From: Neelides folsomi
Taxonomy: Eukaryota; Arthropoda; Collembola; Neelipleona; Neelidae
Reading direction: 5' to 3'
Length of the DNA: 64,000 nucleotides
Assembly (NCBI GenBank): GCA_034687125.1
Contig: JAQGBZ010000123.1
Coordinates: 99,004 to 163,003 of the forward strand
This document shows, one piece after another, positions 1 through 64,000 of the stretch (positions are counted from its first letter, which is position 1; each line of letters begins with the position of its first letter). Made by a program: the position numbers and the translations under genes. The notes under the pieces are model-generated. The model was given only the letters and a program-made list of their open reading frames with translations, made no database searches and was not told where the DNA came from.

Positions 1-3000
1 ATGAGAAGAAAGTTATTATTCTTTTTACGTCTTTTGTTTCAACCTGACATTGTTTTCTTATTTTTACTGTTCATTCCTCTCTAGAATACGAAAATGAATT
101 AGGAATTTATCAGCATGAGGGAAATACTTATTAGTAATATGAGGATGATTTAGCATGGAAATTTTAACCCCGCACTTTAAAAGTTATTGTTATTGGGTCT
201 TGGAATCTGTGCGGAAGGAAAATGAATCTCCATATGATTATTCATAATGGTTAGACTTGTTTTTGTTTGGAATCCACTTTAACTTCAAAGATCTCTTGTT
301 CCACACCGGCCTGTCGCATTTCCAAATGGTTAACCCATTGAGCTGATTCATATTAGAAAAATACACAATAAGCAGTCCATGCATTTCTCGTTTCTCTCTC
401 AAATGAATCTGTTGGCCCATTTCTCGCCAGAATTGAACCTGGCTTTTGCTCCTCAGACTCACCTTCTCACACTCGTACTTTTGACACTGCTACAACAACA
501 ATGGAAACCTACTTTGATCACCCCCCAAGACCATAAGAGTCATACATACAGATATACTGTACCATACAGTCATATAATACAGATATTACTTCTTATATTG
601 TTTGTACCATATATCATAACTTTTCCAAATTGGAAATAATGCACTAACCTTCCCTACAATTTTACTATTCATAATATAGTAATATGTCCTTAGTATGATA
701 CAGTATTGTAAGCATGAGTCACAGGATGTGACATGTTGAATCAGACTTCCGTTTTTTCTTGTGACTTATGAGTCATCGAAGGAGAATTGAGCATGGACTG
801 CTCCAACACGCCAGTTGGGTTCCGGACATCAAGCCTTCCACAGCTTATGCCCAACTCGGAGATTCGATAAATAAAGTCTAAATTGAGTGGCCACTCGCAA
901 TTAAAGTCTAATAATTCATTGATTGATTAGATATCCGTTTCACGTGGTTAGTTAGGAGTGAGTCCGGGACGCTATAATCCCGAGGGAGCTTGGCGGGGGC
1001 CGCGGGGTTCCCCGCCTAGCTACAGTATGTATTACATATATATGAATTTATGTATGTATAAAGTATAAATGTATGCCGCCTATTTGATCATAATGTATAA
1101 AAACCGACTAAAAGGCCGAAATGTTCATGTTTACATTTCTGCATTTAGAGATGAAACATCCGTAATTTGAATTTTTATGCGAATCGTGTATTACGATTTT
1201 ATCTGTAATCGTGTGGCTATGTAAAGGGGATTGAGACGATGAGCAAATGAACAACAATGAAACTATCATATATGTGGAGGAAATAGGCATGAGTTTCGTA
1301 ACCTCATTTCAAACCGATGCATTTTATTTCAAATGTGGAAATTCACATAATGTCCTTTAAGGTTGGATGGATTTAAATGTTTGTGTTTATTTTGCCTACA
1401 TCTCACCACAAGTACATGCAAACAGACATATCTTTACTTACATTTACTTACATTTAGTTTATTCAATAGGCATACCCAAAATAAATAAATGCATTCAATT
1501 TTTAGGAATTTGGTATTTACAAGTATTTACCATTACGATCTAGAAATTTGCGGTTTAAGGGAATTGCATTACAGTTGATTTTTGTGTAATTTAGAATTAT
1601 TGATGGCACATAGCGGATTTCTCTATAAATTATCGCTTTTCTTTTTGTTACTGATTTTGGAAATCTTGTAAATGTATTTTGAAAAAATGTTCATTTGATG
1701 ATTTCCAATTTCGCAATTTCTAATTCACAATTTCCAATTCACAATTTCCAATTCATAATATTTTCGCAATGTTTTTCAATACATTTAATTTTCTTAAAAA
1801 TTAGCTTTTATTATTAATTGCAATGTATTAATTGGCCCTATTGATCAAAACTTGTTATGGACGTTATAAATCGTTAGAACTATTAATGAAACTGCCTTGT
1901 TATTATTTCCGATCGAGGGCTCGCTCATTTCATTTATTAAATTAAGAGTCGGGGAGAGAAAAGACCCAATAATGGATTTTTGTACTTGAGGAGATTCACG
2001 AACTCCTCTCTGAGTCATCACGATCCTGAACTCTTGAAGATCATGAAGATGGGAATTCATTCCTCTTTAGCTCACTATGCCATCCTGTATTCTACCCATC
2101 CTTCATAGGAAGAAAATGCAAAGCCGTTCTTTAGAACAACTCTAATTAGCTTTTTCTTTCAAGAATAGAATTTAGGACACTGTGCTTCCCAACTTCCCCA
2201 AATTCCCTCCTTAATGATAATTTTAATGCGGAGAGACAGAGAGAGATTCTTCAGACAATTATGCGAGTGTCTCTCTTGGCTCCCTCACGGTCTTTAATGC
2301 CCCGTCCACGTCGGTTGATCAAATTAAAAGGGACGAGGTTCTCGACATTATTCACACAATTCACACGTTTATTTTATGCAAACTTCCAGTTTAGTGACAC
2401 TTTGCCCACATCTTCCCATTAAAATACTTTCACACGGTATTTTATAAAGATTTGCGGAATCCAAACATAGCAACTTTTGTTTTTCCCGGAGCGAAAGTAG
2501 GAATAATTTACTATCGTGTGTGTAAACCCAATTGTACTTAAATTTAAAGAATACTTAAACTCCCTTAAACTTAGACAATTTTAAAGACAATGGCCCACAA
2601 ATGATGTGAGTAAACAAAATGTCATCTCCGGATGTCAAAAAGGATACCAGAAAAGATACCTAAGATTATCTAGAGAAGAGAAAATTATATATATATATAA
2701 GATGTATCATACTTACTCATACTTTTATGTATTTTATACACTTCCGAGAATTTCACGTGTACAGTCAAGGGTGATTAAGCATAGAAAGCCGGGGAGTTTA
2801 TGCCACATGGTGAATTTGAAAGTGTCACTTGTAAGTTTAAGAGAGATTCCACATGTAGAAAATTTTGAGCTTATGCATGAAGACTTCTTTTACTTGGTTA
2901 ATTAATTCATGTAAAGGTGGGTGGAAGTGGAGATCCGGGAAATGGTTTAAAGGAGCTTTGCATATTATCCACCTCTTGAGAACTCTCAAGAAGTTCGTAT

Positions 3001-6000
3001 GGATTTCCAATGTGAGTTAAATGCTCATGGGTGTAGGTTCATAACTACGTGTGTGCTACTCTTTGGGAACGATTACTCATAAAGGTTCGCCTGTTGACCT
3101 ACAAAATAAATTTTGGTGCTAATCACATGCACCCACTCTCACAATCTTCTACCGGACATTATTGACAAAAATGATGGAAAAAATAAACATGAACTTGAAC
3201 CTTTATTGGTTGTACAAAAGAAGGAGAGTTCTTAATTCCGCTTCTAATCATAGGCTTCAATTGACCATCCCCAGAAAACCAAAAATGAGTAATGAACATT
3301 CTTATTAGCACAATAACCGACTAAGGATGAGAACACAAATTGGAATTTATAAGTGCGGACATCATAGTATATAATATACGTATTGTACCATATACGAAAA
3401 TAAGTACCATACATACTGGTTAATAAGATATATAGTATTATTTTAATATGTATAATGTCAGAATGAATTTATAGGAATAATTGCATTGCGTATTCCATAA
3501 AGGTTGGTTGGGATGAACAAGTCTGCACTTGAGTATTGCGGGGGATGAGAACTGGCAAGGTGGTAGGTTTCGTAGTTGGTGGATTCTAACGGGACTCGTC
3601 CTCATTTCTATTCACTCTGCATGTATAAAATATACATTAGGGGATGCGTTTAATCTACCTGTATAAAATGTATTAGAGATATACCAAATGTATTAGATTA
3701 GTAGGAGTATATCTATACTTATTTTTGAAGATGTAAAGCATTGTGAATGATTCCTTCTGCCGCTAATTACACATTCTCCGCATTCTCCGGGATCCATCAA
3801 CGTCTCATCTTCACCTGCCGCCAACGTGACGGTCGGAAAGGGTCCGTTGTAATCTCCTACCCTCTTACCACACATTCTCTTCACCTAACCATATAACTAC
3901 AACGATTAAACTCGTGATGATATTCCTTATCCAAAAAGGACTTTCCTATGCCACTCCTACAAGGATTTTTTATATTAAATAGACAAGTATTTTTTGAGTG
4001 TCCTACAGCCGATACAGAATATCTTTAAATTCCCTAATAATTCTAAATGTAAGAGTATCGTCTTTTAACCATACAGATTAGTATTATATTGTATAGGTGT
4101 AGAGTGAGTGAAAACTAATATGTAGTCAATAAAGCTTAGAAAGTAATTAGATGAGGGTGAATAAAGGGGGTGGAGATGGTCCAAAGAATTTTAATACCTT
4201 TTTGAATATATTTTTTGCTTGGAGATATATTTAATAAGAAGCAATGGAGCGGGGTATGATCCGAATGTCTAGATATGAAGTTTGGAAAATAAAAATACAA
4301 TGGGTTTAGAGAGTTAGTATGAGGTGAAGGATGATGGAAAGAGTTCGTTGTTGAGCTTTTGTTAGAGCTGAAGGTGAAGGTCGGGCCATTAACTTCAAAT
4401 ACTCTTCTTTCGCTTCAACTGCTCCAATTACCTTCTCTGTGGTAAAGACCTCTTTGAACTCACTTCATCGTGCCTTTTTTAATCCTTAGGGACAAAAGTG
4501 GAATATTATAAAAATATGGTATAGGTAGGAATATTATAAATGTATATTTATAATATTGGTTGTATGTATGGATGGTTCCTTAAAAAATATAAAAATGAGC
4601 TTGTTTCTATTGTGTGTGTGGCGTGAGGATGATGGAATTTTCATCGTGCGTTTGGTCATTAACCGATTCGCCCTCAGTTTGGCTCTTAAACTCTTTGGAG
4701 TAGTTTGGAGTCAATGTAGCTGGTTTGGGCAAGAGAATTGGAGAGGGTTTAAGGAAGAAGGTGAAGGGGAATTGTTCATAAATTCACTCCTACTTCTGGC
4801 TCTGTTATTATTTTGTCAAGTTGCTCAGTCTGAGGTCAGGTTTAGTCCGTTTAGTTCTCTATGTAGACATAGGTATAAGCTAACAATAAGAAGGATGCGT
4901 AGGAATATTTTTTCATATTAACAGGTGAAGCTCCCACTGTGTGGGCAGCGGCAGGTGAGAATTTATATAGTGGATTTTCTTATGACTTTCCAGCTTCTTC
5001 TCCCTTCCTCTTCTTTCCACCCTGATAATTTCAAAAGTTAATTATTTTTACCTCCTATCCTTACCTTATGAAATCTCCTCTCTCTTTCTTCAATACATAC
5101 ACCTATAAAACTCCGTAATAAAAAGATACACATACAATGAACTCTAAGTAGATAAAGCGTGCATGCGTGTGTACAATTAAAATAATATAAATATATATAT
5201 ATATTTTTTTTATGTATCTTATAAATCTTCATATTTTAATGTTACTTTATATGATATATTGTCGACTGTAATAATATTTAAGTAATAAAATATTTTTTCA
5301 TTTTCATCATTTATGTAATAAATGCATAAGATAGAATTGACACTAAAAAGCTTTTAGAGTCTGTAGACATTTGATGTATAATGATAATTGTGCACAATTG
5401 TGAATGAATTGATCAATATTTGCTTAGTAAAAGATGGATCAGTGGGGAATTGGAGTGAAATGGGTGTTAAGACCATAAAGGAAACTTAATTTTGTGCCTA
5501 CAGCCATGAATATAGATTTGAGTGGAATTAGGGTAGAATCTCCCTCTGTGTTAATAAGTACTGTTAGGATGAGTCAATCGAACCGTGGACTTTTGGGTTT
5601 TCAAGTCACCGGAATATTCTCTTGAGATCTTACATTTCAAACCCGACTGCCCATGCGAAGATCAAACCCCTCATCTTCATCCTGTACAAATTACACACAC
5701 GAACTTCCACCCACGTCCATCTTCATCAAAGGCAAATTCTACCTTCAAGTCCATCATTGTATAAAGTCCTTAATTGTAAAAGAAGACACATATTACGGAA
5801 TATTGTCACATTAACCCATGCAATTGTTTCTTTGTTTATTAGCTAAGGCTTATTGTCGTTATTGTCACGTGTGGGACATTTGGTTGTAACAGAAAAAACA
5901 AACATTGAACTTTCATCAGATTGGAACAGAAAAGTGTCTAATGGAAAAAATGAACGTTAAGTTCAATGAATGGGAATGGTCTGGTTAAAACCTTTAACTT

Positions 6001-7901
6001 AAAGGAGTTGAGATTAAATTTTATGAGAAAAGGATATATAATTGTTTCGAGACGTTTAAGAATGTAAGGAACATAACTGGTGTGGGGTTGTTTATAATAA
6101 TGCGCTTCTTCTCCTCCTAATTGTTGAATAGCGGAACTTGTTTAAAGAGTATCGACTCTCAAACTGCTCTGGATAATTTTAATGTGAGGAGATAATGAGG
6201 AGATAAACAAACTTCCTCTCATCACCTGAGTTCTTTGGACCCTTTATGACTTCATGGAAATTGATATGAAGTCGGAAGACTTTTTCTCTATATAAATACT
6301 TTACTCACCTGTGTATTGTCTCAGTCAGTTAGATGTCTGTTGTACATTTGCATAATGTTCGTTTAAATCCCATGATTGAGAATCCTTTTGTTGCTAAAAA
6401 AGATTATGTTCAAAATTAGGGCTAAAAGGCTTTTGTATATAAATTTATAAGTATACTTAAAGGTATGTGTATTCAGTATATCTGTACGAATACATAACAT
6501 ACTATGCATAAGTATAAGTACGTATGTAGTTCTTAATATGAAAGTTTGTGAATGTGATGTAATTGTAAATGCGTTACGGTAAAATTCTTTTTATCACATC
6601 AGTTCTGTAATTTTCATTTCTCACATCTTTTAAACGTTTATATTATTAGGTATGAATCTGTAAAGTTGAAAGTCCTCAAATGATTGATTGACAGATCTAA
6701 GCTAATTATAATTATTTCTGCGTTTTAAGCTTAGTTAATTATGAATTAATGAATAATGATTTAATGAATAGAATAACAGTAATTTAATAACCTTGCATAA
6801 TGATATCATTTAACTAATATGATATTATTTTATATGCAGATTTTATATAATCCCATATTAGAAATAATATTTTAAATCTCTCCTTCAGACCCATCATATG
6901 ACATTGACCATCTGAAACTTCTCATTGTTGAGGCGTGGAAAGTGGGACGGAGTCAATTCGTGTTAGTAATGCTTATTCCATGGGATGAGAATGAGAAATG
7001 AATAAATCCCGTATTTCTCCTTCGGTCTCCTTCCTCTTAACTCTTAAACTCTTTAACGATTTGCATATCTACTTAAGTAAATGTATTAGCATTTAATACC
7101 TACCATTTAAAAATTTAAAATGCTTCTAAAAACTAATGCCTGTGTGTAAGAAAAACCAAGGAACTAAATCCACTCACTCAGTCAGTTAAGTATGTAGAAG
7201 GACAAGAGATAAGAATTTCGAGGATTTTACATCATTTCTCATCTTTACTAATCACTTTGGGTTCTCCTCCTAAATACTATGGTTTACCATTCTTATACAT
7301 TGCTAACTATGTATAATATGTCTCAAGCTTTTGGCGTCTTTTGGTTGGAAATTGAACATGAAAGATAAAGAGCAATTTTGAACCTTTTTGGAGGATTTTG
7401 TAAAAGAGGAAATGGGTGGAATCAATGAGAGGGCAAAGGTAGTTGCCTTTAAGAATTTATTTTTATGGATGGAAGGTGAGAAGGGTGGGTTGAGGTTCTT
7501 TTACAATATGGAATGATATTCTTGGAATTGGCCCGTACTTGGCCCATACACTTAGAAAAGTTCAAGAGGAGTTTTGAAGTGGATGGTGCCGACTTCAATA
7601 ATAGAAATCTTGTCCCGTAGTTGGCCCATATACTTCTTCTTACTGTTTGAGACTGACATTGAGTTGCCCTTTTACCTCAATGCACACAATTTTTCCAAAT
7701 AACTTACTTAAACTGAAGTTCTCAGTCCAAATTGATTGATTTATTTCTCTTTTATTAAATCTAAATGGACTAAATAAATATATCCTTTTATTATAGGAAA
7801 ATTTTGTAAGTAATTAGTGTCCATTTCCTCTACTTTTATGATTTGAGTAATTTACATTATCTTCCAATTCTCTTGAACTTAATACAGAGTTCATGTAGTT
7901 C
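1..7901. other. Gene-poor AT-rich stretch
   Basis: I see no convincing exon on either strand here. Reading frames are short, rich in Leu/Ser/Phe/Tyr, and not bounded by sensible splice sites. A small GC-rich patch at about 966-1020 can fold on itself (GGCGGGG pairing with CCCCGCC around 994-1017) and stands out from the background; it may be a mobile-element remnant. Short AT-rich repeats, such as copies of CAATTTCCAATTCA near 1705-1760, are also present. The stretch may be intergenic or part of a long intron of the gene that owns the sushi exon at 8864. Confidence 0.6.
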
Positions 7902-7909
7902 AATTTACA

Positions 7910-8477
7910 CAGCGACGTAACTACGAGAATGAGGGAGGACGCTCCTCCGGGCCGGACGGTCAGGGGGGCCGTACCTCAGGGTCCCTTACACTAGATAAAA
8001 TGGCTTTAATCTTAACTTAATACTAGATTATAATGATTTTTTTTAAAGATCTGATCTTTTAAGAAAAAATTTTCCTGACCTTCGGTCCGAATTGGAATTT
8101 TTATAATTTCAATATAGAATATCTCAGGATCTTCAGAACTATTAAAACTTAGGGCATAAATAATTTCCTCCATAGCTCAGAATCTAAATGAATTTCAAAA
8201 AATTTTCTCGGGACCTGACGGTTCTGGATTGAATTCTTCCCTGAATTTCTGAAAAATTTCACGGGATCTTAAGGTCCCGTGATTAATAAAATTTTCTAGG
8301 AATATAACAATTTAATAGCTCGATTTAAAAATTGTTTAGGTCCCAACAATCTGATAATTTAATAAGAAAAATGCCCATTATTGAATAATTTTATAAAAAT
8401 AATAAATCCATCCAAGGGGCCAGGGGCCGTACCCAAGACCCCTCCTCCGGGCCGGACCATACCACGGAACGTCACTG
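7910..8477. mobile_element. hAT-like non-autonomous transposon with perfect 8-bp target duplication
   Basis: The element starts CAGCGACGT and ends ACGTCACTG, so the short terminal inverted repeats match at eight of nine positions. It is flanked on both sides by the identical 8-mer AATTTACA (7902-7909 and 8478-8485). An 8-bp duplication and CAG-type ends are typical of the hAT superfamily. A 16-bp GC-rich word, CTCCTCCGGGCCGGAC, sits near each end in the same orientation (7942-7957 and 8442-8457), exactly 500 bp apart. No transposase frame is present inside the 568 bp, so the element must have been moved in trans. Confidence 0.85.
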
Positions 8478-8863
8478 AATTTACATATAAATATAATGAT
8501 AAATTATATGCAGTTGAGATATAAAAATTGTTTGGGTAAGTAAGACAGAGTTCATGAAGGTATTTGTATTTACAAGCACTGTATAAATACCTATTGTAAA
8601 TGTGCACGTGTTTAAAATTGTAATATAATTAATTTAAGGGTATTTGCTTTTCATCCTACTTTTCAAATCTTTGACAATTTAACATTGAAGGATATTCCTT
8701 TGCGCATATTAAATGCTTTTATTGATGCCTTTTATGAATTATAAATTAATATGCCTTCTTAGACTTCTTACAGTTCTAAGCAAATTAATATGTCTTCAAG
8801 TAACATGTAATTAACAATTTTATTTATGACAAAATGGTAATAAATTTTGTTATTTGTTTACAG

Positions 8864-9043
8864 TGTACTCATGCGGGTACCCGGGAGCTCCAGCACATTC
8901 CTCTCTTACCTTTTCCGCCCCGAAGTTGGGCCCAGGAGTTGTTGCTACTTATGCATGTGAACGAGGGTTTGAATTGCTCGGCCCGGCCCGGCGTGTCTGC
9001 TCCGACGGCGGAAAATGGACGCCTGAAGGAATCCCGTTCTGTG
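8864..9043 (+). CDS. Isolated sushi/CCP-domain exon of an unidentified multidomain gene
   Basis: A 180-bp exon lies between a good acceptor (TTGTTTACAG) and a donor (GTAAGC), with phase-1 introns on both sides, the classic symmetrical arrangement of a shuffled extracellular module. It encodes one complete complement-control-protein (sushi) domain: CGYPGAP at the start, YACERGFEL in the middle, then CSDGGKW and IPFC, which gives the four conserved cysteines and the conserved tryptophan. It is far richer in G+C than its surroundings, which supports coding. Sushi domains mediate protein contacts in secreted and cell-surface proteins. Arthropod selectin-like proteins such as Furrowed carry similar modules, but that identity is a guess. 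No neighbouring exon was found, so flanking introns exceed several kilobases on the plus strand. Confidence 0.8.
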
Positions 9044-12000
9044 GTAAGCCCCAATCTGGCCATATAAAATACATACAATCCAATACGAGTTTATACTTAA
9101 GGAGGAAAGAATGAGAACCGTAAGAAGACACGGAGATGTAACTTTGCACAATAAACCAAACTAAACTTCGGCATCAGAAACGCATCTGTGTGTTGTGTTG
9201 GGATACTTGGAAGCCAACCACCTTACACACACTACGTTTACTATCACTTCCTTCTCACTCATTAACTTGGACAAGGAATCGTTAAAACTCATCGTTAAAA
9301 CTTTATCCGACCCTTTAGTTCAAATGTCAATAGTTGTGTTCATTAAATCTGCTGAGATTTACCTTCCAAAAGTTTTCAATCCACGCTATCTTTTTTCAAT
9401 GATCTCTGCACAGAAGTTCATGTTGAGTTGGTTGAGTATAATGGAATATAATAATGAACTCAATGTAATGACTCCTCATTAAGAACTGCATAATCTTATT
9501 GTTTATTTTTTGTATGGAACTTTCTTCCATCTGCAGGTCAGTAACTCAAAAGAAAAAAAACGGAATTATTAAACAAAAGATTATACTTTGGTTGAGGCTT
9601 TGAGGTATTATCAAAAATTCTAATTACAGTATTGACAATTTTCTAAATGATGCATGATATATGTAATTTATTACATGGTCTTCTACACTTACTCTTCCTG
9701 GATCTTGGATCTCTTATAGGAAGCAAATTGGTCTGTCAGATATCCATCTTACTTAATGAAAAAAAGGAAGAGAGAAAGTGAAGTGGTTTATAATTCCTTC
9801 TCTTTTCTATTGTTTTAAAAAATGTGTTGACCACTTGGTGGCTAATTGTTTACTTATTCAGTTTTTCTAGTTGAGTAATTTAATATCGCACAGCCTCTAA
9901 TCATTGTCGTAGCGCGGTTAAAAGCGAAACGGACGTTTATGTCAAATTATGAGAGAAAGAAAATGCATAAATTGACTTTAAGGGGGAAATGATCTGGCTC
10001 TTATTTTATATGTAAGCTTTAAGCTTTAACTTTTTACCTTTAACTTTTTAGTTAAAAGAATATTAGAGAAGAAGTTTAAAGAGATTTTGAGATTGAATCA
10101 AGGAAATTTTCATTCCTTAATTTCCTCATAAATTCACAAAGCCGCGTTTGTTTTAGCTTTTAAGAGAAAGGGAAACTTAATAATCTCCGACAGTTTGAAT
10201 CTTTTGCCCTTTGACTTTGGTCAAGAAGGTGGGGATTTCTTTTCTTTTATAATATTACTATTATACTTACATTTATAGTTAACCAAATATGCATTTTAAT
10301 GAATGAATGGATGATGAAAGTCGGCTGAATGGAAATTTACATTTATTGTACTGGGTTTGTATCTCCTTGAGCGAAAGATGATCTCCCTTCTTTTGACCCT
10401 ATCTTTAAATGTGTCCCATTGTCTTTGGATTCAAGTTTCACTTGACCTCAGCTTATAACAAAATCTTGTTAAATACATAACATAATTCATACCTCTTTAG
10501 AAATGTTAATGAAAGGAAGAAGGCACGAGAGGCTTTCTCGATGCTTTCAATCAAAGGCGGACCGAAAGGAAATTAGAGGAAATGGATACATGAACATTTT
10601 TCCCTATCAGTGTCTTACATTATAGAATTCTTACTCGAAAGTTTACTGTATAGAGTTAATATTCTAATAAGTCTAATATACTTAATGTTAGTTAGGGTAT
10701 TTGCATTATAGTTAAATCTTTAGTTAAATCTGCTGATTATTAGCTGAGATTTATGAATACTTTTTATCCTAATCACATTGTCCATCAATTAAAACCCTCC
10801 ATGTGTTAATTATCAAATTCTCGTATTGACCAACTCTCACTCGGTTCAATACACAATATACACAATTGATATTTATGTTACATGTGTTTTATTAGTGGGC
10901 CAGTAATGTGTGTTTTATTTTTTTTGTGAATTTAAAACCATTCAATGGGGCGTCATATGTTAATGATGATTGTGATTGTGATTACTTTATTACGTATACT
11001 AAAGCTTAATGAGAATATAATGAAACTTTTTGAAGAATAATTTCATTGGGAGTGAATGTATAATATTCATCATTCTGTCGTTTTAATTTGAAAATTAAAC
11101 AGCCCACATAATAATGCAAGAGATTATGTATGTAGACTTGTAGGCGTGATGAAAGAATGAGGATGATGAAGATTGTAATAACGAGCTATTTGAGCGGAGG
11201 AGGAGATTTTATACTTTTCTGACTGTTGGACCAAATTTCTCCTCAAAAACTTTTCCTTCGAGATTCCCACCATTTACCTCCAATGAGGCAGAGAGGGTGG
11301 AGAAGGATTAAATCATTTTTTGGCACCAACGACCAAACAGAGTCAAAAGGGTGAGAATTTAAGGCGAGAAAGTGAAATCTTCCATAAAAGAATTTATCTT
11401 CCGATGAAGTCAAAGAGGATTTAAAAGAGATTTAATTCATTGAATCTCAATTTCTTCGATTCACTTATAGCTTTTGAATAATAAATGGCCAATGTACTTA
11501 TATTGGCAATATAGCCAAAGTTATACCCATAAGATTTTTCTTAAAAAGGCAGGTGCGGAAAGGGGAAATTTTTTCTTCGTGATTATCGTAATTTAATTGG
11601 CATTTGAAAATTTCTTCGTAATTTAAGAAAATCATAAATAAAATTCAAATATTTATGAAATGTATACAGTACAGATATATGTGTGTGTATTGATTTAGTG
11701 ATTTTTCCTAATTTTTTAAAATTTAAATTTGAAGAAGGTTGTAAGGTGTGGAAGTGGGACAAGTTAATGGAATTTGTAGTGAAACCAATCGGCACAATTG
11801 AAGATTCACCATCGTTCATTTGAATCATTTGCATTCCCTGAATGGAAACGACGTGGGTTTAGGAAAGGACCCGAGAGCTTTAAATAGGATAATCTTCAAT
11901 CCAATTGACAACCTGAGGCTGAGTGAGTGAGGATAAATATTGAACCCACTCAGGCCATATAGACCAAGCTATGAAAATAATAATAATGTATCATTATCCA

Positions 12001-13680
12001 TTTGATCTCTCTTTCTCCTTCCGACCACCTCCATTGGAACTCATTGGGGTTCCTCATTCTTATTGAAAGAATCTGAAGGAGATTTGGTTAGGAGCTGGGA
12101 GAAGGTGATGTTACTTATTGGTGTAAGAGATATTTAGCAAATACAAACTAGCTTCTTATGCTTCTTGTTACTGAATGAATGAAGAAGAACTTGATAGGGA
12201 AACGATGTCACGTTGATGTTCCTTCTACTATGTTTAGTCCAAAGACGTGAGAGACTTCTTAATCTTTCATCCTCATTCCCCAAATCTCTCACAATGAGAT
12301 TGAAATTGAATGTGGGAATTTGAATTGAAAGAGAAAGGAGACTCTTCACGTTTTATTAATATTTTAAACCCATCTTGATCTCTCAATTTATAATAAAAAT
12401 AAATTTATATATGGGCTGAGGAAAGTCAAATAAGATTAACATAACAGAAATTGACATTAACAAATATCCTACAATTTATCTTTATAATACATTTTTATTT
12501 TCTGTATATTTTCATTTTCTATATACACATTTTCTATATATTTTGTGTAATTTTTTATTTCTATTATTTATTAACTCTTTTTGAATCATTTTGAGTAAAT
12601 TGGCATCGTCGAGATTTTGGAAAGACTGTGCTTGAATTAGTGCAAGAATTTTGTTTCCACCTCATAAAACTGAAAAGGCTTTCATTGGCGTGTGGAATAT
12701 TTGACACCTCCGCCTTTTCCTCATTTAATGAAAATGTAACGTGCTTAAGATGTTGATTGATAGTTCTATGTTTAATTTCTAATTACGAGATAACATAATA
12801 AGATGATGTTTTTAATAAGGTTTAAAAACAAATACATAGTCCAAAGAAAGTATCTGTAATATCCATCCATACATTATTTTCATGGTTTTAATTAGAAGGC
12901 TCAACAAAGTTGAACCCACTAATTTGAAAGATTGTATCGGAAGAGTATCATAGACCTTTGGTGGGAGATGAAAGATTGGATTCCAATTTTCCAATGTAAA
13001 ACTTTTACTTTAAAACTCATCATATGGAATATCATATACTACAGATATGTATTGTATAAGATATTGTTTTCATGCCATATTATTGTTGTTTGGTGTAAAA
13101 CGGTTTAGTGGCTCATATATTGAACTCTCGTATCTCAGCTAACTTGAAGGATTTTGAGGGAATTGAAGCGTAAATAGAAAACTCCTGAGGTTTGCAACCT
13201 TCTTCCTATCTCTTTACATTCTTTCTTTTGGGGAATGGTCAACAGGGAGACTCTTGAGCTCTAGAGATTTATCTATATATTTAATATTAACTTGGTATAA
13301 GCCTTGTGGTTTAGTTCAAGTAGCGTATTAAAGAATCCATCTCTCTCCTCAAGCTCTGATTCACAATTGTATTTAGAATTCAATATCTATTCTTTTGTAT
13401 TTTATAAGAATTCCACTCCACTCACCGTTTCATTAATACTCATAAAGACTCATAATGATAAATTGTTTTACAATTTTTACCAAAGAACTAAACCTTCCTT
13501 GAGAGATTCATGCAATGATGGCCAATTCTGATTGTATTTGTAAAAAAAAGTAAAATCACTTATTCTCTCTTTTCACTTACACATTATGTAGTGGAAAATC
13601 TCAATCAACAATAATAATAAATAAATCTGTAGTATAAAATACCGTAATAATAAATAGTATACAATAATATAGGAATTTAT
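9044..13680. other. AT-rich stretch without recognisable gene
   Basis: No coding exon, RNA gene or clear repeat family is visible. It may be a long intron of the sushi-domain gene or intergenic DNA. Short frames (for example around 9195-9482 and 11583-11834) lack domain signatures and splice context. Confidence 0.55.
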
Positions 13681-13790
13681 TATGCTTCATATTAAATTGA
13701 TTTTTTTGGTATATGATATCTCAATATGATTTTATTATGCTTCATATTAAATTGATTTTTTTGGTATATGATATCTCAATATGATTTTAT
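13681..13790. repeat. Perfect 55-bp tandem duplication
   Basis: The 55-bp unit beginning TATGCTTCATATTAAATTGA occurs twice back to back, at 13681-13735 and 13736-13790, with no difference between copies. Perfect identity in AT-rich noncoding DNA suggests a recent duplication, or an assembly artefact. Confidence 0.9.
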
Positions 13791-14404
13791 ATAAGCATAT
13801 CTGTAGAATGGGTAATAAGATTTTTTGCATGTGCGAGAATTGAAAATTTTTGAAAGGTAATTGCACATTGCTTCTTATGGTATTTAAATCAACGTATTCA
13901 TGACAATTCATTATTAAGGAAAGATCTCAAGATAGGAATAACTTAATAGTAAATGAATCTCGGTTTTGGTTGAATGATTAATGATTAACTACTTGTATAG
14001 TTACATACGTGTTTAAGTAGACACGTATTAGGGGAATGTCTTTTAATGTTTTATAATTAAGTGGTTGAACTCTGGAGTTAAAGGTGAGACTGGTAATATG
14101 CAATTAATATTCCATCTTGTTCCCTGTTGGTCCACCCTTGTACAATATACAATACACCCTTGTAGTTTTGAATTCCTCCACGGCGTAGTATTGAGACTGG
14201 GTTTATTATTCCATATTCATTATTACGGGTTCCCGTAGGATTTCGTGAGGTAATTGAATAAAGCGAAGGTCGGTCTCACTTTCCTCAGCCGGTGAGGTTT
14301 GTGGATGTTGTTTGAATCATTCGGAGGACATTGTACTCTTCACCGACCTCTCCCCTTCTTCCTATCTATCTTATATATCTCTTCTCTTTCTTTGCATCTA
14401 TGTA

Positions 14405-14815
14405 CTACTCGTGAGCACGGGAGTTGTCAAAATCCCTTTTACGACTACCTTGCATTCTTTTCTCAAATTATTCAGTATATCACATTTTGCACTTTAATTA
14501 ATCATTAGTTTATTCGAAAATATAATATAAATTGAAATTAACAAAAGATTTTAAATGAAATTAAAACTTTAACTATAAGAAAAATCTAATACTTGGTAAC
14601 GTCACCCCTAGCTTTAATTTGCTCACGGGTTCTCTGAGGTATAGAAGAGACCAATCTCTGACAAGTTTAATTTAAAATCTTTTGTTAATTTCAATTTATA
14701 TTATATTTTCGAATAAACTAATGATTAATTAAAGTGCAAAATGTGATATACCTATTAATTTGAGAAAAGAATTAGTCGTAAAAGGGATTTTGACAACTCC
14801 CGTGCTCACGAGTAG
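14405..14815. mobile_element. Tc1-like transposon remnant with ~150-bp inverted repeats
   Basis: Long inverted arms (14405-14556 and 14670-14815) differ only by small indels and substitutions. They begin CTACTCGTGAGCACGGGAG and end with its complement. The element is flanked by TA on both sides (14403-14404 and 14816-14817), the target duplication of the Tc1/mariner superfamily. About 113 bp remain between the arms, holding the last codons of a transposase on the minus strand. It is an internally deleted, probably foldback-forming copy. Confidence 0.88.
14586..14667 (-). pseudogene. 3' end of a Tc1-like transposase
   Basis: The minus strand reads a 26-residue peptide containing RLVSSIPQRTREQIKARG and ending in VTKY before a stop. 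This matches the usual C-terminus of Tc1-family transposases (SMPRR...I..KG..TKY). The rest of the gene is missing, so the copy is dead. It lies inside the inverted-repeat element and supports assigning that element to Tc1/mariner. Confidence 0.8.
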
Positions 14816-14997
14816 TATATGATCATTTAACCATTTCCTCTCAACTCTAAGGATATAATTAGAATGGAGATGAAGTGAAGAGATTCTGATCCAATTCTAC
14901 AGATGACACAGATTTCGTCACGAGTTTTAAAGTTTTACTATTTTAGAAGATTCATGCATTATTCCTTTAAATTTTAAATTCGTAAACCATTTAAGAA

Positions 14998-15599
14998 ATG
15001 TCAAGTGAAGAAAGGAAAGATCCTGAAAAGCCACTTATAAAGATTTATGGCGATTCGTCACTTTCATCGAGGATAACTCAATTTCAATCCAAAGCTGCGG
15101 ATCATGAAAAGAAGCAGAAAACAAATCCGTTCACAAATCCAAACTGGAAAGAGAGTACGAGCTCGGGAAAACTTTCATTTGATAAAAATGATCCAAGGTA
15201 TGGGGTTTCACATCATTAGACTACCGTAGTTTTTAATTATTAAAAAAATGGAATAATAAATGTTTATTCTATAATTCTTTAATAAGATATGGTCGACCCC
15301 CAGAAGGGAGCAAATCTGAAGCAAGGGGATTTAAAGCTGGGGGCCAAATAAGCAAAGAGATATTAGAACTTTGTAGTATAATTCGTGACAATGGAACGGA
15401 AGAATCTGATGGAAACTTCATTATCTCTTTTGGAGAATTGTTTCAAATTTATACAGTGATTTCAAACAAGGTTGTTGGGATTCTCCTCCGTGCGAGAAAA
15501 CATGGGCTGCTTCATTTTGAAGGAGAGATGCTTTATCAAAGAAGAGATGATAATGTTCCAATCATCTTGTATCCTATAAGCCACGAGGAAGAAGTGTGA
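14998..15599 (+). CDS. Costars-domain protein (ABRA/STARS-like), 170 aa
   Basis: Two exons, 14998-15197 and 15287-15599, are joined through a phase-2 GT-AG intron of 89 bp. The N-terminal half (about 65 residues) is polar and lysine/serine-rich and ends in NDPRYGRPPEGS, like the linker of actin-binding Rho-activating proteins. The C-terminal 80 residues form a Costars domain: EILELCSIIRDNG, then ISFGELFQIY, then VGILLRARKHGLLHFEGEML and DDNVPIIL. Costars proteins (ABRA, ABRACL) bind actin and influence Rho/SRF signalling; ABRACL is the domain alone, so the N-terminal extension makes this closer to ABRA. The ATG is the first in frame and follows an in-frame stop. The gene lies just right of the Tc1 remnant. 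Confidence 0.85.
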
Positions 15600-16151
15600 A
15601 TCAAGCTATGGTGCATATTACATTTAATGTACTCGTACATACATAAATATTATAACGTTATAACTTTTATGAAATTAAACTTTTAATATGTGTTTGATTA
15701 TTTACTCTGATACAATGACTTATTAAATATTAAAACTTTTTGAATGTAATATTTATACTTTATCACTTGATCCTCATGCTGTAATCACTTTAATAGTTAG
15801 AGTTTTAGGTTTCATTGAAAATTATTATTAATCAGCCAGTGATGTTTATTACATACATATACAGATCTGAATTTTATGCATATTATACATATTTATCTGT
15901 ATTAAAGATAAATAAATAAACCCTTAAACTTTTACTTTTTTGAGAATTATTAATATTTTACAAATTGGTGATACAAGTAAAACAGCATCTATTTCTTGCG
16001 TACCGAACACCTCATCTCCTATTTAAAAAGTTTACTCTTTAAAAGTTTAATTTAATAAGTGTTGATTGATGCCCCAATTTATTATTTAACTATATTTGTT
16101 AAAATTAACTGACTTAATTTAGTTAACTCATTGTTATTTTGTATAAATGCA

Positions 16152-17037
16152 ATGTGCGAAATCATTGTATTAAAGGAAGGTTATTCATATATGAAAGATG
16201 GTGAAGTATTTGCAAATGCAACATGCTGTTTAATTCGTTCAGAAAAATGCAACATTATAGTGGACACTCTTACACCTTGGGATAAGGATTTTCTAATTAA
16301 AAGTACAATTTATTATAATTAGGTAAGTATAATACATGAGCATATTAAAGAAGTTAAAAGAATCCAATTTAATAATTTGTATTTATGTATTTTATAGAGA
16401 TTTCCGAATTAAATCTTGAAATGAAAGACATCGACTACGTTGTTTCAACGCATGGTCATTCCGACCACAACGGGAATAACAATTTGTTTCTAGAGGCAAA
16501 ACATCACATTGTTGGATTTTGTATTTCCAATAAAGATAAATACTACATTCACCCATTTGAGATTGGTTAGTATAAATACATTATACACATTCATACAGAA
16601 TGTGAATTATGTAAAATAAATATTACTCTGTTTAATGGTGGTACAATATATGCTCTGAAAAATAATCTCAATACCTATGATAAAATGCATTTTCCCTTTA
16701 ATACTGATTTATGTTTATGATAATAGATGAACCCTTTGTAATCGATGAAAATGTAAAAATCATTCCTACACCTGGACATACAAATGAGGATATTTCTGTA
16801 TGGATAAAGAGAAATGATGGAAAATCTGTAGTCTTGGCCGGAGATATATTTGAAAAAGAACTTGACATTGAAGATTCTTCTATGTGGAAAGATCTCAGCT
16901 TTGACAAAAAACTACAAGCAAAAAGTAGACTCAAAATTTTAAAAATGGCTGATATAATTATCCCTGGTCATGGTCCACCATTTAATGTAACTCCAAAATA
17001 TATTTCAATAGCCGAAAACGAAGATGATTTAAAGTAA
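16152..17037 (+). CDS. MBLAC1: MBLAC1-like metallo-beta-lactamase-fold protein, 209 aa
   Basis: Three exons (16152-16302, 16398-16565, 16727-17037) give a 209-residue protein with introns in phase 1. All metal-ligand motifs of the metallo-beta-lactamase fold are present in order: THGHSDHNGN (HxHxDH), PTPGHTNED (His), LAGDIFE (Asp) and IIPGHGPPF (His). The length and the absence of extra domains match metallo-beta-lactamase domain-containing protein 1, which in mammals has been reported to process the 3' ends of replication-dependent histone pre-mRNAs; that role is transferred by homology. Exon 1 carries the LIRS...NIIVDT strand of the fold. The stop codon is 174 bp from the convergent stop of ZNF511. 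Confidence 0.9.
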
Positions 17038-17211
17038 ATTTTACGAATTAAATGTATTGTTTTTTATTTATTAAATTATTTAATTCATTATAATATTTCG
17101 TGTAATTCAAAACTTCTTACAAATAGAAAACTGCAAATAATACTAATACAGTACAATAATTTTCGTACGGACATACTTCTAATTTGTAGTTAAGCATCCG
17201 TTAACTATCTT

Positions 17212-18299
17212 TTAATCAGGCAGTGGATCGGTTGATACTGATGGCATCAGAGCTTCTTCAATAGATTTCATGTCAATCGAAGTGTCTTTAATTAATGGAT
17301 TTGATTTTGCATTCTTTTGCATTGCAAAGCATTTTCTGGGAATAAATGCTTTTCTAGTCGATTGGCCGAAACTGAAATGAGACGAAGGTTTGTTTTCTTC
17401 TTGTTTTTGTTTCGGCTTTTCAGGTTTTTCTTTCTTTTTGGAATTTTCCATTTCCATCTTCTCAGCCCTAGGAAAGGATTTATCGACGGCTGATTCAATC
17501 TCCATTCCATCTTGTGCATCCTTTCCAGTATTTGATTTCTTTTCCTTTATTCTCATTTTTTTAGCCACATTCCCAAGTGAAATTCCTGGACACTTGAAAG
17601 TTAATGGGAAGCTGTGTTCTAATAAACAATGTTCAAATCGCTCATTGACATTATTGAACTTCAAGGCACAATTTTGTAGAAGACATTGATACTGGAAACA
17701 ATAAAAATGGGAATGTGTAAATTTTAAATATACTTATAAATATTATGTTTTATTGTAAAATAATTCGACATACCACTGGAGGCTTTCGTTCAGCGAGAAT
17801 TGCAAAGTAGGAGTCATGTGTTTCCTGAAGGTGAATATCCAAGAGATGACCAGTTGGCATATGTTTCTTGCACGTACCGCAAACGTGTCTATGTTGTGAA
17901 TTATAATGATCGTTGTAGGTATTTGTTGCATTAAAAAATTCCTCACATCCAGGAACTTGACAGAAGAAATTGGGGAAACTGAAAATTAGTTAAAATATGT
18001 TAATTCAATTAACATAATGCACCCAAATTAATATTATAAAAATCAAATATGATTACATATAAGAATACTCAATATGATATATTTAAGATTTCGACAACTT
18101 ACTAATCTTTTTCTTGTTCAATTTCTCTTAGAATTACTTCATCACATGTGATTTTCTTTGGAATTCCAATTCCAAGAAATTTGTTCGATTCTGTAAAAAA
18201 CGGGTCTGAAATGGGCCTCTTCTTGAGCTTCTTTGATCTTGAATCCGATCCAATATCTTCAATGGACATTTGGGTTTGTTCATTTGGAAAAATTGACAT
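17212..18299 (-). CDS. ZNF511: Zinc finger protein 511 homologue, 293 aa
   Basis: Three minus-strand exons (18299-18103, 17978-17774, 17691-17212) sum to 882 nt with consistent phases. Exon 2 carries CQVPGCEEFF...HYNSQH and VCGTCKKHMPTGHLLDIHLQETH; exon 3 begins YQCLLQNCALKF...HCLLEH. This gives three C2H2 fingers in the spacing of ZNF511, including the family signature GHLLD.H..E.HDS. A lysine/glutamate-rich linker follows, then FSFGQSTRKAF, which matches the conserved FGQG..RGF motif near the C-terminus of ZNF511. The family is nuclear and poorly characterised. A possible polyA signal on the minus strand at 17068-17063 lies only 26 bp beyond the MBLAC1 stop, so the two convergent transcripts probably overlap. 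Confidence 0.88.
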
Positions 18300-19342
18300 T
18301 ATTAAATGACCTGTGAGAATGAAATTAAACAATGAATGATTATTAATGATGAGAGATGTGAGATGAGCATATCTTAAGATATATTTATATTATAATTACA
18401 ATTTAATAAAATATAAACACAAATACTTACCTACACTTATTTTAGCAGAGCTCCTTTCAAAGTTCTAATAAATTAATTTAGGTATCTTCTTTTATGCATA
18501 CAAAAATACACACGAAAGAAAAATTCTGACAATTCAATATTTCAAATTAATACCTACTCTAGAACAATCTTGAGTAATTAAAATGTCTGCGGTAGACGGT
18601 GATTTGATTTGATTTGTGTAAATTGTGATTGCAAAATTGTAATTTAGCATTGAGAGTTGTGCAAAAATTTAAATAAGCCTGTCCTCCAATAAAAATTGAA
18701 TAGCAATGCAATGAGCAGCCTTGGTCGCTCGTCGCTCGCTCGCGCTCGATCCCAAATACAAAAATACATAACATCAATTTATGCATACTGCAACGTGCAA
18801 CCTATTCATACGAGAGTATCCTATATCAAATCACAAAAAATTACAATTGAACTCGAGCCCAAATGTGTTTTAATATGCAAATAAATTATATTTGAGTTAT
18901 GATTGATGAATTAATTAATCGACTTTAACATTAGATTACAATTTATTAATTTTCCATGAGTTTAATCTCACTAATTCCAAATAAGTTTAAACTAAATAAT
19001 AATTTGTATTGTATACATTAACCAATACTTTTATTTATACCGGGCGGATGTAGTTTATCAATCATATTCTCCAAGTAATCGTATACACTGTCCGGTATAC
19101 CCATATCCATATACCTAATAGACTTTTACTCGACAAAGGAAACTTCCTTATGATTATGCAATACTTATATTTATTTATGTACGACATTAGTTGTAATGGG
19201 GGTAAAAAGCGGATTTTGATATTATAGGAGGTTTCGTATATTTAATCTAAACATGATCCAATATAGAGTTTTGTCCATTTGAGATCAATTCATATCTTCC
19301 TGGTGCATCTCCACTTCCAAACATTGATATTTATAAGGGAGT

Positions 19343-22300
19343 ATGCATTTTTTACTACTAATTATATTAATTAACCCATATTTTTATCAAATACAAGCAT
19401 TCAACATAGACACCAATTTTCCTATTGTCATTGAGAAGAAAAGTTATTTTGAAAAGTCATTTGAGAAGAAAAGTTATTTTGGAGCTTCTGTTGCTCTTGT
19501 CTCGTCAAAGAAAAATTTAAATGAGGCAGACAATGCAAATTACTCTGGATGGTATTTATTTTCCAATTTGTTATTTTGCTAATTATATAACTTACTTTTA
19601 GCTGTAATTATTCTATTTTAGGGTATTAATTGGGGATCCAAAGGGAAGCCCTCCCGACGCGGAGGGAGTAATAGATCCGGGAGTGATATGGAGATGTCAT
19701 TTTGAGGAAATTGACCAAAAGAATCTAACAGAAAATTTGTGTCAAATTTTAGATATGGACGTCAATGGTATGAGATCATATATATACTTCATTCATATAT
19801 GTACGAGTACATATTTTAATGATAACATTGACTAATAAAAATATTTTTAAAGGGGAGCGTCAATTAAACGCTAGCGAAAAAGCGTCCTATAGAGAAAATA
19901 AGAAAAATATGTGGAACGGAGGCTCAATGTTTATAGGAGAATCTGACCGATTCGTAAGTTGTGGATATTTATGGAGAAACCGAACAATGAAGATGCCAAA
20001 TTTAAATGGCATTTGCTATTGGATTTTTAAAAATGAGACAGCCGATTACCAATTTTCTGTATCACATTCAGAATCCACACAAAATCTGTTAAAGCCTCGT
20101 CGACGTCAGCTCATTCCATTAGCTAATAGAAGTATCATAACAAATAGCATAAAAATAATTGAAATAAATTACAGATACTTAAATAGTTAAATACACTTAT
20201 TGGGTATATCATAGTTATTTATAAAATCGTATTTTTATCAACTCATAAAAGTATTTTTTTCTTTTTGAAAGATAATTTCATTTTGAGAAATCCTACAATT
20301 TTAAATTGGGCTGTTGGTCAGGCTGGCTTCTCCCTCCATTTGACCAAAAACAACCATTTGATCCTTGGAGCTCCAGGAGTTCTTGAATGGGCAGGTAAAC
20401 ATTACCTAATATACTATTTACTGGGATTCGTGTAGAGTATAAACTCAATGCAATAGTAAAGTGATAAGCTCATAAATAGAGTTCGTTTTAATAAATTATT
20501 TAAAAATTTGAAGGAACTGTCATTGAATATCGAGATGAAATTCAGCATAAAGACACTACAAGCAATGAAAACTATTTTTCATCCTTTACTGTTGGGAAGT
20601 ATAATAGTGAAATTCAAGACGAATATGATTATTTTGGTATATTTTATAATAATTGAAATTTTCTTAAAATTGGCAAACGTTAACTTCAATGTTAATGGGT
20701 TTAAAGGTTATGCAGTAACATCGGGAAATTTTAAAAAGAATTCAGAAAATGAAAAAAACCAATATGCGGCTGGAGCTCCACGTGCTTCTCATCTTCAGGG
20801 AAAAGTGACAATTTTCACGCTGGAAGAGAAAATCAACAATGCCTCAAATATCAAAAAATTATATCAAATAGTTGGAAAGGAGAGTGAATTTGGCTCCTAC
20901 TTTGGATCTGTACTTTGCTCAATTGACTTGAACAACGATGGAGTTGACGAGCTCATTATTGGAGCCCCAATGCACAATGGTCAATTAAAAGCGACACGAT
21001 GGATTGGAGAAAAAAGCCTTTATGCATCAACTGGAGAAAGATTGGGCGACGCGGGTTGCATTTTCGTGTATTCAGTCCAAGTAATTGAATATTTTATTTT
21101 ATCCATAATTAATAAATACTAAATGCATAATTGGATTATATGGATTATATAATGGAGTAAGAACTTATCTCAGAAAATATTTAAATTTTTGCGTAACTAA
21201 TGAAATAATAAGTTTTTATGGAAAATATTCCTAATTTGAAGATAATCACAATAGAACAACGAATTAATGGGAGATACGAGATAATTTTTGAAATATATAA
21301 TAAATATTGCGAATTCCTTTGTTTATCATTTGTTGAGAAACGTTAAGCTTCACCCGGAATTAGCGGAAAGCGGAATTGTGGAATTCCGCCCAAAATAGCG
21401 TTTCCGCGGAATTTTTTTCGTTTCTGGGTCTTGGACTTGCTTCGTCAACGTCGCCGTAAAACTCCCAAACAAAGTTACCCTCATTTTCTTCAGTAATGTA
21501 ATTTTATTGTTTATCGGAATCATCTGTTGAAATACATAATTATTATTTTATAATAATTTTATAATTTGTTTATAAAAATGTTTCAATTAATTATTTAATA
21601 TGATTAAGTACCTTTAATCCAAGTTTTAAGAATTTTGTAATTGGAATGAAGAAAATGGGAAAATAACGCAAATTTCAAAGTTAGCGCTAGGAAATTTTCG
21701 GAAATTTCCAAAATCTCCGGAATTCCCTTAAACACATGGTGAACCAAACAGATTTTTTTGCGCTTTCAGCTAATTCTGGTGATCACACGAGTGCGGATCA
21801 CCTCACAAGTTATTTTCTTTTTTCTCTATTCTCAATTCTTTATTCTCAATTCTCGTTTTTACCAAAAGATAATTACTATCGCGTTTAACAAGTTTAATAA
21901 TATTCAGACTATTAATATACAATATTAATATCGCCCTATAACAATTTTCACCAAAATTTAAATTATTCTCTAACTTGGAATCGTCATGTCTGTCGTGCAA
22001 AACAACGGACGCGCATTCTTTGAAATTGACATACCGCGAATGTACTATACAATGAGACATCTTAAAACCCCTTTAATTTGACAGACAAATCTTATAACAT
22101 TTCATTTTATAAATATTGTGAAAAATATATAATTAAACTGTTACTAACGCTGAAATTAAAATGAATTTTCCGAGATAAGTCCTCACTCCATTATATAATC
22201 CATACCTATTTACATAATACCAATATCTAAATAGAATCTTGCTGATGTTATATGCGGATATTCAGTTGGATCACGCTTTGGATCAGCAATTGTTAATTTG

Positions 22301-25300
22301 GGAGACCTTAACGAAGATCGATATAAAGGTCAGAAGATTTTAACGTCAAATATCTTGTGGAGTTCAATTTCAATGATAGATTTTAAAATAAGATTTTAAG
22401 AGTTTAATTATATTTTATCATCAGATTTAGCTGTCGGAGCTCCTTATGAAAATGACAACCGCGGGGCTGTTTATATATTTTTTGGTGGATCATCCCTTAC
22501 GCTTAATTTGAAACAGAAAATCGAACCTAGTAAAAAATTAGGAGAAACTTTCGGATTTGGATATTCACTCTCTTTTGGAGAAGACATTGATAATAATTAT
22601 TATAACGGTCTATATAATTATTAATCTTACATTTACATTTAGAATAATAAAATGAGATTAGTTAAAATTAATTATTAATTGTTTTAGATTTGGCTGTTGG
22701 AGCATATGGCTCAAACAAAGTTATAATCTATAGAACAATTCCTCTCATCCGAATCGAATCCAATATTACTTATTCAACAACTAAATTGCTGGCTAACATG
22801 ACAGAATTTAATGTAACATCATGTTTGAAGTACACTGGGTTGCGCAATACTCGCAACTTTGATATTGGAAATCTCAGTAAGAGCAAAACAATAAAATTGG
22901 AAATCAATGGTGAGGTGAATCAAATAACAATTAATATTCTATTCAATAGCTGTTCGTTTAAGCATTGTATTGGATGATGAAAATAGGAATAACTCTGAAT
23001 TTGTCTCTTGGAATGACTCACGTCAAAATTTAAACGACCCAAATCTCCTCGAGATCAATGTGACAATCGGAAACAAAGAAAGCTGCTTTTCCTTTAAAGC
23101 AATCAAGCTTAATGTAAAATCTTATAAAATAATTATATTTGTATTTTTAATATCTTCTAATAAGATTGTTAATCAAACAAATTCTAATTTAGAATACTCT
23201 TGAAGAAAGTATATCGCAATATCCCATAAAAACAAAACAACTTGTGACGCTATTGAACGAACAAAGCGAAGAGAAAGTTCTTAATTACACCATTAAGAAG
23301 AATGGGAACCTTTTTTCCACAACATTACCAAACCCATCAACGAGTTATAATGAAATAATTTAACTCAAATAATTAAACTTTCATATAAATTACATTTTTT
23401 CAATTATCAAATGGGTAAATAATGTTCAACCAATATTTTCCTATACTAATATAGCCTGTGATTATTTCGGATTTCAGAGTTTTCAGACTTCAATAAACAA
23501 GTATTAGAGAAGACGACTGATGAACCGAAGTATTATTATTTACCAATTGGAACTTATTGCAATGAAGATGGAGATCCATCATGTCTATCTCATTTAATAA
23601 TCGGAAATGAATTTTTAAATTTAACAAAGTAAGCATTCAATTGTGCTAATAACAAGTAATAATAATTAAATGAATATAAAAATACTATCACAGAAAAAAT
23701 GAATTCGTGATTGGATCTTCTGACAATCTTCAACTTAACATTACACTAGAAAATAAAAACGAACGTGCAAATCTTCCGTTATCTATTTCTGTGTCTTGGA
23801 TCGGTCCAACTTTTCAGTCATACCAATTTAAATGTTCAACTCGTCCAGTTGATTTCCAATCTAATGGAGAAAAAAGCGAGTTGAACAATACATGCACATT
23901 TGATTTTAAATATGCTCTTGACAGAGATGATAAGGTTTTTCAAATAATACATTTTACAATATTTTATTCGGAGTTAGTTGTAAGATTATAAAATACAGTA
24001 AGCTGTTGAAATAACAAATGTTTTATTGATTTGTTCATTTTATTTTAGAGAGAAAAGATTTTTGAATTGGACATGACAAATATTTTAGTTGACTTTCTTT
24101 CTAAAGAAATCCAATTTAATATAACTGCTGCCACAAGCTCAGAATTGGAAAAGGAAACGTTATCTTCTATTAAAATCAATCTGGTCGCTCAATTTACATT
24201 TCACGTCGAAGGAATTGATTCATTTAAAGTTTTTGGATTAAATAACGAAATCATCAGATTTAGTCAATTTTACAAGGTGTAAAGTCAACTTCTAAAATCC
24301 ATTTATTTTTAAATTCCCTAATATGATATCTGCAAAGATACACAATTGTAATTTTTACATGTGACATCAAGGTAAATACTACCGGAATAACGTCGCTTAA
24401 AGCTGCACAAATTATGATTCAAATTCCAAATGTTGTCAATACACAATATGGAGAGATCGAAGTCGTTAAAGTTAGAAGGCCTGAGGTTCGTATTCCATGA
24501 ATTACAATCTTATGATAACCATTTAACAATTAATAGTTCGATATCATTTAAAATGTAAAGTTTTCTAATTCATTCAATGTAAATTTTTAGACTCGATACA
24601 ATAATGAAGAATTTAGATGCAAATCAGTAAATGGATCATTCTACATCCCAGAAAAGAATGAAATTGAATTCGAATTCCACCCATCATATCCAGATAATAA
24701 TTCAATCATAAATTCACCAGACATCAATATGAGAAAGAAAAGATGTGTTGATTGTGAAGGAATGGGTATTTGGCAAAAAGAGAAAGAAAGAGTTATCGTT
24801 AATTCTAAAGAGAGAAATATGACAATCATTTGCGATGTAGACTCCCTATACCCGAATAGAATGGCCAATATCCGAATTACTTTCCAAATGGAAATAAATG
24901 AGATAAGTAATGAAGCAAATCTTAATTTGAATTTAAAATTATTAAAATTGCTCTTGTTAATCCTTTCCTTATCACAATAGAAAAAATATTAGAAGAGGAA
25001 TTTGAATCGTTGCTATTTCACACTGAAACTTCAGTAATGGCAATGGGAAAGAATGGAGTTCTTTCCGAAACACTAACAAAAGGACAATCAAAAACGTCAA
25101 TCCTCTTTAAAGCTCCCAAAGAAATCGGGGTCTGGATTTATTTAATCTCAATTGGAATGGGATTTACCATCTTCATTCTTATAACATTAATACTGTATAA
25201 GGTATGAGATTTATCAATCAAACAAAAATCATTGAAGATCAATTTATCATTATAATTCATTAGTTTAATTTATTTAGCTTGGATTTTTCCGACGAAAGAA

Positions 25301-25349
25301 AAAGGAGGAACTTAATGCTTTAATTGAAGCTCAATATATCGTAAAATGA
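19343..25349 (+). CDS. Integrin alpha subunit, 1151 aa
   Basis: Eighteen exons keep phase throughout: 19343-19551, 19622-19767, 19853-20131, 20272-20394, 20514-20636, 20707-21080, 22235-22328, 22425-22607, 22688-22909, 22950-23113, 23193-23343, 23478-23628, 23694-23979, 24049-24276, 24372-24485, 24591-24906, 24981-25201, 25278-25349. A signal peptide starts MHFLLLIILI. FG-GAP propeller repeats include VGQAGFSL...LILGAPG, the calcium loop DLNNDGVDELIIGAP, GDLNEDRYKDLAVGAP and NDLAVGAYGSN. There is no inserted I domain. A furin-type site RKKR (about residues 997-1000) would split heavy and light chains. One membrane segment (about 1105-1128) is followed by the short tail LGFFRRKKKEELNA, a variant of GFFKR. 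Integrin alpha pairs with a beta chain to bind extracellular matrix; ligand class cannot be read. The donors after exons 11 and 15 are weak, so those junctions are less sure. Confidence 0.9.
21141..22202. mobile_element. 1.06-kb TA-flanked inverted-repeat element inside an integrin intron
   Basis: A 38-bp terminal inverted repeat (21141-21178 and 22165-22202; 35 of 38 positions match) begins TGGATTATATAATGGAGT. TA flanks each end (21139-21140 and 22203-22204), as for Tc1/mariner-type elements. The interior has no transposase frame. A GC-rich palindromic patch lies at about 21367-21415 (for example GCGGAATTGTGGAATTCCGC). The element fills nearly all of the 1154-bp intron between coding exons 6 and 7 and ends only 32 bp before the exon-7 acceptor. 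Confidence 0.8.
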
Positions 25350-25516
25350 CATCAGATTCTTTAATTAAATAATATTTGGAATATATAAAAATATTTTAAA
25401 ATGTTAATATTCCTTGTAATTAACTAGATGAGAAAAAATCCCGGGAAAAGAAACACAACAAGGGACAGATTTAGTGAAGCTGCCAGAAAACGACTCACAT
25501 TAAGCATGTTTTAAAA

Positions 25517-25522
25517 AATAAA
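25517..25522 (+). terminator. Probable polyA signal of the integrin alpha gene
   Basis: An AATAAA hexamer lies 168 bp past the stop codon, in the short gap before the convergent ATMIN gene. Assignment is by position only. Confidence 0.4.
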
Positions 25523-25714
25523 TTATTTATTTTTTGCATGAAATCATTTTTGACTATCTATCAATCATTAAAAAATTCTTAACGACATTAATGATAATAT
25601 CAACTTTATATTATTTATTGTAACATTGTAAATTGAACAGTTACGATTCAATTCGACGAGATAAGATAAACACGCTTAAATATAAATAAATGGTCTTACG
25701 TGATATCAAAAAGG

Positions 25715-27503
25715 TTAAATCAAAGCAAATTGATTCAAATAATGATCAAGATCAAAGGAAGCAGTCTGAGTTTCGTTATCTCTAGTCTCGAGAAAAGATG
25801 TGTCATGGAAGAATGGCTGTAGTGGATATGAAGGTAGGGAAAGTTCAGGGCTGCTTTGAAAATCAATTGAATTTAAAAAGGTTTGGGTCTCATTGTGAAC
25901 AAAATTGGACTCTTCAGACAAATGCCCTTGAATTTGCAAATCAAATTCATCAATTGGTAAGAACAGGTTGGATTCTGTTTGAGTCTCGCAATGCACTTCT
26001 TCGTCGAATGAAAAAAGATCACGGAATTGAAGACTTCGCGGAGTTTGGGTCGAAATCTCAGGAGGAACTTGAAATGAAGCAAAAGGAGTAGAAGATTTTT
26101 CTCCAATCGAAACTCTTTTTTCTGTAGCTTTTAAAGCTTCTGATTGCGTTTCCGCTTCGGCGCTTGGAGGTTTTTTACGGTTTGACCTTTGGCGCTTTAT
26201 GACACTAGCAGTTTGTGTGTCAGTCGATACACGAACTTTGACTCTTCCTGTTTGGGTTTCAGCCGACTTTTTCCGTTTAATTCGAAAATCTGCTCGATCG
26301 GAAGGAACGTGCTCAGTTTGACATTCAAATGATCTTTTCCCATCACTTTTTTTCCCATAACTAGCAGTTTGAGTGCCAAAATCCATTGTCACTTTCTTAC
26401 TTCCAAACATTGATAGATCAACGAGACGAAAATCCAGTTCAGGCTTTTTTGGTAATAAAGGTGTAAAAATTGCGGTACATTTTGGTCCGAGATCCTTTTG
26501 AGTGATTTGAGTCCTTTCAGTTTTTTCCTCCTTTAATTTTTTATCCCTAAAAGTAAAAAATAATTGACTTTGACACAATTTTGATAATTTTATGGTTTTA
26601 GGATTTTATCCAATTCCAATCAAATAAATAAACCTTACCTTTTAATTTTGTACTTTTCAACTTCAATAGGATGAGATTTTCTTCTTGCGTGAGTTTGAAG
26701 AGCTTCGAGAGAATTATAGGATTTGGTACAAGTACAAGTAAAGGTAATTCCGCAAACACGAGTGTGACTATCTAATATGGCTTGAGTCGAGAATCTTTTT
26801 TTACAACTCGAACATTCGAATACTTTCGGAGCATGGACTTTTTGGTAATGCTAAAATGAAAATTATAATATTTTACAATATTTTATAAGAGAGAACAAAC
26901 TTGTAATATTATATATGAACATGTGAATCATAATAGTATTATTTGTCTTATTGTCTCATTCTCATTACGAATGAAAAATATCTTACCTGTTTAAGGTACT
27001 TTAACTTTGAAAAGTCTCTTTCTTTGGCATCACTTGAGTAGATACATTTAAATTCAGGACAATAAAATTTAACTGCTACATCCTTTCCATGAAATGCATC
27101 TTTTAGCATTGACGCTTTACTTGAATCTTTGTCATGTTCACTTTGCTTTTTCGTATGTTGACCAGTCATTCCAAGGTGTTCCCGAATGTGGATATCGAAT
27201 GAGTGAGATTTTGTAAGCTTCTTCTTACAAAATTCGATTGGACATTTTGAATCAGAATCAATGCTCATTAGTATTTCCCTTGGAGGAGTGATCTTGACTA
27301 GCTCCAAATTACTCAACTCTAAAAATATTGTAAACATTTTAAAATTCGCCTTATTACAGTAGTAAATACATACAAGTATTACCAATATGTGCAGATCGTT
27401 ACAATAGTGTGGTGCCGATATCGATTAATTTTAACTTACTCAATTTTTCGAGAATGGCATTACTCGAATCCATTTCAGATCTTTTGTTTTCTCCTTCAGA
27501 CAT
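25715..27503 (-). CDS. ATMIN: ATM interactor / ASCIZ homologue with LC8-binding TQT array, 479 aa
   Basis: Four minus-strand exons (27503-27440, 27318-26987, 26850-26639, 26546-25715) sum to 1440 nt with consistent phases. The N-terminal half has four C2H2-type fingers in the ASCIZ layout: CPIEFC...HIREH, YCPEFKC...HYQKVH, CSSCKKRF...H and CTCTKSYNSLEALQTHARRKSH. The last exon holds an array of dynein-light-chain (DYNLL/LC8) recognition motifs: seven exact TQT (GTQTAS, ETQTGR, DTQTAS, STQTPR, ETQTES, ETQTFL, ETQTAS) plus CQT and TQS variants. In animals ASCIZ switches on the DYNLL gene and is damped by LC8 binding to these motifs, a concentration sensor. It converges on the integrin gene and diverges from AFG1L with a 5S gene between. 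A minus AATAAA sits at 25619-25614. Confidence 0.92.
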
Positions 27504-27883
27504 TATTCTCAAAAATATTTATAAATATGATTCAAATTATATCCATTTTCACTGTGTGAAGTAGAGTCATCGAAGTCAATGAGTCTGTTATGAGCCGTCA
27601 ACATAATTCTTTCCTCAATAGTTAAAACTCGTAAATGAATAAATGTTTCACACTAACCACTCAATTAACATTAACTTAATTTCAGTTGTTCAGTTGCTGT
27701 TGTTTTTGCTGTTGCACAAAACAGAACAAGGAATCATCATCACCATCACGGACACGAACAGGGACAAAATGAAAACTCGAAGATCGAACAACCGGGAATA
27801 TATTCAATCATGGAATGACGATTTAGTATGGAGATACATGAAAAGTAGAGAGGATAAAGCAAAGCTATTTTATATGTTCCAGA

Positions 27884-28003
27884 GCCAACGGCCATACCAC
27901 GTTGAAAGCACCAGTTCTCGTCCGATCACTGAAGTTAAGCAACGTTGGGCCCGGTTAGTACTTGGATGGGTGACCGCCTGGGAACCCCGGGTGCCGTTGG
28001 CTT
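27884..28003 (+). rRNA. 5S ribosomal RNA
   Basis: A 120-bp match to eukaryotic 5S rRNA. It starts GCCAACGGCCATACCACG, carries AGCACCAGTTCTCGTCCGAT, the internal A box GAAGTTAAGCAACGT and the C box GGGTGACCGCCTGGGAA, and ends GCCGTTGGCTT; the ends pair to form helix I. A T-run follows immediately. No base looks out of place, so it appears functional. It is a single copy rather than a tandem array and sits between the divergent ATMIN and AFG1L genes, on the same strand as AFG1L. Confidence 0.95.
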
Positions 28004-28006
28004 CAC

Positions 28007-28018
28007 TTTTTGTTTTTT
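28007..28018 (+). terminator. RNA polymerase III T-run terminator of the 5S gene
   Basis: TTTTTGTTTTTT starts 4 bp after the 5S rRNA 3' end, the usual termination signal for polymerase III. Confidence 0.8.
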
Positions 28019-28308
28019 CGAAAAATTCTTTTTTTAATCTTATTCTACATTAACTATAAAAAAATAATTATAATTGTGTTCATTACACGAGAAGTTTATC
28101 CTTATATTTTTAATTAAACGTGAAATAGATTTGAAAACTAACAAATTTTATATTATGGAACAGCTTGCTATATTGTGAAATTCCATTCAGGGAGTTTTGA
28201 ATAGTCATATAAAGTATTTAAGATAAAGTGAAAAATGTGATGTAATTTGTAAAGTATGTCAAGGCTCAAAAATTTTAGTTAAAGGTTAAACTTTTAATAT
28301 AAGTTAAG

Positions 28309-30162
28309 ATGAAAAGAGTTGACATCTTTTCAAAATATACTGTTATTTTATTAAAGAATAGGATCAAAAGTAGATATTATGCAAATAGTAACATTGTTAG
28401 TAAAACGGCCCTTTCGGAATATCAATCTCGAGTTGAATCTGGACAACTTCAAGAAGATCCACATCAAATTGAAGTAGTAAAAAAGTTGGAAGAAATTCAA
28501 AAAGAACTAGAAGGCTATGTTCCTCCGACCCAGTCACTTGTCGGTTCTTTTATTGGGAAGTTTTTCAAAGAAGAGAAGAGCAAAACTCCTAAAGGCCTCT
28601 ACATCTTCGGTTCTGTCGGAGGTGGGAAGACCATGCTGATGGATCTTTTCCACGACGTTGCACCTGTAGTCAAAAAGCGAAGAGTTCACTTCCATTCTTT
28701 CATGTCAGATATTCACTCAAGAATTCATAAAGTGAAACAAGAAACTGTTGGGAATTATAAAGATGGAACAAAACCTCGTGTTTATGATCCAATTCCTCCT
28801 GTAGCAAAAGACATTTCGGCGGATGCTTGGCTCTTGTGCTTTGACGAATTTCAGGTAATTGGTAAATGTAAAAATAAATAATTCTATAAATATAACCTAA
28901 TAACTTTGTTAGATTTGGCATTTTAATTAATTTATTTTTTTGAATTCTTATTGACTTTATTGGGCATTGTCAAATTTACTTTGTAATTTTGTTTCAGGTT
29001 ACAGACATTGGAGATGCAATGGTTCTTAAGCGACTTTTCACTGAATTGTTCAAGAATGGAGTTGTTGTAATTGCTACGAGCAATAGACCGCCTGATGATC
29101 TTTACAAGAATGGACTTCAACGATCAAATTTTCTTCCTTTTATCAAGATTCTTAAAGATCATGCTCACATCATTTCTTTAGATTCTGGAATTGACTATAG
29201 GCAAAGATGCCTTCCAGGATCAAAAGAAAAAGTTTACTTTTTGTATGAAATTATAAATATTTAAATAGATTACTATTAATAGAATGTTTTTTAATCATCT
29301 TAAATATTTTAATCATAATATGTTTCTTGTGTTTTTAGAAATTCTGAATGCGACACTGATGCCGAACTGGATAAAATATTCAAATATTTAATATCTAAAG
29401 AGAATGACACCGTAAGACCTAAAACGATAATTATTAAAGGAAGAAATGTAACATTTGCAAAAACTTGCGGGCAAGTTGCTGATTGTACTTTTGAAGAACT
29501 TTGTGACAGGGTACAATACAAATCATTCTCATTCTAATTAAGTTTTAAATAAAAGTAAAATATTTTGCTCAAGAAATTAATAGTAAAATTTTATATATAG
29601 CCACTAGGTGCTTCTGACTATCTTCAAATGTCGCAATATTTTCATACAATTTTAATCCGCAATGTTCCTCAATTAAGTTTCAAATCAAAGTCGCAAGCTA
29701 GACGATTTATCACACTAATTGATACTTTATACGATAACAGAGTAAGTGAACAGAATCACAATATACCTTTATTTAGAGTATTATTATATATATATCTTAC
29801 TTCTTTTTTACTTACATTAAACTGAATTTTATACGAATTAAATAAAAAAATAATAACTATGCAGGCCTTCGTAAACCAAGTTAATTAAAATCTATTTACA
29901 TTTTTATTTAAAGGTACGTGTTGTGATCTCTTCTAATTATCCTCATACTCGTCTTTTCGTAGCAGATGGAGATGAAGATGAACACTCATCAGACTCACAC
30001 CGAGTGCTCATGGATGACCTTGGAATTAAACTTGGATCTGAATCTGCCAAGTCTTCTATATTTACCGGTGAAGAGGAACTGTTTGCTTTCGAACGTACTG
30101 TTTCTAGGATTTCTGAAATGCAGACAAAAGAATATTGGGATTCTTGGGATAAGCATAGATGA
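28309..30162 (+). CDS. AFG1L: AFG1-like mitochondrial AAA ATPase, 450 aa
   Basis: Five exons (28309-28854, 28998-29242, 29339-29510, 29601-29741, 29914-30162) sum to 1353 nt. The N-terminus ([23 protein letters not shown]) is basic and amphipathic, as expected for a mitochondrial presequence. The core has [18 protein letters not shown] (Walker A), [25 protein letters not shown] (Walker B) and [21 protein letters not shown] (sensor 1 region with the family's NRPP). The last exons have the family pattern [20 protein letters not shown] and [13 protein letters not shown]1/LACE1 acts in mitochondria in turnover or quality control of inner-membrane and respiratory-complex proteins (family knowledge). 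AATAAA at 30167-30172 starts 5 bp after the stop, so the 3' UTR may be very short. Confidence 0.95.
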
Positions 30163-30943
30163 AGCCAATAAAAGTTCAATTACATAGTCGTTCATGTTAA
30201 TAACAAATTAAGCTTTAATTTTAATTTAATAGCCCAAAGTCAATAATCATTGTACGTGGCGAGTAAACAAAGTTTACCTAGAGTAAATTGTTTAAAATTT
30301 TATGTAATGGCTATTGTAATTTAAAAAATAATGAAGAATAAAAAAACGAGAACTCGAGTTCTTGTCAAAACGAGATACGTACCATTGGTATAAACGAACA
30401 ATAAAAAACAACAATGATAATCAAAAAAATATAAAGTGTTTTATATATTAAAAATTTTCTTAATTCATATAAGAAGTTGTATTTATATTAGTTTTGTACA
30501 CATTTGCATAATATTAAATTATAACATACCATTTATGATATTTAGACTCATTATAAAATAATCCGATAATAATACTACATTTCATATTACAAATAACAAA
30601 TATGTACACAAAATAATATGCAAGTACATAAGTTCTTTCTAATTGCCTTATCAAAAATTCATTTACATTATACAATATCCACATGTGTTCGTACTCGCTA
30701 TAAGAGAATACTCTTCATAATGGTATATGCATAAATCTCTCCCCCACAGCACATCCATGCTCTTCAACAAGATACAAATCTATATAACTAAAACATAATC
30801 AGAATATACGAAAATTAAATGAATTGAAGGCCAAGGCCAGAATCTGTTTCTCTTTTCAATAGTATCGGATTTCTCCCTCTTCGGCATTATTGCTCCTAAA
30901 CTTAACATTGAAATTTTATTTTCTATTTATTTTTGCTCTTGCA

Positions 30944-32162
30944 ATGAATCCGGGTGTAGAATTTGGTAAGTAGAAGCTTAAATTCATAAACCTCAATATC
31001 TCAATATTTAAATAATTGGAAATCTGCGCCATCATAAAATCTTTAACTCTTCGTATTAGATTCTTCGTGGGTCGACATAAATCCTATTGATGAAAATGGA
31101 GTAAAAATGCGAGCTCGACATCTTCTCATGAGCCGTGTGGGATTTCTTGATGAAGAACACAAAATTGCTTGGCTCCTCAAAGCAATATCTTGCATTGACT
31201 TGACCACATTAGCAGGTATTGTATTTTATCTTTAGTTCTCTAAATATTTAATAAAGATTAGCCTAACATATAAGATGAATTATAGGAGATGACACAGAAG
31301 CAAACGTAACAAGACTTTGTCATCAAGCCATTCATCCTCTTCATATAAGCATCTTGGATCGTCTCAATCTTGGATTTTCAGTGTCTTGTGCGGCCGTTTG
31401 TGTTTATCCTGCTCGTGTTAAAGATGCGGCTCTCACATTGAAAAACGCCAATTCGAAACTCTCAATAGCTTCAGGTTGAAAATACAAACTATTATTAAAA
31501 TTCATTTAAATTGCTTTAAATTTTTACATAGATAACTTTTGATATTTTTGCAATTAATTTTATATAAATGGTTAATTTGAATTTTTTATTGTGAGTTAGT
31601 TGCAACAGGATTTCCTGCTGGGCAAACATTTTTAAATGTTCGTCTACAAGAGATTCGTCAAGCGGTTGAAGACGGAGCAACAGAAATCGACGTTGTAATC
31701 AACAGACGACTTGCGATCTTACACGATTGGGAAAATCTCTACTTGGAATTGAATGCAATGAGGGATGCTTGTGGTGAAGCTCATATGAAGACGATCCTTG
31801 CAGTTGGAGAACTTTCTTCCTTTACCGAAGTTTACCAAGCTTCTATGGTAGCAATGATGGCTGGATCTGATTTCATCAAGACGTCTACTGGGAAAGAAGC
31901 AGTGAACGCAACCATTCCAGTGGGAATTGTCATGTGTCGCGCAATAAAAGATTATTTCTCCAGGACCGGAATGAAAATCGGACTCAAGCCAGCCGGGGGA
32001 CTTCGTGTGGCCCAAGATGCAATTTCATGGTTGATTCTCATTAAAGAAGAATTGGGAGACGGATGGCTCAATTCCGAACTCTTTCGAATCGGGGCTTCGG
32101 GGCTCCTCACGGACATTGAGAAGGAAATCTCAAAATACGCTCATAAAATATCTCCAAATTAA
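30944..32162 (+). CDS. DERA: Deoxyribose-phosphate aldolase, 309 aa
   Basis: Four exons (30944-30965, 31060-31215, 31286-31474, 31600-32162) join into 309 residues, close to the usual eukaryotic length. The enzyme cleaves 2-deoxyribose-5-phosphate to glyceraldehyde-3-phosphate and acetaldehyde in deoxynucleoside breakdown. Visible signatures are CIDLTTL at the first barrel strand, CVYPARV, VATGFPAGQ, EIDVVIN (catalytic Asp), FIKTSTGK with the Schiff-base lysine, and GLKPAGGLR with the second active-site lysine. The first coding exon is tiny (seven codons plus one base). The donor after exon 3 (GTTGAA) is weak, but the frame and family sequence continue cleanly across it. AATAAA at 32192-32197 is a likely polyA signal. 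It follows AFG1L on the same strand. Confidence 0.95.
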
Positions 32163-32820
32163 ATTGTTTAAATAATATTTTTGATTTGGCTAATAAACAC
32201 AATACAACATTTAATTTTGCCAATAAACAACATTTATTTCTCATATTCAATAAAACCTTCTAGATTTTGATTATTATAGCATTTGATAGCATAATATGAT
32301 TTATTAGCATAATAAATATTATTATAATATTTTTGAATGATTAAAAGTGAATATACTGCTATAATAAGCATTTATTTAATAATATTTATTATTAATTATT
32401 AATTAATCGAAGTTTGATTAAAATATACAACCTTACATTTCAATTTCATATGGAAAAGATATAAAAATGAATCCAATGAGGATATCCAGGGTATCATGAA
32501 ACTTGATCACCCCGTGCTCCTATCCAATTCCATTAGCCATTCAACACTCCCACAACCATTCCCACTCTTTATCCTGCTTATTGAAAAATCAGGTAAAATG
32601 GATATTTAATTTAATTTAACCTATAATTAAATATATTTTCCAAAAAATTAATGCAAATTCTGAAAGAGCGTATTAATTACTATCATAATAAAATTTAACT
32701 TTACTTATCGTTCAACATTCTTGGCCCCTATAATTGATTTTAGTTTGAAAGTCGGTTATGAAAAGAGAGTCTGGAAGTAGAAGGGAGAAGTTGAACTCGA
32801 TTTACCTTTGAGATCATACT

Positions 32821-33001
32821 TCAAAGGATCATTTCTTTAGTATGAGTGCTCAAACCCTTAGCCATCTTGGCGAAGGAACAAGCCACGATGAGGAGTCGTA
32901 GCAGCGGTCTCTGAGCGCGAGGCGGGCCAAGGTTTTCTGAACTTTGGTCTACGATGACCGTTCCCTCCGATTTCGGTCGGTAGGGAGGGGGCTGCTGCAG
33001 T
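32821..33001 (-). CDS. Candidate terminal exon of an unidentified minus-strand gene
   Basis: An open frame begins right after an acceptor (CCACTCAG) and runs 60 codons to a stop. It is much richer in G+C than the AT-rich DNA around it. The peptide includes QQPPPYRPKSEGTVIVDQ and RPLLRLLIVACSFAKMAKG. I do not recognise it. No partner exon was identified upstream on the minus strand, so this could also be a conserved noncoding or chance frame. Confidence 0.3.
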
Positions 33002-33739
33002 CTGAGTGGTTTGATAAATTCAATCAAAGATAAATAACCTTTACCTAATACCTTTTCCTCTTGTGCCTTATTTAACCCTCATTTAACATATCCTTTATTT
33101 AATTTCATTAAACTATCCTGTCTTGGATAGTGACACTGTATAGTTAATTAAGGTAGAATCAGAACAAGCCGTATCCTTCTAAATGTATCTTACGGAATCG
33201 ACTGAGGCTTTTACACTCAAGTTATCAATAAACTTCAAATACATTTTTTATTTATTAACCTTTCGTATAATACATTTCGTTATATTCTTTGTTTTAATGT
33301 TGCTTAATTCACCAATAAAGACTTTACAAACCTGATGGATGGTTTTCTTTTCGGAATCAATAACTTGTTAATTAATGAATTGTTTATATAAGTTTATATA
33401 CTCATTAAATAGGAAATAACCTATTGAATAACATTTCGTTTATTAATGATTGATTAAAGTCCCTGTTAATTATATATTTATAATAATTAACTAACTGAGC
33501 AAATTAATGGACTTGTACTAGTTTTAATAATAAAATGTCGAAATAGGAATTTGCATTTGATATTCAAATTTCTCTCATCTAAACTTTAGCCAATCACCGC
33601 GCGACTGGGGTTAAGTCATTAAAAATCATTTCTCAGTTATTTTTAAAATCATTAATATTTCTAGGTAATTGTTATTTATAAAACTTTAAGTTAACTAGAA
33701 CATTTAGATTAATTAAATAGTTAAAATGTTATATTAGGA

Positions 33740-34313
33740 GTTATATGGAGCTGTAAATATAATAACGTGCTTAGCATAAGTTAAATTGGTTTCTATCGAA
33801 TTAAAATTTAAAATTTTTTAATTTTTAACCTTTTAGATTTCATTAAAATCTGGAAAATATTTTTACTGTTATTATAATCAATTAAATTGATTTTATTGAA
33901 AATATTAATAGTAATTTATACAAAGTTAAGCAAATTATTGCTAAGATTATAAAACATTTAACTCAAACAGCTATCTAGCATACTTGCATATTCTTAAATA
34001 CACGGCGTAATTGGTAATTGGTAACAAATGAAACGATCTTAAAAGTATTTCTATTTAATTTTCAAATATTAAAATATTGTATTCATATTACAATATAAGG
34101 AAGGAAGAGTATGTACTTACTACTTACTATATTCCAATCTCCATAGTTAAACAATTAAATCCATATTATAAGAAATTTCATTCTAATATTTAAAAATTAA
34201 TTATCGAATTTGATAATAAAGGGTTAAAAGTAACGCTGGAGCTTTAAAATTTTAAATTTCTCAAAAATCAACAAACTTCTAAGCACGTTATTATATTTAC
34301 AGCTCGATATAAC
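33740..34313. repeat. Inverted-repeat-bounded AT-rich element
   Basis: A 35-bp sequence at 33740-33774 (GTTATATGGAGCTGTAAATA...) recurs in reverse complement at 34279-34313 with one mismatch, enclosing about 500 bp of AT-rich DNA. It looks like a MITE, but no convincing target duplication is visible. No coding frame lies inside. Confidence 0.6.
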
Positions 34314-34575
34314 TACAGATTTTGGATTTCTAATTCAGCCTTAAGTTAGGTACACTTTAGTTGAGTTTTGTTTAGTTTGTTTAATTATGTTTGTTCATTT
34401 ATTATTTTATGATCCGCCAGATTAAATTATTTAATTTTCATATTTAAATGATTCAAACAACTTTTTTATAGTTAATAAACAAGTGTCTATTTGATATTTT
34501 AATTTTAATGTGATTAATTAAATAAGATGCAATATTTGTCATCAAAGAGACTTTTATTCGATTTTAGATTTAGAT

Positions 34576-37500
34576 CTACACATAAGTGGCCAAGAGTTCT
34601 TCCAATTCGGCAATTTGTTTCCGAATGGATTGTTCACGAAGTTCCTTCAAGTAAGGCGACTCCTTTGAGTTGATAAATGGAGCTGGAGGAGAAGCTGGAG
34701 CTTTTTCTTGGCCGGATGTGACCTGTAGTTATAATATATAAAATAATGATTAGAAAAAATGAGAAATGCTGTTCGAATGAAGTTTAGTTTCAATCAGCTG
34801 GAATAAATAATGATGAATAAACTAAATATAATAAATAATTATTGTGTATTTCCGTTTACATATTGAGCTGTTGAGATAGATGACGGCTTTCTGAATGGGA
34901 CGGCACTTGGAGCTTTGGTCGTGGCGATCTCTGTGGTTTGGAAGGTGTGGAATTTTGTTGGGACATATGGAAGAGCATAAAGGGTCTCCAAATAAATGGG
35001 ACTATCTGGAGTAACTTGTGTTCCGGTCGGAATTGTGGCCACGAGAGCTTCTGTTTTGATTGGACAAGATACGGAGTTTCCGAATGCTCCTTTGACGTAA
35101 ACTGTGAAACCAGCAGGAGCTGTGACATAAGATGTTAAGCTGCTCACAAGAATTGGTTCATAAAGGGTAAATTCCACAGCGGGAAGGTGAGAGGGATCAA
35201 TTAGGCTTGTGACGCTGGGAGTTTGAGTTTTTCCGGCCTGGCTGGTTGTTGAAGGCAAAAACGGATGTTTTTGCACGAGCGGATAACAATGCCAAGAATT
35301 TTGCGGAATTATGTACAGCGGGACGGTCTTTTGTTCTTTCATCTGTCCGGCCGGCTTCATCACTTCAACTTGAAATACTGGGTAGGTGACCTTTGGCTGA
35401 TAGGTCAGATGTGGATAATGGTAGCGGTAGTAGTATGGATCCGTGTAGGGTAAGTAGGGGCTTGAATAATAATTGTAGTAGTAGCTGCCCTCGGAGCAGA
35501 CGAGGATCAAGCTCGTCATCAGCATCAATTTCTGAAAACAAAAAGGATTTTTTTACTCATTCCTATATTTCCTTCATAACTCCCAAAGGCAATGTCATTT
35601 TCTTGACGTTTAGATCAAAGACGGGCCCGAGACGCAAAATTCCTCTTTTACCTCTGACGACAATTGGGCAAAAAGCAATAAAGTGATTTACTTTTTTGCA
35701 AAAAACAATCATAATAATTTTTAATATACGGCCGACCACTCACATTTGTTTTGGTTTACGAGAATGTAGTTACATTTACTATTTATTTAGTTAGGGTACA
35801 TACCTTGGTAGAAACAAGCAATTAATTTTAATTTTGTACAATTAGTAAGAGGATCCTCTTAAGAAAAGGATTAAAAAGCATGATGATTTAATTGGCCGTA
35901 ATTAATGATTTGGGTTTTTCAAAGAGGCGGAACTTTTTTGCCAAAACTTAGTAAATGGAGTTTTAATTTCGCTTGTTAAGTTCATGACAGAAGGAAGAGA
36001 TGGATTTCCACAAATCGCGAGTTTTGAGTCTCTGGATTTTTTCCATCTCTTAATTATACATTTTCAACTGTCGCTTTTCCCTAAAGGGTATCAACCTACC
36101 AGAGCGGCTCCGCTCCTACTGAAGGCCATGAAATTCCAATAGGAGCAGGGAGCTCTCGTAATTTATCGTGGGTAGTGAAGGAGCAATTACAGGCTCGATG
36201 CTATCTCACCTAATGGAGCCAATTGAGATGAAGCTAATGGCAAATGGGTTTGACCACTGCAACACATTTCCCCCCTCAAGTTGGCCACGTTGAGGAAGCG
36301 TTTGGCTGGGAGAAGAGCCGCCAAGGTTCCCATGAGGGCTAGGTCCTGAGAACTCCAAACTCATTCCAAATACTCGTAATTTACAACTCCATATGCATTT
36401 GAATGTGATCTTAATGAGATCTCTCGTATTTTATAACATCTAATTCCAAATGATTCTCGCTTCATCCGTCTTTTTCTATCATCGCTCACATCAACTCATA
36501 AACACGAAATGCATGCGAGTGTCCTTTAATTACAAGCTACAAATGAGTAGCCTCAAATCTCTCATTAACTCTCAATTCAATCCAATTAGTTTTTACTCCA
36601 GACGGATGATTTAATCAGGCAGATAATATGTTCCAGTTGATGAGGTGTTTTCACTGAGAGGAAAACGTGTCCAGAGATGTATATAATTAATTCTTACTGC
36701 ATCAAAGCTTTTCTTGAGGCTTGGCCTATCATCACTACCTTAAGTACCTGAATGGCTTATCTCCTTTTTCCATTGTATTTTTGAATATTCTTACGCAATT
36801 AGTTTAATATGTGATTCATTCCTCTCGTTATTCTTTAATTCTAATTGCGAAAAGGAATTTAAAATTCAAAGCCAAGGCCAACTTCTTGCTCTCCTTTTCA
36901 ATAATCACCCATTTTAATTATTCATAGCTCCTAAATTCCACGCAAGAGTTATCCCACTTTAAAGCCCGAAGGAGCAATTATTGAAACAATGGAATGTGTA
37001 CTGTACATCCAATAATGTCGCCCACAAAGATTTCTAAGTCATTATAACTACATAAAGCAATCCAATTAATTGATATAATGTCCGCTCCTTATTGGTATTT
37101 AATGCATGTGTAACAAGTGGGCATTATGCATGAGAGCATTAATTTAAGACCATAAAGTATTATATAATTTTTAAATATAAATCAGAGACTTCCTTAACGG
37201 GTTTAAGTTTTTTTGACTTTGTCTTTGAAGATATTTAAAATGGATTACATTTTTTAAAAAATTGGTTTAATCTATATACAGATTTCAGTTTAAGAATTAA
37301 GAAACTATTGTTAATTGATATAATTTCTGTTTAGAGTTTAGCATAGGTACTTTTACTCGGTGAAATATTAATAAGGTTCAATATTTACAAATACAAGTAT
37401 GTTTGAAGAAATTGCAGATACATAACTAGCACCATATATTTTTAATTAATTTTTATAAAATGTTAAATAATATTTAATTTAAACGACTTTAATCAAATCG

Positions 37501-37699
37501 TAAAATTATAATGATGAAAATCACGATGCAAATATTTGTATGAGTATTATGAATTAAAAGAATTGAATCAATTTTTTAAAATAAAAATTGATTAATCTGA
37601 ACAATCATAAATAAACTCTTAATTATTTAAAATTAAGGTCAATTCCGCATGAATGAACTATTTAATTAAGGAAAGTAAATTTACCAGTAAGGTGTCCAT
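34576..37699 (-). CDS. Tyrosine-rich secreted protein, probable cuticle or matrix component, 277 aa
   Basis: Three exons (37699-37685, 35531-34860, 34722-34576) total 834 nt with phase-0 introns. The first coding exon is only five codons (MDTLL); together with exon 2 it makes the signal peptide MDTLLKLMLMTSLILVC. The mature N-terminus is extremely rich in tyrosine (SYYYNYYSSPYLPYTDPYYYRYHYP), followed by a Pro/Thr/Val-rich body with two cysteines (WHCYPL, VSCPI), and the C-terminal exon is a short charged helix (KELREQSIRKQIAELEELLA). I recognise no named family. Tyrosine-rich secreted proteins are common in sclerotised cuticle and egg envelopes, where tyrosines are cross-linked; that is inference. 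Minus-strand AATAAA at 34558-34553 lies 18 bp past the stop. The first intron is 2.15 kb. Confidence 0.75.
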
Positions 37700-37778
37700 T
37701 GTAGAAGTCTCTTCTACCTGAAGGTGAGATTCGCTGGAGTGGCAACCGCAGAGTGAGCCATTAACCCGTCCATAGTCG

Positions 37779-37786
37779 TTTATATA
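37779..37786 (-). promoter_or_regulatory. TATA box of the tyrosine-rich secreted gene
   Basis: TATATAAA on the minus strand lies 80 bp upstream of the ATG, placing the start site near 37750 and giving a 5' UTR of about 50-55 nt. Confidence 0.7.
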
Positions 37787-37816
37787 TCCCCAAAGTCCAA
37801 CCTGGGCATCTTGACC

Positions 37817-38128
37817 TTATGAAGAATGAGACGTCTCCCCTGACTCCCCTCCTTCCCAATGGTTGTAAACGGATCGGCTGTGAGTCTCGCCAGGGATTCC
37901 CAATTCGCTCCGCTGACACTCGCCGGAAATTGATGTCCCTATGTAAGGCGATGGGAAGGAAGGAGCGTCAGAATAGATGACCATCTTGACTCCAACAGCG
38001 ATCTCCACATTGTCAAACACCTGACTCTGATTGATGAGAGCCAATCTCATGTTAATGCTCCTCTCGTCCTTGTTAACAGAGTTAACACACATGTGGAGCC
38101 GATTCTCCCACCCAGCTCCAGGACAAGT
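37817..38128 (-). CDS. Candidate terminal exon, unidentified minus-strand gene
   Basis: An open frame of 103 codons starts exactly at an acceptor-like TAG (38131-38129) and ends in a stop. It is GC-rich compared with its surroundings and includes CPGAGWENRLHMCVNSV, NVEIAVGVKMVIYSDAP and SISGECQRSELGIPGETH. I do not recognise a family. It ends only 31 bp before the TATA box of the tyrosine-rich gene, on the same strand. It may be the last exon of a neighbouring gene or simply a GC-rich promoter region that happens to be open. Confidence 0.35.
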   Translation of the reverse strand, partial: TCPGAGWENRLHMCVNSVNKDERSINMRLALINQSQVFDNVEIAVGVKMVIYSDAPSFPSPYIGTSISGECQRSELGIPGETHSRSVYNHWEGGESGETSHSS

Positions 38129-41100
38129 CTATGGAGTTAATGTATGCTAAATCGCGAATACGCTTCAGACTTCACAATAATCTCTTCATTAACATATGAC
38201 ATAACTCACTCTGTCACATCTCCTCATCTACTCCCATGCTGTCGGAGATAAACCAGGCTTCATTTATTTTGAGAAATGCAATGGGTGCACTAAATTAAAT
38301 TAAGGTAAATAAGGTAAGTAATGAGAATGTTTCCAGTCGTTCAATTTACTTCCATTTTTTATTCTAACATCAATGTTTGCTCTTTAAAAAAAGAGAGCTT
38401 CTAATTAGAAGGGTTTATGAAGTTTATGAGATTTCGCCCGGAGTAGGAATCAATATTGATGTTGAGCTAAATTATTATTATTGTTATGCAAGTAAAGAAC
38501 AAATAAGGATTGAATAACATGTTACTTGTTAAAGAACTTAAGTATCGAGTCATGAGCTCATGTTAGCCTTAAGTACAGACACAATTGATGTATTGACATG
38601 TAATTATGAAAAACTAGAACTCGGAACCAATTTTAAAGCCATGCCAAATCGGGGACCAATTATCCAACATTTTATGGAGAAGAATATTTCATATTTTTGA
38701 ACGTGATTTGGGTTGAGCCGGATCCCTAAAAGAGTCACTATTATTGTTTAACGTCGTGTTTGGGCGGCCGAGCTCATCGAATGATCTTCCATAAATTAAA
38801 ATTCTTTTCTCATGGTTATTAAGAGGTAAATTGGAAGCATAGCTTCTAGAGGAATATTATTATGGGTTTGGTCATTATTGCTCCCTTTCTTACCAGTTAC
38901 AATGCCAAGGCTTTTTGAGCTCACAGATCTCCTCACCATTTACCTTTTAATATTCCTGCCCCGATGGCCTGTGACCGTGTGGGCCTTCCTTAATGCTTCC
39001 TTTATTGATGAACTTACGACTACGCACTTGACCAAATCAAGAGCAAATCATTTTTTATTTTTACAATTAATCCATTTTATGGATTTTCCTTATTTTACTC
39101 ATTCGTTACGCTCTTGTTAGTTTCCCAATTAAAGTGGATTAATTTCATATTAAATTTTAGAACAGTGTTCAGATTATAGGTTTTAACAACTTGATTTACT
39201 TGTATTCATTCATTTACTTATTTACATGTTTGTATGAGTAGTACGAGTATAATTAGAATTTTCTATGAATTAATCCTATCTATTATGTGAAGATCGGATA
39301 GTATAAGTATTTATTCTTTGTAATGATAAAGATAAATGGTTCTTTATTAAAAGTTTTTCTACATTCTATTATAGTCATTAACTTTTTATTTTATTTTTCT
39401 AATTATATTTACAAGTAATGAAGAGATTGTGATAGATAGACAAGGATTTTATTGTGCAATGAATTTATTCAATTCTTTTAAAATTATCGAAGTGCACGCA
39501 AATACTTAACATTTGCATTTATAGGATATTTATTTGATGCTTGTGTATTCAGTATACAAATTATCGGAAAATCTTAAGACGATAAATTTTATGTTTTTAT
39601 GTCTTTGATCATAGGAATTTCACCACTCCTTCAAAGAATAATTCTTCAAGACTCTTGCATCCGCATTAATGATTTATCCTCATTCTTTTCCTAATTCACT
39701 TTTCTTAAGATCACAACACTTGTTATTATAATATAATACTTGTCCCTCGTATACTTCTGCTCTTGTTTAATTTCAGATTTATTCAGAAAATCCTCCACTT
39801 TTGTGTCCAATTCACAATAAGTGTAAACAAGAAAGTTCAAAATTCTACGAATTATCATTAAAAATTTCAGAATAAAACATTTAGATAACATTTGAAAAGT
39901 TTGTAGATACAAACTTTTACAAATATATTACAATAACAAAACCTGAGATTAAACGGAATGAAGACAACAATAAGTTGAACCAAGTTGAACCATTTTCCCT
40001 CATATACTTGATTACACATTATAAAAACAAGCCCAAATTCACGACTGATGAATTTTTACGAGCATCAAACGTGTACACAATGCATCATACAATCATACAC
40101 ATGCAAAACTTTCTATATACCTTGCTGCTTATTGTGGTCAGTGACATGACAGTGAGCTTCATGGAATTGTAAATTAGTTCGAGTTTGGAATACTAAATCG
40201 CTAGATCACATCATACCTTCAAACTTGTACAAGAACTCAATATTGTTAAAACACATGTAAGATATTATAAGAAATGAATGATTAATGATCTCCATATTTG
40301 TTTTACTTGGTGTAAATTTAAGAATTCTCCTGTCTGGTGTCTGGAAAAATTAGTTTTTCTATTATTTATATCTCCTTAATATATTTTTTAGCACTTCTCA
40401 ATAACTAAATTCAATTTGGTTTTGTTTATCTTAAGCCTTCAATTTCAATAACTGTCTCTTGTGTGGAGTAGTAGTGTGAAGATAATATTTTAATATAAAA
40501 CTTGTATTATTTACGTCTCAATGCCTTTGAAGATTGGAAGTACTGACTTTGTACATTAAAGTTCAGGCCAATTTGAATCCATTGGTTGGAACAATCAAAA
40601 GAAGCTTTCAAATCAATTCCTTCATGAGGAGAAAGAATAGTTGAATATCAAGTTCTATCTCACTATCTCTATCTCCCTTTAGTTTTCCTCCTTCAAAAAA
40701 CAATTTATATTCTACCAATTCCCCGCCATCCACTAAAAACTTCATCATATTGCGATGAGGAATTCTTGGCGTCATCCCCCTGCTACAATTTGCAAATTGG
40801 AGGATAAAAAGTTTATTAAAGCAGGGCGATGTATGTAACCGGGATTTCGCTCCTATTCAACTCCTTGTTACTTATCTCAACAAGGAGGCATTATTTAATA
40901 GAAAAAGAGTTATGGGGGTTTGAACGAATGTCATTGTGGTCACTTTCTAAGGGTCGTTGGAGCGCAACGACGTAAGGACTTCTGCTCCGCCGAACCCACA
41001 ATATTTTTGTAGTGTGTTAAGTGTGAGCAGGTTGAGAGATGATTGGGGTGTGAAATGATGTTGCTCTTTCGCATCCAAAACCGACCCTCGTCTCACTTTC

Positions 41101-43047
41101 TTCATTCGCTGGGTACGGACAGGGCCTCTTCGGCCAACAAGGATGTGAAGTCTTAATCTTTCACGCGAGGTAGAAATGCACACGGGGTGAATTATCCCAA
41201 AATTATGTAGCAGGAACAATGGAGGTTCATTCATCGAGCTCATTTGATTATCTAATCATAAACGCTTAAAGGATTTCAATAAAATATGCTAAAGATCACG
41301 TTTTTACTAGACGCCAACAAAGCACTAGGATGAGAAATTTTACTTTTTATACATTTTTATTAAATAATGGTAAATACTACCTACTTGTATAAGGGAAAAT
41401 CTTTTAAGTTTTTAGAAAATTTTCACGCTTCCTTTTTTTGTTGTTAGATTTTAGAAAATTTTATTGTAAATAATGTTTATAATTTTGGCATAATATGTGT
41501 ACCTTATACTTTATTACCAATATTGTTTAATAAATATACTCTTTTAACAACGATACTCTTTTTATGCTCATACTATAGGTTTTATGCGAACAGAATTTAT
41601 TAATTGTAAGTGTATATAGGAAATAATTGCATATATGTCTGACTCTTGTTATTCAATGTACAAAGTACAGATATAATTGAAACTAATTGGCTAATGAGCA
41701 TATTAATCATTTCATACAAAAATCTAGTTTGTAGAAAATACTACAAACATGCGAATGGGTTTGATAAATTAATAACACGAGGTTCAATTGAGTTATGAAA
41801 AGGCAACGGTCAGAAAGTAGTTTAAGCCAAAGATTAGAAATCATAAATAGAGTTGAGTGTAATTGTAATGATTTTAAGAACGAGAAAGAGAAGTGAATTT
41901 GGCGAGAAGAAATTGAGCTAATTGGCTTCACTTGTTTCTTCTCTCTTATTCTTCTTGGATGATGATTACGAGCTGATGAGTTGCATTGACTTGTAAAAGA
42001 ACCTTCCCCCTTCCCAGCCAACATTAAATCCACTTGATTGATGTACAAACACTCGTAATTGATAACCGCAAATCTCCCATTTATCTCAAAGCTCCTTCGA
42101 AGGAGATTCCATCTGCCTCCTCGTATTTACATTGGGGTCTCGATTCTCATCTTCATTATGTATTGTAGGATGTCTGAACGTCCGAATTTTGTTCTCGACA
42201 ACTTTCAATTTTCATCTTGAACCATCTCAACTAAAGAATAGGAATAATATTATTGATATAAAAAGATCATTGTTGCTGAAACGTATCATGCATTATTCAT
42301 ATTATTTAGGTATGTTGGATGAAAAAATTAAAGAGAGTACCCTTAATGCTGGTACTGATTGAAAAATGTTTAAGTAATCGATTTAATAGAAATATTTAAA
42401 TATATTATACAAAATTTAAGAAATATGAAATATTTTAATTTTTTGCCGATGTTTTCATACAATGTTTTATTGAATTAATTGTCATTTATAACATTTTTGT
42501 TCAGATTTGTTAACAAATATCAAAGAGAAACTGATAAATATTTCCTTATTTGTGTTAAAATAATTTTTAAGATTTTTATGCCCGCAATTTACTTTCTACA
42601 TGATTATTTACTATTGCAATTCACTTACTTACGGAATCATTAATGATTAATCTAATTTAGAAAGCATTAGGTATTTATTATATTTTTATATTAACAAACT
42701 CAACCGATGCAGGGTGAGTGTACCAAATATATGAAGTTTGTTGAATCGCCAATTAGTTGCCTTTTCCATTTCACTTTCGCTGCAAATGCAACAAGAATCA
42801 ATTTTTGATCATTTTATCCTAATCTACGTTTTCTTTATTTTGGTAATTGTTTGCCCATGATAGTTAGCCATTAATACGGTGTAATTACTGAACTTACTGG
42901 TCAAGGATTAAAGACCGTTGGCGTGTGTGAAGGAATGAGCCATGATCTCTCCTTTTCCGGCCCGGTGATTCTTGACGAGTTTTGGGAGGCTGCTGAGATC
43001 ACTTCTCCTCTCCTGAGTGGAAAGTGTTTCTGTAGGGAAGCGAAGGC
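38129..43047. other. Mostly noncoding AT-rich stretch
   Basis: No supported exon or RNA gene was found. A 98-codon minus-strand frame at 40947-41243 sits in a locally GC-richer patch but has no recognisable domain or splice partner. The last few hundred bases (about 42900-43050) become GC-richer as they approach the promoter of the RR cuticle gene. Confidence 0.5.
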
Positions 43048-43054
43048 TATAAAG
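43048..43054 (+). promoter_or_regulatory. TATA box of the Gly/Pro/His-rich cuticle gene
   Basis: TATAAAG lies 66 bp upstream of the ATG at 43114, and a TCATT initiator-like motif is about 24 bp downstream, so transcription probably starts near 43075. Confidence 0.75.
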
Positions 43055-43113
43055 CTCACTCGCTCCCGCCGCTCTTCATTTATTCCTCAACGATCACTCA
43101 CGTCGACTTCAAG

Positions 43114-46100
43114 ATGAAGTTCCCCGCCGTGTTTCTAGTAAGTAACCCTCTTTAATATTTACATTAACTACATATTTAAAATATTTTTATTGTAATACAT
43201 TTAAATATATTCTATATTAAAATATTTGTACCGTTCTTATCATTTAAATAATGTGCCATTTTTATTTTAACATGGTTCGAATTTATATAAATAAATTAAA
43301 TCATTATAAACATTATTTAAATATATTTTAAATAGAAAGGTTATCTTTGCCAACTATACTTTCCTAATAATTTTATTATATTTTAGGTCGCTATATTGGG
43401 AATAAGTTCTACGCCAAGTTCCCTTGCAAATCCCGGAGTCCGCTTCCCCGACATCCTTGCTCCAATTAGAAACATGTTTGGACCAAGACATGGAGGGCCT
43501 TCAGGACCAACTGGCCCCACATCAAGCGGATCAGGCCAAAGCTTTGGTTTCAACAACCACCAATTCCCTTCTAAGGACACCTCAGGAGCGGAAACTGGTA
43601 AACCACAAAGCGGAAGACCTTCCGGCCCTTATGACCACCATGGCGGCCACTACGCATCAAATGGTCCAAATCAAGAAGACCATAATGGATACAGGCCTTA
43701 CTATCCTCAAGGCCCAGAAGGTCCATCAGGAGCTGAGCAAAACCAAGTTAGTAGCCCTTATAGTCCATATTCACCTCATGGAGGACCTGGAGGTCCCGGA
43801 GGACCAGGAGGGCATTATTCCCCTTACCCACCACCGCCAAGTTCAGGAGGTCGTAGACGACCAGGACCAGGAGGAGATCATTATAGACAGACGAGACAAC
43901 ATGAAAATTCCTATCCATCTGATGAGTATCGTTCATACGGAGGACCCTCAAATGACGAAGGTGGAGCTCCTTCTGGATTTGGGTCTTTTGGTGATTTTGG
44001 CGGGCCAAGTTTTGGAAACGGAGGGTCAAGTCATGGAGGACCTCCAAGTCACGGCGGACCTCCAAGCCACGGTGGACCTCCAAGCCACGGAGGGCCATCA
44101 CACGGGGGACCACATGGTGAACCTCATGGACATGGAGGAAATGCACCAAGAAGACCAAGATATCCACAAGGATCCCACAGTCGCCCTTATAGAGTTTCTC
44201 GTCCTGCTTTCGCTCCTTCTGATGACGGTTATCTTCCTGGACCACCACCGGGTCATTCACATTCACACGGACCGTCATATGGTGGACCTAGTCATGGTCA
44301 TGGCCAACATGGACCTTCTCACGGAGGACCTTCAATAGGCTCCAGCAGTAGTGGATTTATCCCTCAAACCCAATCTCGTCCTTCCCCTTATAATGACGGT
44401 CCAAATGGAGGATTTGGCCCAAATGTGAACGGTTACGAAGAAGATCCACAAATTGTTACTCTTGACGATGTCCAAAGACCACATGGGTTAGGAAGACGAC
44501 CAGGGGGACTTGGCGGACCAGGAGGACCAGGAGGATTAAATCCCGGGGGATTTGATGACATTTACATGCAAGGACAATCCGGACCAGGGCAAGATATTTC
44601 ACACAATCGCCCAATTCCAGCATTCGAAGAGGGAGGGCCGGGAGGGCCAATTTATCGAAGCAACCCAATGAAGCCTTCAACTCGTCCATTTGGTTCGTTC
44701 CCATCCCAAGGGATGTCAAGTAGTGAAGAGAGCTTTGGAAAGGGGCCCAAATACATGTTTAAGCCAGTTTCTTCCTCCATGCAAACATCCGATGAAGTTT
44801 ACTATGGAAAGCCAATGATGATGTCCGCTTCTTCGGACTCTCCAATAAAGAAGGGAAGGAAGGGGAAGAAGCCGATGGGATTCTCCAAGAAGCCTATTGC
44901 CCTCACTTCTCCTAAAATGGAGAAAAGTGCAAGTGAGGGGACTCCTGCCATCGTCGAACCACAAATTGCCGAGTCGGCCCATGGTGGTCATCACGGTCAT
45001 CATGGCCATCATGGGGGGTTTCCTGACAATGAGCTCAGCAGCAATGGAGATAGAATCCTCTACCATGTGGCGGGACATCAAGGACCCTACAGTTACAGAT
45101 TCGGCTATGATACCGGCAAAGGGTGAGTTTACAGTCATTGAACATCTAATGGGGAGTTGTTGATAGAAGAAAAAGAACATTAGAAATCACATTCATATCA
45201 TTGGGAATCTAAGTGAGAATTGAAAGTAAAACTGCGGATCTTTGCACTTGTTAGATTTGAATCTTTTTATGAAAGGAGGAAATCAGAGTGGAACAATTGG
45301 AAAGGCTTTACTTCTTAAGAGGCAGGCACGGCAAGTAGGCACGAGACGGAGGGATCCTCTGCTTCGTTGCCCACACAGCCACACATCCATTCCTTCACAT
45401 CTACAAGGAATTAATAAGAAGGAGAAATCCCATAAAAACATCTCAACAATGCTTATAAAACCCATTCCTCCTCATTTTAATTATCACTCTATTTATTATT
45501 AATTACGTATTCCAATGTTGTTTGTTTATTCTGGTTATTCTCATTAGAGATAACCTCGAAGTTTGATGGCCCTTCAAGACGCTTTATTTTTAATAAGATT
45601 AACCTATGATTCTTACATGCAACTAATCTTACTTTAAATAAAGATGCAGGTTGTAATGTCAGTGCTCCAAACTCTAAGTTCATTAGATAAGCATTAGACC
45701 CCCTGTATTAATAATTTAAAGATGGAATTTAGATTCGGATTTACCTAATTATTGTTGTATTAAATGCACCGCCGTTATGCATATCATTTCTTAATAAAAT
45801 CTCTTAATCCTTATCTTCATACCAAAGGTATAAAATATATACCCAAATAAGAAAACTCTAATAATTTAAATGATGGGAGCAAGTTTGTAGTTTCTTTTAC
45901 TACAATACTTCTTTTATGCTAGGTTATAGTAATAAGTTTAAGGTCATTACTTTATGGAATACTATAGACGTCTTGTAAAAAAGTAAGCCAAGCTTATTTA
46001 ACCTAGTTATTAAAAGTCTGTGAAATTAGGATCGATTGATTTTGAATAAAAATTAGTGCAAGAGGTTCTTTTGAATCATCATATGATGACAATCGAAATC

Positions 46101-46700
46101 AAAAGACTTGGTTTATTATTTTTATTCCACTGCACCATGAGTGAATCTATGAGTTAAACAATGGAAAGAAAAATGAGAAAACGATGGATGGTATGCCACA
46201 AACTTTTTGTTTGCTCTCCTCCAATTCTTGACTCTCCCTATTCAAGGAAACAATTGACAATGGAATCTTTGCTCTCACTTTCCCTGCTTAAGTGGATTTG
46301 AGAAATGAAAAGATTAAATCTCTTCATGTTTAAATAAGAGCTAAATGTGATATGATGAATTGAGATTTTTCAACTAACATTTTGTGCTCAAATACATTTT
46401 ACATGCCTAATATAATTTTATTATAAATGAAATTTTTTCATTGACTTATTGTCAGGTACAATCGGATGTTTCGGCATGAGGAGAAGAACGGTAAAGGATA
46501 CGTGACTGGAAAGTATGGATTTTACGATAAGCATGGGAAATTGAACGTGGTGAATTACGAGGCAAGTTCGCGGAATTCTTAGTATTGCATATTAGCAGAG
46601 AGTGATATGAGCGATACAAGTCATTAACATCACTTACATTATTTACATTTTATTTTAGGCCCATCCTCAATATGGATTTAAAGCAACGAGAGGACACTGA
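43114..46700 (+). CDS. RR-type cuticle protein with Gly/Pro/His-rich body, 635 aa
   Basis: Four coding exons (43114-43137, 43387-45122, 46456-46561, 46659-46700) total 1908 nt. The signal peptide is split by the first intron: MKFPAVFL, then VAILGISSTP. The long exon 2 encodes low-complexity sequence: collagen-like GGPGGPGGPGG, a run of SHGGPP repeats around 44030-44110, and HHGHHGHHGG near the end. The C-terminus is a Rebers-Riddiford chitin-binding module built across three exons: GPYSYRFGYDTGKG, then YNRMFRHEEKNGKGYVTGKY, then LNVVNYEAHPQYGFKAT. It would be secreted and bind chitin in the cuticle. The last intron has a GC donor (GCAAGT at 46562-46567). AATAAA at 46895-46900 is a likely polyA signal. 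A Gly/Pro body longer than 500 residues is unusually large for the family. Confidence 0.9.
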
Positions 46701-46894
46701 CTTCAGCGCTACGGACAAACTAATTTGTTTCAGTTACCATTTATGAAAACTTGATCGTAAATACTATTTTGTATGACTCAAGGCGCCTTCCTCATTGTTT
46801 ATTTTTAAGTATGAGTAAATGAGTACCTATTAAATAAGATTCTCATGTCACAAACTTATTTTTGTTCTGTTAAAGCTTCAATCTTCCTTTTCCT

Positions 46895-46900
46895 AATAAA
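46895..46900 (+). terminator. Probable polyA signal of the RR cuticle gene
   Basis: AATAAA about 195 bp after the stop at 46700, at the end of the plausible 3' UTR. Confidence 0.55.
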
Positions 46901-47551
46901 ACATAAAATGAATTTTTGTGTATTTCTGCATCATGCATTTCATGATTAAAGATTGGACATTTTTTTAAGTTCGAATATTAATATTTATCAAAATAATTCA
47001 TCGTTTATTTACAGTCAAAATTAAGAACACTTGGTCAATTGAAATTATCAATTTATATTATTTATAAAATAAAAGTCTGATGAAAAGTCAAAAATAAAAT
47101 ATGTTCATATATCTAATATTCGTATATTTGTTAATCTTCATTAGTAAATCGTAAATATGTAAGTTTTAGGTTTACAGAATTTTTGTCATTTATCTGTATT
47201 GATAACAAGAACAAGTAATAGAAAGAACTAATGTACAAAAAATCTAACTACATATCATTATAATTATACTACATTAAAACTCATATTAATTATAACGAGT
47301 ACAATTCAGTGTTCTTATAAGCACTATAATTAAATTTAATTAACTAATTAAGTCTTGGGAGAAAAGTCAGTAAAAGGCGTACAAGATTTTCGTTTGAGTT
47401 GTAAAGTCAGTCAAGTCGTTTTGAGTCATTGTCTTTAGGAAGGAAATTGAAAGTCTTCGTCAGTCCCTTTATTTCGCTTTGTCCGAGAAATTAAATAAAT
47501 TTAAATTTTTTGTCGTTTGAAAAGTCAGAGAATAAAGGACTTACAAGAGTC

Positions 47552-50500
47552 TCAAGTGCTGATTAGCATTTCAGTCTGCTCACTCGTCTCCTCAGCCGCC
47601 TCCGCGGCTCCCACATTCTCTGGAGAATAAGGAGTCGTGGGGACCGGAGGAGTCGGAGAAATCAAGGCAGGTCCTGCACAAGGCATTATCTTAGTACTTG
47701 TCAGAATGTGCGACGGTGTTGGGACAGGGCTAGGGTCAGTGGATAAAAGCATTGCTCGTTCCTCCCTCATTCTCATCCTCAAAGGATAATGAGTCGGACG
47801 GCCTGGATTGACCCCATTTCCTTTATTCTCTGACAATGGGTTCGGAGTAGTTGTCGAGGGTCGGAATCTGATCCGGCCTCGCTCTCGAGTCACCGTCACA
47901 GAAACGCTACTACTATTACCTCTGCGTACAAATTGCGGCACTCGCGAGCCATTGGCGTTAATATAAACATTTTTCAAATTACTCTGCTGTGGATTACTCT
48001 GTTGGTTTCTCCTCTCCTGCTGCTGTTTCTCCGCAAGAGCCACCATCATCCGCTCTTTGAGGATCCCAGCTCCTGAGAGTCGGATCCTTGTGGGTTCTTC
48101 CGTTGTTGAAGTTGTGGGTTGGAGAGTTGAAACCGAAGCATTGACGAAAATTGGCCCACGTCCGCTGCTTCGCTCCGTCATTATCAAAAGAGGATGATTT
48201 TCTCCATAACCTCCCCTATAACTCCTAACCTCTGGCCCGCGAGTTTTCTCCACACTTTGAGAAGATTCCCTCTCTCGCTCTTTCTGTTGTCGTTCGCTTT
48301 GTGGAGTTTGGAAAAGTCCACCTTCAAAAACCTCCGTTTTGCTTTCTACCTCATTTTCTGCCTCTGGTTCTTCCGTTGGAGTCTCATCGTCTTCTTCTGA
48401 AGCTGAGGCTTCTTTTTCTTCCTTATAAAATGGCTGAACTCTTGGTCTCATATGAGGCGGTCGGCGGATTTGGGGTCTTTGAGGGAAGTCCCGATAGTAA
48501 AGTCCCTCTGGTCTTCTGATGTTTTCAGCTTGTTGGAATCGGAATGGTCCGTGGTGGAACCGAGGTCTTCGTTTAATGAATTGAGTTGGCTTTGAAATTC
48601 TTCCTATACCTTGGTTATCCCATGGCTTCCAGTTCCCGCCGCCATCAGAATGAAGATGGTAAATAATTGTGGAGGGTTGTGATATGTATGGCTGCATTGC
48701 TGGAGTCTGGCGAAGAATTTGAGCCTCTAATGAATTCATCTGTTGAGGCATCATCTGAACTTGTTGACGGTTCAAGAGATTCATTTGCGTCGGTTGTTGG
48801 CTAAATAATGGTTGTCTCATGAAATTGGCCATATTATTAAACTGTTGGGGATTGTTCATGACTTGCTGCTGTCGAACCATGGAAGCTTGAGGGATGTAAT
48901 TAATATTTGAATTCCTGAGGAAAGGAGGAGGATTGTAAATGGCAGCTGCTGCCTGTAATTGCATTGGATCAATATAAGAAGGAGCAGCAGAATAAACTGG
49001 ATTCATTATTGAAGGGAGGGCCTTAAGAACTTTAAAACCCGTAGCTGCTCCTGCCGTGTAAGTTACAGTTCTTCGTACTCCATCAGGATCAATATAAGAA
49101 TAAGTTCCCATTACAGTTCCATCAGCATCTGCAGATTCTTTTCGTTTAGCATCATCCGATTTATAATTAAAGGCGTAACTTCCGTCGGTGGCACCTTCAG
49201 TAATTTCATCACCTCCTAAGAAAAGATTTTTAATAATTAATTATAACATTTAAAATTATGTAGATTAAATGGCTATAAAACACTAATGATAATAAATTAC
49301 CTTTATTGCCCTTTCCTTTCCCCTTCTTTCCTTTATTGCCTTTGTTTGCCTTGTTCCCTTTGTTGCCTTTTCCTTTGGTTGCACCTTTTCCTCCCTTGGA
49401 ACCACCCTTGTTGGCTTTATTTCCTCCTTTCTTTCCTGCACAACTTCCACCTGAACATCCTCCGTTCCCACGATTTCCTCCTCCTCCACCTCCACCACCA
49501 CCCTCTTCGGGCCAATCTTCCTCTTCATTTTCTGGCCAATCTTCTTCATCTTCAGGCCATGCCCCTCCACCACTTTCGCCCTTTGCTCCTCCACCTGTTA
49601 AAATTGAAAATATGCTTAAAATAAGATTCCAATAGTTTTTATTTCATAATTAGGAAACAGGCGGAGCGGGCATAATGAGGTCAAAGGGTTAATAAGTACA
49701 ATGCTATAGTGTTTTTTTCCGTTTACCACAACTTCCTCCGGAGCAACCTCCTTTATTGGCGCCATCCCCATTGCTATTCCCACCACCACATACTCCTCCA
49801 GAACAGCCTTCAAGTTTGGCGGATTCCTCAATATTACTCCCAGCCCCACAACTCCCTCCAGAGCATCCTTTCTCACTAGGCCCTTTGGTTCCCTTCTTTC
49901 CCTTCCCTTTCCCTCCACACCCGCCACCTGAACAACCTTTCTCTTTCGAACTACTTTGACTTTTTTTATCACTACACCCGCCACCGGAACATCCCTTGCT
50001 TTTAGAAGATTTCCCTTTACTTTTCCCATCACTGCACCCGCCCCCTGAACATCCCGATTTTTTACCTCCCTTCCCACCCTTTGCTCCTTTCCCCTTTCCA
50101 CATGCTCTTTCAGAACATCCCTTTTCTCCCTTTTCGGCAGATTTCTCCTCACTTTTATTTCCTTTACATGCTCCACCTGAACAACCTTTACTTTTTGAGC
50201 CCTTTCGTTTGCTCTTAGAACTTTTTCCTTTACTTTCGCCTCCACATTTCCCACCTGAACATCCTGGTTCTTTGGTTTCTTCCTCTTTCTCTCCTTTGCT
50301 ACCTGCACATCCACCCCCTGAACATCCCTTGCCTTTAGAACTCTTTCCATTCCCTTTGGAACTTTTACTTTTTCCTCCGTTGCATTTCCCTCCTGAACAA
50401 CCAACTTCTTTAGTTTCTTCTTCTTTTTCTCCTTTACTACCCGCACACCCGCCACCTGAACAACCCTTACTTTTTGAACTTTTTCCTTTGCCCTTTGAGC

Positions 50501-53500
50501 TTTTCCCTTTCCCGCCACTACAATTACCCCCAGAACACCCTGCTTCCTTTGGTTTTTCTTCTGTCTCACCTTTACTACCAGAACACGCTCCACCTGAGCA
50601 TCCTTTACTTTTTGAACTTTTTCCTTTGCCTTTTGAGCTTTTCCCTTTACTTTTTTCTCCCCCGCATTTACCCCCAGAACATCCAACTTCCTTTTCAACT
50701 TCCTCTACCTCTCCCTTACTACCTGAACATCCTCCGCCCGAACATCCTTTCTTTGAGCCTTTTACTGAACTTTTTCCTCCTCCTCCGCAACCAGATCCTG
50801 AACATCCCTTACTACTCTTGGTTCCCTTTGCCTTATCACTTTCCTTATTACATCCCCCGCCCGAGCATCCTTTACTACTCGACTTCTTTCCCTTGCTCTT
50901 CCCACCAGCGCATCCGCCACCGGAACATCCCTTGCTCTTTGAATCCTTTCCCTTGCTCTTCCCTCCCCCGCACCCCCCATCACTACACCCCTCTGCCTTA
51001 TCTCCACCCTTTCCCCCGCCACAATTTCCTCCCGCACATCCTTTTTCCGTTTCACCTTTCTCCTCCTTTTCCCCTCCAGCGCAAGCTCCGTCTGAACATC
51101 CCTTAACCTTAGAGCCCTTGGTTTTCCCTCCCCCACATCCGCCACCGGAGCACCCCTCGACTTCAGCACTTTTCTCCTCCGTTTTCTCACCTCCACATCC
51201 TCCACCCGAGCACCCGACTCCAGCCTTTGAACCTTTCCCCTTCCCCTTCCCTCCGCATCCTCCTCCTGAGCATCCGCCTCCTTTTGCACTATTCCCGCCT
51301 TTATTTCCTCCTCCGCATCCTCCACCAGAGCATCCCTTCCCCTTGGCCCCTTTCTCAGCCCCCTTCCCTCCTCCACATCCTCCTCCAGAGCAGCCACCAC
51401 CAATGGCCCCTTCACCTCCCTCCCCTTTATCGCCAGTAGGACCTTTTGAATGGTTTCAATATTAAATGATGCCCATGGTTCCAAAGGTGTTTCTTTCTCC
51501 TCGGAACCATTACCTTCTCCCTCAGTAAATTTGATAGGATTGGTCGAGGACATCCAACCGGAAACAGATTCTTGAGGACTCCAACCTCCCTTTTCTATTT
51601 TCTCATCCGCCCATTCCTTAAGAGCGCTGCCGCCACCGTCAGGAGGTCCAACAGGATCCCCAGGGGGATTGAATTCCCCACCCCCCACTGGACCAACTTC
51701 ACCGCCAGCCTCTCCACCAGTATCCCCGCCGCCACCACAAGCCCCACTCGAGCAACCCCCTTTCCCCCCTTTACTGCCTTTGCTTCCTTTACCTCCTGTT
51801 TCCACAATGTTAGATGAACCTAAACTCAAATCGTCCTCACCTTTTCCACCACATGAACCGCCAGAGCAGCCGGCTCCTTTTGCGCCGCCGCCTCCAGATT
51901 CTGCCTCATCTCCTTCCCATCCTCCTCCTCCTCCTCCACCACCGCCGCCTCCTCCGCCACAGTTTTTCCCTCCACAACCACCACCTTTACCTCCCTTATT
52001 TCCCTTGCCGCCTCCTTTGTTTCCTTTATTTCCACCCTTATTCCCTCCCTTCTTTCCTTTATTCCCCTTGCCTTTCCCTCCCTTCGAACCGCTTTCTTCA
52101 CTTGTTTCCTCTTCTTGAGTGAAGCCTTTTTGAGCTCCGGCCATGTAACGAAACTTTCTCCTCTTCCCCTCATCGTCGACAAATTCGTAGTAGCCGTTGA
52201 CATTTCCATCTTGGTCGCTCATTTCGGTCCGTATCTGCTCATCATTGTCGAACATGAAAGAATATGAGGCATCATTGTTAACACCCTCTTCATCCTCATC
52301 TTCATCATCATTCTCCCATGGATCGCTTCCTCCCTCAGGGTCATTAGCCCATCCGGTGTTGCTTGAAGGGCTCCTTACCATATCTTCACCATTCCACACT
52401 GCATTCGTAAGCCTCTTCATCAACTCTTCGTTCTTCTTTATAGTAATGATGATGGGCTTGGTGTTTCCTTTGGCTCCGCTTCCTTGGATGTTACTTCCTT
52501 TTCCGTCGTTGTTGTTCCTGCTTCCGTCGTTGGTGTTCCGACCTCCGTTGTTGTTGTCGTTGTTGTTGTTTCTGTTGGCATTGGTGATTGTGGCTCTGGT
52601 GGGTCCTTCGTTGGTGCTTCTGGTTCCAATGTTGTTTCCACTTTTGGTTTCCTTCGTCTGTAGAGGATTCTCCGTCCAACCTTTTTCCCCACCTTTCCCA
52701 ATTGTTCCTGGCTTTTGCCACTCAGGTTTTGTTTTAATATCCTTGGCTCCAACCGGAATACTTCCTCCTGGTTTTTCAATTCCTTTCCATCCATTTCCTC
52801 CAGCATTTTCTGCTGGAGACCATCTGGTCCCAGCTCCGGGTGATTTGGTTCCAATGGTGGTTTTTGGCCAGTTTGTTGTTGAGGGGTTTGGCCATTTGGT
52901 GGTGGTTGGTTCTTTGATTCCTCCATTTCCACCGAGACTCGAATCCACTTTGGATTTTCCTCCATCCCAACTTGGACTTGGACCCACCTTTGGTCCACCA
53001 TTCCATCGACGACCCGAATCCTCTTTCGAAGCACCTTCCCTTCCACGTCTTGAAGCGGGATCCTCTTTAGATCCATTATCCCAGCGGCGGTGGGGTCCGT
53101 CTCGTTCTTTATAACTTCGCTCATCACTTTCTTCTTTCTTTTTCTCCCAGACACCACGGGGGCCGCCACGGTTGGGGCGCTCGTCGTCCCACTCTCCTCG
53201 CTCAATCTCGTTTTCCCATCCCACTCCACGGTTGGGACCACGGTTGGGGAAATCTCTGGAATTTTTAGGGTCGAATTCTCTCGTATCTCGGGAGTCTCTG
53301 GAGTCGGGGTCGTTTCGAGAGTCACGAACATCTCCGTCGTCCCAACGGCTTCTCCTTCCGTTTTCGTCCCGTTCGCTCCGTCCGCCATGGCGACTGTCGT
53401 CCCATTCTCCGCCACCGGGTCTCCGTCCAAGACTAGTTGGGCCGCGTGGTCCGCCTGCATTTCCGGATCCCCGCCTATTGTCCCTATCCCATTCTTCAGG

Positions 53501-54442
53501 CCCTCGACTACGAGAGTCAAATTCCCAACCGCCAGGCCTCCCCGCAGGTCGAGCCTCATTTCCGCCGCGTGGGTCGTCCCGCCAGTCCTCCTCCTTTTCA
53601 CGCTCTCTGGGTAGATTGTCACTTTTCCACTGCTCTTGGAGATCCCAGCCGTTTCCCCCGCCAGCCGCTTTCCAATCAGTGGTAGCTGAAGCATGGGCTC
53701 CTTCCTTTGTATCACTCACAAAGTCAGAATACTTTTTATCTCGTTCCTCTTTCCGGAAGTTGTAAAAGTTGGAATTCTCCTTATCGCGGCCAGTTGTGAG
53801 AGATTCGCTTCCTCCTCGTCTGTCACGGAGAAGCAATGGAGCTGGAGAGATGGATGATTCGTTCCTGCCAACATGTCCTTCTTCGGACGAGGCAGTCGCC
53901 ACTGTTGTAGATGGAGATTGGGATGACCCGTATGAGGCCAACGGGATAAGTAGCTAATTCATAAATTATGGCTAATTGGTTTTCTTAAGTACTATTAAAC
54001 AATATTTTATTTATAATAAATATGCCAAATACTACCCAAATAACTGTGTAAAATTCACAAATGTTTGCTTTATGATTAATGATAAAGTTTGATTGAAAAT
54101 TGAAAAGGACAAATTAATGAATGATAATTGACTAGCCATATACCATGTTATGTAAATATAGATTTCTACTATCAGTATGTTAAAAAATTAAGTGTTTAAA
54201 ATCAAATATAAATACAAATTGTCAGAATTGAGTGTCTGTACAAATGTCAATATACAAACTATACAAAATAGTATACAAAATGTTTTTCAATTTTCTATCT
54301 ATGGATTTGAAATTAAAGAGAGATATTATTATGTTTTGAAAATGTAAAAATGTAATGTAATTTAAAAGAATTAAAAATAGTTAGAATAGTAGGAATGTGG
54401 AGAGAAATTAGTATGAAATACACTTACTAGAAGTTTCCACAT
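47552..54442 (-). CDS. Giant double-RR cuticle protein with a long Cys-Gly-Lys repeat, ~2042 aa
   Basis: Five coding exons (54442-54428, 53953-51514, 51442-49727, 49594-49301, 49215-47552) sum to 6129 nt, all GT-AG with matching phases. Signal peptide: MWKLL, then LLIPLAS. Residues about 15-560 are charged and low in complexity (many R/D/S/G, for example DSRDSRDTREFD). A first RR chitin-binding domain (about 563-615) contains ASYSFMFDND and GYYEFVDDEGKRRKFRYMAG. Next come some 870 residues of Lys/Gly-rich sequence with about 30 units of the form CSGGGC, and an acidic patch WPEDEEDWPENEEEDWPE. A second RR domain (about 1498-1555) has GSYAFNYKSDD and GTYSYIDPDGVRRTVTYTAGA. The last ~490 residues are Gln/Asn/Pro/Arg-rich. 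Likely an extracellular cuticle scaffold. Minus AATAAA lies at 47473-47468. The remaining risk is that two genes have been merged, though the reading frame argues against it. Confidence 0.8.
49727..51442 (-). repeat. Tandem coding array of CSGGxC units (exon 3 of the giant cuticle gene)
   Basis: The 572-codon exon is open across its whole length in the spliced frame and contains 27 copies of a degenerate unit, K-G-C-S-G-G-x-C-x-G-x-K, spaced roughly every 15-30 residues. The position between the cysteines is usually Gly but can be Lys, Ala, Asn, Ser or Val. Spacers are rich in Lys, Gly, Ser and Glu (for example KSSKSKGKGK, GEKEEETKE). The other two minus-strand frames are also open for long stretches, a by-product of the repeated codons. 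About three related units lie in exon 2 (51720-51975) and one in exon 4. Confidence 0.88.
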
Positions 54443-54541
54443 GGTGAGAGGCCCCAGATGCACACAAACCCGCATAAATTGCGGGTGACTGTGATGAATT
54501 GAAGTCCTCTTTGAAAGTGGAAGTGTCGAAGGACCTTTTAC

Positions 54542-54549
54542 CTTTTATA
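54542..54549 (-). promoter_or_regulatory. TATA box of the giant double-RR gene
   Basis: TATAAAAG on the minus strand lies 100 bp upstream of the ATG at 54442, giving a start site near 54515 and a 5' UTR of about 70 nt. Confidence 0.7.
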
Positions 54550-54973
54550 GACAGGGAGAGCGAAGGGCATCTTTGGATCTCACCTGGGCATCCGCATAAA
54601 GAAGAAATCAAGTGAGGAATCTTCTTGTTGTCGAGGGCGGCGGAGCTTCGTCTGCGGCCGACCATTTAATCATCCACCATCTACTTCGCCCATTGTCTCC
54701 TCCTTCCGCCGCGAGAGAACTTGGATTGTTTCATGCTTCAGTCGGACTCGGTGAAGCGACAAGGCGTCTTAAGCCCATTTTACGTATAACACTACGTTTA
54801 TTAACAGTAATACAAATATGAATGAAGATCTTTTTAACAAGATCTTTTAATCTCAACACTGAAGACTTGATTACGACAACTATTATTATTATTATCATCA
54901 TATAAAGAGTTCTCAATTAAATAATGCCATTTAGTCATTCTTTATTTTCTTTATAAAACGAAATCAGCTTCGA

Positions 54974-56158
54974 TCAAAAGAGGAGAGGAATGACTGCTTT
55001 TCTTTCCTTAGGATAACTCGCCCCAAACTTCTCGGTGTAAAATCTATGATGCTGACAAGCCCGGATGCCGAGGAACATAGTTGTGAACAATGCAAACACC
55101 ACCTATGTTCATACAAAATTTTTTTAACAATTACTCCTAGATTCATCATGTAATTTTTTATTGGCAATGAAGATAATTTTAATAATATTACCTGAGGAGT
55201 TCCAAGAGTTATAAGAGCAAGTCCCCACCATTCAACAATTTCTCCAAAATAGTTTGCCCCTGATACGTAATTAAAGAGTCCACCATGTGGAATGATGTAT
55301 TCTCCTTTATTTGCTCTTTCTTTTTTCTTTTTCAACGATAAAAGGATTCCATCATGATAAATGTTAATGGCCATACCCAAAATAAAAATGGCAATCCCTA
55401 TAAACATAAAATTAAATGTTTAGAATGAAAATATTAAATCATTGAGAAAAGGTGCATTGTTATATAAAAATATGGGTTTAATTGGCATTACCGACAAAGA
55501 AATTGGGCGATGTTGATATTGACGAAACGAAGAGGATATGATGCCCTTGGAGGATCCCGTTAAAGGTGCAAAAAGTAAATGCAAAAAGTGACACGGCAAT
55601 CGGAGTTGGTCTCGCGTTGCTTCCGATCCGCATAGGATACACCATACTCCTGTAATAAACCATTTTAATTATTTATTTCTTCCTTTCTCTCGTTAGGAAT
55701 AAAAGGATGAACCTTTGAACGTAGTGAGCGACGAAAAGAAGGACGGCGAGAGTATTCTTCCATTTCTCATTAATTTGACAGGGAACTAGTAACATGAAGG
55801 CAAGTGGAACGGCTACAGAAGGAACTTCTTGAATCTTTTCAAATTAAACAATAATTATTATCTAAAATAGTACTAAAATTTTTATTCATGCTCACTACAC
55901 ATTAAATTATTTGATTATTGTATTATATTTATGTGTGTTTATTACCATCCAAGAAACTTTTGCGTTGAATGCTGGACCATAAAGGCTATTCGAATATCTT
56001 CCATAAGGAGCAGGCATAAAATAATTCCATAAGCTAATAATCACGGTACCATAAATGGCAATTGATGTCAGTCGATTTGAGAGTTCCAAGTCGGAATTAG
56101 CCCCAAGGGTCTTGTACAGACATCCGAATATACTTCCCTCAAGAACAGATGAATCCAT
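54974..56158 (-). CDS. SRD5A1: Steroid 5-alpha-reductase (3-oxo-5-alpha-steroid 4-dehydrogenase), 275 aa
   Basis: Five exons (56158-55946, 55834-55713, 55649-55492, 55397-55192, 55102-54974) sum to 828 nt. The protein is hydrophobic with several membrane segments and is slightly longer than the vertebrate type 1/2 enzymes. Recognisable family blocks are VSWMIQEVPSVAVPLAF, YPMRIGSNARPTPIAVSL, INIYHDGILLSL, IIPHGGLFNYVSGANYFGEIVEWWG and the C-terminal ACQHHRFYTEKF...YPKERKAVIPLLF. The family reduces the 4,5 double bond of 3-oxo steroids with NADPH in the endoplasmic reticulum; in arthropods the physiological substrate is uncertain, possibly ecdysteroid precursors or other sterols. The symbol marks the type 1/2 group rather than strict orthology. 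A minus AATAAA at 54946-54941 lies 28 bp past the stop. The gene lies between two structural-protein genes but is not itself one. Confidence 0.93.
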
Positions 56159-56802
56159 GTTTATATAACTTTTCTATAATTTATAAAATTGTTTAATTTT
56201 GTAGCAAATTATCAAATGAAGATTGTACAAACAATTGGAAATTCTCAATTCTTAATAATAAACGTTTTTCATTTAGATTTAGGATTCAGTTTGAATTGAA
56301 GTTCTGTATTTGAAGTTTCTGAACATTCTGAAGTTTGAAGTGGATAAAAGCAATTGAATAATTTGAGTTGACCGGTGGTCTAAGCTTGTTTTATCCTGTT
56401 GTTGCTATACATGTTTCAAAAGCCACGATTTGGACTGGCCGTGACAATGAAGCTTCGAACGAGCATGTAATTGGTAAATTAATTCGACATTGAATATTAA
56501 AATGAGAAGCATGTTTTCGGCTCTGCTCCTCGATGTTAATCACAATCAGGTTTAGACGTCAACTTGCCTTATGCTTTTTTGGACCCAAACCTCGTTATTA
56601 AGTGGTTATTATGATTTTGTGAATTATGATTCACTCAGGTGAAGATCAAGTTAGTTATGCAATAATATTCCGATAATGTATTTTAGTGCATTGGTGGCCA
56701 AAAGCCAAACTTTAATAATCAACAAAAACAATCGTCAAATTGGGACAGAGAGAGAAGATTTCTCACATTGAATAGCAATTTATACTAATTTGTATTTTGA
56801 AT

Positions 56803-57471
56803 TTAGAAGATTCCGTTGAATCCATTGATTCCTCCGACGGTTTGAACGGTTTGTGGAACTCCGAAGGTTTGGACGATCCTGAAAGAAATAAAATTATTAG
56901 TTTTGTCATTAAATTTTAAGATCATATTCATTTCATCATCATTAAGTTGTGTGTTAGTTTTACTTGTTGGTGGCAGCTGGGGTGTTAACTCCGACAACTG
57001 GGGCATATCCTGAATATCCGGTTGGGTATCCAGTTGGGTATCCGTATTGTCCGGCTTGGACGTATGCAACTTGAGGAGATCCAGCGGTATAGGCGATTTG
57101 TTGTCCGTAGTTCATTGGGGTTCCATAGGTGTAAGTTTGTGGAACAACGACTTGCTTGTGGACTCCAGCGACGACTGGGGACTTGACGAAGTTGTATCCG
57201 TTGTATCCGTTGTATCCGACGGGGGAAGCATAAGTGACTCCGTTGTATCCAGAGGTGTAGGCCATTGGGTTGAGGGCATGGACGACTGGGGTCTCTCCAA
57301 CAGTGTAGGCCTGTCATACAAAAATTAAAATTTAGAACTCGATAAATCCAATTGTTGGGATTTGGATTTGTTGACGGGCCTTACAAAGTTTCCACCAAGT
57401 CGGTTAGCGCTGACGATCGTTGAAGCCGAAGCGGCGGCCACGACGGCCAAGATGATGGCAATGGTCTGCAT
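56803..57471 (-). CDS. Gly/Tyr-rich secreted structural protein, 169 aa
   Basis: Three exons (57471-57385, 57310-56964, 56878-56803) sum to 510 nt. The N-terminus MQTIAIILAVVAAASAST is a clear signal peptide. The mature protein has repeats such as GYNGYNGYN, GYPTGYPTGYSGY and VAYVQAGQYGY, two copies of a M-A-Y-T or I-A-Y-T patch, and a short C-terminal exon with FGVPQTVQTVGGINGF. There is no RR domain and no cysteine in the mature chain. The composition is like low-complexity cuticle proteins of arthropods, so a structural role in cuticle is likely but inferred. It is transcribed on the minus strand from a TATA box at 57564-57557. Confidence 0.82.
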
Positions 57472-57556
57472 GATGAAGATGATGAGGTTGCTTTTCGACG
57501 GTGGAGTCTGAGCTAGTTGGAGAGATTGAAGTGATTTGAATGGGGCCAAGCGGTCT

Positions 57557-57564
57557 ATTTTATA
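57557..57564 (-). promoter_or_regulatory. TATA box of the Gly/Tyr-rich gene
   Basis: TATAAAAT on the minus strand, 86 bp upstream of the ATG at 57471, implies a start site near 57530. Confidence 0.7.
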
Positions 57565-58906
57565 CTCCTGGAGCTCTGGAGAAAAGAAGGTGGGAATAGG
57601 GTTAATTGGACGCTCAGGGCCAGGAGGTGAACCAACGGATGGACAGCCATTTCAGTCCGGTTCCGATTTCTAGTGCAAAAAGCGAATAGAAAAAGAAACG
57701 CCCTATTACATAACTTTTGTCTCCGAAAGGATCCCATTCCAGGTCGACCTTCTCAACATTCTGAACAGTTTTTTTCTACCTTGATCCTCAAATTGCTCTT
57801 TGAAGATTTATCTCTTACCACCTAATTTATTCGATCTTGGGTAACATCATCATGAGAAAATAATATATGTAACACATGTAAGAATTGGCCACGTGCAAAT
57901 TCTGGAGAAAATTTTTCCTTCTCAGTTCGCTATCGCTAGCTGAAGCTGATCGTGTTTCCCCCGACATCATCTTCATCAAGGAATAATTATAAAGGAGAAG
58001 TTCTTGTTTATAGGCTCATTTACGTATTTCAAATTATAAAGATCGAGCGTATCCCTTTCAATTCCTTCATTAGCATGATTATTGAATGTTAAGATGGACG
58101 AGTGACTATTAGGATTACCATTACCTAGCAGGGATGAAGATTAATCCGCGAACAATTTGCAAAAAAATGTGGTCGGCCTTGCAAGAAAACCCCACCCTCT
58201 GCAGAGCGAAGAGGTGGCATGGGGAGTTTGACCATCTTCCGTCTTCACTCTCGCAGAGTCAATTGCCAATTCAAATCACACGTCGCTCTTAAGTCCAATA
58301 ATGGTATTGGAAATTCATTACTTGTAATTAACATACATGTATTTTATGAGGATTATGTGAGCATGTTCTTAAATCGATTCTTTTGTCTTTATAAATAACT
58401 TGAAATGGAACTCCATTTTTATATGTTGGTGATAATTAAGAAAAAAGTTGGATAATCCTGATGAGATTGATCACTTTTTCGCATTAGAAGAAGAATGTGT
58501 CCATTTAGGGGGGATGATGGGAGAAGATGGATGGCCGTTCAGAGAGCGAGGAAGGAATGATCAAGGGCGAGAAGAATTATATTATTATATTCTTTTATAA
58601 AGAGATTACAATATAACCCTCTGTATTAATTATTTGCATAAAATATACATAATGCGTCAATATTGAGAAAAAATGTGACAAAAAGAGAATTTTGCCTTCT
58701 AAGGAGAAAAATGAGTCGTATGGTTTACTTATACAGGTAGTTGATAGATTGATAAAAATCCTCATCAAATGGCTTAGAATGAAGTTAAATCTCTTCCTTA
58801 ACCCTATCCTTTATTGTTGTTGGACGAGGCTGGAGAGGGAAGAGAAAACAAATGGCTAGTCATGGTGTCCTCCTGGAGGATTGGGAAGTTAAGGGGCCAA
58901 TTCTCG
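57565..58906. other. Intergenic spacer between two divergent structural genes
   Basis: No exon is visible in this 1.3-kb spacer. It separates the TATA boxes of the divergent Gly/Tyr-rich (minus) and Ala/Pro/Val-rich (plus) genes, so it should hold the regulatory DNA of both. Confidence 0.6.
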
Positions 58907-58915
58907 TATATAAAG
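58907..58915 (+). promoter_or_regulatory. TATA box of the Ala/Pro/Val-rich gene
   Basis: TATATAAAG lies 56 bp upstream of the ATG at 58971, placing the start near 58938 with a very short 5' UTR. Confidence 0.75.
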
Positions 58916-58970
58916 ACAGACTCGTGTGATCCCCCGCCGTCTCTCGACTTCCAAACGCTTCTCAATCATC

Positions 58971-60183
58971 ATGAATTCAATCGTAAGTGCTTATCATCAC
59001 AATTATTATCCCTAATTGTTCTAACACATTAAATTTATTTTTCAAAAATTTTTACCGAGATTTATTGCTCCAAAATTAAGTGACTTGAGTAATTTTCCAT
59101 CCCTCATTACCATTTCTAATCACCCAATCTAAAAAAATATGGGTAGGTTCAGGTTCCCATCCTTATAATTCATTCGTATAATTTACAAGCATCAGAATAA
59201 ATTATAAATTATTTTTAATTCAGCCTCATTTTTATTGAAACTGGATTTTTGTGATAATAAAAATTTCGGATTGATTGATTAAATGATTAACCTACTATCA
59301 GTGTCTAATGTCCTGTGCAATTATTCAGATTCTCGTCACACTCTTCGCCTCTGCTTTTGCAGCACCTGCACCTGGCAATATTGCCGTGGCTGGACCAGTC
59401 TTACACTCAGCTGGTGTTTTTCATGCTGCTCCTGTGGTTTATCATGCAGCTCCAGCCGTCGTTCAGGTTCCACTCCAGAAGACCATCCACTATCAAGTTA
59501 ACCCAGTTGTGACTGGATACTCAACATCCATCATTAAACCAGCCATTGCAACCCAAACTATTGCTCATCCAGTTGTTCATGCTCCACTCGCAGTTGCACC
59601 AATTGCCCCACATGGTATTTGTATGCTCAACTATGATCTTAAATCAATTAGATTGTTCATTCAATCGAGATAAAATGAATTGGATTTAAAACTCATTTTA
59701 ATAATAGTCGTGGCTCAACCTGCTCCAGTCGCCGTTGAAACTCCAGTAGAAGCTGTCCCAGCTCCAGCTCCTGAAGCCGCTCAACCTGCTGATGATGCTG
59801 TTGTGATTGCAAGCCGAGCTGCTGAAGAACCAGCCGTCGTTGCTGCCCCAGCTCCAGTCGCTGTTGCTGCCCCAGCACCAGCCACAATCTTCACTGGGCC
59901 AGGATTCATCCAACACCAAGCATTTGCCTTCGCTGGAGCTCCAGCTTTGACTTATGCCGCTGCTCCAGCTCCAGTTCTCATCAAGGAAGAAGCTGGACCT
60001 CTTGATGGAGTGACCAAAGAGAAAGTTTTGGCTCCAGTCCGAACTCACACCCAAATTACTCCTCAGATTACTCAAATCCAACCGGAAGTCACAGTAAGAA
60101 AGGTTATTCACAACGTGGATGTCCACACTCCAGTTGTTGCTGCCCCAGCTCTTACAGTCGCCGGATTCCACCATGTTCTTTAA
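58971..60183 (+). CDS. Ala/Pro/Val-rich secreted cuticle-like protein, 257 aa
   Basis: Three exons (58971-58982, 59329-59614, 59708-60183) sum to 774 nt. Exon 1 is four codons (MNSI) and exon 2 continues the signal peptide, ILVTLFASAFAAPAP. The mature chain is dominated by Ala, Pro and Val in AAPA-type motifs: HAAPVVYHAAPAVVQVP, PVAVETPVEAVPAPAP, AAPAPVAVAAPAPA and YAAAPAPVLIKEE. AAPA/V motifs are widespread in arthropod cuticle proteins without an RR domain. The C-terminal 80 residues are less repetitive (GPLDGVTKEKVLAPVRTHTQ, VTVRKVIHNVDVHTP) and resemble nothing I can name. AATAAA at 60278-60283 is the probable polyA signal. Confidence 0.85.
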
Positions 60184-60277
60184 ATCTGTCTATGGGAATG
60201 TGATATTTTATCAGACTTGAGTATATTTTTTCTAACATTCTTCACACATTTCTAACTCTTTGCTCACTTTGTTGTCC

Positions 60278-60283
60278 AATAAA
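60278..60283 (+). terminator. Probable polyA signal of the Ala/Pro/Val-rich gene
   Basis: AATAAA, 95 bp after the stop codon at 60183, in an otherwise uneventful 3' region. Confidence 0.6.
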
Positions 60284-60604
60284 GCAATTGAAAAATCTAC
60301 TAAATAAGCTGTATGTATATGATATAACAAACATTTATATGCATTCAGTTACCAGACTCATCTGTCATAAACTTATCTCATCGTTTTTTTATTAAATCAC
60401 CAGATTTTTACTTTTATTATATTCTGTTCAAATTGATTTAAATTAGTATATGATTAAATAATGGGAATTTATAAATAATCTTATTTATTTTTGAGCAATT
60501 AACATTTAATGATTAATGTTCATAGGTATTTGTAATTATTATAATACAGATATATGAAGAACAAGTTATTATTTTTTTTCAATTCTGTCGGTTTGTCAGA
60601 TACC

Positions 60605-60911
60605 CAGGGGCGGACCTAGCTATTAGGCACGTAGGCACAGGCCTAAACCAAATTTTGGCAATTTACAGTAGATAAAATGAGAAATTTTCAACAATACACT
60701 AAATAAAAACAATTAATTTCCAAAACGTTTTGGCACGACTAGAGTTCATAATTTAAAAATTTTCTCGGACCTATTTGAAAGGTTTTATCAGTTTTATTAA
60801 TACTATTTCGATCTTAATTATAATGAATTAAATAAAAAATTTAATTTACACTAGATATTATTAAGTTTTCGAAATGTGCCTAATCTAATTTTAAGGCTAG
60901 GACCGCCACTG
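60605..60911. mobile_element. 307-bp hAT-like MITE with perfect 8-bp target duplication
   Basis: The ends CAGGGGCGGACCTAGC and (as complement of the right end) CAGTGGCGGTCCTAGC form 16-bp inverted repeats with two mismatches. The identical 8-mer CAGATACC flanks both sides (60597-60604 and 60912-60919). The interior is AT-rich and noncoding. Size, ends and duplication length identify a hAT-type MITE. Confidence 0.9.
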
Positions 60912-60919
60912 CAGATACC

Positions 60920-62161
60920 ATACACAAATTAACAGCATTATTGGATCATAATTAGTCAAATAAATTCGCAATTTGTGTATTCAAATGACGGCATTAGATG
61001 TAAAAAGTTTAATCTATAATAACAATACATGTATTATGGATGTTCAATTAAACTTGAGATAAGAATGTAGGTAGTACATATTACATATTAATGCGAGCAA
61101 ACTGATTAAAAAATAAGTTCGTATTTAATGCATTTTTAATTCGAATAATATTGTACAACTTTGAAAATAGTTTTTAGGTACAAAGTCTAGCATATCACTA
61201 AAATGATATTATTGACATATAAGTAAAAAGTTATTACTTAAAATGTTTAAATTTTAATGGATATGGTTTGGCATTTCTTGCTTAATAATAAATTAAAACA
61301 AAGGTTAGTGAATTAATGCTGATGAATGATGGTGAGGAAATGATATTCTACTGTACAGAGATTACTATTACGTGAGTAATATTTCGAGCAAAAAGTCTGC
61401 ATCTCTGAATAAATCATTACTATGTATAAGAGATTTTGCTTCATTTAACATTGGCTTTACATATTGTAATTTGTACACTACAAATGTATGGTGATGTATT
61501 ATTTGCAAATGTGTATGTACAGGTATTGTAAGTTTAGGTTCTATCAGTATCAGTATAGGGAAGGATGGGGAAGGAAGGTAAAATATTAACTATGTAATAG
61601 AAATTGATAGCCGTATACCATATGTGCATAGTGCATACAATAGCATTGGAAGATGAAAAACTACGTATTTATGTCTTATTTAAATAAGAAGCCAGGATTG
61701 GGTTTTCTCGAGATTCTCGAGACTCGCTGATTAAAAAGTGAAATAAAAAATTGGCAATGGCAATGGCAATCTCCTTTGTGCTTACAACACTCAACACTCA
61801 ACGATGACGATAACGATGCTGATGAACCCTATACTAAGAATCGGTATTAAAAAAGCTATTGTTCATACATATTTTAATCATTCATTCCATATCTAACCTG
61901 GATTCCTCTTCAGAAGCTCTAGTGCACGGGTTACCTGTGCCAGTGGCGAACGTGTTTGGCCATTCGGGATATTGCTCATATTAAAGGAAAAACCTCGTTG
62001 CAGACCTAATTATACAAACTACACGGAATTCGAGGTAAAATTGCACATTCCTCTGTTCATTGTGCGTGGAATTATCTTGCTCAAAATACAATTTTACAAA
62101 TTCACTATTCATCATCATTTTAATAAGCTAATAATGGAAAATGTTTAGTTTTTCCTCAGGC
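60920..62161. other. AT-rich spacer upstream of the SLC6 gene
   Basis: No exon is identified. It probably contains the promoter and any untranslated first exon of the SLC6 transporter. A short microsatellite-like run of GGCAAT occurs near 61752. Confidence 0.5.
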
Positions 62162-63060
62162 ATGGAGGCGGAAGGAAGTAAAGGAAATATCTCTATGCAG
62201 ACTCTAAATTCTGTAAGAATAATCCCTAAAAGTTACACAAATACATAAAAGTAAGGTACAATGTAGCAGGTTGAAGGTAATTCTGATTAAAAGGTCAATA
62301 TTTTAAAAGAATGAAATTATATAGGAAGTTTTTTGGTAAAGATGTTATCTATGTAATATATAAATGTCTCTTAATTTTCTGCAGGCCGAATACGATAACA
62401 AAGGGTTTGAAAATGAGGAGTCAGATGAGAAACGTGTTGCTCAACACCAAAACGGCACTCGAGCCTCCAAGGTGAGGATTCCTATCACTCATTTCGTTAA
62501 TAATTAATGCAGCTACTCGTAAAAGTCGTAGATATTCATCGAACTCAATTTACCAATTTGTTATTTCCTAATTGAATTACCTAATTAATACAATATTTAA
62601 CCAGGATGGGAGCGAAATCGTACTTGAAGAGCGTGAACGCGACACATGGACCAACAAAAGAGAATTTCTCCTTTCATGCATCGCTATGTCAGTGGGACTT
62701 GGGAACGTTTGGCGTTTCCCATTTACTGCTTACGAAAACGGTGGCGGAGCTTTTTTAATCCCGTACATCCTCGTTGTGTTTCTAATCGGAAAACCAATTT
62801 ATTTTCTTGAGCTCTCGATTGGTCAGTTTACGTCATATGGACAAGTCAAATGCTGGAAGATGGCTCCTATTCTAAAAGGAATTGGATATGGGTCCATGTT
62901 TGCGACAATTTGCTCACTCTCTTACTACGTGTATATCATGGCTCTCACAATCTTCTACTTTATAATTTCGTTCAGAACTACACTTCCTTGGACAATCTGC
63001 AAACGAGAATGGATCCAGATCTCAAATAAAACAGATTTATGCGATGATCCTTCAAACAGC
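62162..63060 (+). CDS. SLC6 sodium-dependent amino-acid transporter, N-terminal part (runs off the window)
   Basis: Three exons are visible (62162-62212, 62385-62471, 62605-63060), all joined in phase 0, giving the first 198 residues. After a polar cytoplasmic N-terminus come SLC6 signatures: SVGLGNVWRFPFTAYENGGG (membrane segment 1, with the unwound sodium/substrate-binding stretch), FLIPYILVVFLIGKPIYFLE (segment 2), GQFTS and a third segment near SLSYYVYIMALTIFYF, ending in the extracellular LPWTICKREW with the expected cysteines. The wording is closest to arthropod nutrient amino-acid transporters (NAAT group). The exon is taken to end at the donor GTGACT (63061); the downstream frame stops at 63087. 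The remaining roughly 400 residues should lie beyond base 64000. The start ATG could instead be an internal codon if a further 5' exon joins at 62161. Confidence 0.88.
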
Positions 63061-63246
63061 GTGACTTATCCGGACTATTATTTTTAGTAAAGAAATTATT
63101 TTAATTTATAATAAGATAAATCAATCAAACTAACATTAATATAAACATATTTTACTAGTACAATTGATGATAACTTTTTATATAAAATATTTATTATTAG
63201 ACTGGTTTAAGTGATATAATAGCTTCTACCATTTATAATATGTAGT

Positions 63247-63912
63247 GACCAGCAATGGGCCCGTCTCCCGACGGGTTGGTAACTTCTTTCCATTAGAAAC
63301 TATTAAATAGTGCATATATTTTTAAGGAATTCCAACTTATTGAATTAAATGGTATTATATTGTTTGTATTGGCGAATTAGTATTGTTATTTAATATAACC
63401 ATGTGTCTCTATCTTAAAAGTATGACATCCTGTAATTAACTATATCTTAAAATTGATATTATTCGAGAATCCTCCATTCACATGAAAAGTTCTTTGGACA
63501 CAGTAATCTACATCATGTGAACTATATTTGATATGTTTAATGTTTATTGTAAATATTTTTAGTTTCTTGTCTGTAATGACTCAAAACATGAGGGTCTTTA
63601 TTATGTATATATTGAAATGTGTAAACTCATTGTAACTTAGGGAAACTTGTTATATATTGTAACCGAATTTTCCTTTATGAGAATTCAAGATTATGAATTG
63701 AGTCTTACACCAAATCTTGTAGTGAAAGGTTGTGTTTTACTCCTCTCTCAGCAATTGTGACCTTTTCTGTAATAAAGTTTTTAAGTTTGACCTCTGACCT
63801 CTGTCCCCCGATCCGGATACTTTTAAAATCGTACCCCCCAGACAGATTTCGGGCCAGGACATACAATGGATAGAAGTTACGAACCCGTCGGGATACGGGC
63901 TCTTTGCTGGTC
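63247..63912. mobile_element. 666-bp inverted-repeat element in an SLC6 intron
   Basis: Left end 63247-63292 and right end 63867-63912 are 46-bp inverted repeats with a few mismatches, beginning GACCAGCAATGGGCCCGT and containing the GC-rich word TCCCGACGGGTT. The interior is AT-rich and noncoding apart from a GC-richer patch at about 63788-63860. Target duplication is not obvious, so the superfamily is unassigned. It sits in the intron after the third coding exon of the SLC6 gene. Confidence 0.75.
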
Positions 63913-64000
63913 TTTAGCTATACAATATCAGTGTATTTAGGTAATCCGTCGACATTTAGCTCTTATTACAACAGTGTGGGCTGAATTAATATTACAAACC

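Follow-up and report, generated by a model that had tools for sequence, protein, structure and literature searches.

The window, a 64,000-nucleotide stretch of the Neelides folsomi assembly (75.1 Mb in 840 contigs; G000:C123:99004-163003), carries on its minus strand a gene model of five exons whose splicing, from 54442 to 47552, yields one frame of 2042 residues by spliced translation. The ATG lies at 54442 and the stop codon ends at 47552, so that the exon phases, the coordinates and the length of about 2042 residues given in an earlier note on this DNA were reproduced exactly. All four introns are GT-AG (474, 71, 132 and 85 bases; phases 0, 1, 1 and 1), and every donor starts with GTAA. Exon 1 (54428..54442; all features that follow are on the minus strand, in window positions) has 15 coding bases for MWKLL, the start of the signal peptide, and ends at the donor GTAAGT. 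Exon 2 (51514..53953) encodes residues 6-819, comprising the remainder of the signal peptide, an R/D/W/N-rich segment, a first, acidic RR domain (RR1) and units 1-3 of a C-x4-C array. Exon 3 (49727..51442) holds a further 27 units, exon 4 (49301..49594) an acidic WPE-rich patch, unit 31 and a Gly-Lys-Asn run, and exon 5 (47552..49215) the second RR domain (RR2) and then a Gln/Arg/Pro-rich tail up to the stop codon. A motif scan of positions 47000-55000 places a TATA box, TATAAAAG, at 54542..54549, starting 107 bases upstream of the ATG, with one other TATAWA string upstream of the ATG, at 54955. An AATAAA poly(A) signal, likewise from a motif scan, lies at 47468..47473, about 80 bases past the stop codon; AATAAA strings are present within the gene as well. 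Elsewhere in the assembly, the mitochondrial contig carries trnL2 between cox1 and cox2, as in the pancrustacean gene order, and its COX1 is reminiscent of springtails.

The start of the protein, MWKLL/LLIPLASYGSSQ, resembles a signal peptide by eye and is split by intron 1 after the 15-base exon. An alternative in-frame ATG upstream would add 11 residues, in a context that appears poorer by eye. In Anopheles CPR genes, as described in the accessible text of one study, the signal peptide is usually interrupted after a short first coding exon, which spans 3-36 bases with a median of 12 in the genes so interrupted (PMC2259329); exon 1, with its 15 bases, is typical by that measure. The N-terminal segment that follows (residues 18-555) contains 23 Trp and no Cys, and the C-terminal tail contains 43 Gln, 14 Tyr and a single Cys.

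The two RR domains lie at 52097..52279 (RR1, residues 564-624) and 49028..49189 (RR2, residues 1498-1551). The Pfam check of the spliced protein (hmmscan, E 0.01) returned the two Chitin_bind_4 stretches that had been expected, at 88.4 bits and E 3.9e-25, as the sole Pfam family. When the exon frames were scanned separately with PF00379, RR1 scored 38.0 bits and RR2 60.3 bits against a cut-off of 25, and a scan of the unspliced genome found both separately among its 39 places, at 42.4 and 64 bits. It is RR1 that is the weaker, divergent match, and not RR2 as the earlier note had it. Both domains keep the aromatic triad (YSFMF in RR1, YAFNY in RR2) and the terminal GF (at 615 and at 1548), in line with the RR consensus given in the accessible part of the Anopheles study, which opens with Y/F-x-Y/F/W-x-Y/F and closes with G-F/Y (PMC2259329). 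RR1 carries a net charge of -15 over residues 556-625. Chitin is the established ligand of RR domains, and RR1 may lack chitin binding because it is both very acidic and divergent.

How are the two domains related? They share 44% identity over 52 residues without gaps. When each was compared with 27 other RR domains, the best match of RR1 was RR2, with 38% over 61 positions, and the domain closest to RR2 was that of another gene (L019), with 46% over 57. The ending AGAxxGF is absent from all 37 other RR matches that were read, some of which are truncated by exon ends. In a tree of 28 domains, which omits 11 of these 37 matches for falling below 45 residues, the placement of RR1 has a support of 0.0 and RR2 falls inside a mixed clade of 13 domains (0.778); with RR1 at 0.0, the tree shows no RR1-RR2 sister pair. 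From the pairwise comparisons, RR1 and RR2 likely arose by duplication within the gene.

Some insect proteins carry two or three RR domains, and the genome scan revealed a second two-RR gene model in this assembly. At L044 (G000:C424:7000-12000, minus strand), two RR matches about 500 bases apart are joined by a 98-base GT-AG intron of phase 1 into an open piece of 280 residues, in which Pfam recognises Chitin_bind_4 twice (E 6.5e-18); a look through 400 bases for its first exon did not reveal one. Given this model, the window gene is probably not alone in encoding a chain with two RR domains, and it is the cysteine array that distinguishes the window gene from L044.

The distance from RR1 to RR2 is 873 residues, in agreement with the Cys-Gly-Lys linker of about 870 residues described before, and the estimate of about 30 CSGGxC units comes to 31 C-x4-C units, 24 of which are strict CSGGxC. 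A chance origin of this array was rejected, as residues 641-1500 hold 31 C-x4-C pairs, whereas 2000 shuffles gave 4.3 on average and never more than 11. The distance from one Cys to the next is 5 in 31 cases and at least 12 in all others. The linker (residues 626-1490) contains 314 Gly, no His and no Tyr, has a net charge of +66 and harbours 62 of the 63 cysteines of the protein, so that thiol chemistry is almost wholly confined to it; every linker Cys belongs to a C-x4-C pair. Part of the array has expanded by tandem duplication (50173..50648; Tandem Repeats Finder), with a period of 138 bases, corresponding to 46 residues or two units, and 3.4 copies. A whole-genome search with 248 array residues as query gave at least four matches, and all matches listed lie at this locus.

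The recent copies also allow the reading frame of the array to be assessed. The double unit of 46-48 residues is present four times in residues 1052-1238. Over all six pairs of copies, in the gene frame 101 single-change codons are synonymous and 18 non-synonymous, a ratio of 5.61, against at most 1.56 in the five other frames (synonymous to non-synonymous 19:127 and 5:141 in the two other sense frames; 7:112, 89:57 and 6:140 in the antisense frames); the copy pairs are non-independent and these counts give a direction rather than a p-value. Because the copies differ mostly synonymously, the array is, by this codon test, translated in the gene frame and under purifying selection at the protein level. 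Across the repeat, an open frame of 501 amino acids also runs along the plus strand (49960-51465). Differences at codon positions 1, 2 and 3 amount to 0.15, 0.17 and 0.62, a test that cannot separate the strands since the third codon positions of the plus and sense frames coincide. Antisense coding of the repeat was rejected on the codon counts, at 89:57 in the best antisense frame versus 101:18 in the sense frame, and the 501-amino-acid frame is best explained as a by-product of the sense coding.

The weakest joint of the model is intron 2 (51443..51513, 71 bases, GTAATG...CAAAAG). Its donor is good (AAG/GTAATG), and its acceptor, ATTCAAAAG, has no pyrimidine tract. The GC content of the intron is 0.38, compared with 0.50-0.52 in exons 2-4, 0.46 in exon 5 and 0.15-0.31 in the other introns; 71-base windows with a GC content of 0.38 or less also occur in exon 2 (41 of 2369), exon 3 (54 of 1645) and exon 5 (144 of 1593). 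Between 51700 and 51250, the other frame-joining donors that fit GTRAG, GTAA or GTRnG are those at 51688 and 51681, both GTGGGG. The reading frame of exon 2 stays open throughout intron 2, so that one base missing from the adjoining A run of the assembly would, worked out by hand, equally join the frames and add 24 residues. There are 152 frame-joining GT-AG pairs of 40-300 bases, with a fair donor in 27, and under every one of them RR1 and RR2 stay in one protein. Whether intron or assembly gap, the result is a single frame either way.

Could two adjacent cuticle genes, with RR1 in the upstream and RR2 in the downstream one, have been falsely joined by exon chaining? In Anopheles, as far as the accessible text of the study goes, several multi-RR models in Ensembl turned out on manual annotation to be separate genes, with the TATA box and initiator as guides (PMC2259329), and the weak acceptor of intron 2 and the internal AATAAA strings would fit such a split here. 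However, AATAAA would be expected in exons this rich in Lys and Asn, and introns 2-4 are short (71, 132 and 85 bases). TATAWA strings, the form in which internal promoters were sought, occur between the ATG and the stop codon in intron 1, twice in the N-terminal coding sequence and inside RR2, with none just before exons 3-5. Nor does a three-frame translation of introns 2-4, inspected by eye, reveal an ATG with a hydrophobic peptide, and thus a second signal peptide, before RR2. Furthermore, the cysteine array is common to the exon of RR1, to exon 3 and to the exon preceding RR2. Because it continues across introns 2 and 3, we judge a split into two genes to be improbable; RR1, the array and RR2 very probably belong to one gene. 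The single-gene, secreted layout put forward in the earlier note thus has sequence support, both from the array that spans introns 2 and 3 and from the signal-peptide-like start.

Exons 3 and 4 (1716 and 294 bases) are both symmetric, with phase 1-1. Computed skipping of exon 3 leaves 1470 residues with 9 Cys, skipping of exon 4 leaves 1944 residues with 61 Cys, and skipping of both leaves 1372 residues with 7 Cys, in frame in each case. Owing to this symmetry, we predict that splicing could regulate the length of the linker without loss of frame. The same property would allow a different view of the single gene, in which most tissues or stages splice out the repeat exon, the usual product is a shorter two-RR protein with few cysteines and the long version occurs as a special isoform. 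We regard this as unlikely, as the purifying selection on the array argues for use of the long form at a frequency sufficient to preserve it.

What could such a protein do? In our best explanation, to which we assign a probability of roughly 0.6 on the sequence evidence, the gene encodes one structural protein of the cuticle, a secreted CPR family member whose two RR domains flank a long, expanding Gly/Lys/Ser/Glu linker with 31 C-x4-C units, and which would act as a bivalent, thiol-cured chitin linker. The duplicated RR domains would bind chitin on the same or on neighbouring fibres, and the bridging of chitin fibres fits the two-anchor layout. Secreted cysteines are known to oxidise, and those of the linker would do so extracellularly, pairing between chains or closing a C-x4-C ring inside one unit; a ring of this size is that of oxytocin and vasopressin. 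Having neither His nor Tyr, the linker would be limited to the chemistry of thiols and amines, and its many lysines, together with the Gln-rich tail, may allow further cross-linking by transglutaminase or through quinones. Chitin fibres would then be tied together by an elastic chain cured by oxidation.

The linker had also been called disulfide- or metal-capable, and its 31 cysteine pairs in a flexible, hydrophilic chain would suit an array that chiefly binds or stores a soft metal (Cu or Zn on thiolates) and is anchored in the cuticle through the RR domains. Metallothioneins have clustered CxC or CxxC spacing. Here the pairs are always C-x4-C, with Cys-to-Cys distances of 5 or at least 12 and no CxC or CxxC, and membership of a metallothionein-like family was rejected. 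The linker moreover contains no His, and an oxidising extracellular setting would favour disulfides. Metal binding is thus a possible but not a favoured part of that description, and as the chief function of the array it seems to us improbable. Returning to the thiol-cured chitin linker, we put forward only tentatively that it is new to the CPR family: a bivalent clamp built from a duplicated RR domain, with a growing thiol-cured C-x4-C chain whose length can be set via in-frame exon skipping, and with disulfides that would harden the cuticle or render it elastic in place of His or Tyr quinone chemistry. The 62 paired cysteines between the RR domains provide a test case for a disulfide-built cuticle in this lineage, and the layout may be seen as a natural design for a chitin-bridging, redox-cured material.

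With the CPR family the window protein shares Chitin_bind_4 above the cut-off twice, the aromatic triad, the terminal GF and the early intron that splits the signal peptide; it differs in having two RR domains and the array of cysteine pairs. It is also far larger and richer in cysteine, with 2042 amino acids and 3.1% Cys, whereas Anopheles CPRs, according to the accessible part of the study, average 169 amino acids (range 87-837 without the signal peptide) and contain 0.03% Cys (PMC2259329). By these tests of its sequence it belongs to the CPR family, yet far outside the bounds of the family in Anopheles. Protein searches at E 0.001 found no relative among 362, 8000 and 7998 scored candidates. 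These searches reached 0.55-1.75 times the query length, that is about 1123-3573 amino acids for the sets of 362 and 7998 and about 309-983 for the set of 8000, so that ordinary CPRs, with their mean of 169 amino acids, fall outside and the null result is no evidence of uniqueness. Among solved structures, the only match was a weak one, to an unrelated protein (E 0.1). A literature search brought up no account of an RR-(C-x4-C)n-RR protein, in a literature where 'R&R' is unsearchable as a word and papers may be missed. The view of the earlier note that no such layout has been described is therefore not contradicted and is at most weakly favoured for the layout as a whole, but it does not extend to the two-RR arrangement alone, in view of L044.

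Repeated, spaced cysteine pairs are also found in the CPCFC proteins of the cuticle (PMC12426002, PMC10138643), which in the available portions of these sources have C-X5-C in two or three repeats, in contrast to 31 repeats of C-x4-C plus RR domains here. Membership of that family was rejected: all 31 pairs are C-x4-C, and no Cys-to-Cys distance is 6. Drosocrystallin, a protein of the peritrophic matrix, is cross-linked by transglutaminase through Lys-Gln isopeptides, according to the accessible text (PMC4646701). It would have in common with the window protein the covalent fixation of a chitin-matrix protein, and the linker and tail of the latter are rich in Lys and Gln; the link in drosocrystallin is the isopeptide, whereas the most striking chemistry of the window protein is that of its thiols. 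For wing-scale proteins, His-based cross-links are proposed in the part of the source available (PMC8062583), which a linker without His could not form. The multi-domain proteins of the peritrophic matrix differ from the window protein in their chitin-binding fold, and the window protein has a linker made of a cysteine array; as it shows no match to the six-Cys ChtBD2 (PF01607) at E 0.01 or below, CPAP or peritrophin-A membership was rejected. Those proteins have the peritrophin-A fold and mucin-type linkers. Nonetheless, with several chitin-binding modules per chain and a proposed role in fibre bridging, as set out in the accessible text (PMC4646701), they are the closest working analogue of the protein predicted here.

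Antisense to the cysteine array of the two-RR cuticle gene, on the plus strand, lies a 501-aa open frame with HPPPEHP repeats (49960-51465). This frame and the sense frame of the cuticle gene have their third codon positions in common, and the codon test on the array, comparing synonymous and non-synonymous counts among its copies, favours the sense frame.

Directly upstream of the cuticle gene and on the same (minus) strand, a frame at 54964-55419 matches Steroid_dh (3-oxo-5-alpha-steroid 4-dehydrogenase) and DUF1295 in Pfam. On the other side, convergent with the cuticle gene, the plus strand at 43387-46700 carries what looks from its sequence like another RR cuticle gene. Read by eye, it gives a Gly/Pro/His-rich frame of 579 aa that ends in GPYSYRFGYDTGKG, with VTGKYGFYDKHGKLNVVNYE and AHPQYGFKATRGH in later exons. 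Its introns would split the RR domain, and the last of them seems to be of the GC-AG type. The Chitin_bind_4 scan of the genome gave no match to this RR domain, and a Pfam search of the 579-aa frame likewise returned none. The window also holds, both on the plus strand, genes for 5S rRNA (27884-28002) and U3 snoRNA (32810-33010).

Elsewhere in the same genome, a second two-RR gene model lies on the minus strand of locus L044 (G000:C424:7000-12000, at 2287-3227). It is a 280-residue piece with a 98-base phase-1 intron lying between its RR domains; its first exon was not found within the 400 bases searched.

The mitochondrial contig of the assembly (G000:C742, loci L014 and L015; 15157 bases, GC 31%) has the gene order cox1 - trnL2 - cox2. 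The placement of trnL2 between cox1 and cox2 is the pancrustacean order.
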